From Sulfurovum sp. (GTDB lineage Bacteria > Campylobacterota > Campylobacteria > Campylobacterales > Sulfurovaceae): DNA of 64,000 nt. Below the pieces are notes generated by a model. That model was not told the DNA's origin, made no database searches, and saw only the letters and a list, made by a program, of their open reading frames with translations. Both the position numbers and the translations under genes were made by a program. The stretch covers positions 1-64,000 of the forward strand of contig JALXCZ010000048.1 of the NCBI GenBank assembly GCA_026990595.1. Direction: 5' to 3'. Positions 1-64,000 of the stretch are shown piece after piece; the stretch's first letter is position 1, and every line of letters starts with the position of its first letter.

Positions 1-980
1 TCACTTAAATCCTTCATATAGGTTTGTGCTTGTATATCAGAGTTGATTGCTTTATGTTTGATTCTGTATTCTTCAAGTTCTTGCTCTGAAGCATCAAGCT
101 TTTTCTTTGTCTCTTTGAGTTGATGATCAATAAAATCAATGATCCTGTTGATCTTTTTACTTTTTTCTGCGATACTCTGTTCTATGAAACTTTCAAGTAG
201 AGTATTGATGTATGTATCGGCTCTTTCAGGGATATTGTCCTTATATGTTACCTGTATTAAAGGGGCAGCAGGGTTGATTTGAACAACTTCAAGGTTTTGA
301 CGTATGACAGCTTCATATAATAGCCTGTTGTTCCCTTTCATATTGATATAGATAGGTTGTGTAAGTTCATTTTTATTCTCTACACTGAATTCGAAATATT
401 TTGTTTTAATTTTTTTATTAAAGGGGTAGACCTTTTTTACATCCAATTGGACTAAGCTGTCACCCAATACCGCATGTTTGATCTTTTTTTTCAATGAGTT
501 TTGAACTTGAAGGGTATATCCTCCTTTTACAGGGGTTATTTTTATCATTTTCCATAATATTCTCGGATCATGGACAGTGATCTCTTTGATGATAAGAGAT
601 GGGTTATGATAGATCTCCTTTTTTTTAAATCCGTCATCAATATAGTATTGTGTTTGAAAGTCCAGTTTATTGAGTGCATGATTGTTGATATTGAAAGTTT
701 TTAGTATCTCTATCTCTTTATCTACTTTTTCCTTACCAAAACTGGAGAAAGCACTGCCTAAAAAATCTCCCTCTTTTTGCATAGTTTGTTGACCACTGGA
801 CTTTACCTCAATAATGGCACTTGATGAGTAAACAGGTGTCTTAAAATAGAGAAAAACATAAGCAAACAAAAGTGCAGATATTATGATGGTCAAGATAGAC
901 CATCTATAATGATATAAAGTTTGTAATAGTTCTTTTAAATTAATTTCATCTTCATTAAGTTTATGTTGACTTTTCTCCAT
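1..980 (-). CDS. Wzz/Wzc-type polysaccharide chain-length determinant or tyrosine autokinase (N-terminal part, continues off the left edge)
   Basis: Own translation of the minus strand from ATG at 978-980: MEKSQHKLNEDEINLKELLQTLYHYRWSILTIIISALLFAY...; Wzz-type N-terminal TM plus coiled coil; truncated at the window edge. Confidence 0.75.
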   Translation of the reverse strand, partial: MEKSQHKLNEDEINLKELLQTLYHYRWSILTIIISALLFAYVFLYFKTPVYSSSAIIEVKSSGQQTMQKEGDFLGSAFSSFGKEKVDKEIEILKTFNINNHALNKLDFQTQYYIDDGFKKKEIYHNPSLIIKEITVHDPRILWKMIKITPVKGGYTLQVQNSLKKKIKHAVLGDSLVQLDVKKVYPFNKKIKTKYFEFSVENKNELTQPIYINMKGNNRLLYEAVIRQNLEVVQINPAAPLIQVTYKDNIPERADTYINTLLESFIEQSIAEKSKKINRIIDFIDHQLKETKKKLDASEQELEEYRIKHKAINSDIQAQTYMKDLS

Positions 981-1003
981 TTTATTGGGCTGCCTTTTTT
1001 GTT

Positions 1004-1759
1004 TTAATTATTTGATAGATATTTAATATTCACTAATGGATTAAGTATACTGCTGGCTAGACCAAAGATAGGGCTGTACTGATTTACTTTTGCATTAAAT
1101 GGTTTCATATTGTTTGGTGCGACATAGATAATATCGTTCGGATAGATCATTAGATTTGCTACTTTAAGTGAGTTTGCACCGGTGAGATCAACAGTTTGTG
1201 TAATGACTTTATTGTTTCTGTTCTTTAGCACAACAATAGCTTTTCTATTTGCATAATCTGTCATGCCTCCTGCTTTTGCAAGCACTTGTAACAAAGTAAG
1301 TTTTTCGTTGAAAAGTGTAATTTCTCCGGGTTTATTTATTTCACCGAGTATGTAAGCCCTTTTGTTTAAAACTTCCAAATAGACTTCTGCATCTTCAAGA
1401 TATTTTTTATAGGCTCTTTCTATTTTTTCCTGCGCGGATGTTTGGGTAAGTCCGGCGATATGCACTTTTTTTACAAGCGGCAGTCTTATGAACCCTCTTG
1501 AATCGACAAGTACACCACGGGTATCCTGCTTCTGACTTTGAACACTTGATGTACCGAGTTCAGGGTGGTTGTACATTGTAATAGATATCCTGTCATGCGG
1601 TTGGATCCTGTATTCATATCTGACATTATGCAGTCTGGTTATTGTTTTATTTGCATCCGGATTGCTTATTTTTGTTTTATTGAACAGAATATAATTCTCT
1701 TTTGAACTACACCCTACCATAGTAAGTGCCACTAATATATATAAAAGTATATGCTTCAT
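1004..1759 (-). CDS. Polysaccharide export outer membrane lipoprotein (Wza-like, SLBB domain)
   Basis: Lipobox MVGCSS; YRIQPHDRISITMYNHPEL and AYILGEINKPGEITL motifs; next to the Wzz-like gene. Confidence 0.85.
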   Translation of the reverse strand: MKHILLYILVALTMVGCSSKENYILFNKTKISNPDANKTITRLHNVRYEYRIQPHDRISITMYNHPELGTSSVQSQKQDTRGVLVDSRGFIRLPLVKKVHIAGLTQTSAQEKIERAYKKYLEDAEVYLEVLNKRAYILGEINKPGEITLFNEKLTLLQVLAKAGGMTDYANRKAIVVLKNRNNKVITQTVDLTGANSLKVANLMIYPNDIIYVAPNNMKPFNAKVNQYSPIFGLASSILNPLVNIKYLSNN

Positions 1760-1855
1760 TATCTTTCTCCCTAGAATTTAATGATTTTATTATAGCAAAA
1801 ATATAATGAAACCATAGCTTAAATTTTTTTATATTAAAAAACAACAAAAATAGAA

Positions 1856-2641
1856 CTATTTATTCTTTTGATGTTTGAACTGATACATCATGATAGAGGC
1901 TGCAACAGCCACATTGAAACTTTTGATTCCTTTTTCCATTTCAATGGTAACGACTTCATCACATAACTCTAATATGTCATTTGCTATTCCCAGCTGTTCA
2001 TGTCCCATGAGCAGCACCCATTTTTCCGGGATACTTACTTGTGTGAGAGGAGTTGAATTGGCAGTAACTTCTGCAGCAAAGATACGGTACCCCATGGTTT
2101 TAAGTGTGTGGATTGTCTCTTTGATATCATGATAAAGATGAAACTCCAGTTTGCCTATATGTCCCATAGAGACTCTCAGTGCACGTCTGGCATAGGGATG
2201 GGGACCTTGTTCGGGAAGAAGATAGGAGTGGATACCCAGGGCTGCTGCCGAGCGGGCAATGGCTCCGATATTGTCACTGTTGCTGATCTCGTCGAGCATA
2301 ATAATATGTTCACTTAACGCATTAAGTGGTATCTGCATCGGTCGTATGCCGTGCATCATAACATTATGGTGAAGATTGTGCCCGACAATACGCTGCATCT
2401 CCTCTTTTGTGGCTACATAACACAGAGGAATATTTTTCTCTTCCAGAAATAAAGTATATTTATCATAATAGCTTTGTGTTGCAAGAATACTCTTGACTTC
2501 AATACTCTCATTAAGAAGCAGGTTGACCACTTTTGGACTGTCTGCAACAAAACTGCCGTCACTTCTAAATGCATTTTCTCTAAAACTATGATAGATCTCC
2601 AGTTCAGGGAGGTCAATATTTTCTATTTTTATAAAATTCAT
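1856..2641 (-). CDS. TrmH/SpoU family RNA 2'-O-methyltransferase
   Basis: SNSDNIGAIARSAAALGI, LLMGHEQLGI and FNVAVAASIMMYQ SpoU motifs. Confidence 0.88.
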   Translation of the reverse strand: MNFIKIENIDLPELEIYHSFRENAFRSDGSFVADSPKVVNLLLNESIEVKSILATQSYYDKYTLFLEEKNIPLCYVATKEEMQRIVGHNLHHNVMMHGIRPMQIPLNALSEHIIMLDEISNSDNIGAIARSAAALGIHSYLLPEQGPHPYARRALRVSMGHIGKLEFHLYHDIKETIHTLKTMGYRIFAAEVTANSTPLTQVSIPEKWVLLMGHEQLGIANDILELCDEVVTIEMEKGIKSFNVAVAASIMMYQFKHQKNK

Positions 2642-2677
2642 AACATATTATACAATATTCCCAATAATTTATTCAAA

Positions 2678-2698
2678 CTTGATTGACATTGACTAAAC
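2678..2698. promoter_or_regulatory. HAIR-like HspR operator candidate upstream of cbpA/dnaJ-like gene
   Basis: CTTGATT-N7-ACTAAAC compared with HAIR consensus CTTGAGT-N7-ACTCAAG; just upstream of a gATATAATt -10; the downstream operon encodes an HspR-like regulator. Confidence 0.4.
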
Positions 2699-2748
2699 TT
2701 TTTTGATATAATTCAACCAATATTAAGAAAAACTATTTAGGAAGAGTC

Positions 2749-3618
2749 ATGTCAAAAAGTTTATATGAAACACTTGGTGTCAGTGAAAATGCAAGTGCAG
2801 ATGAAATTAAAAAAGCCTATAGAAAGCTTGCAAGAAAATACCACCCTGATATTAACAAAGATGAGAGTGCAGTAGATAAATTCAAAGAGATCAATGCTGC
2901 TTATGAAGTCCTCTCTGATTCGGAGAAAAAAGCACAGTATGATCAGTTCGGTGATCAAATGTTCGGTGGGCAGAATTTCCATGATTTTGCAAGTGGACAA
3001 GGGCAAGGCGTTGATCTGGATGAGATCTTGCGTCAAATGTTTGGTGGTGGCGGTGGAGGCTTCTCGGGAGGTTTCTCTGGTGGATTTGGCGGTGCACAGG
3101 GTGGCTTTGGAGGTTTCGGCGGACCGGACTTGGATCTGCATGCCCGAATTGTTGTACCGTTCATGGTTGCAGTCAATGGTGGAAAACATAATGTTTCAGT
3201 TAATGGTCAGAACTTTGATATTAAGATACCTGCGGGTATTAAAAGCGGTGAGACCATGCGTGTCCGCGGTAAAGGAAAACAGTATCAGGGGCACGCAGGT
3301 GATCTGCTTATAAAAGTGGAAGTTGCTCCTTCCAATGAGTATGAAAGAAAGGGTGATGACCTTTACAAAACATTTGATGTTCCTTTGAAAGAAGCACTTT
3401 TTGGCGGGAAAGTACAGGTACAGACACCGGAGAAAGAAGTCTCTTTAAAAGTACCCCAAAATACAAAAAATGGTCAGAAGTTCAGGTTGAAAGGGAAAGG
3501 TGTACCAGATAGAAAAACAGCAATGAAGGGAGATCTGTATCTCATAGCCAATGTGGTACTTCCTGATGTAAATACGCTTGATCCTGATTTGAAAAAAGTA
3601 CTTGAAGAGAAACTTTAA
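2749..3618 (+). CDS. cbpA: DnaJ-class co-chaperone (CbpA-like)
   Basis: J domain with HPD (KYHPDINKD), Gly/Phe-rich linker, C-terminal DnaJ domain. Confidence 0.92.
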
Positions 3619-3626
3619 AGGAGTAA

Positions 3627-4001
3627 ATGATGCATAGTTATGATGAACCAGTTTATCTTATTTCTGTAGTGGCTACTATGTTGGATATACATCCGCAGAC
3701 ACTGAGACAGTATGAAAGAGAAGGGTTGGTTGAGCCTTCGCGTACACAGGGACGTATGCGCCTTTATTCCCAGCGTGATATTGACAGAATGAAGCTTATT
3801 TTACGTTTGACACGCCAGATGGGAGTGAATCTTGCAGGTGTGGACATAGTCCTCCAGCTGAAAGAGCAGATTGACCAAATGCAAAATGAGATCGATCAGT
3901 TACGGGATGAACTCAGCCGTGTCAATCGTAACGGCTCTGTACATGTGAGTAAAGCACTGGTGACAAAAAACGCTTACGATATCATAATTTTTGAGGAGTG
4001 A
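3627..4001 (+). CDS. hspR: MerR-family heat shock regulator HspR
   Basis: PVYLISVVATMLDIHPQTLRQYEREGLVEPSRTQGRMRLYS; follows the cbpA-like gene. Confidence 0.9.
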   Translation: MMHSYDEPVYLISVVATMLDIHPQTLRQYEREGLVEPSRTQGRMRLYSQRDIDRMKLILRLTRQMGVNLAGVDIVLQLKEQIDQMQNEIDQLRDELSRVNRNGSVHVSKALVTKNAYDIIIFEE

Positions 4002-4059
4002 CACAACTTATACACTTTTTTGCATTATAATAATGCCAAAGACTTTTAAAGGATTTGGC

Positions 4060-5868
4060 ATGAAAAAACTTCTACTATTTTCTCTTATATTCTCACTTTT
4101 TACAGTAACCGGATTTGCAAAGAAACCTAAAAAAATCGATGACTGGGATGTCAATGCTACAGTAAAGCAAAAAAACATCATCAAAAAACATCGCTATTCA
4201 AAACAGCTTAAGCACCGTATATCCAGTGCTATGCCGGGAGGTGTAGGTGGAGACATAGCTCCTGTCGCACCAATGGTGGCGATGGCAGCGCCTACGGCTA
4301 AAAAAATAGGTTTAGCCGTAGGTGGGGCTAAAGATACAGATAATTTTATAGAGAATATCAAGCAGGGGTATATTCCCAAAATTGATGCTATCACTTATGA
4401 AGGAACCTATTATCAACATTATTTTGATACGGGATTAAAAGGAGAGTGTAAGTCACTTTTTTGTCCCTCATACAGCAAAGCAGTTATAAGAGATATCTAT
4501 ACCGGAGACAAGCACTATTATCTGAGTGTGGGACTTAACTCCGGTATTAATGAGAGTGATTTTAAACGTAAAAATCTTAATCTTGTAGTAGTATTGGATA
4601 TATCCGGTTCTATGGGCTCACAGTTTGACAGATATTATTACGATGGTAAAAAAAGAAGTGCAGAGAATAAAAGTAAGATGCAAATAGCCACTGAATCCAT
4701 TGTGGCTATGCTTGAGCATTTGAAGCCTAACGATAGTCTGGGTGTGGTACTTTTTGATGATGGTGCCTACCCTGTAAAACCTTTACGTAAAATAGCCTAT
4801 ACCAATATGAAAGCGATCAGAAAGCATATACTGGCACTCAGGGAAAGGGGCGGTACGAATTGGAGTGCCGGGTATAAAGCAGGGTTGAAGTATTTTGATA
4901 GAGTAAAGAAAAAAGGGTATGAGAACAGGATCATATTTATTACTGATGCTATGCCAAATTCCGGTGAGTTGAATAAAAACAGGCTTTTCGGATTGGCAAA
5001 AAAAGCCTCTAACCGAGGGATACATACAACATTCATAGGTGTTGGTGTGGATTTTAATGCCAATTTGGTTGAATATGTAAGTAAAACCAAGGGTGCGAAC
5101 TACTACTCCGTACACTCCAGCAAAGAGTTTAAAAAACGTATGGATAAGGAGTTTGACTACATGGTGACACCGTTGGTGTATGATCTGGAGTTAAAACTTG
5201 CAAGCAGAGGGTATAAAATAGATGCAGTATACGGTTCTCCTCAAGCGAAGCTCTCTACAGGTCGCATTATGAAAGTGAATACGTTGTTCCCAAGTGCCAA
5301 TGACGCTAAACGCAACAAAGGAGGGGTGATCCTTTTGCGTCTGAAAAAAACAGGAAATGCTGAAGATATCAGACTGAGTGTAAGTTATAAAAATACTAAA
5401 GGCAAAAAGTACCGAAATGTACAAAAAGTGCATTTCATGCATCAGACACTTCGTGAGGAAAATGGCTATTATGACAACAGAGGCATAAGAAAAGCAATTT
5501 TGCTTGCACAGTATGTAACTTTGATGAAAAACTGGATGATCGATGCAAGGGCAGGATGCAATGATAAGATGGAATATCTGTATCAGCCTCCTGTACAGAT
5601 CATGAGAAGATGTATGATCTACACGCCTGTCAGACCGATCTATCCTAAATTAAAAACCTGGGAAAGAAGATCTTGTAAACTGCAGGTAAGCCAGGGGTAC
5701 CAAAAGATTTTCTCACTTTTTAGAAGACACTATACTCATGAGATGAAGCAGTTGCGGGATAAGAGTTTAAATAAAGAGTTAAACGTTTTAAATCGCCTAT
5801 TGAAACATAAGAGTAGCAGCAATAAAGAAGAGAAAATAGATGATTGGCAGAATTACTTTGGCAGATAG
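4060..5868 (+). CDS. Secreted von Willebrand factor type A domain protein
   Basis: Signal peptide from the internal ATG at 4060; MIDAS motif VVLDISGSMGS; FITDAMPNSG. The ORF track starts at 3991 but 4060 fits better. Confidence 0.85.
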   Translation: MKKLLLFSLIFSLFTVTGFAKKPKKIDDWDVNATVKQKNIIKKHRYSKQLKHRISSAMPGGVGGDIAPVAPMVAMAAPTAKKIGLAVGGAKDTDNFIENIKQGYIPKIDAITYEGTYYQHYFDTGLKGECKSLFCPSYSKAVIRDIYTGDKHYYLSVGLNSGINESDFKRKNLNLVVVLDISGSMGSQFDRYYYDGKKRSAENKSKMQIATESIVAMLEHLKPNDSLGVVLFDDGAYPVKPLRKIAYTNMKAIRKHILALRERGGTNWSAGYKAGLKYFDRVKKKGYENRIIFITDAMPNSGELNKNRLFGLAKKASNRGIHTTFIGVGVDFNANLVEYVSKTKGANYYSVHSSKEFKKRMDKEFDYMVTPLVYDLELKLASRGYKIDAVYGSPQAKLSTGRIMKVNTLFPSANDAKRNKGGVILLRLKKTGNAEDIRLSVSYKNTKGKKYRNVQKVHFMHQTLREENGYYDNRGIRKAILLAQYVTLMKNWMIDARAGCNDKMEYLYQPPVQIMRRCMIYTPVRPIYPKLKTWERRSCKLQVSQGYQKIFSLFRRHYTHEMKQLRDKSLNKELNVLNRLLKHKSSSNKEEKIDDWQNYFGR

Positions 5869-5889
5869 AATGGTGAAACCATTCTATTG

Positions 5890-6264
5890 CTATTGACTCA
5901 CGCAGTGGTTTCCTCTGGAGCCCCACCGTACGATCGTACCTTTTTTATTGGTTTCAATAAAGAGTTTGCATGTCTCCTGTATGACTTCATTGTCGTATCC
6001 GAACATACTATAGCCATCATAGTACCCGTACCCGAACATCGGCATGGATGGAATTGAATAGATCCGTGATCTCTCATATACATAGACTTTATTTTTGTTT
6101 GGAAGAACATAAGTACTGTCCGGATAACCTATTTGAGAAATAAGATAACTGATGTTGTGCCCCATCCATGAGTTGTACTTCTGTACAAAGTTTGCATGCG
6201 TAGCACAACCTTGCATGAGAAGGAGGCTAACGCTCAAAAGTGACGTTTTCAATAATGTATGCAT
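5890..6264 (-). CDS. Small lipoprotein, function unknown
   Basis: Lipobox LLLMQGCATH; YPDSTYVLPNKNKVYVYE resembles SmpA/OmlA-type small lipoproteins. Confidence 0.65.
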   Translation of the reverse strand: MHTLLKTSLLSVSLLLMQGCATHANFVQKYNSWMGHNISYLISQIGYPDSTYVLPNKNKVYVYERSRIYSIPSMPMFGYGYYDGYSMFGYDNEVIQETCKLFIETNKKGTIVRWGSRGNHCVSQ

Positions 6265-6337
6265 AATTTCATCCTTATATAGTATCCATTTTATTACAAT
6301 ATACAGTTTTAGTGTAGAAAATGTGGAGAATAGATGA

Positions 6338-6363
6338 AAGTGGTGGGGCCTCGGGGACTCGAA
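6338..6363 (-). repeat. Distal direct-repeat copy of the tRNA(CAT) 3' end (att-like)
   Basis: aagtggtggggcctcggggactcgaa vs 16182-16207 aagtggtgggtcctcggggactcgaa, 25/26 identical. Confidence 0.75.
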
Positions 6364-6470
6364 AGCCCTTATTTACGAGTCTGTAGGAGACCTATTTTAA
6401 AAGTTATCCCTAAAACTAAAAATGTACGTGGTTCGAGAGTACTTTTTTAAAGATTTTACAAATTGTAACA

Positions 6471-7160
6471 CTAACCTAGTTCTAAATTTAAAATATCTAA
6501 AAGTATGGCTTTGAGTTCAGTATAAGAGGTGATATCCATTTTAGGTTCCGTAATACCTTCAAACTCTATATCCAACTCATCACCTTCCTTACTCTCTAAA
6601 AGCTGTATAATTTGCTTCTCAGTGTAAGTAAAGCGATACTCTTTGATAGTATCTAATAAGTTTTTAGCTGTGAAGTTATGATATTTTAGTAGATACACAA
6701 GGTCATATAAATCTCTAATTTTATTTCTGTCTAAAATTAAAAGTGATTTGAGTTTAAAGAGTGCATCTAAACTTGTAATATTCAGTGTGCCAAGCTCCAA
6801 TCCTTTATCGTTCTGCAAAATCTCTCTTTCATAGATATTACTAGAGGGATTAACAACAAAATCAACTTTTACACCATCTATAGAAAAGCGTTGATGATAC
6901 TCTTCCATTACTCCACCTTCATTGGTCATCGTATCAATGATAGCTCTATCAAATGGTAATGATTCAGCATTATAGTTTGATAAAAAGTCTAATGAAGGTA
7001 AAGTTCTATGATGAGGAAAAGCAATATCAAGGTCAAAACTTACGCGATGTTGTGTATGATATGCTATAGCTGTACCCCCTATGAGTACAGCTTTATGTTC
7101 AGAAAATATTAGCTCTTTAGAAAATGCCTCTAAAAGTTTTTCGGCTGGAGGGTAAATCAT
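6471..7160 (-). CDS. Nucleotidyltransferase, AbiEii/AbiGii toxin-like
   Basis: VLIGGTAIAYHTQHRVSFDLDIAF nucleotidyltransferase motif, DLYDLVYLLKYHNF. Confidence 0.8.
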   Translation of the reverse strand: MIYPPAEKLLEAFSKELIFSEHKAVLIGGTAIAYHTQHRVSFDLDIAFPHHRTLPSLDFLSNYNAESLPFDRAIIDTMTNEGGVMEEYHQRFSIDGVKVDFVVNPSSNIYEREILQNDKGLELGTLNITSLDALFKLKSLLILDRNKIRDLYDLVYLLKYHNFTAKNLLDTIKEYRFTYTEKQIIQLLESKEGDELDIEFEGITEPKMDITSYTELKAILLDILNLELG

Positions 7161-7438
7161 GCTACGTGTTTAGTATGGCGAAGATAGTTTGAGACAGTGG
7201 CAAAAAGTTGTTCTGATACTCTATCTCTATAGGTCTCAAGCGACTTTAAAATCATCTCTTCACCAAAATATTCTGCAAGTGTCGAGATCACTTTCTTGCT
7301 GTAACCATTTTTAAGAGCAGAGACTATGAAGATATTACTTTTTATCGTTTTATTACGGTCTACATTCCAAACTACTGCTGGATCCAAACCTATAGATAAT
7401 AAATCATTAGGAGTACATGTTTGATTTGTATTTATCAT
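7157..7438 (-). CDS. Small protein upstream of and overlapping the AbiEii-like gene; candidate antitoxin
   Basis: 93 aa, 4-bp overlap with the nucleotidyltransferase ORF, same strand. Confidence 0.6.
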   Translation of the reverse strand: MINTNQTCTPNDLLSIGLDPAVVWNVDRNKTIKSNIFIVSALKNGYSKKVISTLAEYFGEEMILKSLETYRDRVSEQLFATVSNYLRHTKHVA

Positions 7439-7523
7439 CTACCTCCTTCTGCCTTTTTTATTTAGTATAACATAGTTTGGAGTTAATATCAAATAGGCTA
7501 AGTGACCAGCTAAGCGTACAACC

Positions 7524-8735
7524 TCAAATCTCCCCTCTAAATGCCCTATCTAAAATGGAAGCTTTCAAATCTTTCAGGCTCTGCATCTTCTCTTGTTGCT
7601 CTTTTTTGAGGGCTTGGGTTTTGTGCGAGAGTTGGTCGAGGTATTGGACGATTTTTTGTTGGATTTTTAGGGGTGGTAAGATGACAGGGTATTCTCTCAT
7701 TGTTTTTAATGATACATTATTTATAGTTGAGCCCGTTGCATTCGCTCTAATATATCTTTGGAAATCGCCATTTTTGATAACATATACGATGTAAAACTTA
7801 TCTATATTTTCTTTCAGATTAAAATAACATGCACTTTTCCCTAAAACACACTTTTCATTATTATACAAAGCAACATTTCCAATTGTCCCGTTTATGGAAA
7901 CTAAAATTGTTTTATTGGTTAAGTCCTTTTTGTATTTTTCATATTCTGATTTATTTATTTTTTTTGTATTGTCTTTAATGAAAATTTTATTATTCAATAA
8001 ATTTGCACCATTAATAAAATGATAATCACCGGTCTCATCATACTTAGGTGTACCATGTAAACCATCACCAAGCTTAGTAACTATATCTTTTAATAATTTC
8101 TTCTCATACCTCTCCTCCAACTCTCCAAACACCTCATTCAACACCGATCCCATAAAAGCATCTGCTTCGTCGATGTTCTGCTGATGCAGAGCAATGGCAT
8201 GGTCTATCTTGGCAAAGAGGCTGTCAAGCTTGGCTACGATGCGTTTTTGTTCTTGGAGGGGTGGGAGGGGAATTTTAAATTCTTTTATTGTCCGTAAAAC
8301 AACTCTTTTTATTGCTGCACCTGTTTTACTCTTAATTGCTTTTTCCATGAAAAGAGGACTTTGTAAAAAGTTTTGTAAATATTCTGATAATATGCATTCA
8401 GATGGTCGCAAAATTGCCAAGGAAGAAAGAATTACAAATGGAGTTTCATAATTTACCAATGCAACTTTTCCTACTGTACCATCTTTAGAAAATAGGACAT
8501 CACCATTAAATGGCATACAATTACCTTTAGTTAATAATTCAAAATCTTTTTCAGATATTAATTTACAATTATCAAAATCAATTCTTCCATTACTATCTAC
8601 ATCTTTTACTGTAATGTAGGGATATCCATTTTCAATAGTTTTTGGAGATTTGTGAGCACCATCAGTAATTTTTGTACATACTTCATTTAAGCTCTTCCAC
8701 TCCCACCCTTCAGGAAGCTTATACAATTCACTCAT
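7524..8735 (-). CDS. hsdS: Type I restriction-modification specificity subunit HsdS
   Basis: Two target-recognition halves; LPEGWEWKSLNEVC, PLPPLQEQKRIVAKLDSLFAKID, LPPLKIQQKIVQYLDQL. Confidence 0.93.
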   Translation of the reverse strand: MSELYKLPEGWEWKSLNEVCTKITDGAHKSPKTIENGYPYITVKDVDSNGRIDFDNCKLISEKDFELLTKGNCMPFNGDVLFSKDGTVGKVALVNYETPFVILSSLAILRPSECILSEYLQNFLQSPLFMEKAIKSKTGAAIKRVVLRTIKEFKIPLPPLQEQKRIVAKLDSLFAKIDHAIALHQQNIDEADAFMGSVLNEVFGELEERYEKKLLKDIVTKLGDGLHGTPKYDETGDYHFINGANLLNNKIFIKDNTKKINKSEYEKYKKDLTNKTILVSINGTIGNVALYNNEKCVLGKSACYFNLKENIDKFYIVYVIKNGDFQRYIRANATGSTINNVSLKTMREYPVILPPLKIQQKIVQYLDQLSHKTQALKKEQQEKMQSLKDLKASILDRAFRGEI

Positions 8736-8746
8736 ATCGAAATCCT

Positions 8747-8858
8747 CTTGTTCCCATCCGTCCCCGGTGGGAATACATACTACACTCTTGCATACGATGC
8801 AGACTCAATACATCAGCTAAACTTATAGATGCATTCCCACTGGGGACGGTGGGAACGA
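8747..8858. repeat. REPIN-like inverted pair of REP elements, copy 1
   Basis: cttgttcccatccgtccccggtgggaatacat ... atgcattcccactggggacggtgggaacgag; arms nearly reverse-complementary over more than 30 bp. Confidence 0.7.
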
Positions 8859-8869
8859 GTTGGTACGGG

Positions 8870-10354
8870 CTATACATCTTTGTTCACCAAAATCTTTTCT
8901 ATCTCATCCATCAGATCATTGATCTCGGCATTGTTCACTTTGATGTTCTCCACCAATTCCAACGGTGACTTATGCTCTATCACCTCGATGTTATTCGGGT
9001 TCTTCGCAGAGATGTCGTACTCTTTAATGTCATTGACATTAACTATCCACGAGTTATCGGTAAGCTTTCGTTCTTTCCATACACTCAAAAATTCTTTGAA
9101 GTGCTCATACTGGATGGGTCTGTTTTTTGTGAGCTTCTTTTCAGGGGTGACTTCATAGTAGAAGATATCCGAAGTACTCCCATTACGGTCGAAAAATACT
9201 ACATTGGTCTTTACCCCACTGTAAGGCAAAAACACGCCACTAGGCAGGCTGAGTATGGTATGCACATTAAAACGCTCTAAAAGCTCCTTTTTAACTGCTT
9301 GAAACGCCTTGTTTGTCTGAAACAACACACCCTCAGGAATGACCACACCACATCTACCCTCTAGTTTGAGGTGGTTCATCATGTGTTGCAGAAAGAGAAG
9401 CTCTGTTGCGTTAGATTTAATGGGGAAGTTCTGCTGTATCTGCTCTTTCTCTTTCCCTCCAAAAGGTGGGTTTGCCAGTATGCAGTCATAGTGGTCTTTC
9501 TCTTCGAGTCCTCGTATGTCTTTGGTAAGGGTGTTAGTCTTGGCAATGTTGGGCGACTCGATGCCATGGAGTATCATATTCATCACACCCATCACGTAGC
9601 TTAATGGTGTCTTTTCGTTACCGAAAAAAGTCTCTTGGTTTAGAAACTTCAGCTCTGTAGTAGAAAGCTCCCTCTGTTTGTTCGCCTCCACATCGTCATA
9701 ACGTATATGGTTATATGCCTCTATCAGAAACCCACATGACCCAACTGCAGGGTCATAGATGCTCTCACCTATCTGAGGGTCAACCACATCAACGATGGTC
9801 TTAATGAGTGGTCGAGGTGTATAAAACTCCCCAGAGTTACCCCCATCACTCCCCATGTCCTTGAGCAGTTTTTCATAGATGAGCGAGAGCTGAAACAAAT
9901 CAGCCTGAGAGTGAAAGTCCATCGCATCGATGATGTCCAGCACCTCACGAAGCGTATGCCCATTGGCTATGCGATTATCGATAAATTCAAAAATAGCCCC
10001 TATCTTATACTTCACCGACTTCACATCAGCAGTGATGGACTTAAACCCTTTGAGGTACGAGAACAGTTCATCATTCACAAAGTCAAGCAAATCATCCCCA
10101 CTCTGAGCATTCATAAGGTTAAGCTTTCCCTTATCATCTTTAGGACAAGCCCAAACATCCCAACGATACTTCTCGTCTATGATGTAGGTATATTCCTTAC
10201 CATCCAGCTCCGCTTCTTCTGCCTTGTTTATCTCAAGGTCATTGATGAACTTTAGAAAGAGTATCCAAGATATCTGCTCTGTGTACATCATCGCACCAGA
10301 GATGCCGTCGTCTCGACGGAGGATGTCGGTTATTCTGTTTATTTTACTTTCCAT
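8870..10354 (-). CDS. hsdM: Type I restriction-modification methyltransferase subunit HsdM
   Basis: GEFYTPRPLIKTIVDVVDPQIGESIYDPAVGSCGFLIEA; NPPF (ILANPPFGG). Confidence 0.95.
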   Translation of the reverse strand: MESKINRITDILRRDDGISGAMMYTEQISWILFLKFINDLEINKAEEAELDGKEYTYIIDEKYRWDVWACPKDDKGKLNLMNAQSGDDLLDFVNDELFSYLKGFKSITADVKSVKYKIGAIFEFIDNRIANGHTLREVLDIIDAMDFHSQADLFQLSLIYEKLLKDMGSDGGNSGEFYTPRPLIKTIVDVVDPQIGESIYDPAVGSCGFLIEAYNHIRYDDVEANKQRELSTTELKFLNQETFFGNEKTPLSYVMGVMNMILHGIESPNIAKTNTLTKDIRGLEEKDHYDCILANPPFGGKEKEQIQQNFPIKSNATELLFLQHMMNHLKLEGRCGVVIPEGVLFQTNKAFQAVKKELLERFNVHTILSLPSGVFLPYSGVKTNVVFFDRNGSTSDIFYYEVTPEKKLTKNRPIQYEHFKEFLSVWKERKLTDNSWIVNVNDIKEYDISAKNPNNIEVIEHKSPLELVENIKVNNAEINDLMDEIEKILVNKDV

Positions 10355-10371
10355 GGTTGCCTTTTTATATC

Positions 10372-10576
10372 TATGGGTAATTTTTACCGTTTTTTATACA
10401 TAGGTCATAAGCTATGGGTAAATTATTGACTTTTTTACCCATAGGTTTGAACCTATGTTAACTTTTTTGCGTTTTTTTAACATAAACCGTTTGATATGTT
10501 AGAATTTTAGCCTTTTTCTAACATATTAGAGAGCATATGTTAGATTATATGCCTTTTTTTAACATATCAAAGAGCT
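10372..10576. repeat. Five tandem 41-bp units with covarying dyads between fic and hsdM
   Basis: Units start at 10372, 10413, 10454, 10495 and 10536; TATG at unit positions 1-4 and CATA at 28-31 in all five. Confidence 0.88.
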
Positions 10577-11609
10577 CTTTATTGATAAAATATTTACTTC
10601 TACCTATTTTTATACCCTCCATCATGCTGTGTTTTTCCAACTCATTCAAATAGATTGAAGCTGTTTGTCGAGCAATACCTAAACCCTCCACCAAAAAATC
10701 AATCTTCGTATAAGGGTGCATAAAAAGTATCTCTACCAAATCCTTACTATAAATCTTTGGCAGCTTCTCTTTTATCTCTATTTTGGTTTTGTGCATGAGT
10801 GCATAAATACCGTTAATGAGTTCTATAGTCTCCAATGATGTCTGCTCCACACCATCGAGCATATAGAGTATCCACTTCTCCCAGTTCTCTTTAGTGCGTA
10901 CCTCTTGCAGCAGTCGGTAGTAGTCTGCCTTATGCTGAATGATGTACGAACTCAGGTACAAGATAGGAATATCTAACAGCTCTTTGAGTATGAGGTACAA
11001 GATATTGATGATCCTCCCTGTCCTGCCGTTACCGTCATAAAACGGATGTATACTCTCAAACTGATAATGAATAATCGCCATATTGACCAACGGGTCAAGC
11101 TCATTTGGTTCATTGATGTATGCTTCAAGATTTGCAAGCAGTTCTTCTATAACCTCATACTCCTGCGGTGGTTCAAACACTACTTCCCCTGTAGCCATGT
11201 TACGAAGCACCGTACCACTCTGCCGCCTCACCCCTGCATCATTCTGCTCCAACTCTTTTTGAATGGTGATGATGTCTCTTTTGATCAAAAGCTTATTCTC
11301 CTGCACCAAAGCAAACCCTTTGAGCAAAGCCTGTCGGTAATGCTCCACCTCTTTAGTCTTATGGGTCACAGAACTTATGTCCAATTCCGCACGAAAAAGC
11401 TCATCATGCGTGGTGATGATATTCTCAATCTCCGAACTATCCTTAGCCTCACGAAGCACCAAAGAGTTTATAAGTATCTGAGAGTTTGGGATGATTTTTG
11501 CCACTCCGTTGAGTTTGGCTAAGGCACGGTTGGCGGAGATGGCTTTTTTTAGGACTTTTTGGGTTTCCATATTTGTTTGTAGAGGGAGGTTAATCATCAT
11601 TCTTCCCAA
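10545..11609 (-). CDS. Fic family protein with C-terminal winged-helix region
   Basis: Fic motif HPFYDGNGRTGR; C-terminal HTH-like IARQTASIYLNELEKHSMM. Confidence 0.93.
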   Translation of the reverse strand: MGRMMINLPLQTNMETQKVLKKAISANRALAKLNGVAKIIPNSQILINSLVLREAKDSSEIENIITTHDELFRAELDISSVTHKTKEVEHYRQALLKGFALVQENKLLIKRDIITIQKELEQNDAGVRRQSGTVLRNMATGEVVFEPPQEYEVIEELLANLEAYINEPNELDPLVNMAIIHYQFESIHPFYDGNGRTGRIINILYLILKELLDIPILYLSSYIIQHKADYYRLLQEVRTKENWEKWILYMLDGVEQTSLETIELINGIYALMHKTKIEIKEKLPKIYSKDLVEILFMHPYTKIDFLVEGLGIARQTASIYLNELEKHSMMEGIKIGRSKYFINKELFDMLKKGI

Positions 11610-13725
11610 GTAATTTATCGATATAGTGTTTATTCCTTAATTTTGCTCTTTCTAGCAATGTAGAGTATTTAATAATTTCCGTATATAATGCACCATCTTT
11701 TCTATTAAATTTACCTACTATTCGTTTATATGGTCTAAATATAAAATTCAAACCTTCTGCATCTTTAAAGTCAGAATCATTATCTACAATATCATCTACA
11801 TCAATATTTTCTCCAATCAAATATCCATAAAAAGTATTAAATTTATATTTATCTTTTGATAAATTATTTATTAGTGAAGCATATCTATTTATTTGTGTTA
11901 GATGATTGGATATATTTACATTAGGTGTTTTGAATTCTATAATAATACATTTACTTTCTTTTGGAAATAATAAAATATCTGTTCTATTTAATCCTGCATC
12001 ACCTTCTTGTTTTAATTTATATTGCTCTTCTTCTAGAGTTAATTTCTCTTTAAATATTGTTTCATTATTTAACATTATTGTTCCAAGAGAACCTTCAGAA
12101 GCTCCCTTAAAGTATATATAATCTTCATTGAGAATCCACATATCACTTGTATTAGAATCTACAGAATGTTTAGGAAAAATCAAGTTATGTAATAACTCTT
12201 CATCAATATTTCTACCTCCATTATTTTGTATAGTTAATGTACGATTTAAAACTTTGTCAAATAAATCAAGAACTAGCTTTCTTCTTGCTACTGCATGAGT
12301 TAATGCTGTTCTATTTTGAAGAGGAATTACTTGAACTAATTCTTCAATATGTTGATTTAACTTATTTTGATAGTTATTTTGTTCCGAATTAGTCAAATCT
12401 AAGGTATCAAGTTGATCAATTTTTTCTTTAATCTCTGCATCTTTTTCTGCAATAATTGCGACATCAGCCTTATATACTTTTTTTAATATGCTTTCATCTG
12501 TATCATTAATATTGATTTTTGCATTTTGTATTGTTTTTTCATTTAAAAGAAACATTTTTCTTAATTTATCAAGATTTTCTTCATGTTTTTTCTTTTTATC
12601 TCTAATTTCTTCATACATAGATAAAATTTTACTATTTACATGATTATTAATATCATCCAGCAAAATTAATTCTTGATCTTTATTTAATGTTTTTTTAGCT
12701 TCTTCTTCAGTATATAGTTCTAACTCACCTCTATTATCACTATCTTTTTTATCTATATATTCTCCAGAAACAAGAAAAAGATATCTATTTGAATCAATGG
12801 ACTCCTTTGGTTTCAATACATCAAGTGAAACATTTTCTACAATATTTTTATTTATAATAATCTCTTGTTTGCTAGTTAATTTTAAAGAATTTTCTGACAA
12901 CATACTTTGATTAATAACAAACGATTTTATAATAAATTTTTCACTATTTTCTACTTTAATAAAATCAGTACCATTAAACATTTTATAGTTGATTTCAATT
13001 ATTTCTTCTTTGTTGACTTCTACAATATCATTAGCAGTAATTGTTTCTATCTCTGAAGATGAGTCTGTTTTTATAGTTATTGTTGGAAGTGTCTCCCTAT
13101 TAGCAGCAAAATATTCTAAATATCGGTGTAATATTTCTTGCTTTAAAATAGTAGGAGTAAGCTCACTATACAGTCTTTTATCATCATCATCCAATAAAGT
13201 TTTTAATTCTAACTTTGTATAACTATTCTTTTTATCTTTTTCAATTGAGGGATTTTTATAAACTAGTATAGAATGTTGTTCTAAATATCTTTTAGATTTA
13301 GATAATTTAAAATACCTTTTTAAAAAATCTTTTTTTTCTTGATTATTCTTATAAACACTTTCATATATTGCTACATCAAAATAATGTATAAATTGTAATC
13401 TACCAGAACCTTTATTTGCAAAACCTTTGCTTTCATCATAAATATTTTTTAATCTATCAAATCCTTTATCTGTAAAACCAATACCTGTATCTATGATTGA
13501 TATAGATTGTAAATTTTTAACATCATTATCATTTGAAAATAAAGTACCTTTGAAATTTAAACTTATAGTTATTTCTCTCTTGCAACCATTACACATCTTA
13601 ATAGCTTCAAGTGAATTAGTAAATGCTTCATAAATTGGTTGTAAATAATTTTTAGATTTTTTTATTCTTTTAAGCAAACCAGGATAATTCATTCCCTTTG
13701 CTTCATAATAGTTATATTGTATCAC
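11590..13725 (-). CDS. GHKL (HSP90-like) ATPase with C-terminal PD-(D/E)XK-like nuclease region
   Basis: N box YEAFTNSLEAI, IIDTGIGF, NKGSGRLQFI; C-terminal GLNRTDILLFPKESKCIIIEFKTPN; overlaps fic by 20 bp and hsdR by 4 bp. Confidence 0.75.
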   Translation of the reverse strand: MIQYNYYEAKGMNYPGLLKRIKKSKNYLQPIYEAFTNSLEAIKMCNGCKREITISLNFKGTLFSNDNDVKNLQSISIIDTGIGFTDKGFDRLKNIYDESKGFANKGSGRLQFIHYFDVAIYESVYKNNQEKKDFLKRYFKLSKSKRYLEQHSILVYKNPSIEKDKKNSYTKLELKTLLDDDDKRLYSELTPTILKQEILHRYLEYFAANRETLPTITIKTDSSSEIETITANDIVEVNKEEIIEINYKMFNGTDFIKVENSEKFIIKSFVINQSMLSENSLKLTSKQEIIINKNIVENVSLDVLKPKESIDSNRYLFLVSGEYIDKKDSDNRGELELYTEEEAKKTLNKDQELILLDDINNHVNSKILSMYEEIRDKKKKHEENLDKLRKMFLLNEKTIQNAKININDTDESILKKVYKADVAIIAEKDAEIKEKIDQLDTLDLTNSEQNNYQNKLNQHIEELVQVIPLQNRTALTHAVARRKLVLDLFDKVLNRTLTIQNNGGRNIDEELLHNLIFPKHSVDSNTSDMWILNEDYIYFKGASEGSLGTIMLNNETIFKEKLTLEEEQYKLKQEGDAGLNRTDILLFPKESKCIIIEFKTPNVNISNHLTQINRYASLINNLSKDKYKFNTFYGYLIGENIDVDDIVDNDSDFKDAEGLNFIFRPYKRIVGKFNRKDGALYTEIIKYSTLLERAKLRNKHYIDKLLGKNDD

Positions 13726-16058
13726 TTATAAATCTCCCTCTGCAACCCAAAATACCCCTCACGTATATTCACAGCTCCATCAAATGCCTCTTTGAGTTCG
13801 TTTCTGTCTATCCCAGAAAGTTTAATAAGGGAAGAGAGCTTATCACTCCCCATCTCTTTAACTCCATCTTTCTCATACCGTTCTAAGATAAAGTTCAAAA
13901 ACTCTTTGACCTTACCGTTATGATACTTCTCTATATACTTTCGGTAATGCACAGCAAAAGCCCTCTCACTGCGTGTCTTGATCTCTAGGTTGAACGCCAA
14001 GTGAGCCAGTACATCGTAGATGTCACTCTCTTCAGCATCAAAGATGGCTTTGAGTTCTTCTAGTTGTACTTCGTCTATCTGCATACTTCGCAACTTACCC
14101 AGAAGCTCTTCACGCTTCACAGGGTCTGACCATAACTCTCTGAGTTGTATTTCATCATGAAAAAACTTGTCGAGTATACCTACCAAAAACTCTAAAAATT
14201 CATGGGTTTTAAGAGGGATGCCATCTTCTCCTACATAGGTCGTCTCTATGTCTATGACTTTGAGCTTTCTCCCTCGAATGTCAATAGTTACTTTCTCTTT
14301 GCCTTTGACAGGCTCAGGCACCGGATCACTTGGATCACGGTCGCCATAAGGAAGCTTGGGCTCTTTGACCTTGTCTGTTCCCGTATCAGGCTCTACCGTA
14401 GTTTCATCTATCTGCTCTTCAGGTAAACCATCCCACGCATCATCATAAAAAAGGTTTGTCGCACCCACAAAGTCGATGATGGTAAAAAAGTCCTTACCCT
14501 CATATACTCTCGTACCACGCCCGATGATCTGTTTGAACTCTGTCATAGAACGAATGGGAGCCGTGAGGACGACATTTCGTACATTCTTTGCATCTACTCC
14601 TGTGGTAAGCATCTTGGAAGAAGTCAAGATAGTCGGAATGTCTCTGTCATTGTTCTGAAAAGCTTCAAGGAAGTCACGCCCTATCTCTCCTTCATCAGAA
14701 GTAACACGAACACAGTAGTCGTTGTCTTTGACTGTTTTGTACTTGTCTATGGCTATTTTCATGTCGATTGCGTGTTTTTGGTTTACACAAAAGACGATGG
14801 TTTTATCCATAGGGTTTATCTGCTCTAGTATAGTTTTGGCAACAAGCTCTGTACGCTTGGGAATGATGACTTGCTTTTCAAACTTGTCGAGTGTGACTAT
14901 CTGCTCTTCTAGTTCGCCTTGCACGATGTCATTAGGGTTAAACTTGTACTCATCAATATTTGTCTTGATACGCTTTACCTTGTAAGGCGTAAGGAAACCA
15001 TCATTTATCCCCTCTTTGAGAGAGTACTCGTAGACAGGTTCACCGAAATACTTGTATGTATCACCATTGTCATCTCTTTTGGGTGTGGCAGTCAATCCCA
15101 AATGCACCGCAGAACCGAAGTAGTCCAGTATCTCCCTCCAGGAACTCTCATCGTTCGCAGAGCCTCTGTGACATTCGTCTATAACAATCAGGTCGAAAAA
15201 CTCTTCTGGGTACTGCTTGTAGTAGGCTGTTACATCGTTCTCTTCATCAAACTCATCTGACTTACGCTCAGCGATGGACTGATAGATAGCAAAGAATACA
15301 TTGGCATTGGTTGGTACTCTGCCACCTCGCTTTCGTATCTCCTTGCCATTAACACGGACGATGTCTTTTTCTAGTGGATTAAAAGTGTTAAAGGCTTGGT
15401 CTGCCAATACATTTCTATCTGCTAAGAAAAGTACCTTAGGTCGTCTCTGCGTGCCAGACTTACTCCATTTGGCTTCAAAAAGTCTATAGACTATCTGAAA
15501 AGCGATGTAAGTCTTACCTGTACCTGTAGCAAGGGTAAGCAGTACCTTGTCTTTACCATTGGCAATGGCTTCAAGGGTTTTGTCCACGGCTATCTGCTGA
15601 TAGTAGCGTGGTTTCATACTGCCTTCAAAATGGAACGGTTGTTTGATGATGCTCTCTTTGGTAGGGGTAAGCGTAGGAAACTTTCTCTCAAAAAGTGTCT
15701 GTGGCGTAGGGAAAGATTCTACCCAGTCACCTTTACCTGTAATAAGATTATGTTCATAAATCTTATGTCCGTTGGTCGCATAGACAAAATCTATCTTAAG
15801 TTTTTGAGCATAATTGATAGACTGCTGTAGTCCATCGAGAGGATCTTTATTCTCAGCTTTGGCTTCGATGATGGCAAGATTGCTGTTTTCATATACAAGA
15901 AGGTAGTCCACATAATACCGCTTCCCACGCTTCCCACCAATGAGCTTACGCCCATCTGTAAAGTAGTATTCACGGACAATGTGAGATTCTAGCCAATGAC
16001 TGGATTTAATTTGAGGGTCGATAAGTTTAGCTCTAGTATCTGCTTCTGTATATGCCAT
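13722..16058 (-). CDS. hsdR: Type I restriction endonuclease subunit HsdR (EcoEI-like)
   Basis: YYVDYLLVYENSNLAIIEAKAEN nuclease motif; Walker A LATGTGKT; DECHRG; helicase C QIIGRGTRV; start taken as MAYTEAD rather than the longer ORF. Confidence 0.93.
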   Translation of the reverse strand: MAYTEADTRAKLIDPQIKSSHWLESHIVREYYFTDGRKLIGGKRGKRYYVDYLLVYENSNLAIIEAKAENKDPLDGLQQSINYAQKLKIDFVYATNGHKIYEHNLITGKGDWVESFPTPQTLFERKFPTLTPTKESIIKQPFHFEGSMKPRYYQQIAVDKTLEAIANGKDKVLLTLATGTGKTYIAFQIVYRLFEAKWSKSGTQRRPKVLFLADRNVLADQAFNTFNPLEKDIVRVNGKEIRKRGGRVPTNANVFFAIYQSIAERKSDEFDEENDVTAYYKQYPEEFFDLIVIDECHRGSANDESSWREILDYFGSAVHLGLTATPKRDDNGDTYKYFGEPVYEYSLKEGINDGFLTPYKVKRIKTNIDEYKFNPNDIVQGELEEQIVTLDKFEKQVIIPKRTELVAKTILEQINPMDKTIVFCVNQKHAIDMKIAIDKYKTVKDNDYCVRVTSDEGEIGRDFLEAFQNNDRDIPTILTSSKMLTTGVDAKNVRNVVLTAPIRSMTEFKQIIGRGTRVYEGKDFFTIIDFVGATNLFYDDAWDGLPEEQIDETTVEPDTGTDKVKEPKLPYGDRDPSDPVPEPVKGKEKVTIDIRGRKLKVIDIETTYVGEDGIPLKTHEFLEFLVGILDKFFHDEIQLRELWSDPVKREELLGKLRSMQIDEVQLEELKAIFDAEESDIYDVLAHLAFNLEIKTRSERAFAVHYRKYIEKYHNGKVKEFLNFILERYEKDGVKEMGSDKLSSLIKLSGIDRNELKEAFDGAVNIREGYFGLQREIYK

Positions 16059-16184
16059 CTTACCTCTCCCCAATTTGAAGTAATATATTTTAGCGTAAAA
16101 AGTTATAGGATTGATTAGGTATGTTTATCTATCTGGTAGTAAGGGGGTTAGTTGGATTTTAATGGATTGTATTGGATAGTTAAG

Positions 16185-16261
16185 TGGTGGGTCCTCGGGG
16201 ACTCGAACCCCGGACCACTCGGTTATGAGCCGAGTGCTCTAACCAGCTGAGCTAAAGACCC
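16185..16261 (-). tRNA. tRNA with CAT anticodon (Met-type, or Ile2 if lysidine-modified)
   Basis: GGGTCTTTAGCTCAGCTGGTTAGAGCACTCGGCTCATAACCGAGTGGTCCGGGGTTCGAGTCCCCGAGGACCCACCA; complete cloverleaf and encoded CCA. Confidence 0.95.
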
Positions 16262-16265
16262 GTAT

Positions 16266-17408
16266 TTAGGCGAGTGTGCCTTTTGTTTGCATTGTTATTT
16301 TTGCGTCAGAAGTATATCGACTGTAGTCTTTAAAAGCAATTAAATTTTGCAAAATACCAAAAATTACTGCAAAAATGATAAATGAGGTTCCTCCGTGACT
16401 GAACATAGGCAGTGGAAGTCCAACAACCGGTGCCAGTCCTATGATCATGAATATATTAACCCCCATGTAGACAAAGAATAAAAAAGCAAGCCCTGATGCA
16501 AAGGTCCTGATGAGGTAATCGTTGGCATGTCTGGCTGAAATATAGAGCAAATTAAAAATGAGGAGTATGTAGAGTCCTATGACAGTGATCATACCTTTAA
16601 ATCCGAATCTTTCACCCAGATAGGCGAAGATAAAATCTGTAGAGGAGACAGGTAGGAATTTGAGTTGCGTTTGGGTTGCATCTTCTTTTTTCTTTCCTTC
16701 CAGTCCACCTGAACCAATGGCGATGAGAGCCTGTCTGACTTGGTAACTTGGCTTGTTTATGGCATCGTGGATACGTTTTTTCTGATAATCTTTAAGTCCG
16801 TACTGGTAGACAATCGGTGCACCTGCTCCTGCAAGTATGGCAAGGGTAACCCAAATTTTCCAGTTGATCCCGATAATAAATAAAATACCGTAGCCTGTGA
16901 TCAACAATACCAAAGCGGTACCCAGATCAGGCTCTTTGGCAATAACAATAAAAGGAATGACAATAACGATGGAGAGTTTGATAAAATCAAAAATGCCGTA
17001 CCCTTTTTCCGGGGGTGGTTTTCTGCTTATAAGATAGGCAAGCATCATAATGACATTGACTTTGATGAACTCTGAGGGCTGGATAGTAATATGAATACCG
17101 GGTATCTCGATCCAGCGTTGGGCACCGAGAATACTTTTACCGACAAACTCAACTGCAATAAGCAGACCGAGGTTCATGAGATAAAAAAGAGGAGCAAACC
17201 ACCATAATATCCGTCTCCAAGGGATAAAAACTGAAATAAAAAATACAACAAAGGCAATAAAATAATAAACCATTTGTTTGGTATAAAGATGATGATTTAT
17301 TTCATTGACAAGATAGGATGATATGGCAAAAATAGGTAAAAGTTGTATCATGAGAAGATAAGAAAAATGTTTGAAGATACGTTTATCAAAGTCAAACCAT
17401 GATTCCAT
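16266..17408 (-). CDS. rodA: Rod shape-determining protein RodA (SEDS family)
   Basis: IQPSEFIKVNVIMMLAY, KEPDLGTALVLL, PMFSHGGTSFI. Confidence 0.93.
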   Translation of the reverse strand: MESWFDFDKRIFKHFSYLLMIQLLPIFAISSYLVNEINHHLYTKQMVYYFIAFVVFFISVFIPWRRILWWFAPLFYLMNLGLLIAVEFVGKSILGAQRWIEIPGIHITIQPSEFIKVNVIMMLAYLISRKPPPEKGYGIFDFIKLSIVIVIPFIVIAKEPDLGTALVLLITGYGILFIIGINWKIWVTLAILAGAGAPIVYQYGLKDYQKKRIHDAINKPSYQVRQALIAIGSGGLEGKKKEDATQTQLKFLPVSSTDFIFAYLGERFGFKGMITVIGLYILLIFNLLYISARHANDYLIRTFASGLAFLFFVYMGVNIFMIIGLAPVVGLPLPMFSHGGTSFIIFAVIFGILQNLIAFKDYSRYTSDAKITMQTKGTLA

Positions 17409-17456
17409 CTGTCATCCTACTTTTTTAGGGTATTATATCGAAAAGAGTTAAGGGTT

Positions 17457-18227
17457 ATGATGGTTGATTTTTATAGATTCGGACATTTCCAAAAGTATAA
17501 AGAGCTGCTGCATGCAGTCACCATGAAATCAGCAGATCTTCCGTATGCTTTCTCTTTGGCATTGCATACCGGAGAGGATCAGGGATTTATCGTAGAAAAT
17601 AGAGAACGGATCGCTTCAGTGTTATGCCAAGAGGGAGGTATTTCACTTCACTTTGTGGTTGCCAACCAAACCCATAGTGATCATATAAAAGTGATTAGAG
17701 AGAATGAAACAAAAGGTTGGCAGAGTTTGGAAGATGCAGTAGAAGATTGTGATGCACTGATTACAAATCTTGAAGGTGTAGTGCTTACGATACTTACAGC
17801 AGACTGTGTACCTATACTTTTGTATGATGAAAAGCAAAAAGTGGTTGCTGCAGTACATGCAGGATGGAAAGGGACAAAAGCCAAAATCGTTGTCAAAACT
17901 GTAGAGAAGATGAAAGAGATGTACGGGTGTGATCCTGCAAATATTATTGTGGGTATAGCTCCTTCTATAGGAGGATGCTGCTATGAAGTAGATGAAAATG
18001 TGGCAGAACACTTTTTTGATATGCCGGAAAGTTTTACTCCAGTGGGCAAAAAATTCATGCTTGATCTGCCTCTGATCAATAAAAAACAGCTTTTGGATGC
18101 AGGCATTAAAAAAGAGAATATTGAAATGAGCGGTATCTGTACCTCTTGCGAAGTAGATAGATTTTTTTCTTACAGAAAAGAGCAGGGCTGCAGTGGTAGA
18201 TTTATGAGTATGATAGGAGTGATTTAG
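17457..18227 (+). CDS. pgeF: Peptidoglycan editing factor PgeF / YfiH multicopper-oxidase-like (laccase domain) protein
   Basis: NQTHSDHIKVI, LTADCVPILLYD, AAVHAGWKGT, APSIGGCCYEV. Confidence 0.88.
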   Translation: MMVDFYRFGHFQKYKELLHAVTMKSADLPYAFSLALHTGEDQGFIVENRERIASVLCQEGGISLHFVVANQTHSDHIKVIRENETKGWQSLEDAVEDCDALITNLEGVVLTILTADCVPILLYDEKQKVVAAVHAGWKGTKAKIVVKTVEKMKEMYGCDPANIIVGIAPSIGGCCYEVDENVAEHFFDMPESFTPVGKKFMLDLPLINKKQLLDAGIKKENIEMSGICTSCEVDRFFSYRKEQGCSGRFMSMIGVI

Positions 18228-19423
18228 ATCTCACAGGAGTCTATTTTTGTAAAACCTTTAGAAGCAGACCACCAAAGAGGCCATTTATAAAGCCGTTCTA
18301 TAAGTTTTTTTACCAAATATGCGAAATAACCGTGAAAGTGGATGAATTCAAGATCAATCGCTGCATATTTTCCTCCTAAAGCGATGGCAATACCTTTCAT
18401 GTGAATATTTGCTTTTTTAAGTGGTTTATTATGCAGGGAACGTATGATATTTTTTGCAGCAATCTCTCCGCTTTGTATGGCTGTTTGTGCAGTAGGTGGC
18501 AGAGGCTTCCCTTTTTTACTCGTAAGTGCAGCGGCATCACCTATGACATAGATATCCTCATACGTATAGCTCTTTAAAAAGTCATCTACAATGATCTGAC
18601 CTTTTTTGTTTTTTTTGGCATTGAATGTTTCCAGGCATGGTGCGGTTGTTGTTCCTCCTGCAAATATCATAAAATCAAACGGTATAGTACTTCCGTTCGT
18701 CAAGATAATCTTATGGTCATCTATGGAGGCTATACGGCTTTGGATATGTACTTTGACCCGAAGTTTTTTGAGTCTGTTTGAAGCTATTTTTATAATACGG
18801 GAATGCATACCGTTGAGTATGGTTTCTCTGCTGGCTATGAGATGTATATGCAAAGTGGCACAGGAGAGGGTATTGCTCTTATAGTAGCGGTTGAAAAAGT
18901 ACTGCATACCTGCAGCTATCTCCACCCCTGAGAGACCGGCACCGCCTATAACGATGTTGAAATTCTCTTTAGCCTGTTTGGCAGATTCGAGGCGTTTGTA
19001 GAGTTCATCCTGGAAAAATTGGTTGAGTCGGAGTGCTCCTCTGAGGCTCTTGGCACCACTTGAGTAATGATAGACGGTTGTATCACAGTCAAAACGTTTG
19101 GTAACACTGCCTAAAGCAATAATGAGAGTATCGTACGTGCAGGTACCATCAGGAAGAAGAATGACTCTTTTTTGGGGGTTGATGGACTCTACTGTACGAT
19201 GTTTAAAGGTGACATTTCCATAATTTGCACACAGAGCAGGGAGACTCACAATGGTCTCATCAAAGGAAGTGTTACTGGAAATAAGTTCGTAACCTTCTGT
19301 CTGCAAAAAATGGTAGGGATGCTGGTCGATCAATGTTATTTTTAACTCAGGGTATTTACCTAAGTGCCGCATCGCTGCGATACCTCCGTAACTTCCACCA
19401 AGTATCACCACATGATGACGCAT
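18224..19423 (-). CDS. NAD(P)/FAD-dependent oxidoreductase (type II NADH dehydrogenase-like)
   Basis: VVILGGSYGGIAAMRHL, VIGGAGLSGVEIA, YVIGDAAAL. Confidence 0.85.
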   Translation of the reverse strand: MRHHVVILGGSYGGIAAMRHLGKYPELKITLIDQHPYHFLQTEGYELISSNTSFDETIVSLPALCANYGNVTFKHRTVESINPQKRVILLPDGTCTYDTLIIALGSVTKRFDCDTTVYHYSSGAKSLRGALRLNQFFQDELYKRLESAKQAKENFNIVIGGAGLSGVEIAAGMQYFFNRYYKSNTLSCATLHIHLIASRETILNGMHSRIIKIASNRLKKLRVKVHIQSRIASIDDHKIILTNGSTIPFDFMIFAGGTTTAPCLETFNAKKNKKGQIIVDDFLKSYTYEDIYVIGDAAALTSKKGKPLPPTAQTAIQSGEIAAKNIIRSLHNKPLKKANIHMKGIAIALGGKYAAIDLEFIHFHGYFAYLVKKLIERLYKWPLWWSASKGFTKIDSCEI

Positions 19424-19502
19424 TCCTACCTCCTAATATCTTTAGGATCAAATGTCACTATAGATAGATTAACACAAGAGGTGTGGAAAAGGTGTGTAGT
19501 AT

Positions 19503-20207
19503 TTATCTGTAAATATCCGCCTCTGTGTCACAGTGTAGGGTGAGTTCATAAAGCCATTGTTGCAGAGCGAACATATCCTCATAGATCTTAAAGTTTCTTT
19601 CTATGATCTCTTCTGAGTGGAAGGTCTCATCAGGTGTGAATGTCGTGTAGGCATAGATGGCTCCCATAAGGTAAAGGTAGCTGTTGGAGTCTTCGGCTTT
19701 GCACTCTCTTGGCATACGTTTATATTTGGGTTCTGGCAGCATATAGCCTTTTGTTTTCAGCTTCTTAAGTATGCTGTGCAGCTCTGTACGTCGCTCTTTG
19801 TTTTGGATGTATTCTCTGTAGGTTTTCAGTAGCGTTGGCTTGAAGTTGCGTATGCCTGTGGCAACAAATACTTCTTGCGGATCATAATGCATATAAAAAC
19901 TGCTGCTTTGCATACGATGCCCGCTTCCCTGCCAAAAGATGATACCGATACGTGTCTTAATGGGATCCGCCAGATGAAACCTTGCATCACGGTAGATGCG
20001 AAAGAGGGACTTGTTGGTATTGGGTATGGCATTGATGGTAGGTACCAGTATCTGCAGGTGGTCTCCCATCTCTTCTACATAAGCCTTGTTGGGAGCTACA
20101 ATGACCCTCTCATACTCTTCTCTGTTGGCATCCAGCCACTCTTTTGAGTTGTTGATGATGATTTTATTGAGAAATTCCAATCCCTCTTTTGGGAAACCGT
20201 TAAACAT
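19503..20207 (-). CDS. DUF2461 family protein
   Basis: NNSKEWLDANREEYE, NKSLFRIYRDARFH, GIIFWQGSGHR; typical DUF2461. Confidence 0.85.
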   Translation of the reverse strand: MFNGFPKEGLEFLNKIIINNSKEWLDANREEYERVIVAPNKAYVEEMGDHLQILVPTINAIPNTNKSLFRIYRDARFHLADPIKTRIGIIFWQGSGHRMQSSSFYMHYDPQEVFVATGIRNFKPTLLKTYREYIQNKERRTELHSILKKLKTKGYMLPEPKYKRMPRECKAEDSNSYLYLMGAIYAYTTFTPDETFHSEEIIERNFKIYEDMFALQQWLYELTLHCDTEADIYR

Positions 20208-21420
20208 CTACACGTCTACTTTCATCTGCATCCATTTCCATGACTTTCCATGGAAGTCCTTGTTTGTTGAGCTCCTCCATGAACGGGTCTGGATCAAACT
20301 GTTCCATGTTAAAAACACCTTTGCCCTGCCATGTGCCTTCTAACATAAGCTTGGCACCTATCATGGCTGGTACACCTGTGGTGTAGCTTACAGCTTGACT
20401 TAGAACTTCTTCATAACATTTTTCATGATCACTGACCTGGTAAATATAGATCGTTCTCTCTTTGCCGTCTTTGAGTCCTTTTGCAAAAATACCGATATTG
20501 GTCTTGCCTTTGGTTCTCTCTCCTAAACTTGCAGGATCAGGGAGCAGGGTGGAGAGGAACTCCATAGGGATGATTTTCATGCCTTTGTGTTCCACTGGTT
20601 CTATGCCAAGCATCCCCACATTTTCAAGGCACTTCATATGTGTAAGGTAACTTTCTCCAAAAGTCATGAAGAAGCGTATGCGTTTAAGCCCTTTAATGTG
20701 CTTGACCAGTGACTCCATTTCTTCATGATAGAGCAGATAGCTGTCTTTAACTCCTACTTCTGGGTAGTCCCATACCTGTTTGATAGCCATAGGTTCTGTT
20801 TCTATCCATTTACCGTCTTCCCAATAGCGCCCTTTTGCAGATACTTCACGCAAATTTATCTCCGGGTTAAAGTTGGTTGCAAACGGATAGCCGTGATCTC
20901 CTGCGTTACAGTCGAGGATGTCGATGGTGTGTATCTCATCAAAGTAGTGTTTTTGGGCATAGGCACAAAAAACATTGGTCACCCCTGGGTCAAAACCGCT
21001 TCCAAGCAGTCCCATGATGTTCGCTTTTCTGAACTCCCCGTCTCTGGCCCACTGCTCTTTGTACTCAAATTTTGCTGTATCGGGGTGCTCGTAGTTTGCA
21101 GTGTCAAGGTAATCTACCTGCATCTCTTCACAGGCATCCATAATGGTAAGATCCTGGTAAGGCAGTGCCACATTGATGACAATACTTGCACCGGTTTTAG
21201 CAATGAGCTCTTTAAGTTGGGGGATGGAGTCTGCATCGACTTGTGCAGTGTGTATCTCTACTCCGGTTTTGTCTTTGACATTGGCTGCGATGGCATCACA
21301 TTTACTCACTGTACGAGAGGCAAGGGTAATGTCCCCAAAGGTATCAGCGTTCATCGCACACTTGAAAGCTACGACGTTACCCACGCCTCCTGCACCGATG
21401 ATAAGGGTTTTCTTAGACAT
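20200..21420 (-). CDS. Saccharopine dehydrogenase family; likely carboxy(nor)spermidine dehydrogenase
   Basis: LIIGAGGVGNVVAFKCA; LLGSGFDPGVTNVFCAYA; matches the polyamine-type members in Campylobacterota. Confidence 0.8.
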   Translation of the reverse strand: MSKKTLIIGAGGVGNVVAFKCAMNADTFGDITLASRTVSKCDAIAANVKDKTGVEIHTAQVDADSIPQLKELIAKTGASIVINVALPYQDLTIMDACEEMQVDYLDTANYEHPDTAKFEYKEQWARDGEFRKANIMGLLGSGFDPGVTNVFCAYAQKHYFDEIHTIDILDCNAGDHGYPFATNFNPEINLREVSAKGRYWEDGKWIETEPMAIKQVWDYPEVGVKDSYLLYHEEMESLVKHIKGLKRIRFFMTFGESYLTHMKCLENVGMLGIEPVEHKGMKIIPMEFLSTLLPDPASLGERTKGKTNIGIFAKGLKDGKERTIYIYQVSDHEKCYEEVLSQAVSYTTGVPAMIGAKLMLEGTWQGKGVFNMEQFDPDPFMEELNKQGLPWKVMEMDADESRRVDV

Positions 21421-21448
21421 AAAATACTCCTATATTAATTAAGTTATT

Positions 21449-22366
21449 CTACCCTAAATAGTAATGATTTACAATGTAACTCAACCCAAAAAGCAGAGGA
21501 ATAAAGAGTAGTGTACTTAGTAAGATAAGTGAGGTAACATCTTTGGGCTTGCAGTCATAAAGAGAAGCCAGATTGATGTTGGCAACGGCCAGAGGTGTCA
21601 TCATCTCCATAAAGATGACACCTTGCACAAACAGAGGCAGGTCTGTAAACGAGAGTATAAATGCAGTGGCTAGAGGAATGATAATGAACTTTTGACTGAT
21701 GGTACCCGCAAAGAGTTTGGGGTGTAGCTCTTTGATGCGTATGCCTTGCAGGAAGGTTCCAAGCAAGAAGAGTTGCAAGACTATCCCTGCGTAAGCACCC
21801 ATCTTGAAAAACTCCTGTATCTGAGAGCTTAGTGGTACGTCATAGATGTTTATGAGTATGGCTACCACTGAAGCAGGGATGATGGGGATTTTAACGATGT
21901 TAAAGAGTGAGTCTTTAATGCTGAATGAGCCACGTGAATAAATGTACACACCGATGATGTAGACCACAAAGACATTGGCGATGTTGATGAGTGTGGTGTA
22001 GATGACCGACTGCTCCCCAAAGAGAGCAATGCCCAGTGGTATACCGATGTTCCCTGTATTCCCTACAAATCCTGCAATAGAGAAGATGGCTCTGTTTTTA
22101 CTGTCTGTAAAGATGAGTTTTCCCAAGAGTATTGTAGGGATGAGTAAAACTAGGATGATGCCAAGGTAGAGCAGTGGGACATACACATGCTCACTGTGCA
22201 ACTTTGCTGTAGAGAAACCCCAAATGGTCACAAAAGGCTGTAAAAAATAGACAGACATCAGTGTGAGTGTCTTGGTACTCATATCTTCTTTAAAGATGCG
22301 CTTAGCCATGTAGCCAAGTACTATGAAGACATAAACAAAAATGATGGAGAGGAGTGTGGTTATCAT
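21449..22366 (-). CDS. AEC family (auxin efflux carrier-like) transporter
   Basis: Ten-TM pattern; GFVGNTGNIGIPLGIALFGE. Confidence 0.85.
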   Translation of the reverse strand: MITTLLSIIFVYVFIVLGYMAKRIFKEDMSTKTLTLMSVYFLQPFVTIWGFSTAKLHSEHVYVPLLYLGIILVLLIPTILLGKLIFTDSKNRAIFSIAGFVGNTGNIGIPLGIALFGEQSVIYTTLINIANVFVVYIIGVYIYSRGSFSIKDSLFNIVKIPIIPASVVAILINIYDVPLSSQIQEFFKMGAYAGIVLQLFLLGTFLQGIRIKELHPKLFAGTISQKFIIIPLATAFILSFTDLPLFVQGVIFMEMMTPLAVANINLASLYDCKPKDVTSLILLSTLLFIPLLFGLSYIVNHYYLG

Positions 22367-22399
22367 GGTGGAATTATAGCGTATTTTGAGAGGTGCCTT

Positions 22400-22729
22400 T
22401 TAGCCTTTTAACAGTTTTTGTAATAATACCTCTTCAACATTTTGTCTTGAATCTAATATAGCCATTATGTACACAATGTCATTTCCAACTTTATATATAA
22501 TTCGCCAAGGTGAACTGATAAGTTCTCTATATAGCGTAATGCCTTCTTTTTGAAGTTCAGGGATAACACGACCTTTTAGGGGAAAGAAGTTACTTGAATG
22601 TGCTTTTTTTCTTATCTTCTGATAAATTTCATTTGCAATGCTAGGGCTATCTTTTTTAATGTAAGCAACGATATCTAAAAGGTCATTTTTCGCATTTGTA
22701 GTCCATTGAAGTTTATAGGTTTTACTCAT
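22400..22729 (-). CDS. RelE/ParE family toxin
   Basis: LQWTTNAKNDLLDIVAYIKKDSPSIANEIYQKI; YRELISSPWRIIYKVGNDIVYIMAILDSRQNVEEVL. Confidence 0.88.
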   Translation of the reverse strand: MSKTYKLQWTTNAKNDLLDIVAYIKKDSPSIANEIYQKIRKKAHSSNFFPLKGRVIPELQKEGITLYRELISSPWRIIYKVGNDIVYIMAILDSRQNVEEVLLQKLLKG

Positions 22730-22998
22730 TTTTCAAGGAGTGCTTCTATTGAACTAAATACATCGTCCTCATTGTGAAGATTTCCATTTTTAATATCTTC
22801 TTCTGCAAAAGAGAGAAGTTTTAAAATCGTAATGGTATTTTTCATATCTTCATAACTTTTAGGATCTTGAATAACAGCTTTTGCTTCACCATTTTGTGTA
22901 ATAATCATCGGTCTATGTGTTTCATTAATATGTTTTAACACATCTGCTGCTTTATTTTTTAAATAGGTAACCGGTTTTATATCATTGACAATTTGCAT
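22726..22998 (-). CDS. Phd/YefM family antitoxin
   Basis: VTYLKNKAADVLKHINETHRPMIITQNGEAKAVIQDPKSYEDM. Confidence 0.9.
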   Translation of the reverse strand: MQIVNDIKPVTYLKNKAADVLKHINETHRPMIITQNGEAKAVIQDPKSYEDMKNTITILKLLSFAEEDIKNGNLHNEDDVFSSIEALLEK

Positions 22999-23082
22999 AG
23001 AAACTCCTTCGGTCTTAATATGATACTATATTTAGACTGATTATACAAGTGTATGTAATATTATTGGTCTTCTTGTACTTAT

Positions 23083-23310
23083 TTATACTTCTTGTAACTT
23101 TTTTCTTAGAAGTGCATTGATAAGTGTCTGATATGGTACTTTTTGCTCACTCGCAAGTTTTTTGAAATATAAAACAATGTCATTATCTAACCTTAACGAA
23201 ACAGGTATCTTTTTGGGTTCATAAAATCTACCACGAACGCCGTCACTAAAATCATACTCTTCTAAGATTTCATAATCATCAAATTTTTCTCTTTTTTTAA
23301 TGTTGCTCAT
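23083..23310 (-). CDS. brnA: BrnA-like antitoxin
   Basis: PVSLRLDNDIVLYFKKLASEQKVPYQTLINALLRKKL; start set at MSNIKKRE (23308-23310), overlapping the end of brnT. Confidence 0.85.
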   Translation of the reverse strand: MSNIKKREKFDDYEILEEYDFSDGVRGRFYEPKKIPVSLRLDNDIVLYFKKLASEQKVPYQTLINALLRKKLQEV

Positions 23311-23581
23311 AAAATATCCTTTCTTTTTGATTGGCTTTTCTTGCACTAATAATACGGATAATTTCTTCTCCGTTTTCATCAAAAAACATATTTGCAACAA
23401 CTAAGATTTTATCTTTTGTTGTTTTACCTAATGTTATCCAGCGTTCTTCAAAATAATCGAAACGATGATCAAGTTTTGAAATATGCATTGGGTCTAAAAA
23501 AACTTCTTTTGCTTCTTCAAAAGACACTTGATGATTTTGTATATTTAAGTTGTTTTTTTCATCACTCCATTCAAATTTCAA
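23297..23581 (-). CDS. brnT: BrnT family toxin
   Basis: KFEWSDEKNNLNIQNHQVSFEEAKEVF; ERWITLGKT; EEIIRIISARKA. Confidence 0.92.
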   Translation of the reverse strand: MKFEWSDEKNNLNIQNHQVSFEEAKEVFLDPMHISKLDHRFDYFEERWITLGKTTKDKILVVANMFFDENGEEIIRIISARKANQKERIFYEQH

Positions 23582-23652
23582 AGTAAGCCTTTTTATTGAT
23601 ATGACTTGATTATAGCAAAATTGTATTTACAATGTCAATGTTTATATGCTGG

Positions 23653-23722
23653 GTATAATGGTTGACTTGAGAAATAGTTTTCCCACTAGGGTAAACTATT
23701 TCTCTTTAAAGTTTTGTTATCA
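23653..23722. repeat. Palindromic repeat element, copy A (attC-reminiscent)
   Basis: GTATAATGGTTGACTTGAGAAATAGTTT-TCCCACTAGGGT-AAACTATTTCTCTTTAAAGTTTTGTTATCA; perfect 12-bp stem 23669-23680/23693-23704. Confidence 0.85.
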
Positions 23723-24723
23723 TCTTTTTTAAAATTATATATTTTTGGTTTAGTTGATAGTTTATAGCTTAACTTACTAATAAAATCATTTTTTTCTTTA
23801 AAACTTAATCTATTCAAAGCAACATATAAAGTAAAGTTTCCAAATTCACTACCTTCCTTGCTTAATCTCCAATCTGAGATAAATTCTGGTTTTATAGAAA
23901 GAATATCACCTTTTTTAGCTAATGTATCACCTGTAACAAAATTATCTATTCTACCAGTAATATATGTACCATCATAAGATATATTTTTTAACCATATATG
24001 CTCAAATGCACCATCATTTAATATTAAAGGTACTTTAATATATAGTTCATTAGAGTTTATCTTTTCAAAATTATCTAATATTTCTTGAAATGAGCTTTGA
24101 GCTTTTTGTATAGCTAACTTCATATTTATATCATTCTCTCTATCCCAGAATTGCATATCGGGAACTCCTTGTCTTTCATAGCAAAAATAACTTTTCTCCA
24201 ATATGTTTTTACAAAAATCTTTTCTCAATTCTCTTGCATTGAAAGTTAAATCTGTTAAAGAAGTGAGAATTTCTGTATTTGATGTTTGTGTATTAAGTTT
24301 TAACATTTCATTTTCAATAAATAAAATTAAATTCTCAATTCGCTTAAGTTCATTTGATTGAAAAGAACCTGCATGCATTTGAATTATTCTTTCTAATTGT
24401 TTAGATAGCAAATTGAACTTATATTTAATATATATCAATTTATTTTTGTCTAAGTTCATCTGTTCAATTTTTTCAATCTGCATTTCAAGTTCCCAAGCAT
24501 GAACTGCTACTGATTGATGTACGTCAAATTTAAGAGTATCATTCTCAAGTTCTTTAATATATGTTGTATATATTGAAATAGATACTACAGTTAAAGATGA
24601 TATTAATGCTATTTTACCTTTCAAATTTAGTTTATTTAAACCTGTATTATTTGGATTCCATGTATCACCTAATAGAGCTATGACTGTTATTATAAATGAT
24701 GCAATAATTAATGTATATTCCAA
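23686..24723 (-). CDS. Membrane-anchored protein with C-terminal DUF2314-like domain
   Basis: N-terminal TM segments; GAFEHIWLKNISYDGTYITGRIDNFVTGDTLAKKGDILSIKPEFISDW resembles DUF2314. Confidence 0.6.
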   Translation of the reverse strand: MEYTLIIASFIITVIALLGDTWNPNNTGLNKLNLKGKIALISSLTVVSISIYTTYIKELENDTLKFDVHQSVAVHAWELEMQIEKIEQMNLDKNKLIYIKYKFNLLSKQLERIIQMHAGSFQSNELKRIENLILFIENEMLKLNTQTSNTEILTSLTDLTFNARELRKDFCKNILEKSYFCYERQGVPDMQFWDRENDINMKLAIQKAQSSFQEILDNFEKINSNELYIKVPLILNDGAFEHIWLKNISYDGTYITGRIDNFVTGDTLAKKGDILSIKPEFISDWRLSKEGSEFGNFTLYVALNRLSFKEKNDFISKLSYKLSTKPKIYNFKKDDNKTLKRNSLP

Positions 24724-24752
24724 TAATACTTCCTTTTTTGTACTAATTAAAA

Positions 24753-24821
24753 GGATAACGGTTGAATTGAGAAATATTTGAGTTGTAGGATTAAATATTT
24801 CTCTCCAATGATTTGTTATAC
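24753..24821. repeat. Palindromic repeat element, copy B (attC-reminiscent)
   Basis: GGATAACGGTTGAATTGAGAAATATTT-GAGTTGTAGGATT-AAATATTTCTCTCCAATGATTTGTTATAC; perfect 11-bp stem 24769-24779/24793-24803. Confidence 0.85.
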
Positions 24822-25007
24822 TTTTCTTATAAGTTCTTCAATTTCTTTCATGGAATAGTCTTTATATTTGGAATAATTTTCTTTTGTATCTCTTGATGCA
24901 TTTGAACTATTATTAATTCCTGCAACTGATTTATAGTTACTTACTTTGGCACTTATATTTCCTGCATCTAAATTTATTTCTTTTTCTATTTCTCTACAAA
25001 ATTCCAT
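24816..25007 (-). pseudogene. Short ORF, probable remnant of a larger protein (HNH-associated N-terminal-like region)
   Basis: The open frame continues upstream of the ATG to about 25113 as SFKDSSNWNEKNELKAFLIFKKLESLNFPRGKQMEF... with no ATG, GTG or TTG start. Confidence 0.4.
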
Positions 25008-25375
25008 TTGTTTACCTCGTGGAAAATTAAGTGATTCTAATTTTTTGAAAATTAAAAAAGCTTTTAATTCATTTTTTTCATTCCAATTTGAACTATCTTT
25101 AAAACTTATTTTTAATTACTTCCTCTTGCTTGTAAGTACAACTATTTATTCAAGGAACATTATATATCATTCATCTTATAAAACTAAAAATAACAAACAC
25201 AAAAAATGTCTGTTTATTTTCAAAAATATGTACCCCAAGGGTATTTCCTCCCTCTATGGTCAGGGCACAATATGAAATATATTAACTTGTGACGATGTTG
25301 AACGTCATCACGAGAGAAATTCAACCATTAACAATATTTAGCTATCATTCCCCACTTTAAAACTTAGGATATTTT

Positions 25376-25930
25376 ATGGATTTTTCGTCGTTAGAGACAT
25401 GGGGTTACCTGGCAGTAGCCTTTTTTTCATTTGGCGGTTCGTTTTTCATCGTAGCCGCAGCCGGGGTATTTTCGTATATGGGACAAATGGACTTGACTAC
25501 AGCACTCATCATTGCAGCCATAGCCAATTTCATGGGAGATAACTTCCTTTTTTACCTTGGGAAATATCAGAAAAAAGAGATACAGCCTTATTTTGCCAAA
25601 CATAAACGTAAACTAGCCCTTGCGACACTTATCATGCGTAAGTATGGGGTATTGGCTATATTCATTCAGAAATTTATCTATGGTGTGAAGACCATTGTGC
25701 CGCTTTCCATGGCATTGGCAAAGTATGACTTCAAAAAGTTTGTCTTTTTCAATATCTTTGCATCTATTCTTTTTGTCTCTGTCATAGGGCTGAGTGCCTA
25801 CTATATGAGTGAGTCTATCATCGCATTTTTTACAGTGATCAAAGAAGATCCATGGATCGCACCGGTGGTACTTCTGAGTATCGTTGCTTTAGTCTGGTGG
25901 GTAATGGAGAAGATGACAAAGAAAAAATAG
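25376..25930 (+). CDS. DedA family membrane protein
   Basis: MGDNFLFYLGKY..., FIQKFIYGVKTIVPLSMALAKYDFKKFVFFN. Confidence 0.85.
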   Translation: MDFSSLETWGYLAVAFFSFGGSFFIVAAAGVFSYMGQMDLTTALIIAAIANFMGDNFLFYLGKYQKKEIQPYFAKHKRKLALATLIMRKYGVLAIFIQKFIYGVKTIVPLSMALAKYDFKKFVFFNIFASILFVSVIGLSAYYMSESIIAFFTVIKEDPWIAPVVLLSIVALVWWVMEKMTKKK

Positions 25931-25932
25931 CC

Positions 25933-28014
25933 TTATCTGTTGAGCCAATAGATAAGACTGGGTATGTTCTCTACACCGAAATAGATATAGTTACGATTCT
26001 CTTTTTCGCCGTACCTTCGTACATAGGTGAATCTGAATATATCGATAAGATCTACATAGGCATTGAAGCCGAAGGCACTTTCGCGCTTATAGAATGAGCC
26101 TTTCATATCTCCAAACAGACTGGCGCCTATACCAAATTTGACAAAATCATTGTACTCATTGAAGGCATTGATATCCATACGTGCAAAGTCTGTAAAATTC
26201 TCACTGTGGTTATAGGAAAATTTCCCCTCAAAACCATTGATGATGTCCATGTCTTTGTACCAGTAGCTACTGTAGCCTAATGTAAATCCGCCGTTCTTCA
26301 TATCGGTAGCAAGTGCATTGGGCAATAGCCTAAGTGCTGTCCGTAATCCGGCTTTGCCTTTATCTCTTGGTGCATTCATCGGTAAAATATCAAATCCGTC
26401 TTTCTTTTTAACAAAAGTACTGCCTGCCCACGCGGCTATACTGGTAGCTCTAGCTACTGTTTCATGTTCAGGGTAGACCTTTGCACGTTCATTTTCCAAA
26501 GTGGTGATACGGTTGATAATGGCTCTTAAAGGTTTTTTATACCAATGCTCAATATCTCTCTTGGCTCTGGTTAGAAAAGATCTTTTACCAAGTTGCAAAT
26601 AATGAAGATCCAGTTTTGAAAGGAATGTCTTGAATTCTGCTACTTCATAACGCTCACTGTCACTCTTTTTCATATCAAAAGCATTGTAGATCGCTGAGAC
26701 GGTATCGGTCACTTTGGGTTTTTTATGAAAAAACTCAGCATTGAGGAAAAGTCTGTAGGCAGCAAGGGCTTCAGGGGTTTGATCGATATGCAGTTTTTTA
26801 GTGAGCCGGTTCATTAACTGCACTTGTGATAAACGGGGGAAATGCCCTTTCTTTTTGAACTCTTTTGAGAGATGATAGATGGCATCATAAATTCCTACAT
26901 AATAGTCATATACCCGAAAATTATGATCTAGAAATGCGCCGAAGTGTTCTAAAAAATTTCCTGTAATAGGATGATATCTGGAGGAGAGCATTAAACTATA
27001 AGAAGGGTTGTTTTTGAAATATTTGTTAATAGCCTGATAGAGTTTCATGGATTGGAAGATCTCTAAACTGTTAAAAAGCGGCATACTGTTTGCAGTAAAG
27101 AACCCTAGCGGTCTCTGTTCCTTCTCTTCTCTTTTTCCTTTGTTACGTTCTTTTCTCACATTGCTCGGATCAATGAAAACAAATTTCTTTGCTTTTTTGT
27201 TCAGTTCGATCGCCAGTTGCAGCGGTATATTGTCATAGGCACCACCATCTATGAAATAGCTTGAGTAGTTTTTACCCTGATAGGTATAACGCAGTTTGAC
27301 CTGCTGGAAAGCACCGGGAAAAGCAGAAGAGGCAAAGAGAACATTGGCTACTTTGGAAATATTTTTGTGAATACCGGGAATAGAGATGTAAAAATCACTG
27401 CTGGGAGGCATTTTTTTATTTTGAAGAATAAGTCTGCCTTGCTTTTCCTTTAGCGTAAGAGGAACAGAAAAATGCTGATTTTTTATTTTGATCCCCTGAA
27501 ACTCTTCTATCATAGGTTTTGCTTTTGTTACAGAAAAACCAAGTGGGACACTGCAGTTCTTTCTGTAAATAGGCTCTTTGAGATGCTTGATGATCATTTT
27601 GCCTTTTTGTGCCAAGACTTTCCTGCTAAAAAGGGTACTTCTGTTACTTTTGCTTTTTCCTTTAATAAGAAGATCTTCCATACCGAGATTGACCCATGTT
27701 TCATAAAAAAGGTTATCATGAATGTTGTTCCTGTAGGGAATAGTCTCTTTTTGACACCAGTACATACCCGAGAGCAACGCATTAATGGAACCGGCAGATG
27801 CACCGGCTACAGAACGCAGTTCAGGACGTACCGTTTTGCCTGAAGCTCTGAGCTCACTCAGCATTTTGATCATTGCCCAGTTGTAACCGGCTTCATAGGC
27901 ACCAAGGCTGACACCCCCGCTGATGACCATAGAGAAATTAACCTCTTTTGCTTTTGCATAAAGTGTAGTGTGAAATAAGAAGAGGAGTAAAGATATTTTA
28001 AAAAGAGATTTCAT
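25933..28014 (-). CDS. Patatin-like phospholipase
   Basis: GGVSLGAYEAGYNWAM oxyanion motif; AGASAGSINAL (GxSxG); FIDGGAYDN (DGG). Confidence 0.9.
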   Translation of the reverse strand: MKSLFKISLLLFLFHTTLYAKAKEVNFSMVISGGVSLGAYEAGYNWAMIKMLSELRASGKTVRPELRSVAGASAGSINALLSGMYWCQKETIPYRNNIHDNLFYETWVNLGMEDLLIKGKSKSNRSTLFSRKVLAQKGKMIIKHLKEPIYRKNCSVPLGFSVTKAKPMIEEFQGIKIKNQHFSVPLTLKEKQGRLILQNKKMPPSSDFYISIPGIHKNISKVANVLFASSAFPGAFQQVKLRYTYQGKNYSSYFIDGGAYDNIPLQLAIELNKKAKKFVFIDPSNVRKERNKGKREEKEQRPLGFFTANSMPLFNSLEIFQSMKLYQAINKYFKNNPSYSLMLSSRYHPITGNFLEHFGAFLDHNFRVYDYYVGIYDAIYHLSKEFKKKGHFPRLSQVQLMNRLTKKLHIDQTPEALAAYRLFLNAEFFHKKPKVTDTVSAIYNAFDMKKSDSERYEVAEFKTFLSKLDLHYLQLGKRSFLTRAKRDIEHWYKKPLRAIINRITTLENERAKVYPEHETVARATSIAAWAGSTFVKKKDGFDILPMNAPRDKGKAGLRTALRLLPNALATDMKNGGFTLGYSSYWYKDMDIINGFEGKFSYNHSENFTDFARMDINAFNEYNDFVKFGIGASLFGDMKGSFYKRESAFGFNAYVDLIDIFRFTYVRRYGEKENRNYIYFGVENIPSLIYWLNR

Positions 28015-28069
28015 ATGTGAACCCTTAATATTGAGAAGAAGAAAGAGGGGCAGTGCACACCCTCATATG

Positions 28070-29242
28070 TTAGCTGCGTTTACTCTGTACAAATTTTTCA
28101 ATACGTCTAACACCTTCACGGATAGTGGTCATGTCAGTAGCAAAGGAGAATCTGAAATAACCCTCAGAGCCAAAACCTATGCCAGGAACAACAGCAACAC
28201 CTGTCGCCTGGAGAAGCTCTTTACAGAACTCAATGGAGTTATTTGAAATATCTTTAATATTCACAAACAGATAGAAGGCTCCCTGAGGTTTAAGTACAGA
28301 AAGACCATCGATTTCATTAAAGAGTTCCACTGCTTCATCTGCTCTTGATTCAAAGGCTCTTCTCATGTTCTCTATCTCATCATCAACTTCACCAAGAAGT
28401 GCCGGGATCGCTGCTTTTTGCGTGATTGAGTTGATGTTTGAAGTACTTTGGCTTTGCAGTTTGTTCATGGCTGCAATGAGTTCTTTATTCGGTGTAGCCA
28501 GGTACCCAAAACGCCAACCTGTCATAGCTACGGATTTACTCAGACCGTTAATAGTCACTGTTCTTTGATACATATCTTCATTAATGCTTGCAACCGCAAC
28601 AAAATCAATGTTATAGACAAGCTTTTCATACATTTCATCACTTGCTACAATAATATCTGTACCTTCAAATACTTCTGCCAATGACTGAAGTTCCTCTTTC
28701 GAATAAACGGATCCAGTAGGGTTAGATGGTGTGGTAAGAATGATCATTTTAGTCTTAGGGGTAATGGCAGCTTTAAGTTGCTCTGCATTGATCTTAAATC
28801 CACCGATCTCATCGGTCTCTATGATCACAGGTACAGCACCTGCATACTTGACCAGCTCAGGATATGTTACCCAGTAGGGTGCAGGGATGATCACTTCATC
28901 TCCCGGATTGAGAGTAGCTTGAAAAAGGTTAAAGAGTGACTGTTTCGCACCGTTACTTACGATGATGTCAGCAGGAGAATACTTTAGGTTATTGTCCCTG
29001 TTGAGTTTTGTTGCCACAGCTTCAAGTAGTTCGGGGATACCGGGAACGGCAGTATAACGGGTAAACCCGTCATTGATCGCTTTGATCGCTTCATCTTTAA
29101 TGCGTTGTGGTGTTCCAAAGTCAGGTTCACCTGCTGAGAATGAGAGAATATCTTTACCTTGCGCCTTAAGGTCTCTTGCAAGAGAAGAGATAGCGATGGT
29201 AAGTGACGGTGACAGTGTTTGAATGCGGTCGGAAAGAAGCAT
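28070..29242 (-). CDS. aspC: Pyridoxal-phosphate-dependent aminotransferase (aspartate aminotransferase type)
   Basis: FSAGEPDFGTP, NGAKQSLFNLFQATLNPGDEVIIPAPYWVTYPE, TINGLSKSVAMTGWRFGY. Confidence 0.92.
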   Translation of the reverse strand: MLLSDRIQTLSPSLTIAISSLARDLKAQGKDILSFSAGEPDFGTPQRIKDEAIKAINDGFTRYTAVPGIPELLEAVATKLNRDNNLKYSPADIIVSNGAKQSLFNLFQATLNPGDEVIIPAPYWVTYPELVKYAGAVPVIIETDEIGGFKINAEQLKAAITPKTKMIILTTPSNPTGSVYSKEELQSLAEVFEGTDIIVASDEMYEKLVYNIDFVAVASINEDMYQRTVTINGLSKSVAMTGWRFGYLATPNKELIAAMNKLQSQSTSNINSITQKAAIPALLGEVDDEIENMRRAFESRADEAVELFNEIDGLSVLKPQGAFYLFVNIKDISNNSIEFCKELLQATGVAVVPGIGFGSEGYFRFSFATDMTTIREGVRRIEKFVQSKRS

Positions 29243-29297
29243 AAAAATCCCCTAAAATAAAATTAGATGATTATACCTAATCTTGGGTAAAAAACGG

Positions 29298-30002
29298 CTA
29301 ATCCATGGAGTGAATGAAGTTATCATAGATCTCTTCGAGGTCATGATCTTTCTTCTTGACACTTTCCTGTTTTCCTTTAGGCAGTGCATCTTCAAGTACT
29401 TCAATACGCTTGAGAAGGTATTCAAATATCTCTTTATTGACATCAGGTATTTTATTGTGACTGAGTGGAGTCTTGTCATAGCCACGTTTCAGTACACGTG
29501 CAGGAATACCTATGGCAGTGGAGTCAGCAGGCACATCTTTTACCACGACAGAGTTTGCGCCTACTTTAGAGTTCATACCGATTGTAATGTTTCCCAGCAC
29601 TTTTGCCCCTGCTCCGATGACAACATTCTCTTCAATGGTCGGGTGGCGTTTCCCTTTACTGGTACTGACCCCACCGAGGGTTACCTGCTGGTAGATCAGT
29701 ACATTATCAGCTATGACAGTTGTTTCTCCAATCACTACACCTACGCCATGGTCAATAAATACCCTGCGTCCTATCTTGGCTCCGGGGTGTATGTCTATCA
29801 TAGTCAGAAACATTCCCACAGCTGAAACAAATCTTGGTATAAAACGCAGTCCCATCATATAAAACCAGTGGGCGATACGATGAAAAAAGAGTGCCCATAA
29901 TCCCGGATAATTAAATAAAAGTTCAAAAGGAGAATGTAGGGCAGGGTCATTACGTTTTACCGTTGCAAAATCTTCTTTGATAAGTTTGACTAGATTGATC
30001 AC
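29298..30002 (-). CDS. cysE: Serine O-acetyltransferase
   Basis: [59 protein letters not shown]. Confidence 0.93.
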
Positions 30003-30014
30003 TGTTGTATTCCT

Positions 30015-31880
30015 TTACTGATTTTCGCTAATAGCCTGAATGGTCTTAAGATAACTATTTTCGCTTAAATAGAGGTAAAGTTTTCCTAAAATTTCTCTTT
30101 TTTCCTCTTTACTAATATGCTGTGACTCTTCAATCCTATATTTTAGAGCTTTATCTATAAGGTTGGTATCATAGTCAAGATCATCGAGTATATCAGTCAG
30201 ATTTTGGGCTTCTATAAGATCTTCTATATGATAGTGACCTTTTTCGTCAAAACGGATTACAGCTTCCGTAGGATGCGTAAAAAGATTATGTTTCATTCCC
30301 AGTACTTCCTGATAGGCTCCTGTGAGGAAAAAGGCTAAAAAGTACTCCTCTTTACCTATATCTATATCATGCAGATAGAGTGGAAGGTCACGGTTGAACC
30401 CTATCTCCCCATCACTGTCGCAGGTAATATCCCAGATGCTTGCAGGATTGGCAGGTTTTTCGTTCAGTCTGTCCAGAGGCATGACAGGAAATTGCTGTGC
30501 CAACCCCCAGAAATCCGGCAGTGACTGAAAAGAAGAGAAGTTCACTAAATATTTTTCCTGGATGCGATCCTGAAGTCTTTTAAGCTCGTCAGTACCTTCA
30601 TTTTTAAGTAATGCAATTGCTTTTTTTATGATGAGATTGACGAGTATCTCTGTATTTGACCGGTCTTCAAGGTCTATGTAACCCAGATCAAAAAGTGTAA
30701 GCAGACTCTCCATGTGGTCAAGTGCATCATGCAGGTACTCTCTTGCATTTTTACGTTTAATAGTAGTAAACAGGTCATAAAGCTCCTGAATCAGCGGAGG
30801 GTTTACTTTTTTAAGTCTGAGACCTTTTTCATGGTACTCCTGTGAAAAGAGTTCAAGTACAGGGGCAACCAGTACAGAGTGTGAAGCAGCAATGTAGCGA
30901 CCTGACTCTGTAAAGATATCGGGCTCTGTCACTTTTTTGTTTTTGGCGATCTCCTGCATCAGGTAGACCACATCATTGGCAAATTCATCCATTGAGTAGT
31001 TCTTTTCCTGATTATTAAAATGCTGGGAATACTCTACGGCCAATCCTCCACCGATGTTAATGGCCCCTAAAGCATCAGCACCTCGTTTTTTAAGTTCGGC
31101 ATAAATGTTTCCTGCCTCTCTGAGTGCCTTTTTTAGTGGAGCGATATCACCCATTTGTGAACCGATGTGAAAATGGATCATCCAGAGATGATCTAAGAGT
31201 TTGTGTTTGTTAAGCATCTCATAGGCTTCGAGCAGTTCAGTTGAAGTCAGACCGAATTTGGAGCTGTATCCACCGCTTTTCGCCCAGGTACCGATGCCTG
31301 AACTGTGCAGTCTGATACGTACACCTATCTTGGGTGCTATAGGGTTTTTGACATCAATGTTAAACTCTTGATTGACCTGAATAATGGTTTGAAGTTCACC
31401 CAATCCTTCTATGGTAACGGTAATATTGTGTCCCATTTTTGCAGCAATGAAGCAAAGTGCGATCATCTCTTTGTCTTTGAATCCGTTGACGGTAATAGGT
31501 GCTCCAAGAGGGGTTTGACTCATCGCAATGATCAGTTCTGCTTTACTGCCTGCTTCAAGACCATAGTTATATGCCTGTGAGACATCAATGAGTGCATGGA
31601 TAAAATTGGGGAACTGGTTTACTTTAAGAGGAAATACAGCGTGAAAATCCCCTTGGTAGTTAAACTCTTTTTTTGCTTTTTCAAAAGTGTTAAAAAGGGT
31701 AGATATCTGTTTTTTAATAAGATGAGGAAAACGCAGAAGAAGAGGACCTTTATAGCCTTTCTCTCTTATGGCTTTGGTGATCTCCAGAAGTGAAGGTTGA
31801 TTTGCATAATTGATATTGATCGTATCTTCTTTGCGTATAAAGTTATCATCACCCCAAATATTCAAACCAAACTGCTTCAT
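30015..31880 (-). CDS. speA: Biosynthetic arginine decarboxylase
   Basis: FHAVFPLKVNQ PLP-lysine region, IHFHIGSQMGDI, NIGGGLAVEYSQ, FTESGRYIAASHSVLV. Confidence 0.94.
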   Translation of the reverse strand: MKQFGLNIWGDDNFIRKEDTININYANQPSLLEITKAIREKGYKGPLLLRFPHLIKKQISTLFNTFEKAKKEFNYQGDFHAVFPLKVNQFPNFIHALIDVSQAYNYGLEAGSKAELIIAMSQTPLGAPITVNGFKDKEMIALCFIAAKMGHNITVTIEGLGELQTIIQVNQEFNIDVKNPIAPKIGVRIRLHSSGIGTWAKSGGYSSKFGLTSTELLEAYEMLNKHKLLDHLWMIHFHIGSQMGDIAPLKKALREAGNIYAELKKRGADALGAINIGGGLAVEYSQHFNNQEKNYSMDEFANDVVYLMQEIAKNKKVTEPDIFTESGRYIAASHSVLVAPVLELFSQEYHEKGLRLKKVNPPLIQELYDLFTTIKRKNAREYLHDALDHMESLLTLFDLGYIDLEDRSNTEILVNLIIKKAIALLKNEGTDELKRLQDRIQEKYLVNFSSFQSLPDFWGLAQQFPVMPLDRLNEKPANPASIWDITCDSDGEIGFNRDLPLYLHDIDIGKEEYFLAFFLTGAYQEVLGMKHNLFTHPTEAVIRFDEKGHYHIEDLIEAQNLTDILDDLDYDTNLIDKALKYRIEESQHISKEEKREILGKLYLYLSENSYLKTIQAISENQ

Positions 31881-31950
31881 TGCTGCTACCTTGCGAATTA
31901 ATAATGATTATTATAGCAAAACTTAATCTAATCTTACCTATAATAGAAAG

Positions 31951-33054
31951 ATGAATGGGCAATTTGTAAAGCTAAACAAAGATCAGGATCATCTTTATAT
32001 TATTTCTATAGGAGAATGGACACTCCAGAGTGTTCGGCAAATAGAAAAAGCGTTAACGCAGGTTCCTTATGATAGAAAGATCATTTGGGATGTCTCGGGT
32101 GTCAGTGATTTTGACAGTGCGGGAGTATTGCTTTTTATAGAGTATTTGGAAAAATTTGAGAAAAAAACAACAGTAAAAGTAATTGGCTGCAACAGTGCAC
32201 AAAAAGAGATGTATGATCTGTTAAGATCTCATATCGTAGAGCGTATTCCTCCCAGAAAAGACGGTTTTTTAGAGAATATTGGGAAAACGACTGTTGAAGT
32301 CTATCATGATATGAAAGATTTTATTAGTTTTATAGGACAGCTTTTTGTTACCATGTTCAACACCTTTTTAAATCCTAAAAATATCCGTTTTAAAGAGATG
32401 GTCTATCATATTTACCATTCCGGATTTAATGCACTGTTGATCGTGGGACTTACAGCATTTCTGGTGGGAATGGTGATCGCCTACCAGGGATCTGTTCAGT
32501 TGGCAAAATTCGGTGCCGATATTTTCATAGTAGATACTGTAGGTATCTCTATGGTAAGAGAACTGGGACCGATGATCACCGCCATTGTGATTGCCGGACG
32601 CAGTGGTTCAGCCTATACTGCAGAGATAGGGGCTATGAAGATCACTGAAGAAATTTCAGCTATGAGAACGATGGGTTTTGATCCCTATAATTTTTTGGTA
32701 CTGCCTCGTATTTTTGCCTTGATGATCGCTTTACCGCTTTTGATCTTCTTTGCTGACCTTATAGGGATATTGGGCGGTATGGTAGCATCACAAATGCAAC
32801 TTAATATTTCTTTTGGTCAATTTATTGACAGACTCTATGAGGTGCTTGAGGTCAAACATTATATTTTGGGTATGATCAAAGGACCGGTTTTTGCTTTTCT
32901 TATTGCGGCAGTAGGATGCTTTAGAGGGTTTCAGGTATCCGATAATACAGAGAGTATCGGGCTGCATACTACAGCAAGTGTTGTTAACTCTATTTTTCTG
33001 GTCATTGCTTTTGATGCACTTTTTTCAGTGATCTATACGGAGTTGAATCTATGA
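31951..33054 (+). CDS. mlaE: MlaE-type ABC transporter permease with N-terminal STAS domain
   Basis: STAS-like N-terminus; MVRELGPMITAIVIAGRSGSAYTAEIGAMKITEEISAMRTMGFDP. Confidence 0.93.
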   Translation: MNGQFVKLNKDQDHLYIISIGEWTLQSVRQIEKALTQVPYDRKIIWDVSGVSDFDSAGVLLFIEYLEKFEKKTTVKVIGCNSAQKEMYDLLRSHIVERIPPRKDGFLENIGKTTVEVYHDMKDFISFIGQLFVTMFNTFLNPKNIRFKEMVYHIYHSGFNALLIVGLTAFLVGMVIAYQGSVQLAKFGADIFIVDTVGISMVRELGPMITAIVIAGRSGSAYTAEIGAMKITEEISAMRTMGFDPYNFLVLPRIFALMIALPLLIFFADLIGILGGMVASQMQLNISFGQFIDRLYEVLEVKHYILGMIKGPVFAFLIAAVGCFRGFQVSDNTESIGLHTTASVVNSIFLVIAFDALFSVIYTELNL

Positions 33055-33839
33055 CTAAAGAGACTACTGTTGTGATCGAAGCAAAAAACATTGTAACAAA
33101 GTTTGGAGAACGTACTATTCATGATGGTGTTTCACTGACTGTGAAAAAAAATGAGATCTTCGGTATTCTTGGAGAGAGTGGAGCGGGTAAATCCGTATTA
33201 ATGAAAGAGATGATCATGCTATTAGAGCCCAATGCCGGAGAAATGATGGTCTTAGGGCATAGACTTAACGGTATTGGCTATAAAGAGGCACAGGAACTGC
33301 GCAGAGAGTGGGGTGTGCTTTTTCAGTTCGGTGCACTTTACTCTTCTATGACTATTGCAGAAAATATAGAGGTACAACTCAAAGAGTATACTGATATTTC
33401 CAAAGAGATGCGTGACATGCTGGTACGTTCTAAAATAGCACTGGTAGGGCTTGATGCCCATGTTGGGGCACTGTACCCTTCGGAACTGAGTGGAGGTATG
33501 ATCAAAAGAGCAGCGCTTGCACGTGCGCTTGCTATGGAACCAAAACTTCTTTTTTTAGATGAACCGACATCAGGACTTGATCCCGTAGGTGCACGCAATT
33601 TTGACAAGCTTATTGTGGATCTTCGTGATATGCTGGGTATTACGGTGGTGATGATCACGCATGATCTGGATTCTATTTTCAGCATTGTGGACAGGATGGC
33701 AGTTTTGGCAGATAAACATGTGGTAGCAGAGGGTACACTTGAAAATGTGTTACAATCACAACATCCTTTTGTTGAAGAATTCTTTAAAAATGAGTATACT
33801 AAAGAAAAGTATGGGGATAAGGTAATGATAAATGTATAG
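33051..33839 (+). CDS. mlaF: MlaF-type ABC transporter ATP-binding protein
   Basis: GESGAGKS Walker A; LSGGMIKRAALARALAMEPKLLFLDEPTSGLDPVGA. Confidence 0.94.
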   Translation: MTKETTVVIEAKNIVTKFGERTIHDGVSLTVKKNEIFGILGESGAGKSVLMKEMIMLLEPNAGEMMVLGHRLNGIGYKEAQELRREWGVLFQFGALYSSMTIAENIEVQLKEYTDISKEMRDMLVRSKIALVGLDAHVGALYPSELSGGMIKRAALARALAMEPKLLFLDEPTSGLDPVGARNFDKLIVDLRDMLGITVVMITHDLDSIFSIVDRMAVLADKHVVAEGTLENVLQSQHPFVEEFFKNEYTKEKYGDKVMINV

Positions 33840-34785
33840 TAAAGCAAATTATACCATTGTAGGCATTTTTGTGATTCTTTTCAGTGCGGGCTTAGTGTGG
33901 TTTGCTTTTTGGCTTGCAAAGTACGGGATACACCGTGAATTTGATACCTACGAACTTTTTATGAAGGAATCTGTTGCAGGACTCTCTAAAGATTCGGTAG
34001 TGAAGCTTAGAGGAGTTGATATAGGACGTGTCAGTGAAATACGCATAGATCCCAACAATATCGAGCGTATTGAAATATTTCTGAAGATCAAAAAAGGGGT
34101 TCCCATTAAAGAAGATATGGTAGCTCATACACAGATGTTAGGTGTGACAGGTCTGCTTTCCATAGAGATCGACGGGGGGACCAACGAAGCAAAGACATTA
34201 AAGCCAACAGAGGATCATATTCCTGTGATACCTACAGCACCTTCCTGGTTTACAAAAACAACACAAGGTCTGGGTACGCTTTCTGAGAGGATCACCATGA
34301 TGGTAGATAAAATACAAAAACTGTTGAGTGAGAAGAATATTGAGACTTTGGGAAAAGTGTTTGATAATACGGAAAAAGTAACTGCAAAAGCAGAAGATGT
34401 AGAGCAAAAAGCGATCACTTCACTCGAATCAGTAGATAAAACACTTCAGGAATTTCGTCTTTCTGTAAAAAGTATGAATGAGAAACTTACAAACGCGACA
34501 AAAGATTTTAAAGTGATGCAAAAAGATTTTGGAAGCATTAAAAAAGTAACGGTGCCGACAGTGACTCAGATCATGAAAACAGCAAAGAATTTTAATCGTA
34601 TGACATTAAAAATTGAAAAAAGTCTGGATAGAGGAGATTATAATATTAAAAAAATATTTGAACCGTTCCTTGTAGATATCGGTATTGTTTCAGAGCAGAT
34701 CAATGATCTGGCAAAAGAGTTGAAAGAGAGTCCGAATGACTTACTCTTTAAATCAAGAAAACAAAGACGAGGACCCGGAGAATGA
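33832..34785 (+). CDS. mlaD: MlaD-type MCE domain protein
   Basis: Single TM; VAGLSKDSVVKLRGVDIGRVSEIRID; QMLGVTGLLSIEIDGG. Confidence 0.92.
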   Translation: MYSKANYTIVGIFVILFSAGLVWFAFWLAKYGIHREFDTYELFMKESVAGLSKDSVVKLRGVDIGRVSEIRIDPNNIERIEIFLKIKKGVPIKEDMVAHTQMLGVTGLLSIEIDGGTNEAKTLKPTEDHIPVIPTAPSWFTKTTQGLGTLSERITMMVDKIQKLLSEKNIETLGKVFDNTEKVTAKAEDVEQKAITSLESVDKTLQEFRLSVKSMNEKLTNATKDFKVMQKDFGSIKKVTVPTVTQIMKTAKNFNRMTLKIEKSLDRGDYNIKKIFEPFLVDIGIVSEQINDLAKELKESPNDLLFKSRKQRRGPGE

Positions 34786-35363
34786 TACGATATCTTATAC
34801 TGATAACAGTACTGCTTTTTATGACGGCATGCAGTTCAAAAATAGCAGCCCCAATACATATTTATTCATTGGGAACAGTTCATATAGTACCTGAGAGTTC
34901 CGGAAGAGATCATCAAAAAACGATAAAGGTCTCTTTCCCCCAAACACTCAAAGAGAAGATCAGCAATAAAATGAATTATTCTTACAGTCCCGATGATCAA
35001 GGTGTCTATCTTAATTCACAATGGTCAAACAACAGTGGTAAATTAATACAGGGAACTATCATTGAAGCACTGGTAAAAAGCAGACTTTTCAAAGCAGTGC
35101 TTCCTTATGAGTCTACTGCAGGAGAGGACCTTAGACTTGAGAGTAATATCTTTGATTTTTCTCATCATGTAAGGGGTGATGCTTCCTATGCGGTTGTTTC
35201 TATTCAGTTCAGTCTTATCGATACGGATACAGGAAAACTCATAAAAACAAAGAGATTCAGCTATAAAGAAGATACCCAAACGACAGATGCAAAAGGGTAT
35301 GCAGAAGCTACACGAAGAGCCATGAACAGGTTAAGTAAAGATCTGGTTAGGTGGTTACGGTAA
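34782..35363 (+). CDS. ABC-type transport auxiliary lipoprotein (PqiC-like)
   Basis: Lipobox MTACSS; YSYSPDDQGVYLNSQWSNNSGKLIQGTIIEAL. Confidence 0.82.
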   Translation: MIRYLILITVLLFMTACSSKIAAPIHIYSLGTVHIVPESSGRDHQKTIKVSFPQTLKEKISNKMNYSYSPDDQGVYLNSQWSNNSGKLIQGTIIEALVKSRLFKAVLPYESTAGEDLRLESNIFDFSHHVRGDASYAVVSIQFSLIDTDTGKLIKTKRFSYKEDTQTTDAKGYAEATRRAMNRLSKDLVRWLR

Positions 35364-36587
35364 ATGCATTTTAAAAGTGAACTCTCCGAGAAGTACACTT
35401 TTTTCCTCTTTACTCTCCAGGTCTTTAAACCAGACTGTTCCTTCTTTTAACTCATCTTCTCCGATGAGTACGGCGTAACGTGCATTCGCCTTGTCAGCAC
35501 CTTTCATGTGGCTTTTAAAGCCTTTTGAATTGTACTCTACTGTGACTTTGCTCTCTTTGCGTTTCTGTTCTGCCAGAGGGAAGAGAGCTTCTACTGCTTC
35601 CTGTGTCATCGCACCCATGTAGATGCCTTCTCTTTTAGTTTCAGGCATTTTGACAAGCTCCATGATGCGTTCGATTCCAATGGCAAAACCCACAGCAGGT
35701 GTAGGTTTGCCGTCAAGGAACTCTACAAGTCTGTCATATCGTCCGCCACCTGCAATGGCAGACTGTGAACCTATCTCACTGCTGACGAACTCAAAGGCAG
35801 TTTTACTGTAGTAGTCCAGTCCTCTGACAAGGTTGGTATCTACGGTGTAGCTGATATCTGCTTTGTCAAGTAAGGCAGTAAGCTTTTTGAAGTCACTGTC
35901 ACACTCTTCACAAAGATTCTCTATGAGTTTTGGTGATGCTGTAAGCAGTGACTGGCATGTCTCGTTTTTGCAGTCAAGTACACGAATAGGATTGGTTTCT
36001 ATACGTCTGTTACAGTCAGAGCAGAGCTCTTCTTTTATATTTGTAAGATATGCTACAAGATTCTCTCTATAAGTAGGCATACATGTGGGGCACCCCAAAG
36101 AGTTTACAAGAAGTTCAAACCCGATTCCAAGTGCATCAAAGATCTGTTTGATCATCGTAATGATAGTAAAGTCCTCATAGACCGAAGCCTCTCCAAAGCT
36201 CTCACAGCCAAACTGGTGAAATTCTCTCAGGCGACCTTTTTGCGGCCTTTCATAACGGAACATCGGACCGTAATAGTAGAACTTCTGTTTCATCGGCTGA
36301 CGGTCAAGTTTTGCACTTACAAAAGCACGTACGATCCCTGCAGTTCCCTCAGGACGCATACAGACATCATTACCACCCTTGTCTTCAAACTGGTACATCT
36401 CTTTGCCTACAATGTCAGAACTCTCACCTACAGAGCGCTTAAAAAGAGCAGTCTCTTCCAAAATAGGAGTTTCGATGTAGTTATATCCGTAACGTTTTGC
36501 TACGGTTGTTGCAGTATTAACAATAAAATTAAAACGTTGAGACTCTTCAAATGTGAGGTCTTTCATACCTCTTAGTGGGTTTATCAT
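35355..36587 (-). CDS. hisS: Histidyl-tRNA synthetase
   Basis: RGMKDLTFEESQRF; RPEGTAGIVRA; LVRGLDYYSKTAFEF; start taken at MINPLRG. Confidence 0.95.
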   Translation of the reverse strand: MINPLRGMKDLTFEESQRFNFIVNTATTVAKRYGYNYIETPILEETALFKRSVGESSDIVGKEMYQFEDKGGNDVCMRPEGTAGIVRAFVSAKLDRQPMKQKFYYYGPMFRYERPQKGRLREFHQFGCESFGEASVYEDFTIITMIKQIFDALGIGFELLVNSLGCPTCMPTYRENLVAYLTNIKEELCSDCNRRIETNPIRVLDCKNETCQSLLTASPKLIENLCEECDSDFKKLTALLDKADISYTVDTNLVRGLDYYSKTAFEFVSSEIGSQSAIAGGGRYDRLVEFLDGKPTPAVGFAIGIERIMELVKMPETKREGIYMGAMTQEAVEALFPLAEQKRKESKVTVEYNSKGFKSHMKGADKANARYAVLIGEDELKEGTVWFKDLESKEEKSVLLGEFTFKMHLP

Positions 36588-36683
36588 GTGTATATCCTCA
36601 TGTTCCAAAGGTACGTGGTAGACGCACTCTACGGTGTGATTGTTGTAGGGTGCGGTTGCTACCGAACCTCATTAATGGTGCAA

Positions 36684-37259
36684 TTATACCTTCAAGTAGG
36701 TAAGAATGGATTGATGTATATTCTCAATGCTGTCCGTCGCATCTATAAAGAGGTGAGGGATACCCAGTTTGATGATGCTCTGCTTCATCTGCTCCTGTAC
36801 AGTCAGAAGATACTCCAGCCCTCGAAGTTCTATGCCGTCAAGTGTCTTGGCAGAGGTTCTCTTTTCCAATGTTTCCATATCTGTTAAAAAGAGGATGATC
36901 TTGTCCGGGAAATGCTCTTTGAGTGCAAATCTGTTGAGTTTGACCAATGCATCAAACTCAAAATCCCCGTTTGCCAGAGCGTATCCTATACCGGAGATAA
37001 ACCCTCTGTCAGAGATGACCACTCTGTTCCTGTTGGGCTCTATGATCTCTTCATAATGTTCTGCTCTGTCAGCAAGAAAGAGAAGCAGTTCGGCTCTTTT
37101 GGATGCAAGAGAATCTGCGAGGAGTATCTCTCTGGCCTTGAGACCAAACTTTGTGCCTCCCGGCTCTTTGGTTACAATGATCTCAGGGTGTTTTTCTGCC
37201 AACAGTTCTATCTGTGTACTTTTGCCGCAAGTGTCTATGCCTTCAAATAAAATGTACAT
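36684..37259 (-). CDS. tmk: Thymidylate kinase
   Basis: FEGIDTCGKSTQ; TKEPGGTKFG; SDRGFISGIGYA. Confidence 0.94.
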   Translation of the reverse strand: MYILFEGIDTCGKSTQIELLAEKHPEIIVTKEPGGTKFGLKAREILLADSLASKRAELLLFLADRAEHYEEIIEPNRNRVVISDRGFISGIGYALANGDFEFDALVKLNRFALKEHFPDKIILFLTDMETLEKRTSAKTLDGIELRGLEYLLTVQEQMKQSIIKLGIPHLFIDATDSIENIHQSILTYLKV

Positions 37260-37735
37260 TATTTTTTTATCTCTTTGATAATATGGTGTACTTCAGGGGC
37301 TATGAGATGATCGATCTTTCCCTCATAGGCTAAAATAGTACGTACGACAGATGAACTGACAAAGGCATGTTGCAGACTTGGCATGAGGTAGATGGTTTCA
37401 AGGTCAGGATTGAGTGAAGCATTGGCATACCCCATTTGCAACTCATACTCAAAGTCACTGACTGCTCTAAGTCCTCTAATGATGATATTGGCTTCAAGAT
37501 CCTCCGCAAGGTCTACAAGCAGCTTGTCAAAGCCGACAACCTTTACTTTTGGAAAAGATTTAGTTGCAGCCTGTGTCATCTGTATGCGTTGTTCAAGTGT
37601 GAACATAGGTTTTTTGGACTCAGAGTCTGCAACAGCAACAATGATCTCATCAAACATATGACAGGCTCTTTTGATGATGTCCAAATGTCCGTTGGTGATG
37701 GGGTCAAAAGTCCCCGGGTAGATGGCTCTTCTCAT
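37259..37735 (-). CDS. coaD: Phosphopantetheine adenylyltransferase
   Basis: RRAIYPGTFDPITNGHLDIIKRA; IIRGLRAVSDFEYELQMGYAN; start trimmed to MRRAIYPG. Confidence 0.95.
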   Translation of the reverse strand: MRRAIYPGTFDPITNGHLDIIKRACHMFDEIIVAVADSESKKPMFTLEQRIQMTQAATKSFPKVKVVGFDKLLVDLAEDLEANIIIRGLRAVSDFEYELQMGYANASLNPDLETIYLMPSLQHAFVSSSVVRTILAYEGKIDHLIAPEVHHIIKEIKK

Positions 37736-37762
37736 TGAAATACCCCTCTGGAGCATTTAGTG

Positions 37763-37904
37763 AAGAGTGAGGAATAAGGAATGGGGAGTGGATGTTTGCA
37801 TTGCTTTGCAATACTTTTGTTGAAAGTAATCATTCTTTTCTCTTTTTTTTAATGAAAGCTTTTTAATTTAAAAAGCATACCATAATTCCTCGTTCCTCAT
37901 TCTT
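37763..37904. repeat. Small MITE-like element with imperfect ~20-bp terminal inverted repeats
   Basis: AAGAGTGAGGAATAAGGAAT (37763-37782) vs ATTCCTCGTTCCTCATTCTT (37885-37904), 17/20 as inverted repeats; internal palindrome GCTTTTTAATTTAAAAAGC (37858-37876). Confidence 0.55.
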
Positions 37905-37910
37905 AATTGC

Positions 37911-38450
37911 TCATTTCCAACGTACATATAGTTCGTTGGGTATTCCCAGTACATCATACCATTTTCCGATAATAAACTTCTCCATATCTTCAAGACTGGA
38001 AGAGTCAGAGTAGTAGCCCATCACCGGTGGTGCGATAATAACACCAAAAGAGGCTAACTTTTGCATATTTTCCAAAGCAATGGCAGAAAAAGGCAGTTCA
38101 CGAGGAGCTAAGAGTAACTTCTTCTGCTCTTTAAGTGCCACAGCTGCCACCCTTGTAGGAAGATTATCACTTATTCCACAAGCGATCTTGGCTAGGGTAT
38201 TCATGCTACAGGGGATGATGGCAGTAGCATCTACGCTAAAAGAACCGGAAGATATGGAAGCTGCAATATTATTTGAAGCGTGCAAGGTTACCTGCTTGTT
38301 TTCAAAGCTCTCAACTGTGAGAGCATTGTCAGAAACAACCACATGTACTTCAATGTCAGAGGGCAAGTAGTCGACAAATTTCTTACCCAGCTGAACACCG
38401 CTTGCTCCTGTGATGGCTACGACGAGTTTCATTTTTATGGACGACCCCAT
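37911..38450 (-). CDS. ubiX: UbiX-type flavin prenyltransferase
   Basis: AITGASGVQLGKKFVDYL; PCSMNTLAKIACGISDNL; APRELPFSAIALENM. Confidence 0.93.
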   Translation of the reverse strand: MGSSIKMKLVVAITGASGVQLGKKFVDYLPSDIEVHVVVSDNALTVESFENKQVTLHASNNIAASISSGSFSVDATAIIPCSMNTLAKIACGISDNLPTRVAAVALKEQKKLLLAPRELPFSAIALENMQKLASFGVIIAPPVMGYYSDSSSLEDMEKFIIGKWYDVLGIPNELYVRWK

Positions 38451-38992
38451 TCTATTTCATCAATGTATAATACACCATTTTCTTCTTTTATAAATAGGCT
38501 TATAGCTTCTGAATTGCCAGGCTCTTCAATAGGAACATATATATATTGGTCATCTATAGCACCTTCTTCTTCAACAAATTTAGTAGCAACAGTAAGTATA
38601 CTATTTTGAAAATAATTGGTCATATTTTTTAATTCTTTTTCTAATTGCTCAGAAGTATAATCTTTTTTTAAAGTTTTAGAAAGCATTTTATGAGCATCTT
38701 TAAAATTATTATTTACTAATAAATTTGAGAATTTTAAAGCAACATCTTTGTATATTTTTTGAGATTCTTGAAAGTTCTTTACTGCGTTATCATCAGGTAT
38801 ATCAATAGGAAGAGAATCGATACTGATAAGTTGTTTAAATTCATTTATATCAAGAGTTTCTTTAATGGATGGAGCTACCATTGCATAGGCTTTATCATAG
38901 TCTTTTATTTTAATTAATTTTTCAAACTCTAAAGCATCACTATTTTCTGAAATCAATGTATTTGTTATTTGTTGAAACATTTCTTTTAACAT
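38435..38992 (-). CDS. Hypothetical protein, possible duplicated DUF3887-like fold
   Basis: DYDKAYAMVAPSIKETLDINEFKQLI and NFKDAHKMLSKTLKKDYTSEQLEKELKNM look like two related halves. Confidence 0.55.
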   Translation of the reverse strand: MLKEMFQQITNTLISENSDALEFEKLIKIKDYDKAYAMVAPSIKETLDINEFKQLISIDSLPIDIPDDNAVKNFQESQKIYKDVALKFSNLLVNNNFKDAHKMLSKTLKKDYTSEQLEKELKNMTNYFQNSILTVATKFVEEEGAIDDQYIYVPIEEPGNSEAISLFIKEENGVLYIDEIEWGRP

Positions 38993-39005
38993 ATTTTAAC
39001 TCTTT

Positions 39006-39079
39006 CTTGTTCCCATGTTGTACGTGCTAACACATATTGTAATTTTTATAGACATTCCCACGCAAAGCATGGGAACGAG
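39006..39079. repeat. REPIN-like element, copy 2
   Basis: cttgttcccatg ... gacattcccacgcaaagcatgggaacgag; same terminal motifs as the element at 8747-8858. Confidence 0.6.
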
Positions 39080-39148
39080 GTTTTATTTTATTAAAAAAGA
39101 TTATATCAAAAATTATTAAGAGTTAAGAAAATCTGGGAATTAAAAATG

Positions 39149-39224
39149 TGGAGCGGGCGAAGGGATTCGAACCCTCGACAGCCTGCTTGGAAGGCAGGAA
39201 CTCTAGCCACTGAGCTACGCCCGC
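39149..39224 (-). tRNA. tRNA-Gly (TCC)
   Basis: GCGGGCGTAGCTCAGTGGCTAGAGTTCCTGCCTTCCAAGCAGGCTGTCGAGGGTTCGAATCCCTTCGCCCGCTCCA. Confidence 0.96.
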
Positions 39225-39230
39225 AAAATG

Positions 39231-39315
39231 TGGTACCTCGGGTCGGATTCGAACCGACACGCCCGAAAGCAGAAGATTTTGAGTCTACCAAGTCTACCAG
39301 TTCCATCACCGAGGC
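39231..39315 (-). tRNA. tRNA-Leu (CAA)
   Basis: GCCTCGGTGATGGAACTGGTAGACTTGGTAGACTCAAAATCTTCTGCTTTCGGGCGTGTCGGTTCGAATCCGACCCGAGGTACCA; long variable arm. Confidence 0.95.
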
Positions 39316-39470
39316 ATTTACGTCATAAAACGTAGGAGGAATTCTACTCCTACAGAGCTTAAACAACGTTTAGAAGGCTTCCAAAATAGAAAAATATGAC
39401 AATTTGACGCTTTTTAATAGCCTACTAAAGATTATTTGTTATAATATCTTCATTAATTAATATCAAGGTC

Positions 39471-41720
39471 TTGTTTTTGAAAATTACGATCATCATTACA
39501 GCTATACTTTTTATTTACGGTGCTTTCTCTACATTGTTCCATGATACCGCTTTGGTAGGGAATATTGGAAAGATCGTAGGAGATACGAATATCCACCTTT
39601 TTGGATATTTTGCCTATATTAATATATTTATTCTTTTTTATCCGTTATATAAGCTTTATACCAGAGCATCGGTTCGAAAAGATATTGATTTTTATTTGGG
39701 CTGGATACTCTTTTTTATAGCAGCAGTGCTCTTTGAATCTTTGGTACTTGACATGAAAAATGTTGGTTTCATAGGTACCCAGATCGTTGAGTTTTTGCAA
39801 CCGTTTATAGGAAAAGCAGGACTTTGGTTACTTTGGCTGATGATCATCTCTCTCTCACTGGTTTTCATACTTGATGATGACTTCTCTCCTAAAGACTTGA
39901 AGATCAAAGGAGTGAATCTTTCCCCGTTTATTTCCGGCATAGGAAAATTTGTTGCAGGCATCAAAGCTGTGATGAAAAAAATATTTACCAACCCTTTCTC
40001 TTCTCCCAGACTGGAAGATGAAATGATGCCTGTAATTGAAAAGAGATCCATAAAACCAAAAAGAACAAAAGCAGTTAAAAAACCGGCAGTAAAGAAAAGA
40101 ACAGCAATAAAGAATCTTTCTAAACCCGAAATGGCTGCAGCCGTTGAGTTGAATGCACGGAGCAATGTAAAAGATGAATATTCTGTTATGCCTGAGATAG
40201 AAGAATACGATGATACGGTGTCTGATCATCTTACTGCAAATACCAATGTTGAGATAGTCAGTGAATTGGAAGAAAATTCCAAACTCCTTGACCAAATAGA
40301 TAAAGGCAAGGTTGCCAGACCCAAGAACTTTAAACTGCCAAAACTTGATTTTTTGCAAAAAGCACCAAAAGTGACCAAAAAAATTAATGAAGCAGAGATA
40401 GATAGGAAAATAGAAGACTTGCTTGCCAAACTTCAGCAGTTCAGGGTAGATGGAGATGTTGTTCGTACTTACAGTGGTCCTCTTGTTACTACCTTCGAAT
40501 TTAAACCTGCACCCAATGTGAAAGTTTCAAAAATTCTTGGACTGCAGGATGACTTGGCAATGGCACTCTCGGCAGAGACGATACGTATACAGGCACCGAT
40601 CCCCGGGCGAGATGTGGTGGGAATAGAGATACCCAATGCAAATATTGATACCATTTACTTACGTGAGATACTGGAGAGTGATATTTTTAAAGAGTCCTCT
40701 TCCCCATTGACAGTAGCGCTGGGTAAAGATATTGTGGGTAATCCCTTTGTAACAGATATTAAAAAACTGCCGCATCTGCTCATCGCAGGTACGACTGGTT
40801 CGGGAAAATCGGTAGGTGTGAATGCTATGATTCTTTCTCTACTTTACAGAAATGATCCTGATCAGTTAAAATTGATGCTTATTGACCCCAAAATGCTCGA
40901 ATTTGCTGCATATGAAGATATCCCGCATCTTATAACACCGGTGATCACAGAGCCTGCTAAAGCTATTGCAGCACTTGCCAACATGGTAGGAGAAATGGAA
41001 AGACGCTATAAGCTTATGGCGGAAGCACGGACTAAAAATATAGAGAATTATAATGAAAAAGCAAAAAAGACAGGTGCCGAGCCGTTTCCGTATATTGTAG
41101 TGGTCATCGATGAGTTGGCAGATCTTATGATGAACGGAGGGAAAGAGGTAGAACTCTCTATTGCCAGACTTGCCCAAAAGTCACGTGCCTGTGGTATTCA
41201 CCTTGTGGTTGCAACACAACGTCCGAGTGTTGATGTGGTCACTGGATTGATCAAAGCAAATTTACCGTCAAGACTGAGTTATAGAGTAGGCTCACGTATA
41301 GATTCAAAAGTTATCTTGGATGCATTAGGTGCAGACAGTCTTTTGGGACGTGGAGATGGTCTTTTTACCCCTCCCGGCTCAACTGGACTTGTACGTATTC
41401 ATGCTCCCTGGAATACAGAAGAAGAGATAGAGGAAGTGGTAGAATATATCAAGGCACAAAGAGTACCTGAGTATGATGAGAGTTATCTTGTCTCCGGTGG
41501 TGCAGCATCAGGTGGAAGTGAAAGTAATGGCAATATAGAACTTGATACACTCTTTGAAGAGGCAAAAAATATCGTATTGACAGATAAAAAGACTTCCATC
41601 TCCTACCTGCAGCGTAAACTGCAGATCGGGTACAACCGCTCTGCAAATATTATAGAACAGCTTGAGGAAATGGGTGTACTTTCTGCACCAAATGCAAAAG
41701 GTAACAGAGAGATACTCTAA
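39471..41720 (+). CDS. ftsK: DNA translocase FtsK (TTG start)
   Basis: Four TM segments; GTTGSGKSVGVNAMILSLLYRNDPDQLKLMLIDPKMLEF; C-terminal gamma domain LQIGYNRSANIIEQLEEMGVLS. Confidence 0.95.
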   Translation: MFLKITIIITAILFIYGAFSTLFHDTALVGNIGKIVGDTNIHLFGYFAYINIFILFYPLYKLYTRASVRKDIDFYLGWILFFIAAVLFESLVLDMKNVGFIGTQIVEFLQPFIGKAGLWLLWLMIISLSLVFILDDDFSPKDLKIKGVNLSPFISGIGKFVAGIKAVMKKIFTNPFSSPRLEDEMMPVIEKRSIKPKRTKAVKKPAVKKRTAIKNLSKPEMAAAVELNARSNVKDEYSVMPEIEEYDDTVSDHLTANTNVEIVSELEENSKLLDQIDKGKVARPKNFKLPKLDFLQKAPKVTKKINEAEIDRKIEDLLAKLQQFRVDGDVVRTYSGPLVTTFEFKPAPNVKVSKILGLQDDLAMALSAETIRIQAPIPGRDVVGIEIPNANIDTIYLREILESDIFKESSSPLTVALGKDIVGNPFVTDIKKLPHLLIAGTTGSGKSVGVNAMILSLLYRNDPDQLKLMLIDPKMLEFAAYEDIPHLITPVITEPAKAIAALANMVGEMERRYKLMAEARTKNIENYNEKAKKTGAEPFPYIVVVIDELADLMMNGGKEVELSIARLAQKSRACGIHLVVATQRPSVDVVTGLIKANLPSRLSYRVGSRIDSKVILDALGADSLLGRGDGLFTPPGSTGLVRIHAPWNTEEEIEEVVEYIKAQRVPEYDESYLVSGGAASGGSESNGNIELDTLFEEAKNIVLTDKKTSISYLQRKLQIGYNRSANIIEQLEEMGVLSAPNAKGNREIL

Positions 41721-41879
41721 GGCATTCCAACGCATACAGGGAAAGCTTCAAAAGTACTTTCTCTGTAACCATTTGCTACAACCATTCTAACTACTTTACA
41801 ACTGCTTATCATTCAAATAACTATTAACGACCTTTGCGATAAAATCAATTTACAAAATTACAAAGAACAGGAGACCATT

Positions 41880-44450
41880 ATGGCCTTAGTAGAAGAATAT
41901 AAAGCACATACGGAAGAACGTGCAAAACTTGGTGTACCGCCACTGGCATTGACTGCTGAGCAGACAGCAGAACTCGTTGAGCTTCTTAAAGCTGATCCTA
42001 TTATAGAAAAAGAATATTTATTGGATCTATTGAAAAATAAAGTACCTGCAGGGGTTGATGATGCAGCGTATGTAAAAGCAGCTTTTTTAAATGCTATTGT
42101 TCAGGGTGATGTAAAAAGTGATGCTATTACAAAGTTTGAAGCGGTTGAGATTCTTGGGGCTATGCTTGGTGGTTACAATATTGGTCCACTGATTGATGCT
42201 TTGAGAAACAAAGATGTTGCCATAGCTCAGGAAGCGGCAGATCAGCTTAAAAATACTATTTTGGTGTATGCTGATTTTGAAACAGTCAAAACACTCATGG
42301 ATGAAGGCAATGAATTTGCAAAACAGGTTATTGAATCTTGGGCAAATGCTGAATGGTTTACCAATAAACCGGCACTTGAAAAAGAGATCACTCTGACTGT
42401 CTATAAGGTACCGGGTGAAACCAATACAGATGACCTCTCTCCTGCATCTGAAGCATTTACAAGAGCAGATATTCCATTGCATGCAAACTCTTTTCTTGTT
42501 GCAAGAATGGATAAACCGCTTGAGACTATGGCCGAACTTAAGAAAAAAGGACACCCTCTGGCATACGTTGGTGATGTCGTAGGTACAGGATCATCAAGAA
42601 AATCAGGGATCAACTCCGTACAGTGGCACATGGGTAGAGATATTCCGGGTATTCCGGGTAAAAGAACAGGAGGTGTGGTTATCGGTGATATTATAGCTCC
42701 GATCTTCTTTAATACAGCAGAAGACAGTGGATGTCTTCCTATTCAAGCACCCGTAGCTAAACTTGAAACAGGTGATGTGATCACTGTTAAACCTTATGAT
42801 GGTGTGATTGAAAAGAACGGAGAAGTGGTTTCAGAGTTTACATTGGAGCCAAACACACTGACAGATGAGATGAGAGCAGGGGGACGTATTCCTCTTATTA
42901 TTGGTAAAGGTTTAACAGCCAAAGCAAGAGAAGCCTTAGGGCTTGGTGCTTCAGATGCCTTCTTGACACCTACACAACCTGCAGATAATGGTAAAGGGTA
43001 TACACTTGCTCAAAAAATGGTAGGTAAAGCCTGTGGTATTGAAGGTGTAAAACCGGGTGTTTACTGTGAGCCTGTATGTACAACAGTTGGTTCTCAGGAT
43101 ACCACAGGTGCAATGACAAGAGATGAAGTGAAAGAACTTGCGGCATTGAACTTTGGCGCTGATTTTGTGCTTCAGTCATTCTGTCACACGGCAGCCTATC
43201 CGAAACCTGCCGATATTGTTCTTCAGCATACACTTCCCAAATTCTGGACAGAGAGAAAAGGTTTTGTATTAAGACCCGGTGATGGAGTTATTCACTCATG
43301 GTTGAACAGGATGTGTCTTCCTGATACTGTTGGTACAGGTGGAGATTCACACACAAGGTTCCCTATTGGTATTTCATTCCCTGCCGGCTCAGGACTCGTT
43401 GCATTTGCCGGTGTCACAGGTATGATGCCTCTGACTATGCCTGAGTCTGTCCTTGTGAGATTCAAAGGTACAATGCAACCGGGTATTACACTTAGAGATA
43501 TGGTCAATGCTATTCCTCACCAAGCGATCAAAGAAGGTCTTTTAACGGTTGAAAAAGCTGGTAAGAAAAACATCTTTGCAGGACGTGTACTTGAAATTGA
43601 AGGTCTTGAAGATCTTAAGTGTGAGCAGGCATTTGAACTTTCTGATGCATCAGCTGAGCGAAGTGCAGCCGCGTGTACAGTGAGGCTTAACAAAGAGCCT
43701 ATCATTGAATATTTGAAATCTAACATTGTACTCATCGAAGAGCTTATCGCCCAGGGGTACGAAGACAAAGCAACACTTCAAAGACGCGCCGATAAAATGA
43801 AAGCATGGATCGCAAACCCGGAACTGCTTGAAGCAGACAAAGATGCTGAGTATGCGGCAGTAATTGAAATCGATATGGATCAGATCAAAGAGCCTATCTT
43901 GGCTTGTCCAAATGATCCGGATGATGTAAAAACACTTACCGAGATCCATGAAGCAGGACTTAGAACTGAAATCGATGAAGTATTTGTTGGTTCTTGTATG
44001 ACGAACATCGGTCTCTTTAGAGCATTAGGTGAAGTACTTAGAGGTGAAGGTAAAGTGCCTACGAAACTATGGGTATGTCCTCCAACCAAAATGGATGAGA
44101 AAACACTTCAGGAAGAAGGATACTACTCAGTATTCGGTATGGCAGGTGCCAGAACAGAGATCCCTGGATGTTCACTCTGTATGGGTAACCAGGCTTCTGT
44201 GGATCAAGGGGCGTATGTATTCTCTACATCTACAAGAAACTTTGACAACAGACTTGGTAAAGACTCTCAAGTTTATCTTGGTTCTGCTGAACTTGCAGCA
44301 GTGGTTGCACTTAAGGGTAAACTGCCGACAGCAGCTGAGTATATGGAGATCGTTCCAAATAAGATCAAACCAGAAATGACAGATGATGTTTACAGATATT
44401 TAAGTTTCAACAAGGTTTCCAAAGAAGATCTTGAAGCGATGGTAGAATAG
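41880..44450 (+). CDS. acnB: Bifunctional aconitate hydratase 2 / 2-methylisocitrate dehydratase
   Basis: [52 protein letters not shown]; 856 aa. Confidence 0.96.
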
Positions 44451-44494
44451 AATATTCTACTTTGGTTTGGCAGATTTTTTCTGCCGGACTATTT

Positions 44495-44866
44495 TTAAAA
44501 TTCAGAAAAAACTTCTTTAAAACGCTCAGTTATACGACAAGGTTTCCCTTCTTCAATATAGACAAGGACAACTTCCATAGAAAAAATTTTCTTTTCATTT
44601 TTAAATATTTCCTGTAGTAATACTATAGAACTGTTTTTCAATGTGAGTATTTTGGTTGTAACCTCCAACATATCACCCAATGTTGAAGTAGCTAGAAAAC
44701 TGGCTTTTATGTCACGTACTACAAATCCATGATGACTGCCGGTACCCGGCATCATACCTCGTTTAAAAAAAATTTCAGAACGTGCACGTTCACAGTACTT
44801 AATGTAGTTTGTATGATAAACAATACCACCTGCATCTGTATCTTCATAATAGACTCGGATTTCCAT
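44495..44866 (-). CDS. ybgC: YbgC/FadM family acyl-CoA thioesterase
   Basis: RVYYEDTDAGGIVYHTNYIKYCERARSE. Confidence 0.93.
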   Translation of the reverse strand: MEIRVYYEDTDAGGIVYHTNYIKYCERARSEIFFKRGMMPGTGSHHGFVVRDIKASFLATSTLGDMLEVTTKILTLKNSSIVLLQEIFKNEKKIFSMEVVLVYIEEGKPCRITERFKEVFSEF

Positions 44867-44953
44867 TTGCCGTCCTTTTTTTAGTGATCAGATATTATAT
44901 CAGTTTATGATAATGGTAGCTTTTGACATTTTTTTGACATTTTTTAACTACAA

Positions 44954-46873
44954 TTGTTTATCATGAATGAAAAAAGATTTTATAATTTTTTAGAAAAACA
45001 AATACTATTATTGATAGGATGGTCCCTGCTGACAGGCTTTGGATTTACTGTACTAAGTATGATATATAATGTTGCAAAGCCTGCACTTATATGGTATGGT
45101 TTTATTGTCTTGACCTCTATTTGGGGATGGAGTCTCTATCGACGATTCAAATATACACGTATTGAAATTGATCAATTGGAAAGTTGGTATCAGCAGGTTC
45201 GATTGTTCATCTATGTCATATTTGGACTATGGACGATCCTTTTTATTCTCTATGCAGAAGAGACAACAAACAATCTTCATTATGTTGTCGTCTTTATACA
45301 GGTAGGCGCATCGGTGATTGCCGCAACATTTCTTTTCTCAGATAAGAAGATATTTGTACCGATTTTACTGATACTGATGTATCCTCTGGTTGTGTATTTT
45401 GCTATGATACAGGAAGCCTACGGATACTTCCTCGCAATATATTCGGTAATATTCCTGGGATTATTGCTTCATACTTCAAACAACAGTTATCGTCTTATGC
45501 AGCAAATTTATCATCAGGCACAGCATGATCCTTTAACAGGTCTGTTTAATCGCCGTTATTTTTCAGATTATTTGGAGCAAATGCTGGATTCAATCATCTC
45601 TTCTAAAAAATTTGCATATATCCTACTGATAGACCTTGATTATTTTAAAACGATCAATGATTCTCTGGGACATGAAATTGGTGATAAATTATTGATAGAA
45701 GTTGCAACACGAATAGAGAAATTTTGTGAAGATACGCATCTTATTGCACGTATAGGCGGTGATGAATTCATGATGGCAAGTTATGAGTTTGATGATCTTG
45801 CCGATTGCATGAAAAAGGCAGATGTCTTTTCAAAAAAACTGTTGGTGGCGATCAAAGATACCTACATTGTTGATCATCACCATTTACACATAAGTGCCAG
45901 TATAGGGATCAAGCAGATAGGGGATAAATATCTAAAAGCAAATCAGGTCATTAAAGAAGCTGATATTGCCATGTATGAAGTCAAGGCACAAGGTCGTGAC
46001 GGGATCATAGATTTTAATGAAATATTGGCTAAAAAGGTTGATAATGATCTTGAAGTAGAAAGAAGACTCTATTTTGCGTTAAAAAGCAATGAGATAGAAC
46101 TTCATTACCAACCTCAGGTAGATCAGGATCAGAAGATCATAGGGTGTGAAGTACTGGCGCGTTGGAATAATTCTGAATTAGGACTCATTAACCCTTCGGA
46201 ATTTATAATGATCGCTGAAAAAACCGGTCTGATCATTGATCTGGGGAATTATATTCTTTCAGAAGCATTTAAAACACTTAAAAAATGGGAGAAAAACTGC
46301 TTGGAGTTAGAACAGTTTTCGATCAACATCAGTGTCAGACAGTTTCTACACAGCTCTTTTGTCTATCAGGTAGAACACTTGTGTAATATATATTTGAATG
46401 AGAATGCACGTAAAAAACTGCTTTTTGAAGTCACTGAAACACTTTTGGCAGAAGATATTAATAAGATCGTTTCAATCATTAATGAACTTAAACGTTTGGG
46501 TATCTCTATTTCCATGGATGATTTCGGTACAGGATATTCATCCTTGAATTTTTTACGGGAAATACCTATTGATGAGTTAAAAATTGACCGTGCCTTTGTA
46601 AGTCGTTTAGGTGAAAGTGACTCTGATAAAATGATGGTTTCTACTATTATTTCACTGGCAAATATATATGACCTGAGTATTGTTGCGGAGGGTGTAGAAA
46701 CCGGGGAACAATTTAGATTCCTCCTGGAACAAGGCTGTGGTATTTTCCAAGGATTTTATTTTTCTAAACCATTGGGAGAAGAGGATTTTGAGATATATAT
46801 GCAGAGACAAAATGCTATAGCAAAGCGTATACCTTTAAAGAAAACATCATCAAACTATATTCAGGCATCCTAA
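44954..46873 (+). CDS. Membrane GGDEF/EAL diguanylate cyclase-phosphodiesterase
   Basis: ARIGGDEFM (GGDEF), CEVLARWNN (degenerate EVLxR), DDFGTGYSSL; N-terminal TM helices; alternative start at 44963. Confidence 0.93.
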   Translation: MFIMNEKRFYNFLEKQILLLIGWSLLTGFGFTVLSMIYNVAKPALIWYGFIVLTSIWGWSLYRRFKYTRIEIDQLESWYQQVRLFIYVIFGLWTILFILYAEETTNNLHYVVVFIQVGASVIAATFLFSDKKIFVPILLILMYPLVVYFAMIQEAYGYFLAIYSVIFLGLLLHTSNNSYRLMQQIYHQAQHDPLTGLFNRRYFSDYLEQMLDSIISSKKFAYILLIDLDYFKTINDSLGHEIGDKLLIEVATRIEKFCEDTHLIARIGGDEFMMASYEFDDLADCMKKADVFSKKLLVAIKDTYIVDHHHLHISASIGIKQIGDKYLKANQVIKEADIAMYEVKAQGRDGIIDFNEILAKKVDNDLEVERRLYFALKSNEIELHYQPQVDQDQKIIGCEVLARWNNSELGLINPSEFIMIAEKTGLIIDLGNYILSEAFKTLKKWEKNCLELEQFSINISVRQFLHSSFVYQVEHLCNIYLNENARKKLLFEVTETLLAEDINKIVSIINELKRLGISISMDDFGTGYSSLNFLREIPIDELKIDRAFVSRLGESDSDKMMVSTIISLANIYDLSIVAEGVETGEQFRFLLEQGCGIFQGFYFSKPLGEEDFEIYMQRQNAIAKRIPLKKTSSNYIQAS

Positions 46874-46924
46874 AAAATAAAATCTTTTTATTCTCTTGAA
46901 ATATTTGTATAATATCTATAGAAC

Positions 46925-47040
46925 TCTCTGAACAACCTAGGTGTTCACAACATCTCCAGCTTTTGTCTAGGCTAGGACTTGTAAATTTCTTACACAATAT
47001 TACATTTGCAAAACCCATTGTGAATGTCTAGGTTATTTAG
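46925..47040 (+). ncRNA. Candidate structured 5' leader RNA (riboswitch-like architecture)
   Basis: 17-bp stem AACCTAGGTGTTCACAA (46934-46950) / TTGTGAATGTCTAGGTT (47018-47034) with three G-U pairs; duplicated 3' arm TGTCTAGG(C/T)T at 46964 and 47025; preceded by a tgTATAATat -10. Confidence 0.5.
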
Positions 47041-47071
47041 AGGGGGGTATATAATAATAAAGGAGTCATCA

Positions 47072-47656
47072 ATGAATAATAAAATAAAAGAGATGATAGA
47101 AGAGATAGAAGAGAAAAAACAAAAATTAAGAGAGGAGATCGAAAAGCAGGAAAAACATATTGATTTTGAGATCAAGAACGGTTATGTAATATTTGAAAAG
47201 GATGTTTTGGCCAGACAAAGAAAAAATATGAAAAATCTTTTGGTCTGGTTTAGTGAGATTCCTCTTCTCCATCTACTTAGTGCACCTATTGTTTATGCAA
47301 TGATCATCCCTGCACTTTTTTTAGATGGTATGCTTTTTGTTTATAAACAGGTTGTATCGAGAGTTTTCAAATTTGAATTTGCCAAACGGAGTGATTATGT
47401 TGTGTTTGACCGTCAGTATCTCGGATATCTGAATATCATTGAAAAACTCAATTGTATGTATTGCTCCTATTTTAACGGATTAATGTGCTATGCATCTATG
47501 ATCGCCAGCAGAACCGAACTTTATTTCTGTCCTATAAAGCATGCAAAAAAAGTAGCATATAAACATGCGTTTTATGATGAGTATCTTTTATATGGGGATG
47601 GAGACGAATACCAGAAAAAACTGAAAGAATTGAGAAAAAACAGAGAACAGAGATAG
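47072..47656 (+). CDS. Uncharacterised protein with N-terminal coiled coil, two hydrophobic segments and a Cys cluster
   Basis: AGGAG RBS then ATG at 47072; MNNKIKEMIEEIEEKKQKLREEIEKQEK; LNCMYCSYFNGLMCYASMIASRTELYFCPIKHAKK. Confidence 0.75.
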   Translation: MNNKIKEMIEEIEEKKQKLREEIEKQEKHIDFEIKNGYVIFEKDVLARQRKNMKNLLVWFSEIPLLHLLSAPIVYAMIIPALFLDGMLFVYKQVVSRVFKFEFAKRSDYVVFDRQYLGYLNIIEKLNCMYCSYFNGLMCYASMIASRTELYFCPIKHAKKVAYKHAFYDEYLLYGDGDEYQKKLKELRKNREQR

Positions 47657-47748
47657 TATTTTATCCATTTGACTTTTTTATTGTTATGTGATATTATGAA
47701 AGAAAGTTGAGTTACTTTGCATAAGGGTTATTCAAAGAAGGAGTCATA

Positions 47749-48759
47749 ATGACTTATCATGAAACGATGAAATACTATAAAAAAGTTGAAGATAAAGAGA
47801 AGATTACCTGTCTTTTATGTCGGCATTATTGTCAGATGAAAGAAGGGCAGGTAGGTATATGCGGTGTCAATAAAAATGAGAATGGTGCACTTAAAAATCT
47901 TGTGTATGGTCATCCTATTGCATTGAATGTTGATCCTGTAGAGAAGAAACCGCTTTATCATCTACTGCCGGGCAGCAAGGCACTCTCCTTTGGAACGGTG
48001 GGGTGTAATTTTAAATGTCCTTTTTGCCAGAACTGGGATATCTCCCAAGAGACAAAGGTTAATAAGCAGATAGAAGTAACTCCTCAACAGATGGTAAATA
48101 TGGCATTTGAACATGGGTGTCAGTCTATTGCCTATACCTATAATGAGCCGACCATCTTTTATCCGTATGCAAAAGATATCGGGGTGATCGCCAGAGAGAA
48201 AGGACTCAAAAACATTTTTGTCAGTAATGGTTTTGAAACTCCTGAGATCATCAAAGATATGCCAAGCTGGTTGGATGCTGCCAATATTGACCTTAAAAGC
48301 TGGGATGATGACTACTATAAAAAAGTCCTAAAAGGTGGACTTGAAGCAGTCAAAAATACACTCAGAAGAATGGTAGCTGAAGGGATCTGGGTTGAAGTAA
48401 CGACACTTCTCATCGAAGGTGAGAATGATAGTAATAAAGACCTGACAGAAATGGCAGAGTTCATTGCCAATGATCTTGGCAGACATGTGCCCTGGCATCT
48501 AAGTGCTTTTCATCCTGATTATAAAATGCAGGATCATGAATTTACAGGGATCGATACCCTTAAAAGAGCCAGTGATATCGGTAAGAAAGCAGGACTTTAC
48601 TACGTCTATATGGGAAATGTTCCTGTACATGGAGATACCTTTTGTCCTGAATGCGGAGAGCTGCTGATCGACCGTACCGGTTATTCTGTGACAGTTAATA
48701 AACTGGAAGATGGGCATTGTCCAAAATGTAAAAGAATGATTGAAGGAATTTGGTCATGA
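47749..48759 (+). CDS. amrS: AmmeMemoRadiSam system radical SAM enzyme
   Basis: CNFKCPFCQNWDISQ (CxxxCxxC); CLLCRHYCQMKEGQVGICGVN; TYNEPTIFYPYAKDI. Confidence 0.92.
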   Translation: MTYHETMKYYKKVEDKEKITCLLCRHYCQMKEGQVGICGVNKNENGALKNLVYGHPIALNVDPVEKKPLYHLLPGSKALSFGTVGCNFKCPFCQNWDISQETKVNKQIEVTPQQMVNMAFEHGCQSIAYTYNEPTIFYPYAKDIGVIAREKGLKNIFVSNGFETPEIIKDMPSWLDAANIDLKSWDDDYYKKVLKGGLEAVKNTLRRMVAEGIWVEVTTLLIEGENDSNKDLTEMAEFIANDLGRHVPWHLSAFHPDYKMQDHEFTGIDTLKRASDIGKKAGLYYVYMGNVPVHGDTFCPECGELLIDRTGYSVTVNKLEDGHCPKCKRMIEGIWS

Positions 48760-49559
48760 GTACAAGAGAAACGGCGGTAGCCGGACAGTTCTATCCGTCT
48801 GATGCTAATGAAATAAAAGCAATGCTAGAACATTATAATCAAATATTAGAGGAACATTTGCAGGATGAAGCTATACTCCATCTTAGACCAAGAGCTGTCA
48901 TCGTGCCTCATGCAGGGTATGTTTATTCGGCTTTTACTGCAAATGTTGCGATGAGGCTGTTGAAAAACAGCCATGCAAAATGTGTAGTGGTCATAGGACC
49001 CAGCCATAAGGTTTACCTAAAGGGTACAAGTGTTTCAGACTATGACAGCTATGCAACGCCTTTAGGAACTTTGCCTATAAACAGATCTTTGCTAACAGAG
49101 CTTAAAGAAAAATTTGGACTAACATTCATACCTGAGGCACATCATGAGCACAGTACCGAAGTACAGATGCCGTTTATTAAAAAGTATGAGGAAGATGCTT
49201 CTATTGTAGAGATGGTCTATGGAGATGAAAGCCCTCAAAGATTGGCAAATATCATAGAGCACCTGTTGTATGATCCTGATACCGTAGTGGTGATCAGTAC
49301 CGATTTGAGTCATTACCACAGTATTGAAAAGGCAAACAGATTGGACAGTATTTGTCTGGATGCAGTAAAGAATCTTGATGCTTCAGAGTTGCATCAGGGG
49401 TGTGAAGCCTGCGGTAAAATAGGTGTAGAAGCGATGCTGATCGCAGCGAAAAAAAGAGGATTGAAGTCTATACTTCTTGACTACCGTACGAGTGCAGATA
49501 CCAGTGGAGACAAGTCCCAGGTAGTTGGCTACATGAGTGCAGCATTTATTGGGAATTGA
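48756..49559 (+). CDS. amrB: AmmeMemoRadiSam system protein B (Memo family)
   Basis: RETAVAGQFYPSDANEI; VPHAGYVYS; VVVIGPSHKVYL; STDLSHYH. Confidence 0.92.
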   Translation: MSTRETAVAGQFYPSDANEIKAMLEHYNQILEEHLQDEAILHLRPRAVIVPHAGYVYSAFTANVAMRLLKNSHAKCVVVIGPSHKVYLKGTSVSDYDSYATPLGTLPINRSLLTELKEKFGLTFIPEAHHEHSTEVQMPFIKKYEEDASIVEMVYGDESPQRLANIIEHLLYDPDTVVVISTDLSHYHSIEKANRLDSICLDAVKNLDASELHQGCEACGKIGVEAMLIAAKKRGLKSILLDYRTSADTSGDKSQVVGYMSAAFIGN

Positions 49560-49562
49560 TCC

Positions 49563-50189
49563 ATGAAAAGTATGCAAGAACTTATTGACAGCATGATCTT
49601 AGCAGGTACGCTGCATACCCCTGCTATTATTGATGCGTTCTACAAAATAGACAGAAAGTATTTTGTGCCTGAAGCATTTTCTGAGTTTACCTATATTGAC
49701 AGACCGCTTCCCATAGGGAAGGATCAGACAATATCCCAACCTTCAACGGTAGCATTTATGCTGGAACAACTTTCCATTAAAGAGGGAGATAAGGTACTTG
49801 ATATCGGTTCGGGATCGGGCTGGACAACCTCATTACTATGTGCTATTGTAGGAGAAGAGGGCAGTGTAACAGGACTCGAAAGAGTAGATGATCTGGTAGA
49901 GCAGGGTAAAAAGAATCTTGAACAGTTCTCCTTTGCAGAGCGTTGTCATATCCAAAAGGCAAGAGAAAAGCTTGGGGTTCCAGGGCAGACATTTGACAGG
50001 ATCCTGGTCTCTGCAAGTGCTCAGGAAATACCCTATGCGCTTTTTGAACAGTTGAAAACAGGAGGTATTCTGGTGATCCCTGTACAAAATTCCATTTTTA
50101 AATTTACAAAACTTTCCAACACTAAGTTACAAAAAGAAGAGTTCCCGGGATTTGTTTTTGTACCGTTGATCACAGATTTATCTATTTAA
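49563..50189 (+). CDS. pcm: Protein-L-isoaspartate O-methyltransferase
   Basis: DRKYFVPEAFSEFTYIDRPLPIGKDQTISQPSTVAFML; VLDIGSGSGWTTSLL. Confidence 0.92.
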   Translation: MKSMQELIDSMILAGTLHTPAIIDAFYKIDRKYFVPEAFSEFTYIDRPLPIGKDQTISQPSTVAFMLEQLSIKEGDKVLDIGSGSGWTTSLLCAIVGEEGSVTGLERVDDLVEQGKKNLEQFSFAERCHIQKAREKLGVPGQTFDRILVSASAQEIPYALFEQLKTGGILVIPVQNSIFKFTKLSNTKLQKEEFPGFVFVPLITDLSI

Positions 50190-51168
50190 GAGCCTGTGCA
50201 ATGAGATAAATAGCCACACCGTAATTTGCCGAATTGTTATATCGTGTAAGCACTCTGAAGTTCTTTGTTCCAAGCCAGAGATCATCATGGGTAGCATTAT
50301 GTGTTTTAACAAGATAGGCATGTTGCTGCCTGAATGGGTACAAAGGTTTGATACCGGCTTTTTTAATAGCGTGTAAAGAAAGCATATGCTTATGGGAGGT
50401 TCGCAGCTTTTTAAAACGTTTACTGCCTTTATAAGAAGCAGGCGTGGCAGCAGCCAATCCTTTTTGCCAACCGTTTTGATGCATGAATTTGGCAATACTT
50501 CCGATGCAGTCCTCAATATCCCAGACACTTGCACCGTCTCCATCAAAATCGAAGTTGAATTTTTCTGCAATGGAAGGTACTTGCTGAACACAGCCCATGG
50601 CTCCTGCAAACGAGCCTTCGAGTTTTGTAAGAATATAGCCTTTTTCTCTGGCAAACAGAAAGAGATGTTTGAGTTCATTCTTAAAGAACTTCTGCATACG
50701 GTTGGGATGAAAAGCAAGTGTAGCGAGTGCATCAAAGATATTATAATCTCCAGTGTAGGTACCAAAGTGACTCTCTACACCCAAGAAACCAACAATGTAG
50801 TCCTCATCGACTTTATACATACGTGCTGCCTTGTTCAGTGTTTTATAGTGCTGTTTTTTAAATACCCGTGCTTCTTTGAACGTTGTTTCATTGACCACAT
50901 GCAGTTTGAACCGCTCCCAGCTTCCCACGGTGGTGTTCTTTTTGAATTTTCCGGTGTAGCGTGCCAATGTATCACGATCGAGTTTTGCCTGCTTGAATAC
51001 ACGTTTCAGATAGTTTCTGTCAAAGCCGTACCGTTTGTGCATCATAGCTATAAAGTGTTGTACGTTTGTTTTGGAAAGGTAGTTATAGGAGATGGGTGGT
51101 CTGTCTTCATTTGCTGTGAGAATGAACGGTATCAGTGCAGTGAGTAAAAACAGTTTGAAAAGTTTCAA
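50182..51168 (-). CDS. mltB: Membrane-bound lytic murein transglycosylase B
   Basis: IVGFLGVESHFGTYTGDYNIFDALATLAFHPNRM; GSFAGAMGCVQQVPS. Confidence 0.92.
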   Translation of the reverse strand: MKLFKLFLLTALIPFILTANEDRPPISYNYLSKTNVQHFIAMMHKRYGFDRNYLKRVFKQAKLDRDTLARYTGKFKKNTTVGSWERFKLHVVNETTFKEARVFKKQHYKTLNKAARMYKVDEDYIVGFLGVESHFGTYTGDYNIFDALATLAFHPNRMQKFFKNELKHLFLFAREKGYILTKLEGSFAGAMGCVQQVPSIAEKFNFDFDGDGASVWDIEDCIGSIAKFMHQNGWQKGLAAATPASYKGSKRFKKLRTSHKHMLSLHAIKKAGIKPLYPFRQQHAYLVKTHNATHDDLWLGTKNFRVLTRYNNSANYGVAIYLIAQALK

Positions 51169-51171
51169 TAT

Positions 51172-52074
51172 CTATTCCTCTATATTATTTAGCATCAATA
51201 GGCTGTCCCTATAGATAGGCTCATCTATAAAACCATATTTTTTATCCATAAATCCATTGATATTCTGTTTTGCATTAGCTTCAAAAACAGCTTTGATATG
51301 CTTGGCTCTCTCTATTTCATATTTATTAATAATAAAAATGGAATTTGCTATTTCTACCTGCTTTGGACCCATACAGGCTTTACTTTCAAAACCCATATTT
51401 CTTTCATGCTCGCACCATGCTTTGAAAGTCTCAGTATCATTGTATTCCTGGAACATAAAGCCAACAGGATGGATGCCTGCTGTTTTTGCATCCACTAAAA
51501 ATTTGGAGAGAATATAGTCTATGGTAGGATTATCAAGTGTGACTATGGACTGAGGCAGATTAAAAGAGGTAAGCAGATCGAGTATACCCAAATTGGCAGT
51601 AGTGAGTCGTTCATCGATACGAAGCTGACACAGGTTTTCAAAAGCCTCTTTTGTTTCCAGTGAGATATGCAGCTCTTTTTCTTCTGAAAGCAGGGTAAGG
51701 GCTTGTGCGATCTCAGTTTGTGATCTTACTTTGGCTATACGGATAGCATCAAAACTAAAATCATTCAAAAAAGTTATCTCCTCAGCGCCACCGTCATTGA
51801 GAGGGTTGGTACGTACGACTATAAAACTGTCTGAATATTCCATATGGGAGAGAAAAAGTGCAATATTGTGTAAAGCCTCTTTTTTACGACTTGGAGCAAT
51901 AGCATCTTCGAGATTGAGTGTAATCATGTCAGCACTATTCTCATCCATGTGGTTGAGATGTTTGAGGTTGAGGGGATTGAGCATCATGTTTGAACGTCTG
52001 CGTCTGTGTGTGCAGGGGTTTTTATGTTTTTTGCCAACTGTTTTAGGTAAAGTATCCAAGGTATTGAAAATCAT
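51172..52074 (-). CDS. HpcH/HpaI aldolase / citrate lyase beta-like CoA ester lyase
   Basis: DMITLNLEDAIAPSRKKEA; FIVVRTNPLNDGG; MGFESKACMGPKQVEIAN. Confidence 0.88.
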   Translation of the reverse strand: MIFNTLDTLPKTVGKKHKNPCTHRRRRSNMMLNPLNLKHLNHMDENSADMITLNLEDAIAPSRKKEALHNIALFLSHMEYSDSFIVVRTNPLNDGGAEEITFLNDFSFDAIRIAKVRSQTEIAQALTLLSEEKELHISLETKEAFENLCQLRIDERLTTANLGILDLLTSFNLPQSIVTLDNPTIDYILSKFLVDAKTAGIHPVGFMFQEYNDTETFKAWCEHERNMGFESKACMGPKQVEIANSIFIINKYEIERAKHIKAVFEANAKQNINGFMDKKYGFIDEPIYRDSLLMLNNIEE

Positions 52075-52172
52075 GTGTATATCATAGCAAAATAAGCGTT
52101 AAGAGCATACAACATACTCTGTTTATCATCCATTTTCCAAGATGTGCTATGATGAAAAAAAAGGAGTTTATA

Positions 52173-52616
52173 ATGAAGCTTGATAATACAATGGTTATTG
52201 TTGCCAATTTAGGTGAGTTAAAAGAGTATCATATTCAAAAACATGAAGCGATAGTAGGGAATGACTTGAAGATCTCCTATGCACTTGGACTGCATCATGC
52301 TATGGATTATATAGATGCACATAAAAAGGTAGAGGAGGTAGTGAGTGACAGTGCAGGGAGGTTCGGAAACTCCATAGGAGAAGAGCATAATCTTGAGAAT
52401 GAGCGTAAAAGACGTTCTGTTGAAGATGTTGCCAATGATATCAATGCCATAATAGCCAAAGAGAAACCTAAACAGCTTTTTCTGGCATTCCCTCAGGAAT
52501 TGAATGCACAACTGATGGAGTTACTCTCTTCCGATACGAAAGCGATCTTGAAAAAAAATATTACTTCTGATCTTGTCAAAACGAATAAAGAGAAATTATT
52601 ATCCTATTTTGAATAG
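52173..52616 (+). CDS. Host attachment family protein (baeRF-like)
   Basis: TMVIVANLGELKEYHI; SDSAGRFGNSIGEEHNLENERKRRSVEDVANDINAII; start taken at MKLDNTM. Confidence 0.75.
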   Translation: MKLDNTMVIVANLGELKEYHIQKHEAIVGNDLKISYALGLHHAMDYIDAHKKVEEVVSDSAGRFGNSIGEEHNLENERKRRSVEDVANDINAIIAKEKPKQLFLAFPQELNAQLMELLSSDTKAILKKNITSDLVKTNKEKLLSYFE

Positions 52617-52688
52617 AACAGGAAAAGAGATAGAAACAGATAATCTTATTACAGTATAATATCCTTTTATTTGATTTAAGGAATATAT

Positions 52689-53753
52689 ATGACAAGAGTC
52701 TGGTTTCTATCTTTACTGCTTACTTTGTCTCTATCGGCAAGATCGACTGCCATTCCCACTCAGGAATGTGAAGCCTTCAATAATATGAAGCATACCAGAA
52801 ACACCCATCATGTGGTGTTGGATACTACTAAAAAATATACGATACTTAAACACCATAAAGGGCAGGATCTTATACTCATCAGTGGAGAACAGCCTGCACA
52901 AAGATGGGTGAATGATACCTGTTTTTATAAAAGCAGTGGTGCCAATGTTTCACCGGTGGCAAGCAGTGTAGTACGTATTGATGACGAGATAGATAATGCC
53001 TTAAAGAGGATTGGTATCACGGGTAATACTAAAAAATATAAAAATATTAATAGTAAAAAATATAATAATAATAAAATTTCACAGAATAATATTCTTGCCC
53101 TAAGTTGGCACAATGCTTTTTGTGAAACACACCGCTATAAAAAAGAGTGTAAAAGAAGACTTCTGTCCATACTGAAATCTGAATATTATGAAAAACATTT
53201 TGTACTGCACGGACTCTGGCCGCAACCTAAGAACAGAACCTATTGTCATGTAGAGAGAAAATATATTACTATGGATCGGTACAAACGATGGAATAAAATG
53301 CCTGAACTTAAATTAAGCAGGGAAACAAAAGAGAGACTCTCCAGAGTGATGCCGGGATTTGCTTCAAACCTTCATAAACATGAATGGTATAAGCATGGTT
53401 CCTGTTACGGCACAGATGCAGAGCAGTATTACAAAAATGCTATAGATTTTACCGATCAGATAAGTGCTTCCAAAGTGAATGATTTTTTTGTAAAGCATAT
53501 AGGTAAAAGAGTTACTCTCAAACAGATAAGAGATCAATTTGACAGTAGTTTCGGTACAGGCAGCGGGAAAAGAGTGGCACTGCAATGCAGGAATGGACTT
53601 ATCACTGAACTCTGGATACATCTTGGAAGCGGTAACATCTTTTCCCAAATGCTTAAAAACGGAAAACAGATACACAGCCGTTGTCAAAGAGGGCTTGTAG
53701 ACAGGGCTGGTTTTACTAAAGAAACCAACCAAAAGGGTGGTTTTGGCAGATAG
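52689..53753 (+). CDS. Secreted ribonuclease T2 family protein
   Basis: Signal peptide; CAS-1 FVLHGLWPQ and CAS-2 LHKHEWYKHGSCYG with catalytic histidines. Confidence 0.92.
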   Translation: MTRVWFLSLLLTLSLSARSTAIPTQECEAFNNMKHTRNTHHVVLDTTKKYTILKHHKGQDLILISGEQPAQRWVNDTCFYKSSGANVSPVASSVVRIDDEIDNALKRIGITGNTKKYKNINSKKYNNNKISQNNILALSWHNAFCETHRYKKECKRRLLSILKSEYYEKHFVLHGLWPQPKNRTYCHVERKYITMDRYKRWNKMPELKLSRETKERLSRVMPGFASNLHKHEWYKHGSCYGTDAEQYYKNAIDFTDQISASKVNDFFVKHIGKRVTLKQIRDQFDSSFGTGSGKRVALQCRNGLITELWIHLGSGNIFSQMLKNGKQIHSRCQRGLVDRAGFTKETNQKGGFGR

Positions 53754-55029
53754 AGTTGATGTACTGGAAGCACTGAAGCACTCCAATGTCTTTTTGACAG
53801 GTGGTGCAGGGGTAGGGAAAAGTTATATCACCAATGAAGTGATCCTGGAGTATCGTAAGCAGGGCAAACAGGTAGTATCGCTTGGCTCAACCGGAGTAAG
53901 TGCTGTGAACATTGGCGGTTTTACAGTACACAGCTTTTTTGTCTTTGGGATCGCTTCGAGTTTCGAGGAGTTGGCAGCTGGTGACAAGCGTGCGAAGAAA
54001 AGACTGGCTGACCTAAAAAAAGTACTCAAAGCCACAGATCTTATTATCATTGATGAGATAAGTATGATAAGCTCTGATCTGCTTGATATGATCGCTTACA
54101 GGCTCAATCATTACGGCTATCTTGGAAAATTGCTTTTTGTGGGAGATTTTTTTCAACTGCCGCCTGTGCAGAAACAAAACAGCAGAGCGGATGTCTTTGG
54201 AGAGAAACTCTACGCTTTTGAGAGTATGGCTTGGGAGCGGTTTGATCTTATGGTCATAGAACTGACCGAAATGAAGCGGACACAGGATGCTGAATTTACC
54301 CATATCCTCTCCAAAGTACGCAAAGGGGTGTGTGATGAAGAGGTTATCACCTATATGAGCAGACTCTGGAACAATGAAGCTTTGGAAAAAGACCCTACCT
54401 ACCTTTTTGGGCGTAATTTGGAAGTGGATCAGACCAATAGAGCCAAACTTAATGAGCTGGAGACTGAAGAGACCATCCTCTTTGCCAATATAGAAATGTT
54501 TGGAAATGTCCACGAGAAGAAACTTTCAGGCTGGAAAAACATGCTGCCTATTACGGAGCAGCTTACACTTAAAGAGGGGGTTCCTATCCTCTTTACCGTG
54601 AACAAATGGGGGAAGTTCGTCAATGGAGAGAGGGGTATACTTCGCAAGATAGAAGAAGATCATCTTATCGTAGAGAAAGAAGAGGAGTATGTACGTGTGG
54701 AAAGACATGATTTTGACCTGCTTGATATGCACGTAAAAGAAGATGGTACCATTGAGAGTATCTCTTTGGCAACACTCTCCCAGTTCCCTTTAAAACTAGC
54801 CTATGCTGTGACCATACACAAAAGCCAGGGCATGAGCATAGATAATCTGGTCTGCAATGTGGACAATATTTTTGCCTCCAGCCAGTTTTACGTAGCCATT
54901 TCCCGTGCGATAGACCCAAAACGGCTCAAAATAGACTTTAACCGAGGTGATCTGACTCAGTATCTACGCAGGGTGATACATGTAGATAAGAGGGTTGTTG
55001 GGTATTATGACGAGACCAAAAGCTGTTAA
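53737..55029 (+). CDS. PIF1/RecD-like superfamily 1 helicase (GTG start)
   Basis: FLTGGAGVGKSYITNEV; IIDEISMISSDLLDMI; LAYAVTIHKSQGMSIDNLVCNVDNIFASSQFYVAISRA. Confidence 0.92.
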   Translation: MVLADRVDVLEALKHSNVFLTGGAGVGKSYITNEVILEYRKQGKQVVSLGSTGVSAVNIGGFTVHSFFVFGIASSFEELAAGDKRAKKRLADLKKVLKATDLIIIDEISMISSDLLDMIAYRLNHYGYLGKLLFVGDFFQLPPVQKQNSRADVFGEKLYAFESMAWERFDLMVIELTEMKRTQDAEFTHILSKVRKGVCDEEVITYMSRLWNNEALEKDPTYLFGRNLEVDQTNRAKLNELETEETILFANIEMFGNVHEKKLSGWKNMLPITEQLTLKEGVPILFTVNKWGKFVNGERGILRKIEEDHLIVEKEEEYVRVERHDFDLLDMHVKEDGTIESISLATLSQFPLKLAYAVTIHKSQGMSIDNLVCNVDNIFASSQFYVAISRAIDPKRLKIDFNRGDLTQYLRRVIHVDKRVVGYYDETKSC

Positions 55030-57032
55030 AACGCCTTAACACTCTTTAAATAAAGCTCAATATTGCGTTTTGTCTTCAGCCACTCTTCCCGGTAAAGTAC
55101 AATGTATGTCTTTAACAACTCCTCTTCTTTGTTTTGGATAAGGATGATCATCTCATTGAGTATATTGTTCAGACTGACTGCACCGATATGTGCACTATCC
55201 TTTGCTGTGCTGACACAATACTCATAAAGAGCATTGAATTCTTTTTTAATGATCATCTCTTTTACCGTCTCGTCGGTATGTTTGAGCATGACCAGTGTTT
55301 CTCTCAGAACATCTCTGTAGCTCAGTACATTCTGTGCGGAGGCAATGCCTTTGTCAATATCCAGAATATTTTTGTCTTCAGTGAAATGTACAGTCTGTAT
55401 ATCGGCATCATCTGCCGTTTCTGTATTGTTATGATTTAAAAACATTTTAAATGCACTATAGAGCTGTCCTATCTTAAAAGGTTTTGTCAGGTGGGCATCT
55501 GCACCCGCAAGATACATCTTTTCTATCTCATCCCGAAGATCCAAGGCGCTGATAACAACGATAGGCAGAGAAGCAAACAGATCATTCTCACGGATCTTCT
55601 TTGTTGCCTGATAACCGTCCATGATCGGCATATTGATATCCATGAGTACCATATCGATAGTGTTATCTTTCTCAAGGTAGTTCAATGCTTCAAGTCCGTG
55701 ATTGGCAACAGTTAATTTAATTTTGGATATTTCAAGAACACTTTGCAGGATCTTCTGGTTTATTTTGTTGTCTTCTACCACGAGAACATGTGTGTTGTCA
55801 AAATCCTGAAAATCTTCCCGTGTAATATTGGCTGTCTCTTCAATAAATACGATCTCACCGCTTCTCTTAGGTTGTATCTCCTGAGCAGTGTCACCTTCAT
55901 CTATGACAAAATGTTCATTGGGCTGAAGCACATACATTTCATAAAGAAGTTCATGAACCATCCCCTGGGTTAAGGGTTTATAGAGACATTTATCTATGAA
56001 TGTATGGGGTTTGGTACGTCTGTTTGGCTGGTTGGTAAGGGTTTCAAGAGAGATCAGCTTTACTTTTTTGTTTGCTTTGATCTCTTCCAAATGCCGTATT
56101 AGCACAGGGGTAAGTCTTCTTACATCTAAAATGATCATATCATACGTATCAAAATCCTGTATTTCTGAGAGTTGCTTATACTGTTTTACAATGATTGCCA
56201 AGCCGAAATATTTGAACATATCACTGATGATATTTTTTGTATAGAGGTTATCTTCGATCAGTAGGATTTTTTTGCCTGTGACAGTCTGAGGAAGAGAATA
56301 ATATGCTTCCTGATAGAATTCATTATGGAGAAAAGGCAGCGTAATACGATAGAGGGTACCCATCTGTTCTCTATTCTCAACAAAGAGTTCTCCCTGCATC
56401 TGTTCAACCAGCTTTTGGGTTTCAGGGAAATCCAATGTATCATGATCTACAGAAGCTGTTGTACTGAGTATCTCAATGATAAGCTTTTCTGTCTCTTCCT
56501 GTCCTTTTTTTCGGAATTTTACAAGTACATTACATGCATCCGGACATGTCAATGCATGCGAAAGAAGGTTATAGAGGACTTGTTGGAGAACCAAAGAGTC
56601 ACCGACCAGTTCAATGGGGACATTGTAGTCAATATCATAAATAAACTCAATATGGTTTTTTTCAATAGCCGGCAGAACAAGTTTATGGATCTCATCCAAA
56701 AGATCCTGTACTCTGAAGATCCTGTTACGTATTTCATTGTGTTCTGTATTTGTTTTGAGAAAATCGATCAGTTCTTTGGCATCAACCTCTGCTTCTTGAT
56801 CTCTATCGGGCAGAGTTGCTTCAGAAGTATGATCTACTTCCAAATGAGAATGCTTCTCTTTTTGAGATCGGTAGAATGAGACTGCTTTATAAAGTAAAAA
56901 TATGAGGATCAGAAAGAAAAAAAGAAAGAAAAAGGAGATACTGCCAGGATCTGAAGGATCATCAAAACTTTGAGCAGGCAGCAGGCTTGAAAAAAGTATG
57001 CCAAAGAGAAAATAATGGAGTGATTTATACAT
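55026..57032 (-). CDS. Membrane hybrid sensor kinase-like protein with degenerate HATPase, two receiver domains and an Hpt-like tail
   Basis: LQQVLYNLLSHAL N-box remnant; REC1 YDMIILDV; REC2 VLMDINMPIMDG; no HisKA phospho-acceptor motif seen. Confidence 0.82.
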   Translation of the reverse strand: MYKSLHYFLFGILFSSLLPAQSFDDPSDPGSISFFFLFFFLILIFLLYKAVSFYRSQKEKHSHLEVDHTSEATLPDRDQEAEVDAKELIDFLKTNTEHNEIRNRIFRVQDLLDEIHKLVLPAIEKNHIEFIYDIDYNVPIELVGDSLVLQQVLYNLLSHALTCPDACNVLVKFRKKGQEETEKLIIEILSTTASVDHDTLDFPETQKLVEQMQGELFVENREQMGTLYRITLPFLHNEFYQEAYYSLPQTVTGKKILLIEDNLYTKNIISDMFKYFGLAIIVKQYKQLSEIQDFDTYDMIILDVRRLTPVLIRHLEEIKANKKVKLISLETLTNQPNRRTKPHTFIDKCLYKPLTQGMVHELLYEMYVLQPNEHFVIDEGDTAQEIQPKRSGEIVFIEETANITREDFQDFDNTHVLVVEDNKINQKILQSVLEISKIKLTVANHGLEALNYLEKDNTIDMVLMDINMPIMDGYQATKKIRENDLFASLPIVVISALDLRDEIEKMYLAGADAHLTKPFKIGQLYSAFKMFLNHNNTETADDADIQTVHFTEDKNILDIDKGIASAQNVLSYRDVLRETLVMLKHTDETVKEMIIKKEFNALYEYCVSTAKDSAHIGAVSLNNILNEMIILIQNKEEELLKTYIVLYREEWLKTKRNIELYLKSVKAF

Positions 57033-57107
57033 GTGCTCTCTCCATTACAGAATTATATAATCTAAAATATATCATTTTTTTCATAAATCATACTCACTTT
57101 GCATTAC

Positions 57108-57806
57108 CTATGTATTACCCAATGTGGTTTTTGTCAGGATCTTTATCTGACTGACCGGTTCAATATGTAATATATTTTCCTGAATGATGACAATATCTCC
57201 ATCAAGTTCAATAAGGTTATGTCCGTTTTTGAGATCGATCTGCATCTTCTTGACTTCTCCGTAAAAACTGCCAAATTTTTTGATCATACCCAGCGGTGTG
57301 AAAATGAAAAACTTTCTTTTGCTTATCAGCATGAAAGGTGTCATAACAAGATGCACAGGAAGGAGAAAGAGCAGAGCCAGTATATATTTGGTTATACCTT
57401 TCTCCAACAGTCCGAAACGCAGCGTCTCAGAGAGAAATATATGATGCAGGTCACCCATGTTTCCGGCTGAAAAAAGAAATATATCATCATTCAGTCTGTA
57501 GATAGATTGGGATCGTGTAGGGGGTACTTCGCCTTTGGCAAGCTGATTCAATACCTCTTCCAATGCAGGTACCTGATGTACTTTGGCCACTACGTTGAAA
57601 GAACCTGTAGGATTCAGAATGAATATTGGAAGTGCATCCAGCTTATGCAAATGTATCAAAACCCTTCTGATGGTACCGTCACCTCCATGAATGATGATAT
57701 AGTCATACACTTCAATATTTGTATGGCTGTCAAGCATGGACTCTTCTATGGAAGTGATATCCAGTTTGTCATGATACACTGTTTTGCCGATAGATAGAAT
57801 ACGCAT
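57108..57806 (-). CDS. Diacylglycerol kinase catalytic-domain (lipid kinase) protein
   Basis: IIIHGGDGTIRRVLIHL; LNPTGSFNVVAK; FSAGNMGDL. Confidence 0.85.
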   Translation of the reverse strand: MRILSIGKTVYHDKLDITSIEESMLDSHTNIEVYDYIIIHGGDGTIRRVLIHLHKLDALPIFILNPTGSFNVVAKVHQVPALEEVLNQLAKGEVPPTRSQSIYRLNDDIFLFSAGNMGDLHHIFLSETLRFGLLEKGITKYILALLFLLPVHLVMTPFMLISKRKFFIFTPLGMIKKFGSFYGEVKKMQIDLKNGHNLIELDGDIVIIQENILHIEPVSQIKILTKTTLGNT

Positions 57807-57850
57807 GATAGTCCTTATAATTATCAGATGGTTCAGCTATAATTATATCC

Positions 57851-58495
57851 ATGAAACTTGAAAATGAAGATGCGTTAGATGATCTGGTCATCTGCCATAA
57901 GTGTCATACGCTCCATAAAGAGATCACTATACAGGACGGTTCTAAGGCATGCTGCCGGGAATGCAAGACTGTGCTTTACAGATATGATAGTAAACTTGCA
58001 GAACACGGTTTGGCATTGAGTATTGCAGCATTGATCTTTTTTGCATTGGCAAATTTCTTCCCTCTGGTCAAGATAGAAATACTGGGACATGAACAGTTCA
58101 TTACGATACCCAAGACCTTTGTGAGTCTTTTTGATAACGGATTTTATATTGTAGGATTACTGTGTGCATTTCTGATCTTTATTTTTCCCTTGATGACATT
58201 TTTTATCTATATATTTCTTTTTTTACTTTTAAAACTGAAAACAGGAGAGAAGTTGAGTAAGGAGCTGTTGATACTGCTTTCACATATCACTCCATGGAGC
58301 ATGAGTGATATTTTTCTTATCAGTATACTGGTGGCACTGGTAAAGCTTATAGGATATGCTCAGATACATATGGGGATCGCTTTTTGGGCATTAATCTTAT
58401 TTGTACTGTTCGATCTTTATATAACAAAAACAATACACATTTCTGAAATATGGATGCTGAGAAAAAGAATATTTTTAGAAGAGAAGTGTCAATGA
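57851..58495 (+). CDS. pqiA: Paraquat-inducible protein A family (first copy)
   Basis: CHKCHTLHKE...CCRECKTVL; ALANFFPLVKIEILG; ITPWSMSDIFLISILVALVKL. Confidence 0.92.
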   Translation: MKLENEDALDDLVICHKCHTLHKEITIQDGSKACCRECKTVLYRYDSKLAEHGLALSIAALIFFALANFFPLVKIEILGHEQFITIPKTFVSLFDNGFYIVGLLCAFLIFIFPLMTFFIYIFLFLLLKLKTGEKLSKELLILLSHITPWSMSDIFLISILVALVKLIGYAQIHMGIAFWALILFVLFDLYITKTIHISEIWMLRKRIFLEEKCQ

Positions 58496-59091
58496 TAGAA
58501 GTCAAAGAAGATGAACTGCTGCGCTGCCCTGTCTGTGAAGCAGTGAATATAGACAAGGGCAAAGAGAATGTATGTCGCAGATGCGGATCACATATTTACA
58601 AGCACCGGACGTTTCAAACAGAGAAGAGTTGGGCATATCTTATCACAGCGATCATTGCCTATATTCCAGCCAATCTTTATCCGATGCTTATTACCAAAAA
58701 ATTTGGAGCAACCCAGGGCAGTACGATACTTGGCGGTGTGATCATGCTGTGGGAACACGGATCCTACCCTATAGCGGCGATCATCTTTTTTGCATCTATC
58801 GTTATACCGGTGTTAAAATTCCTTATCTTGTTTTATTTGTTAATTAGTGTAAAATACCCTATAGGAAAAGACAGGAAAGTCAATAAACATAAACTTTACT
58901 ATATGACAGAAGTGGCAGGTCCGTGGTCAATGATAGATGTTTTTGTTGTGGCTATATTGGCAGCATTGATACATTTGGCAAATATCGAGATTGTTGCAGG
59001 TACGGCAGCCACTGCTTTTGCCCTCTCGGTCTTTTTTACACTGTTGGCGGCACATGCCTTTGATACACGACTCATAAAGGAAAACAGATAA
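58492..59091 (+). CDS. pqiA: Paraquat-inducible protein A family (second copy)
   Basis: RCPVCEAVN...CRRCGSHIY; ANLYPMLIT; GPWSMIDVFVVAILAALIHL; start taken at MIEVKED. Confidence 0.92.
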   Translation: MIEVKEDELLRCPVCEAVNIDKGKENVCRRCGSHIYKHRTFQTEKSWAYLITAIIAYIPANLYPMLITKKFGATQGSTILGGVIMLWEHGSYPIAAIIFFASIVIPVLKFLILFYLLISVKYPIGKDRKVNKHKLYYMTEVAGPWSMIDVFVVAILAALIHLANIEIVAGTAATAFALSVFFTLLAAHAFDTRLIKENR

Positions 59092-59092
59092 G

Positions 59093-60733
59093 ATGTCTCA
59101 AGAAATACCGGAAATAGAAGAATCAACCAAATTTAATTTTATTACTTCTATATGGATCGTTCCGTTCATTGCACTGCTTATCGCAGGATGGCTGGCATAT
59201 CAATATTACTCTGAGTTAGGACCCCAGATCAGGATCACTTTTCCCAAGAATGAAGGACTGCAGGCAGGTCAAAGTCATATTAAATACAGAGATGTACCCA
59301 TTGGTGTGATCAATAAAATCGAGTTGCAGGAAGATGGTGAAGGGGTTGTTGTTGTTGCACGGATGGACAGGAGCGTCACCCCCTATCTGAATGAAAACAG
59401 TAAATTCTGGATAGTCAAACCAGAAGTCGGTGTTTCAGGGATCAGTGGACTGGATACCCTTATCTCAGGTACTTACATCAACATGTTTGCACAAAAGAAC
59501 GGTAACTATAAAGAGAATTTTGCAGGACTGGATCATGCCTACCGTAATATCGGTGGAGGTGAGTATTTTGTACTCAATACCCCAAGAGGTGACAGTTCAG
59601 TGAAAGTGGGTACCCCTATCTACTTGAAAAATGTAAAGGTCGGACAGGTTGAATATGTCGTATTGGCACTGGATGATGCCTCTGTGGATGTTATTGTGTT
59701 TATTGATAAACGCTATGTACCCTACATTCATACTGATTCAAAGTTCTGGGTGAGGAGTACCTTGGATGCAGGATTGCAAAACGGTAATCTTGATATTACC
59801 GTAGCACCGGTAACAGACTTGATCCAGGGTGCCATTGAATTTTCAACGACAGGAAAAGAGAGTAACCGCACTGTTCCCAACAGTTTTGTTTTTGAACTCT
59901 ATAAAAATAAAAATATCATCGAAGGGAAAAAAGTAGGGTATGGGGGAAAATATATCAAAACATTCATATTGCATACAGAGGGTTCCCTTGCCAAACTCAA
60001 AGAGAATGCAGCAGTACGGTATGAGGGATTTGAGGTAGGAAAAGTGAAAAAGATCTCACTCTCTTATGAAAGATCTACCCATAAAATGAGAGGTAAAGTA
60101 GTAGTTGATATAGATACCTCTGTGTTTAAAGACAAAAATGACACACAGCACACAGGAGAGGAGAATCTCTATCAGGCAGTCAAAGAGGGACTGCGTGCAC
60201 AGATAGTACCGACAGATATTATTACCGGTATGCTCTATGTGGATCTTGTGTTTGACCGTAATGATACTAGCAGAGTGATCACCAAAGAGGGCAGGTATGC
60301 ATCTTTGCCAACGGTGGGGTACAGTTCCGGAAACATCATGGCAAGTGCAACGAAAATACTGGACAAGATCAACAGGCTTCCTCTTGAAAAGCTTTTGGCA
60401 TCACTGAACAAAGTAGTCGATGAGAGTGCCAAACCTGTAGCAAATGCCAATGCTGTACTGCTTGATCTGAAGAGAAGTGTGGAGAATATCAATAAAATGA
60501 CAAACAAGAGATCGTTTGCAGCTATGCCTGATGAGGTGAACAGAATGTTAAAAGAGTTGACCAGAACACTTCAGACAACCAAAAAAGTAGTCAAAGGGTA
60601 TGACAGTAATTCACTGATCACCAAGCAGCTTTCACAGACACTCAAGATCGTTACTGAGACATCCAAAGAGATGCAGCAGTTTCTGGAAATGTTAAACCGT
60701 AAACCAAACTCACTCATATTTGGAGATCACTAA
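59093..60733 (+). CDS. pqiB: PqiB-type intermembrane transport protein (multiple MCE domains)
   Basis: FITSIWIVPFIALLIAGWLAYQYY; several MCE repeats GLQAGQSHIKYRDVPIGVINKIEL. Confidence 0.93.
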   Translation: MSQEIPEIEESTKFNFITSIWIVPFIALLIAGWLAYQYYSELGPQIRITFPKNEGLQAGQSHIKYRDVPIGVINKIELQEDGEGVVVVARMDRSVTPYLNENSKFWIVKPEVGVSGISGLDTLISGTYINMFAQKNGNYKENFAGLDHAYRNIGGGEYFVLNTPRGDSSVKVGTPIYLKNVKVGQVEYVVLALDDASVDVIVFIDKRYVPYIHTDSKFWVRSTLDAGLQNGNLDITVAPVTDLIQGAIEFSTTGKESNRTVPNSFVFELYKNKNIIEGKKVGYGGKYIKTFILHTEGSLAKLKENAAVRYEGFEVGKVKKISLSYERSTHKMRGKVVVDIDTSVFKDKNDTQHTGEENLYQAVKEGLRAQIVPTDIITGMLYVDLVFDRNDTSRVITKEGRYASLPTVGYSSGNIMASATKILDKINRLPLEKLLASLNKVVDESAKPVANANAVLLDLKRSVENINKMTNKRSFAAMPDEVNRMLKELTRTLQTTKKVVKGYDSNSLITKQLSQTLKIVTETSKEMQQFLEMLNRKPNSLIFGDH

Positions 60734-61293
60734 TGTTAAAAAAATCATGGCTTTTACCTCTATTGCTCATTTTAGGTGGTTGTGTGTCAAGTAACAACTA
60801 TTATGTACTGTCTACAGCTTCACAACCTCTGCATCATTATGCACAAAAACATAGAGTGATCGGTGTAGAGAAGGTTATTGTCCCCAAGTATCTTTTCAAA
60901 CGTGAAATTGCCGTTGCCAAGACTTCAAGTCAGATCACTTTTTTAGACGGTGCAGTATGGGCAGAAGACTTGGATGCCGGGTTGACACAAAGACTTATAG
61001 GGTTTTTGCAAAAAAAGTTCAATCAGCCTAATGTCTATGCCTATCCATGGGGTGTAGAAAGACAGCCTACAGTAAAAGTAAAAGTACAGATCACTCGTTT
61101 CATCGCTCAGGGGGAGAGGGTCTATCTTGATGCCAACTGGGAAGTGGAGAATATACGTACCCATAAACGTAAAGCAAGACTCTTTAGTACAACAGTACCA
61201 ACAAAACGAGATGCCTCAAACATTGTATCTGCGATGGATAGTGCATTTGGCAGATTGGAAAAGGATATTGCAGAAGGGATCAAGGATTTTTGA
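60733..61293 (+). CDS. pqiC: PqiC/YmbA-type outer membrane lipoprotein
   Basis: Lipobox LILGGCVSS; NNYYVLSTASQ; WAEDLDAGLTQRLIGFL. Confidence 0.9.
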   Translation: MLKKSWLLPLLLILGGCVSSNNYYVLSTASQPLHHYAQKHRVIGVEKVIVPKYLFKREIAVAKTSSQITFLDGAVWAEDLDAGLTQRLIGFLQKKFNQPNVYAYPWGVERQPTVKVKVQITRFIAQGERVYLDANWEVENIRTHKRKARLFSTTVPTKRDASNIVSAMDSAFGRLEKDIAEGIKDF

Positions 61294-61334
61294 TCCCTTC
61301 TTGACGGGTAAGTTTTTTTTTGCTATACTTTAAT

Positions 61335-61351
61335 TGACTGACGGTCGGTCA
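61335..61351. promoter_or_regulatory. TetR-type operator candidate
   Basis: TGACTGACGGTCGGTCA near-palindrome in the leader of the tetR gene, next to tgcTATACTtt. Confidence 0.6.
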
Positions 61352-61382
61352 TTTAATAGAACCTCTAGTTGAAAGGGAGAAT

Positions 61383-61982
61383 ATGGCGATTATTGTAGAT
61401 AAGACGCAAAAGAAAAGAGATATCGCGCTAGCCTGTAAAGATCTTATTATCAAAGGTGGAATGCAGGAACCGACTATCTCCAAAATAGCCCAAACAGCAG
61501 GGATAGGTAAAGGTACTTTTTATGAGTATTTTAAAAGTAAAGATGAGCTTCTTTTTGAGTTGGTGAGTATTTTAATGCGTGAGCATAATATCAAGATAGA
61601 AAAGCAACTTGAAAATGCAGAAAATACCAAAGAGAAGATCAAAATATTTTCCGGATTTTTTTATGACAAAGAGAGTGCTGATCTTAGAGTATTATATAAG
61701 ATGTTTACAGGTATATCTCTCTTACATTCACACAAAGAGATGATGGCATTTCAAACAGAATGTTTTGATGCTTATTATCTCTGGTTTGAAAAACTGATAG
61801 AAGAGGGTGTTAAAAATAATGAAATTGCTCCGGAGGCAACAAAAATGGCCAAAGGGATCTTCGCTACGGCGAAGGGGATGTTTATTGCATCTGAGACAAC
61901 ACACAGTATAGTAGATCTAAAAGAGGAGTTAAATAAGTATATCAACACGCTTTTTGAACTTCTCTCTGTAAAAGGACAATAA
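61383..61982 (+). CDS. TetR/AcrR family transcriptional regulator
   Basis: TISKIAQTAGIGKGTFYEYFKSKDELLFEL. Confidence 0.93.
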   Translation: MAIIVDKTQKKRDIALACKDLIIKGGMQEPTISKIAQTAGIGKGTFYEYFKSKDELLFELVSILMREHNIKIEKQLENAENTKEKIKIFSGFFYDKESADLRVLYKMFTGISLLHSHKEMMAFQTECFDAYYLWFEKLIEEGVKNNEIAPEATKMAKGIFATAKGMFIASETTHSIVDLKEELNKYINTLFELLSVKGQ

Positions 61983-63232
61983 TGAGAAGAATAGTATTTG
62001 TTTTTTTTGTGCCGTTTTTTCTTTTTGCACAAAGTTACAGTTTAAAAACATTGATTATCCATGCCCAAAAAAACAATGGGTTAATGAAAGAGAAAGTACT
62101 TAATATACAATCAAAACAAAAAGAGATAGAAGCAGTAAAGAGCGCTTATTGGCCGACGGTTGATGTTGGCGCTGATTATAGTTTTCAGTCCCCTAAGTAT
62201 GTGGTAAGTCCAGGCAGGACAGGCAATGTATTTATTTCTGCAAAGTTGAATCTTTATGATGGTGGCAGGAAAGAAGCTGTTTTACGTGGCAAAGGGTTTG
62301 AGCATGAAGCTTCACTGTTTGAAAAAACTGCTTTTGAAAAGAGTATGACACTGCGGATCGTACGTTACTATTATGCTGCTAAGCAATACGCTGCTACACT
62401 GAAGGCTTTAAAGGTACGTTCCAAAGAACTTAAAGCACAAATAGTACGTATTAGGAAATTTAAACTGACAGGATTGGCAACACAGGAAGAAGTCGACAAG
62501 CTTCAGTCAGCCTATGACAATAACCAATATATGATTGAAAATACAACATTGGCTGTTGAAACCAGTGAAGAGAATCTTAAGCTGATCAGTGGACTCTCAG
62601 CCAAATATTTGAGACGTAATTATTTTATGGAGCCCGGAAACGTACATTTTGAATGGTTTGAAAATATCAAGATACTTCAGGCAAATGCCCATACCATAGA
62701 TGAAAATGCAAAAGCGATAGATGCGGGCTATTTACCACAGGTTAATTTGTCCGATACATATCACAGATCACATTTTAATGATCTGGTCTCTATACCGGGT
62801 GTCGGAGCTGATAGCTTTTTGATGAATCATCAGAACAAAGTAGAAATTTCTATTAATATGCGTATTTTTGATCATGGAAAAATGGCTAAAGAGAGTGAAG
62901 CAGTGAAATACAGGAGATTGGCGCTGCTTTCACGGATAGCTCAGGCAAAGAAAGAACAGAAGATGAACTTTAAATTGGCAAAAAAAGGTTTGAGTACAAC
63001 AAAAGAGAAGATTAAAAGTGCCAAATCTGCACTCAAAGCAGCCACAAGCACTTATAAAGTTTTGAAGCAGAAATTTGAAGCAGGATTGGTCGATGATATT
63101 GCCTATCTTGATGCTTTGACACAGATGACACTTGCCAAAGCAAGCTATAAAGAGACAGTATATGACTATGAAGTGAAGAAGTCGATCTATTACTATTATG
63201 CAGGGAAAGATCCCAAGGAGTTTATCAAATGA
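61982..63232 (+). CDS. TolC family outer membrane efflux protein
   Basis: Signal peptide; YWPTVDVGADYSFQSP; long coiled-coil segments. Confidence 0.9.
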   Translation: MRRIVFVFFVPFFLFAQSYSLKTLIIHAQKNNGLMKEKVLNIQSKQKEIEAVKSAYWPTVDVGADYSFQSPKYVVSPGRTGNVFISAKLNLYDGGRKEAVLRGKGFEHEASLFEKTAFEKSMTLRIVRYYYAAKQYAATLKALKVRSKELKAQIVRIRKFKLTGLATQEEVDKLQSAYDNNQYMIENTTLAVETSEENLKLISGLSAKYLRRNYFMEPGNVHFEWFENIKILQANAHTIDENAKAIDAGYLPQVNLSDTYHRSHFNDLVSIPGVGADSFLMNHQNKVEISINMRIFDHGKMAKESEAVKYRRLALLSRIAQAKKEQKMNFKLAKKGLSTTKEKIKSAKSALKAATSTYKVLKQKFEAGLVDDIAYLDALTQMTLAKASYKETVYDYEVKKSIYYYYAGKDPKEFIK

Positions 63233-63939
63233 GAAGAATATTATGGGGTATAATGCTATTGGTATTGAGCCTTCAGGCAGAAGAAATTTATGCAACATTT
63301 AATGTTGAGGCTGCACAGCATGCTGACTTGGCTTTTGTTTCCAGTGGAACAGTAGAAAAGGTAAATGTGGATGTGGCATCTATAGTTAAAAAAGGAGAGA
63401 TCCTTGCAGAGTTGAATAATGATGACCTCAAGGCCGCGCTGGATATTGCAACTATTGCTCTTAAGTATGCACGTAAAGAGTATGAAAGACAGGTAAAAGT
63501 TAAAAAACTTGTTGATGCTTCGAAATTCGATAGTTATATATTCAGATATGAAAATGCCAAAGCACAGTTTGCATACCAGCAGGCACTCCTTGACAAAACA
63601 CAGCTTAAAGCACCATTTGACGGGGTTATCTACGAAAAAAATCTTGAGGCAGGAGATGCTGTCTCCGGTGCTATGATCCGTACAGTCATGAGAGTACAAA
63701 GTATAAAGAAGAGAAAACTGGTATTGGAGATTGATCAAAAGTATTGGAAAGTGCTTAAAGTTGGTCAGACATTCAACTATAGTATAGATGGTGACAATAC
63801 AAAATACAGTGGTACTCTTTCAAAAATCTATCCTTTTGCAAACAGTGGAAACAGAAAGATAAAAGCGGAAGTGAAAGCCAAGGGCTTTACTCCCGGATTG
63901 TTTGGGAATGGTACTATTCTTCTCCCTGATACAAAGTAG
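63229..63939 (+). CDS. RND/HlyD-type periplasmic adaptor subunit
   Basis: VSSGTVEKVNVDVASIVKKGEILAELNNDDLKAAL; LKAPFDGVIYEKNLEAGDAV. Confidence 0.9.
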   Translation: MRRILWGIMLLVLSLQAEEIYATFNVEAAQHADLAFVSSGTVEKVNVDVASIVKKGEILAELNNDDLKAALDIATIALKYARKEYERQVKVKKLVDASKFDSYIFRYENAKAQFAYQQALLDKTQLKAPFDGVIYEKNLEAGDAVSGAMIRTVMRVQSIKKRKLVLEIDQKYWKVLKVGQTFNYSIDGDNTKYSGTLSKIYPFANSGNRKIKAEVKAKGFTPGLFGNGTILLPDTK

Positions 63940-63949
63940 GACAGGAAGA

Positions 63950-64000
63950 TGTATAAATTAGCTATAAACAGACCTATTGCGACACTGATGTATATCTTTA
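63950..64000 (+). CDS. RND efflux permease, N-terminus only (runs off the right edge)
   Basis: ATG at 63950: MYKLAINRPIATLMYIF, typical RND N-terminus, after the adaptor gene. Confidence 0.75.

Follow-up and report, generated by a model that had tools for sequence, protein, structure and literature searches.

A 41-bp dyad array between fic and hsdM in a Sulfurovum type I restriction locus: a probable operator lattice for SoFic-type Fic proteins

What is the role of five phased 41-bp dyads that lie between a fic gene and the methyltransferase gene of a type I restriction system? The question arises from a 64,000-nucleotide stretch of a Sulfurovum sp. contig (hereafter, the window), whose minus strand carries, in this order, hsdR, a 711-aa ORF, fic, the array, hsdM, hsdS, a small ORF, and an AbiEii-like gene. 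The hsdR gene (13722..16073, minus strand) encodes an EcoAI/FtnUII-family type I restriction subunit (NCBIfam NF046051, above cut-off), hsdM (8870..10354, minus strand) the type I modification methyltransferase (Pfam, PADLOC), and hsdS (7524..8735, minus strand) the type I specificity subunit (Pfam). The C-terminal part of the 711-aa ORF between hsdR and fic (11590-13725, minus strand) matches HSDR_N weakly, and neither PADLOC nor NCBIfam gave a match for this ORF. Downstream of hsdS, the AbiEii-like nucleotidyltransferase gene (6471-7438, minus strand) is preceded by a 93-aa ORF without family match, and the two may be an AbiE-like pair.

The fic gene (10545..11609, minus strand), which likely starts at an ATG at codon 4 or 5 of the ORF, encodes a SoFic-type protein adenylyltransferase with Fic_N, Fic, and SoFic-like C-terminal winged-helix domains, all three above the Pfam cut-off. 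Both the HxFx(D/E)GNGRxxR motif (HPFYDGNGRTGR at 188) and the (S/T)xxxE(G/N) inhibitory motif (SSEIEN at 58) are intact. The protein is identified as SoFic by PADLOC (E 5e-116), which lists SoFic as an anti-phage system, and its residues 11-351 match the solved SoFic structures (3EQX, 3ZCN; phmmer E ~3e-90). At 409.5 bits, it misses the equivalog cut-off of NCBIfam NF046030 (550 bits); judged by its domains, it is a member of the SoFic family outside this narrow equivalog.

The array was re-examined against a preliminary description of the window, in which five consecutive units start at 10372, 10413, 10454, 10495, and 10536, each with TATG at positions 1-4 and CATA at positions 28-31; these unit sequences, starts, and motif positions are all exact. 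The description also has unit 5 straddling the fic stop codon and the array filling the fic-hsdM gap, and both points were confirmed: the stop codon is at 10545-10547 (minus strand), and 17 bp separate the end of the array from the hsdM start (10354). The second dyad described at the unit junctions, CATA-N10-TATG, is likewise real. Because the minus strand encodes both fic and hsdM, the functional orientation of the array is the reverse complement. On that strand, the fic-proximal unit 5 (10536..10576), which overlaps the last fic codons and the stop, has half-sites TATGTTAA / TATGTTAG with the core TTA, called Q-type below, followed by unit 4 (10495..10535; TATGTTAG / TATGTTAG), unit 3 (10454..10494; TATGTTAA / TATGTTAA), and unit 2 (10413..10453; TATGGGTA / TATGGGTA), which has a K-type core. 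The hsdM-proximal unit 1 (10372..10412) is asymmetric, with half-sites TATGTATA / TATGGGTA (arms TATGTATA / TACCCATA), and may overlap an hsdM promoter. A sigma-70 scan found sites no more commonly than in shuffled sequences and no usable promoter inside the array.

This arrangement is far from what base composition would produce. The pattern TATG-N23-CATA occurs at six sites in the 64-kb window, five of them within the array, and at least two such sites were present in none of 5,000 dinucleotide-preserving shuffles of the 223-bp region (4,983 had none and 17 had one). Identity at a lag of 41 in the array region is 0.66, compared with 0.31 +/- 0.03 in shuffles (shuffle maximum 0.43). The array is also unique in its own genome: a whole-genome DNA search found no further copies, a two-unit covariance model returned the window array as its sole match, and, with up to three mismatches, a TTA-type pattern matched units 3-5 only and a GGTA-type pattern units 1-2 only, with no matches for the controls.

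Relatives within the Campylobacterales carry units of the same design. Among 122 distinct units, which were chosen without use of the pairing (core) positions, the consensus is TATG-N4-A5-N4-A4T-N4-CATA, and the unit-to-unit spacing is 40 bp (13) or 41 bp (62) in all 75 cases. Since intra-unit and junction dyads alternate, half-sites are ~19 and ~22 bp apart, each near two helical turns, and this alternation accounts for the mixed periods of an unconstrained period scan, which peak near 20 and 41. Only a few core sequences are in use (TTAA, TAAA, GGTA, AGTA, TTGT, TCGA, and CCGA), and adjoining units frequently carry the same ones. The covariation of dyad arms in the preliminary description is strong at the core in these relatives, where pairing was observed at 0.67 against a column expectation of 0.33 at position 6 and at 0.82 against 0.41 at position 7, and where perfect core pairing was found 66 times compared with 53.6 +/- 3.0 in within-array shuffles (maximum 63 in 2,000 shuffles). 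It is incomplete, as unit 1 of the window is asymmetric and full symmetry at the four core positions is present in only 58 of the 122 units.

Covarying arms, together with a transcript strand that folds well (-61.3 kcal/mol, z = -7.3) and a mostly sense orientation 3' of fic, would suit an RNA element, that is, tandem or alternative hairpins in a fic-hsdM transcript serving as an attenuator, stabiliser, or processing sites. We regard this as improbable, and the "chain of alternative hairpins" offered in the preliminary description fares poorly on several grounds: among non-Watson-Crick core pairs, 15 G-U pairs stand against 85 mismatches with no G-U excess over the column expectation, the spacing is locked at 40-41 bp, arrays also lie between convergent genes and, in other phyla, upstream of fic, and the core tracks a residue of the Fic recognition helix. 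Because the core follows this residue and G-U pairs are not in excess, the covarying arms reflect protein specificity rather than RNA pairing; on the sequence comparison, the behaviour of the core is that of half-sites for a dimeric DNA-binding protein rather than of RNA stems. In Rfam, no family matched the array at the gathering cut-off, and the best sub-threshold matches were at chance level. A type III toxin-antitoxin RNA repeat was rejected as a candidate, as the partner is a Fic adenylyltransferase, not a ToxN/AbiQ-type endoribonuclease, and the repeat is 3' of fic, not upstream.

The strongest reason for naming Fic as the reader of the array is the coupling between the half-site core and a residue of its winged helix. 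As modelled by AlphaFold2 (mean pLDDT 86), the window Fic has a C-terminal winged helix in which the recognition segment RQTASIYLNELEK (ORF residues 314-326; codons 10632..10670, minus strand) is helix 3; this segment includes the specificity-linked residue Q315 (10665-10667, minus strand). When loci were sorted by residue x of the recognition helix R-x-T-A-x-x-Y-L and half-sites were read as ATG-core-AAAA, I, L, or V was found with TATA, TAAA, or ATAA, Q with TTA, N with CACA, P with TAAA, and K with GGTA and its relatives. Outside the Campylobacterales, Fisher tests support the association of Q with TTA (p = 6.7e-7), of I/L/V/M with TATA or ATAA (1.5e-6), of K with GGTA-type cores (1e-4), and of N with CACA (3e-3); P with TAAA, taken alone in these loci, was not significant (0.056). 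Within the Campylobacterales, TTA-dominated arrays accompany RQTAS[K/I]YL in 12 of 12 cases, GTA cores are present in 8 of 8 for RKTASKYL, and RPTATNYL and RDTAGRYL pair with TAAA and TTGT, respectively. The coupling also holds on a tree from which the winged helix was left out: nine well-supported tree-independent pairs differ in Q, and TTA moves in the same direction in seven to eight of them and almost never in the opposite one (sign test, median p = 0.008). For K with GTA the direction on the tree is the same, but informative pairs are too scarce. The rules for helices with D, H, or E, or with Q followed by small residues (TCGA), derive from these same data, have exceptions, and are given as descriptive only.

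Similar arrays adjoin SoFic genes well beyond this order. On plasmids of Francisella, Psychrobacter, Aureibacter, Vibrio, Marinobacter, Ilyobacter, Acetobacter, and Persicobacter, dyads lie just upstream of genes for SoFic homologues, and in Pseudanabaena, Geminocystis, and Pontibacter they lie downstream. In a global set of 80 SoFic-like loci from many taxa, the upstream flanks were scored for a two-dyad array with a 39-43-bp period. Such an array was present in 43 of the 80 flanks, compared with 12 of 240 shuffled sequences and 6 of 80 controls from coding sequence, and the period found most often was 41 bp. At the scoring threshold, about half of the loci lack a clear array upstream. Arrays of TGTCGAT precede fic on Agrobacterium and Salmonella plasmids. 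In E. coli, a chromosomal fic of the SoFic-type family is present in 278 of 5,426 complete genomes, and at three loci (L279-L281) a lattice of ~170 bp, composed of TATGTCGATAAAA and TTTAAACATA half-sites in steps of ~10, ~20, and ~30 bp, lies upstream and ends at the start codon. The fic of E. coli strain S10 is annotated as frameshifted. A distant Thermus Fic shows no array. Because similar arrays adjoin fic across phyla and their core changes with the reading helix, the array has the appearance of docking sites for Fic. The same evidence bears on neutral tandem duplication, in which units made symmetric by template switching at quasi-palindromes would have no function. Units are indeed imperfect and tandem, and neighbours frequently share a core, but the strict phase, the invariant TATG and A-tract, the recurrence beside the same gene across phyla, and a core predictable from the protein leave this account with hardly any probability.

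Within the Campylobacterales, a two-unit covariance model built from relatives and run on family and order genomes detected arrays in 32 of 176 and 80 of 400 genomes, respectively. Of 89 arrays examined, 60 adjoin fic or a fic fragment, and 21 are directly 5' of hsdM (three of the latter with another gene or a longer gap between). The first unit overlaps the fic stop codon in ~15 loci, as it does in the window; this agrees with the suggestion that the array grew from the fic 3' end, whereas the arrays upstream of fic in other phyla speak against it as a general origin. A distant Fic lineage (~33% identity; L028-L032) has its own, different 40-41-bp dyad arrays 3' of fic, with ATAGTTAAATT-type half-sites, the first arm of which overlaps the fic stop codon in some loci.

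Could the array instead be the operator of a different regulator, whether encoded elsewhere in the restriction locus or supplied by the host, tied to Fic by shared history only? Some arrays are located 5' of YhcG-like and KilA-N-like genes, and nine that precede hsdM have no adjoining fic match. At L039, L044, L054, and L058, an array precedes hsdM and no trace of fic was seen. By contrast, fic fragments remain at many array loci without an intact fic (L111, L116, L117, L110, L048, L057, L034, L045, and L056), arrays adjoin SoFic genes in many unrelated contexts and phyla, and the half-site core tracks the Fic helix; we therefore give a different regulator little credence. Four genomes with an hsdM-preceding array and no adjoining fic (G064, G066, G067, and G124) have no close Fic, so an array can persist without its reader. 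In addition, one type I locus relic (L049, G104) consists of the array and the first hsdM codons, followed by unrelated chromosomal genes, and at L109 (10991-11551) an apparent internal deletion has joined a RhuM-like N-terminus in frame to a fic C-terminus, with the array remaining behind.

Among close hsdM relatives, two of seven with readable upstream sequence (93% and 83% identity) have no array. The array is thus not needed for every hsdM, and control of the methyltransferase by the array is plausible but not obligatory. The possibility that the array belongs to hsdM alone was rejected, as the majority of arrays are without hsdM.

Array-flanked modules in three genomes (G457, G342, and G264), one of which (G457) is missing at the ubiE-xseA site of relatives, also raise the idea of an attC-like recombination or cassette-boundary site that spreads defence genes. 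The genes ubiE and xseA are adjacent in many relatives, and the gap between them has received independent insertions: array-YhcG-RhuM-fic-array in L108 (7136-11696), array-fic in L150, and a different insert in L155. Empty ubiE-xseA sites hold no array; the array therefore arrived with the module, and a pre-existing array serving as an insertion target was rejected. No integrase gene was seen at the locus, the coupling of helix and core would be left unexplained, and most arms depart from the attC consensus. On balance, a cassette boundary seems to us a very slim prospect.

Returning to the reading by Fic, the window array is a mosaic. The resident Fic has a Q-type helix (RQTASIYL), which the TTA cores of the fic-proximal units 3-5 match, while the hsdM-proximal units 1-2 have the K-type core GGTA. 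Of eight loci with the order fic-array-hsdM, six have a fic-proximal unit that matches the resident Fic, and one has an hsdM-proximal unit that does so; the hsdM-proximal unit has a GTA-class core in six of the eight. In arrays without hsdM, the resident Fic is mostly matched at both ends. One genome (G109) is an exception, with a K-type Fic and non-cognate proximal units. Swaps of fic together with nearby units, or a constraint from the hsdM promoter, would explain the mosaic. The core of the window's GGTA units is the one expected for a K-type Fic; these units may be remnants from the time of a former resident or be under constraint from the hsdM promoter.

Overall, we consider it likely that the array is a DNA operator lattice read by the winged helix of adjacent SoFic-type Fic dimers, and the comparative evidence supports the cooperative operator array of the preliminary description, with the Fic C-terminal winged helix as its candidate binder. 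Alternately inverted half-sites (TATG-core-AAAA), ~20 bp or two helical turns apart within the 41-bp repeat, would be bound by Fic dimers, and the residue that follows the arginine in the recognition helix R-x-T-A-x-x-Y-L would do most of the reading of the core. Such an array occupies the fic promoter in most bacteria, where Fic would limit its own synthesis. In this Campylobacterales type I locus, it separates fic from hsdM, so that hsdM-hsdS would be the most likely target of Fic, itself a product of the hsdR-side operon. The sequences themselves show the array, its co-occurrence with fic, its spacing, and the coupling of half-site and helix residue; from these we infer that Fic binds, whether it does so cooperatively, in which direction it regulates, and how hsdM is affected, and repression rather than activation would be expected by analogy with CccR. 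It is also conceivable, if unlikely, that the lattice doubles as an off-switch for the toxin: Fic dimers arrayed on it would be inactive or de-AMPylating, and a phage-induced DNA change or displacement would free Fic and de-repress hsdM. Allele swaps would then leave units of former specificity, making the array a record of past resident Fics.

The closest known system is CccR of Yersinia pseudotuberculosis, a Fic-HTH autorepressor that binds as a dimer to the long-spaced inverted repeat AGATAATCAT-N26-ATGATAATCT (PMC9755527). CccR resembles the proposed reader as a class II Fic with a C-terminal HTH, as a dimer, and in autoregulation through a long-spaced inverted repeat (PMC9755527); the array dyad, with 8-bp arms, a 15-bp spacer, and an outer width of 31 bp, is also a long-spacer inverted repeat, as is the 46-bp CccR site. 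However, CccR has in its own fic promoter a single 46-bp site, whose 10-bp boxes are separated by 26 bp, whereas the array consists of tandem 31-bp dyads repeated at 41 bp with a different half-site, and is 3' of fic and 5' of hsdM in the window and mostly upstream of fic elsewhere. CccR and SoFic share only 29% identity at 45% coverage (PMC9755527). The window Fic has the domain layout of the SoFic anti-phage family (3EQX, 3ZCN; PADLOC SoFic; PMC12249575), for which no operator is described in the papers we found, whereas an operator and a reading rule are predicted here; in the open-access literature, we found nothing on a SoFic operator or a Fic-linked repeat beyond CccR. According to PMC10628234, SoFic had not been shown to bind DNA. 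CbFic2 of Coxiella burnetii, a Fic with a winged helix, does bind DNA, which alters its enzymatic state through dimerisation (PMC10628234), but this concerns random DNA only with no operator array known, in contrast to the array predicted for the window Fic. A 2025 SoFic structure paper stresses that leaky expression is toxic and, as far as we found, does not address DNA binding (PMC12249575).

SoFic proteins are widespread toxic anti-phage enzymes, and how they are silenced before infection is an open question. The predicted operator, which recurs across phyla, and its residue-to-base rule are directly testable, E. coli included, and would help to predict Fic-regulated genes. In the Campylobacterales, the array suggests that the modification half of a type I restriction system is under the control of a toxin that serves in defence.
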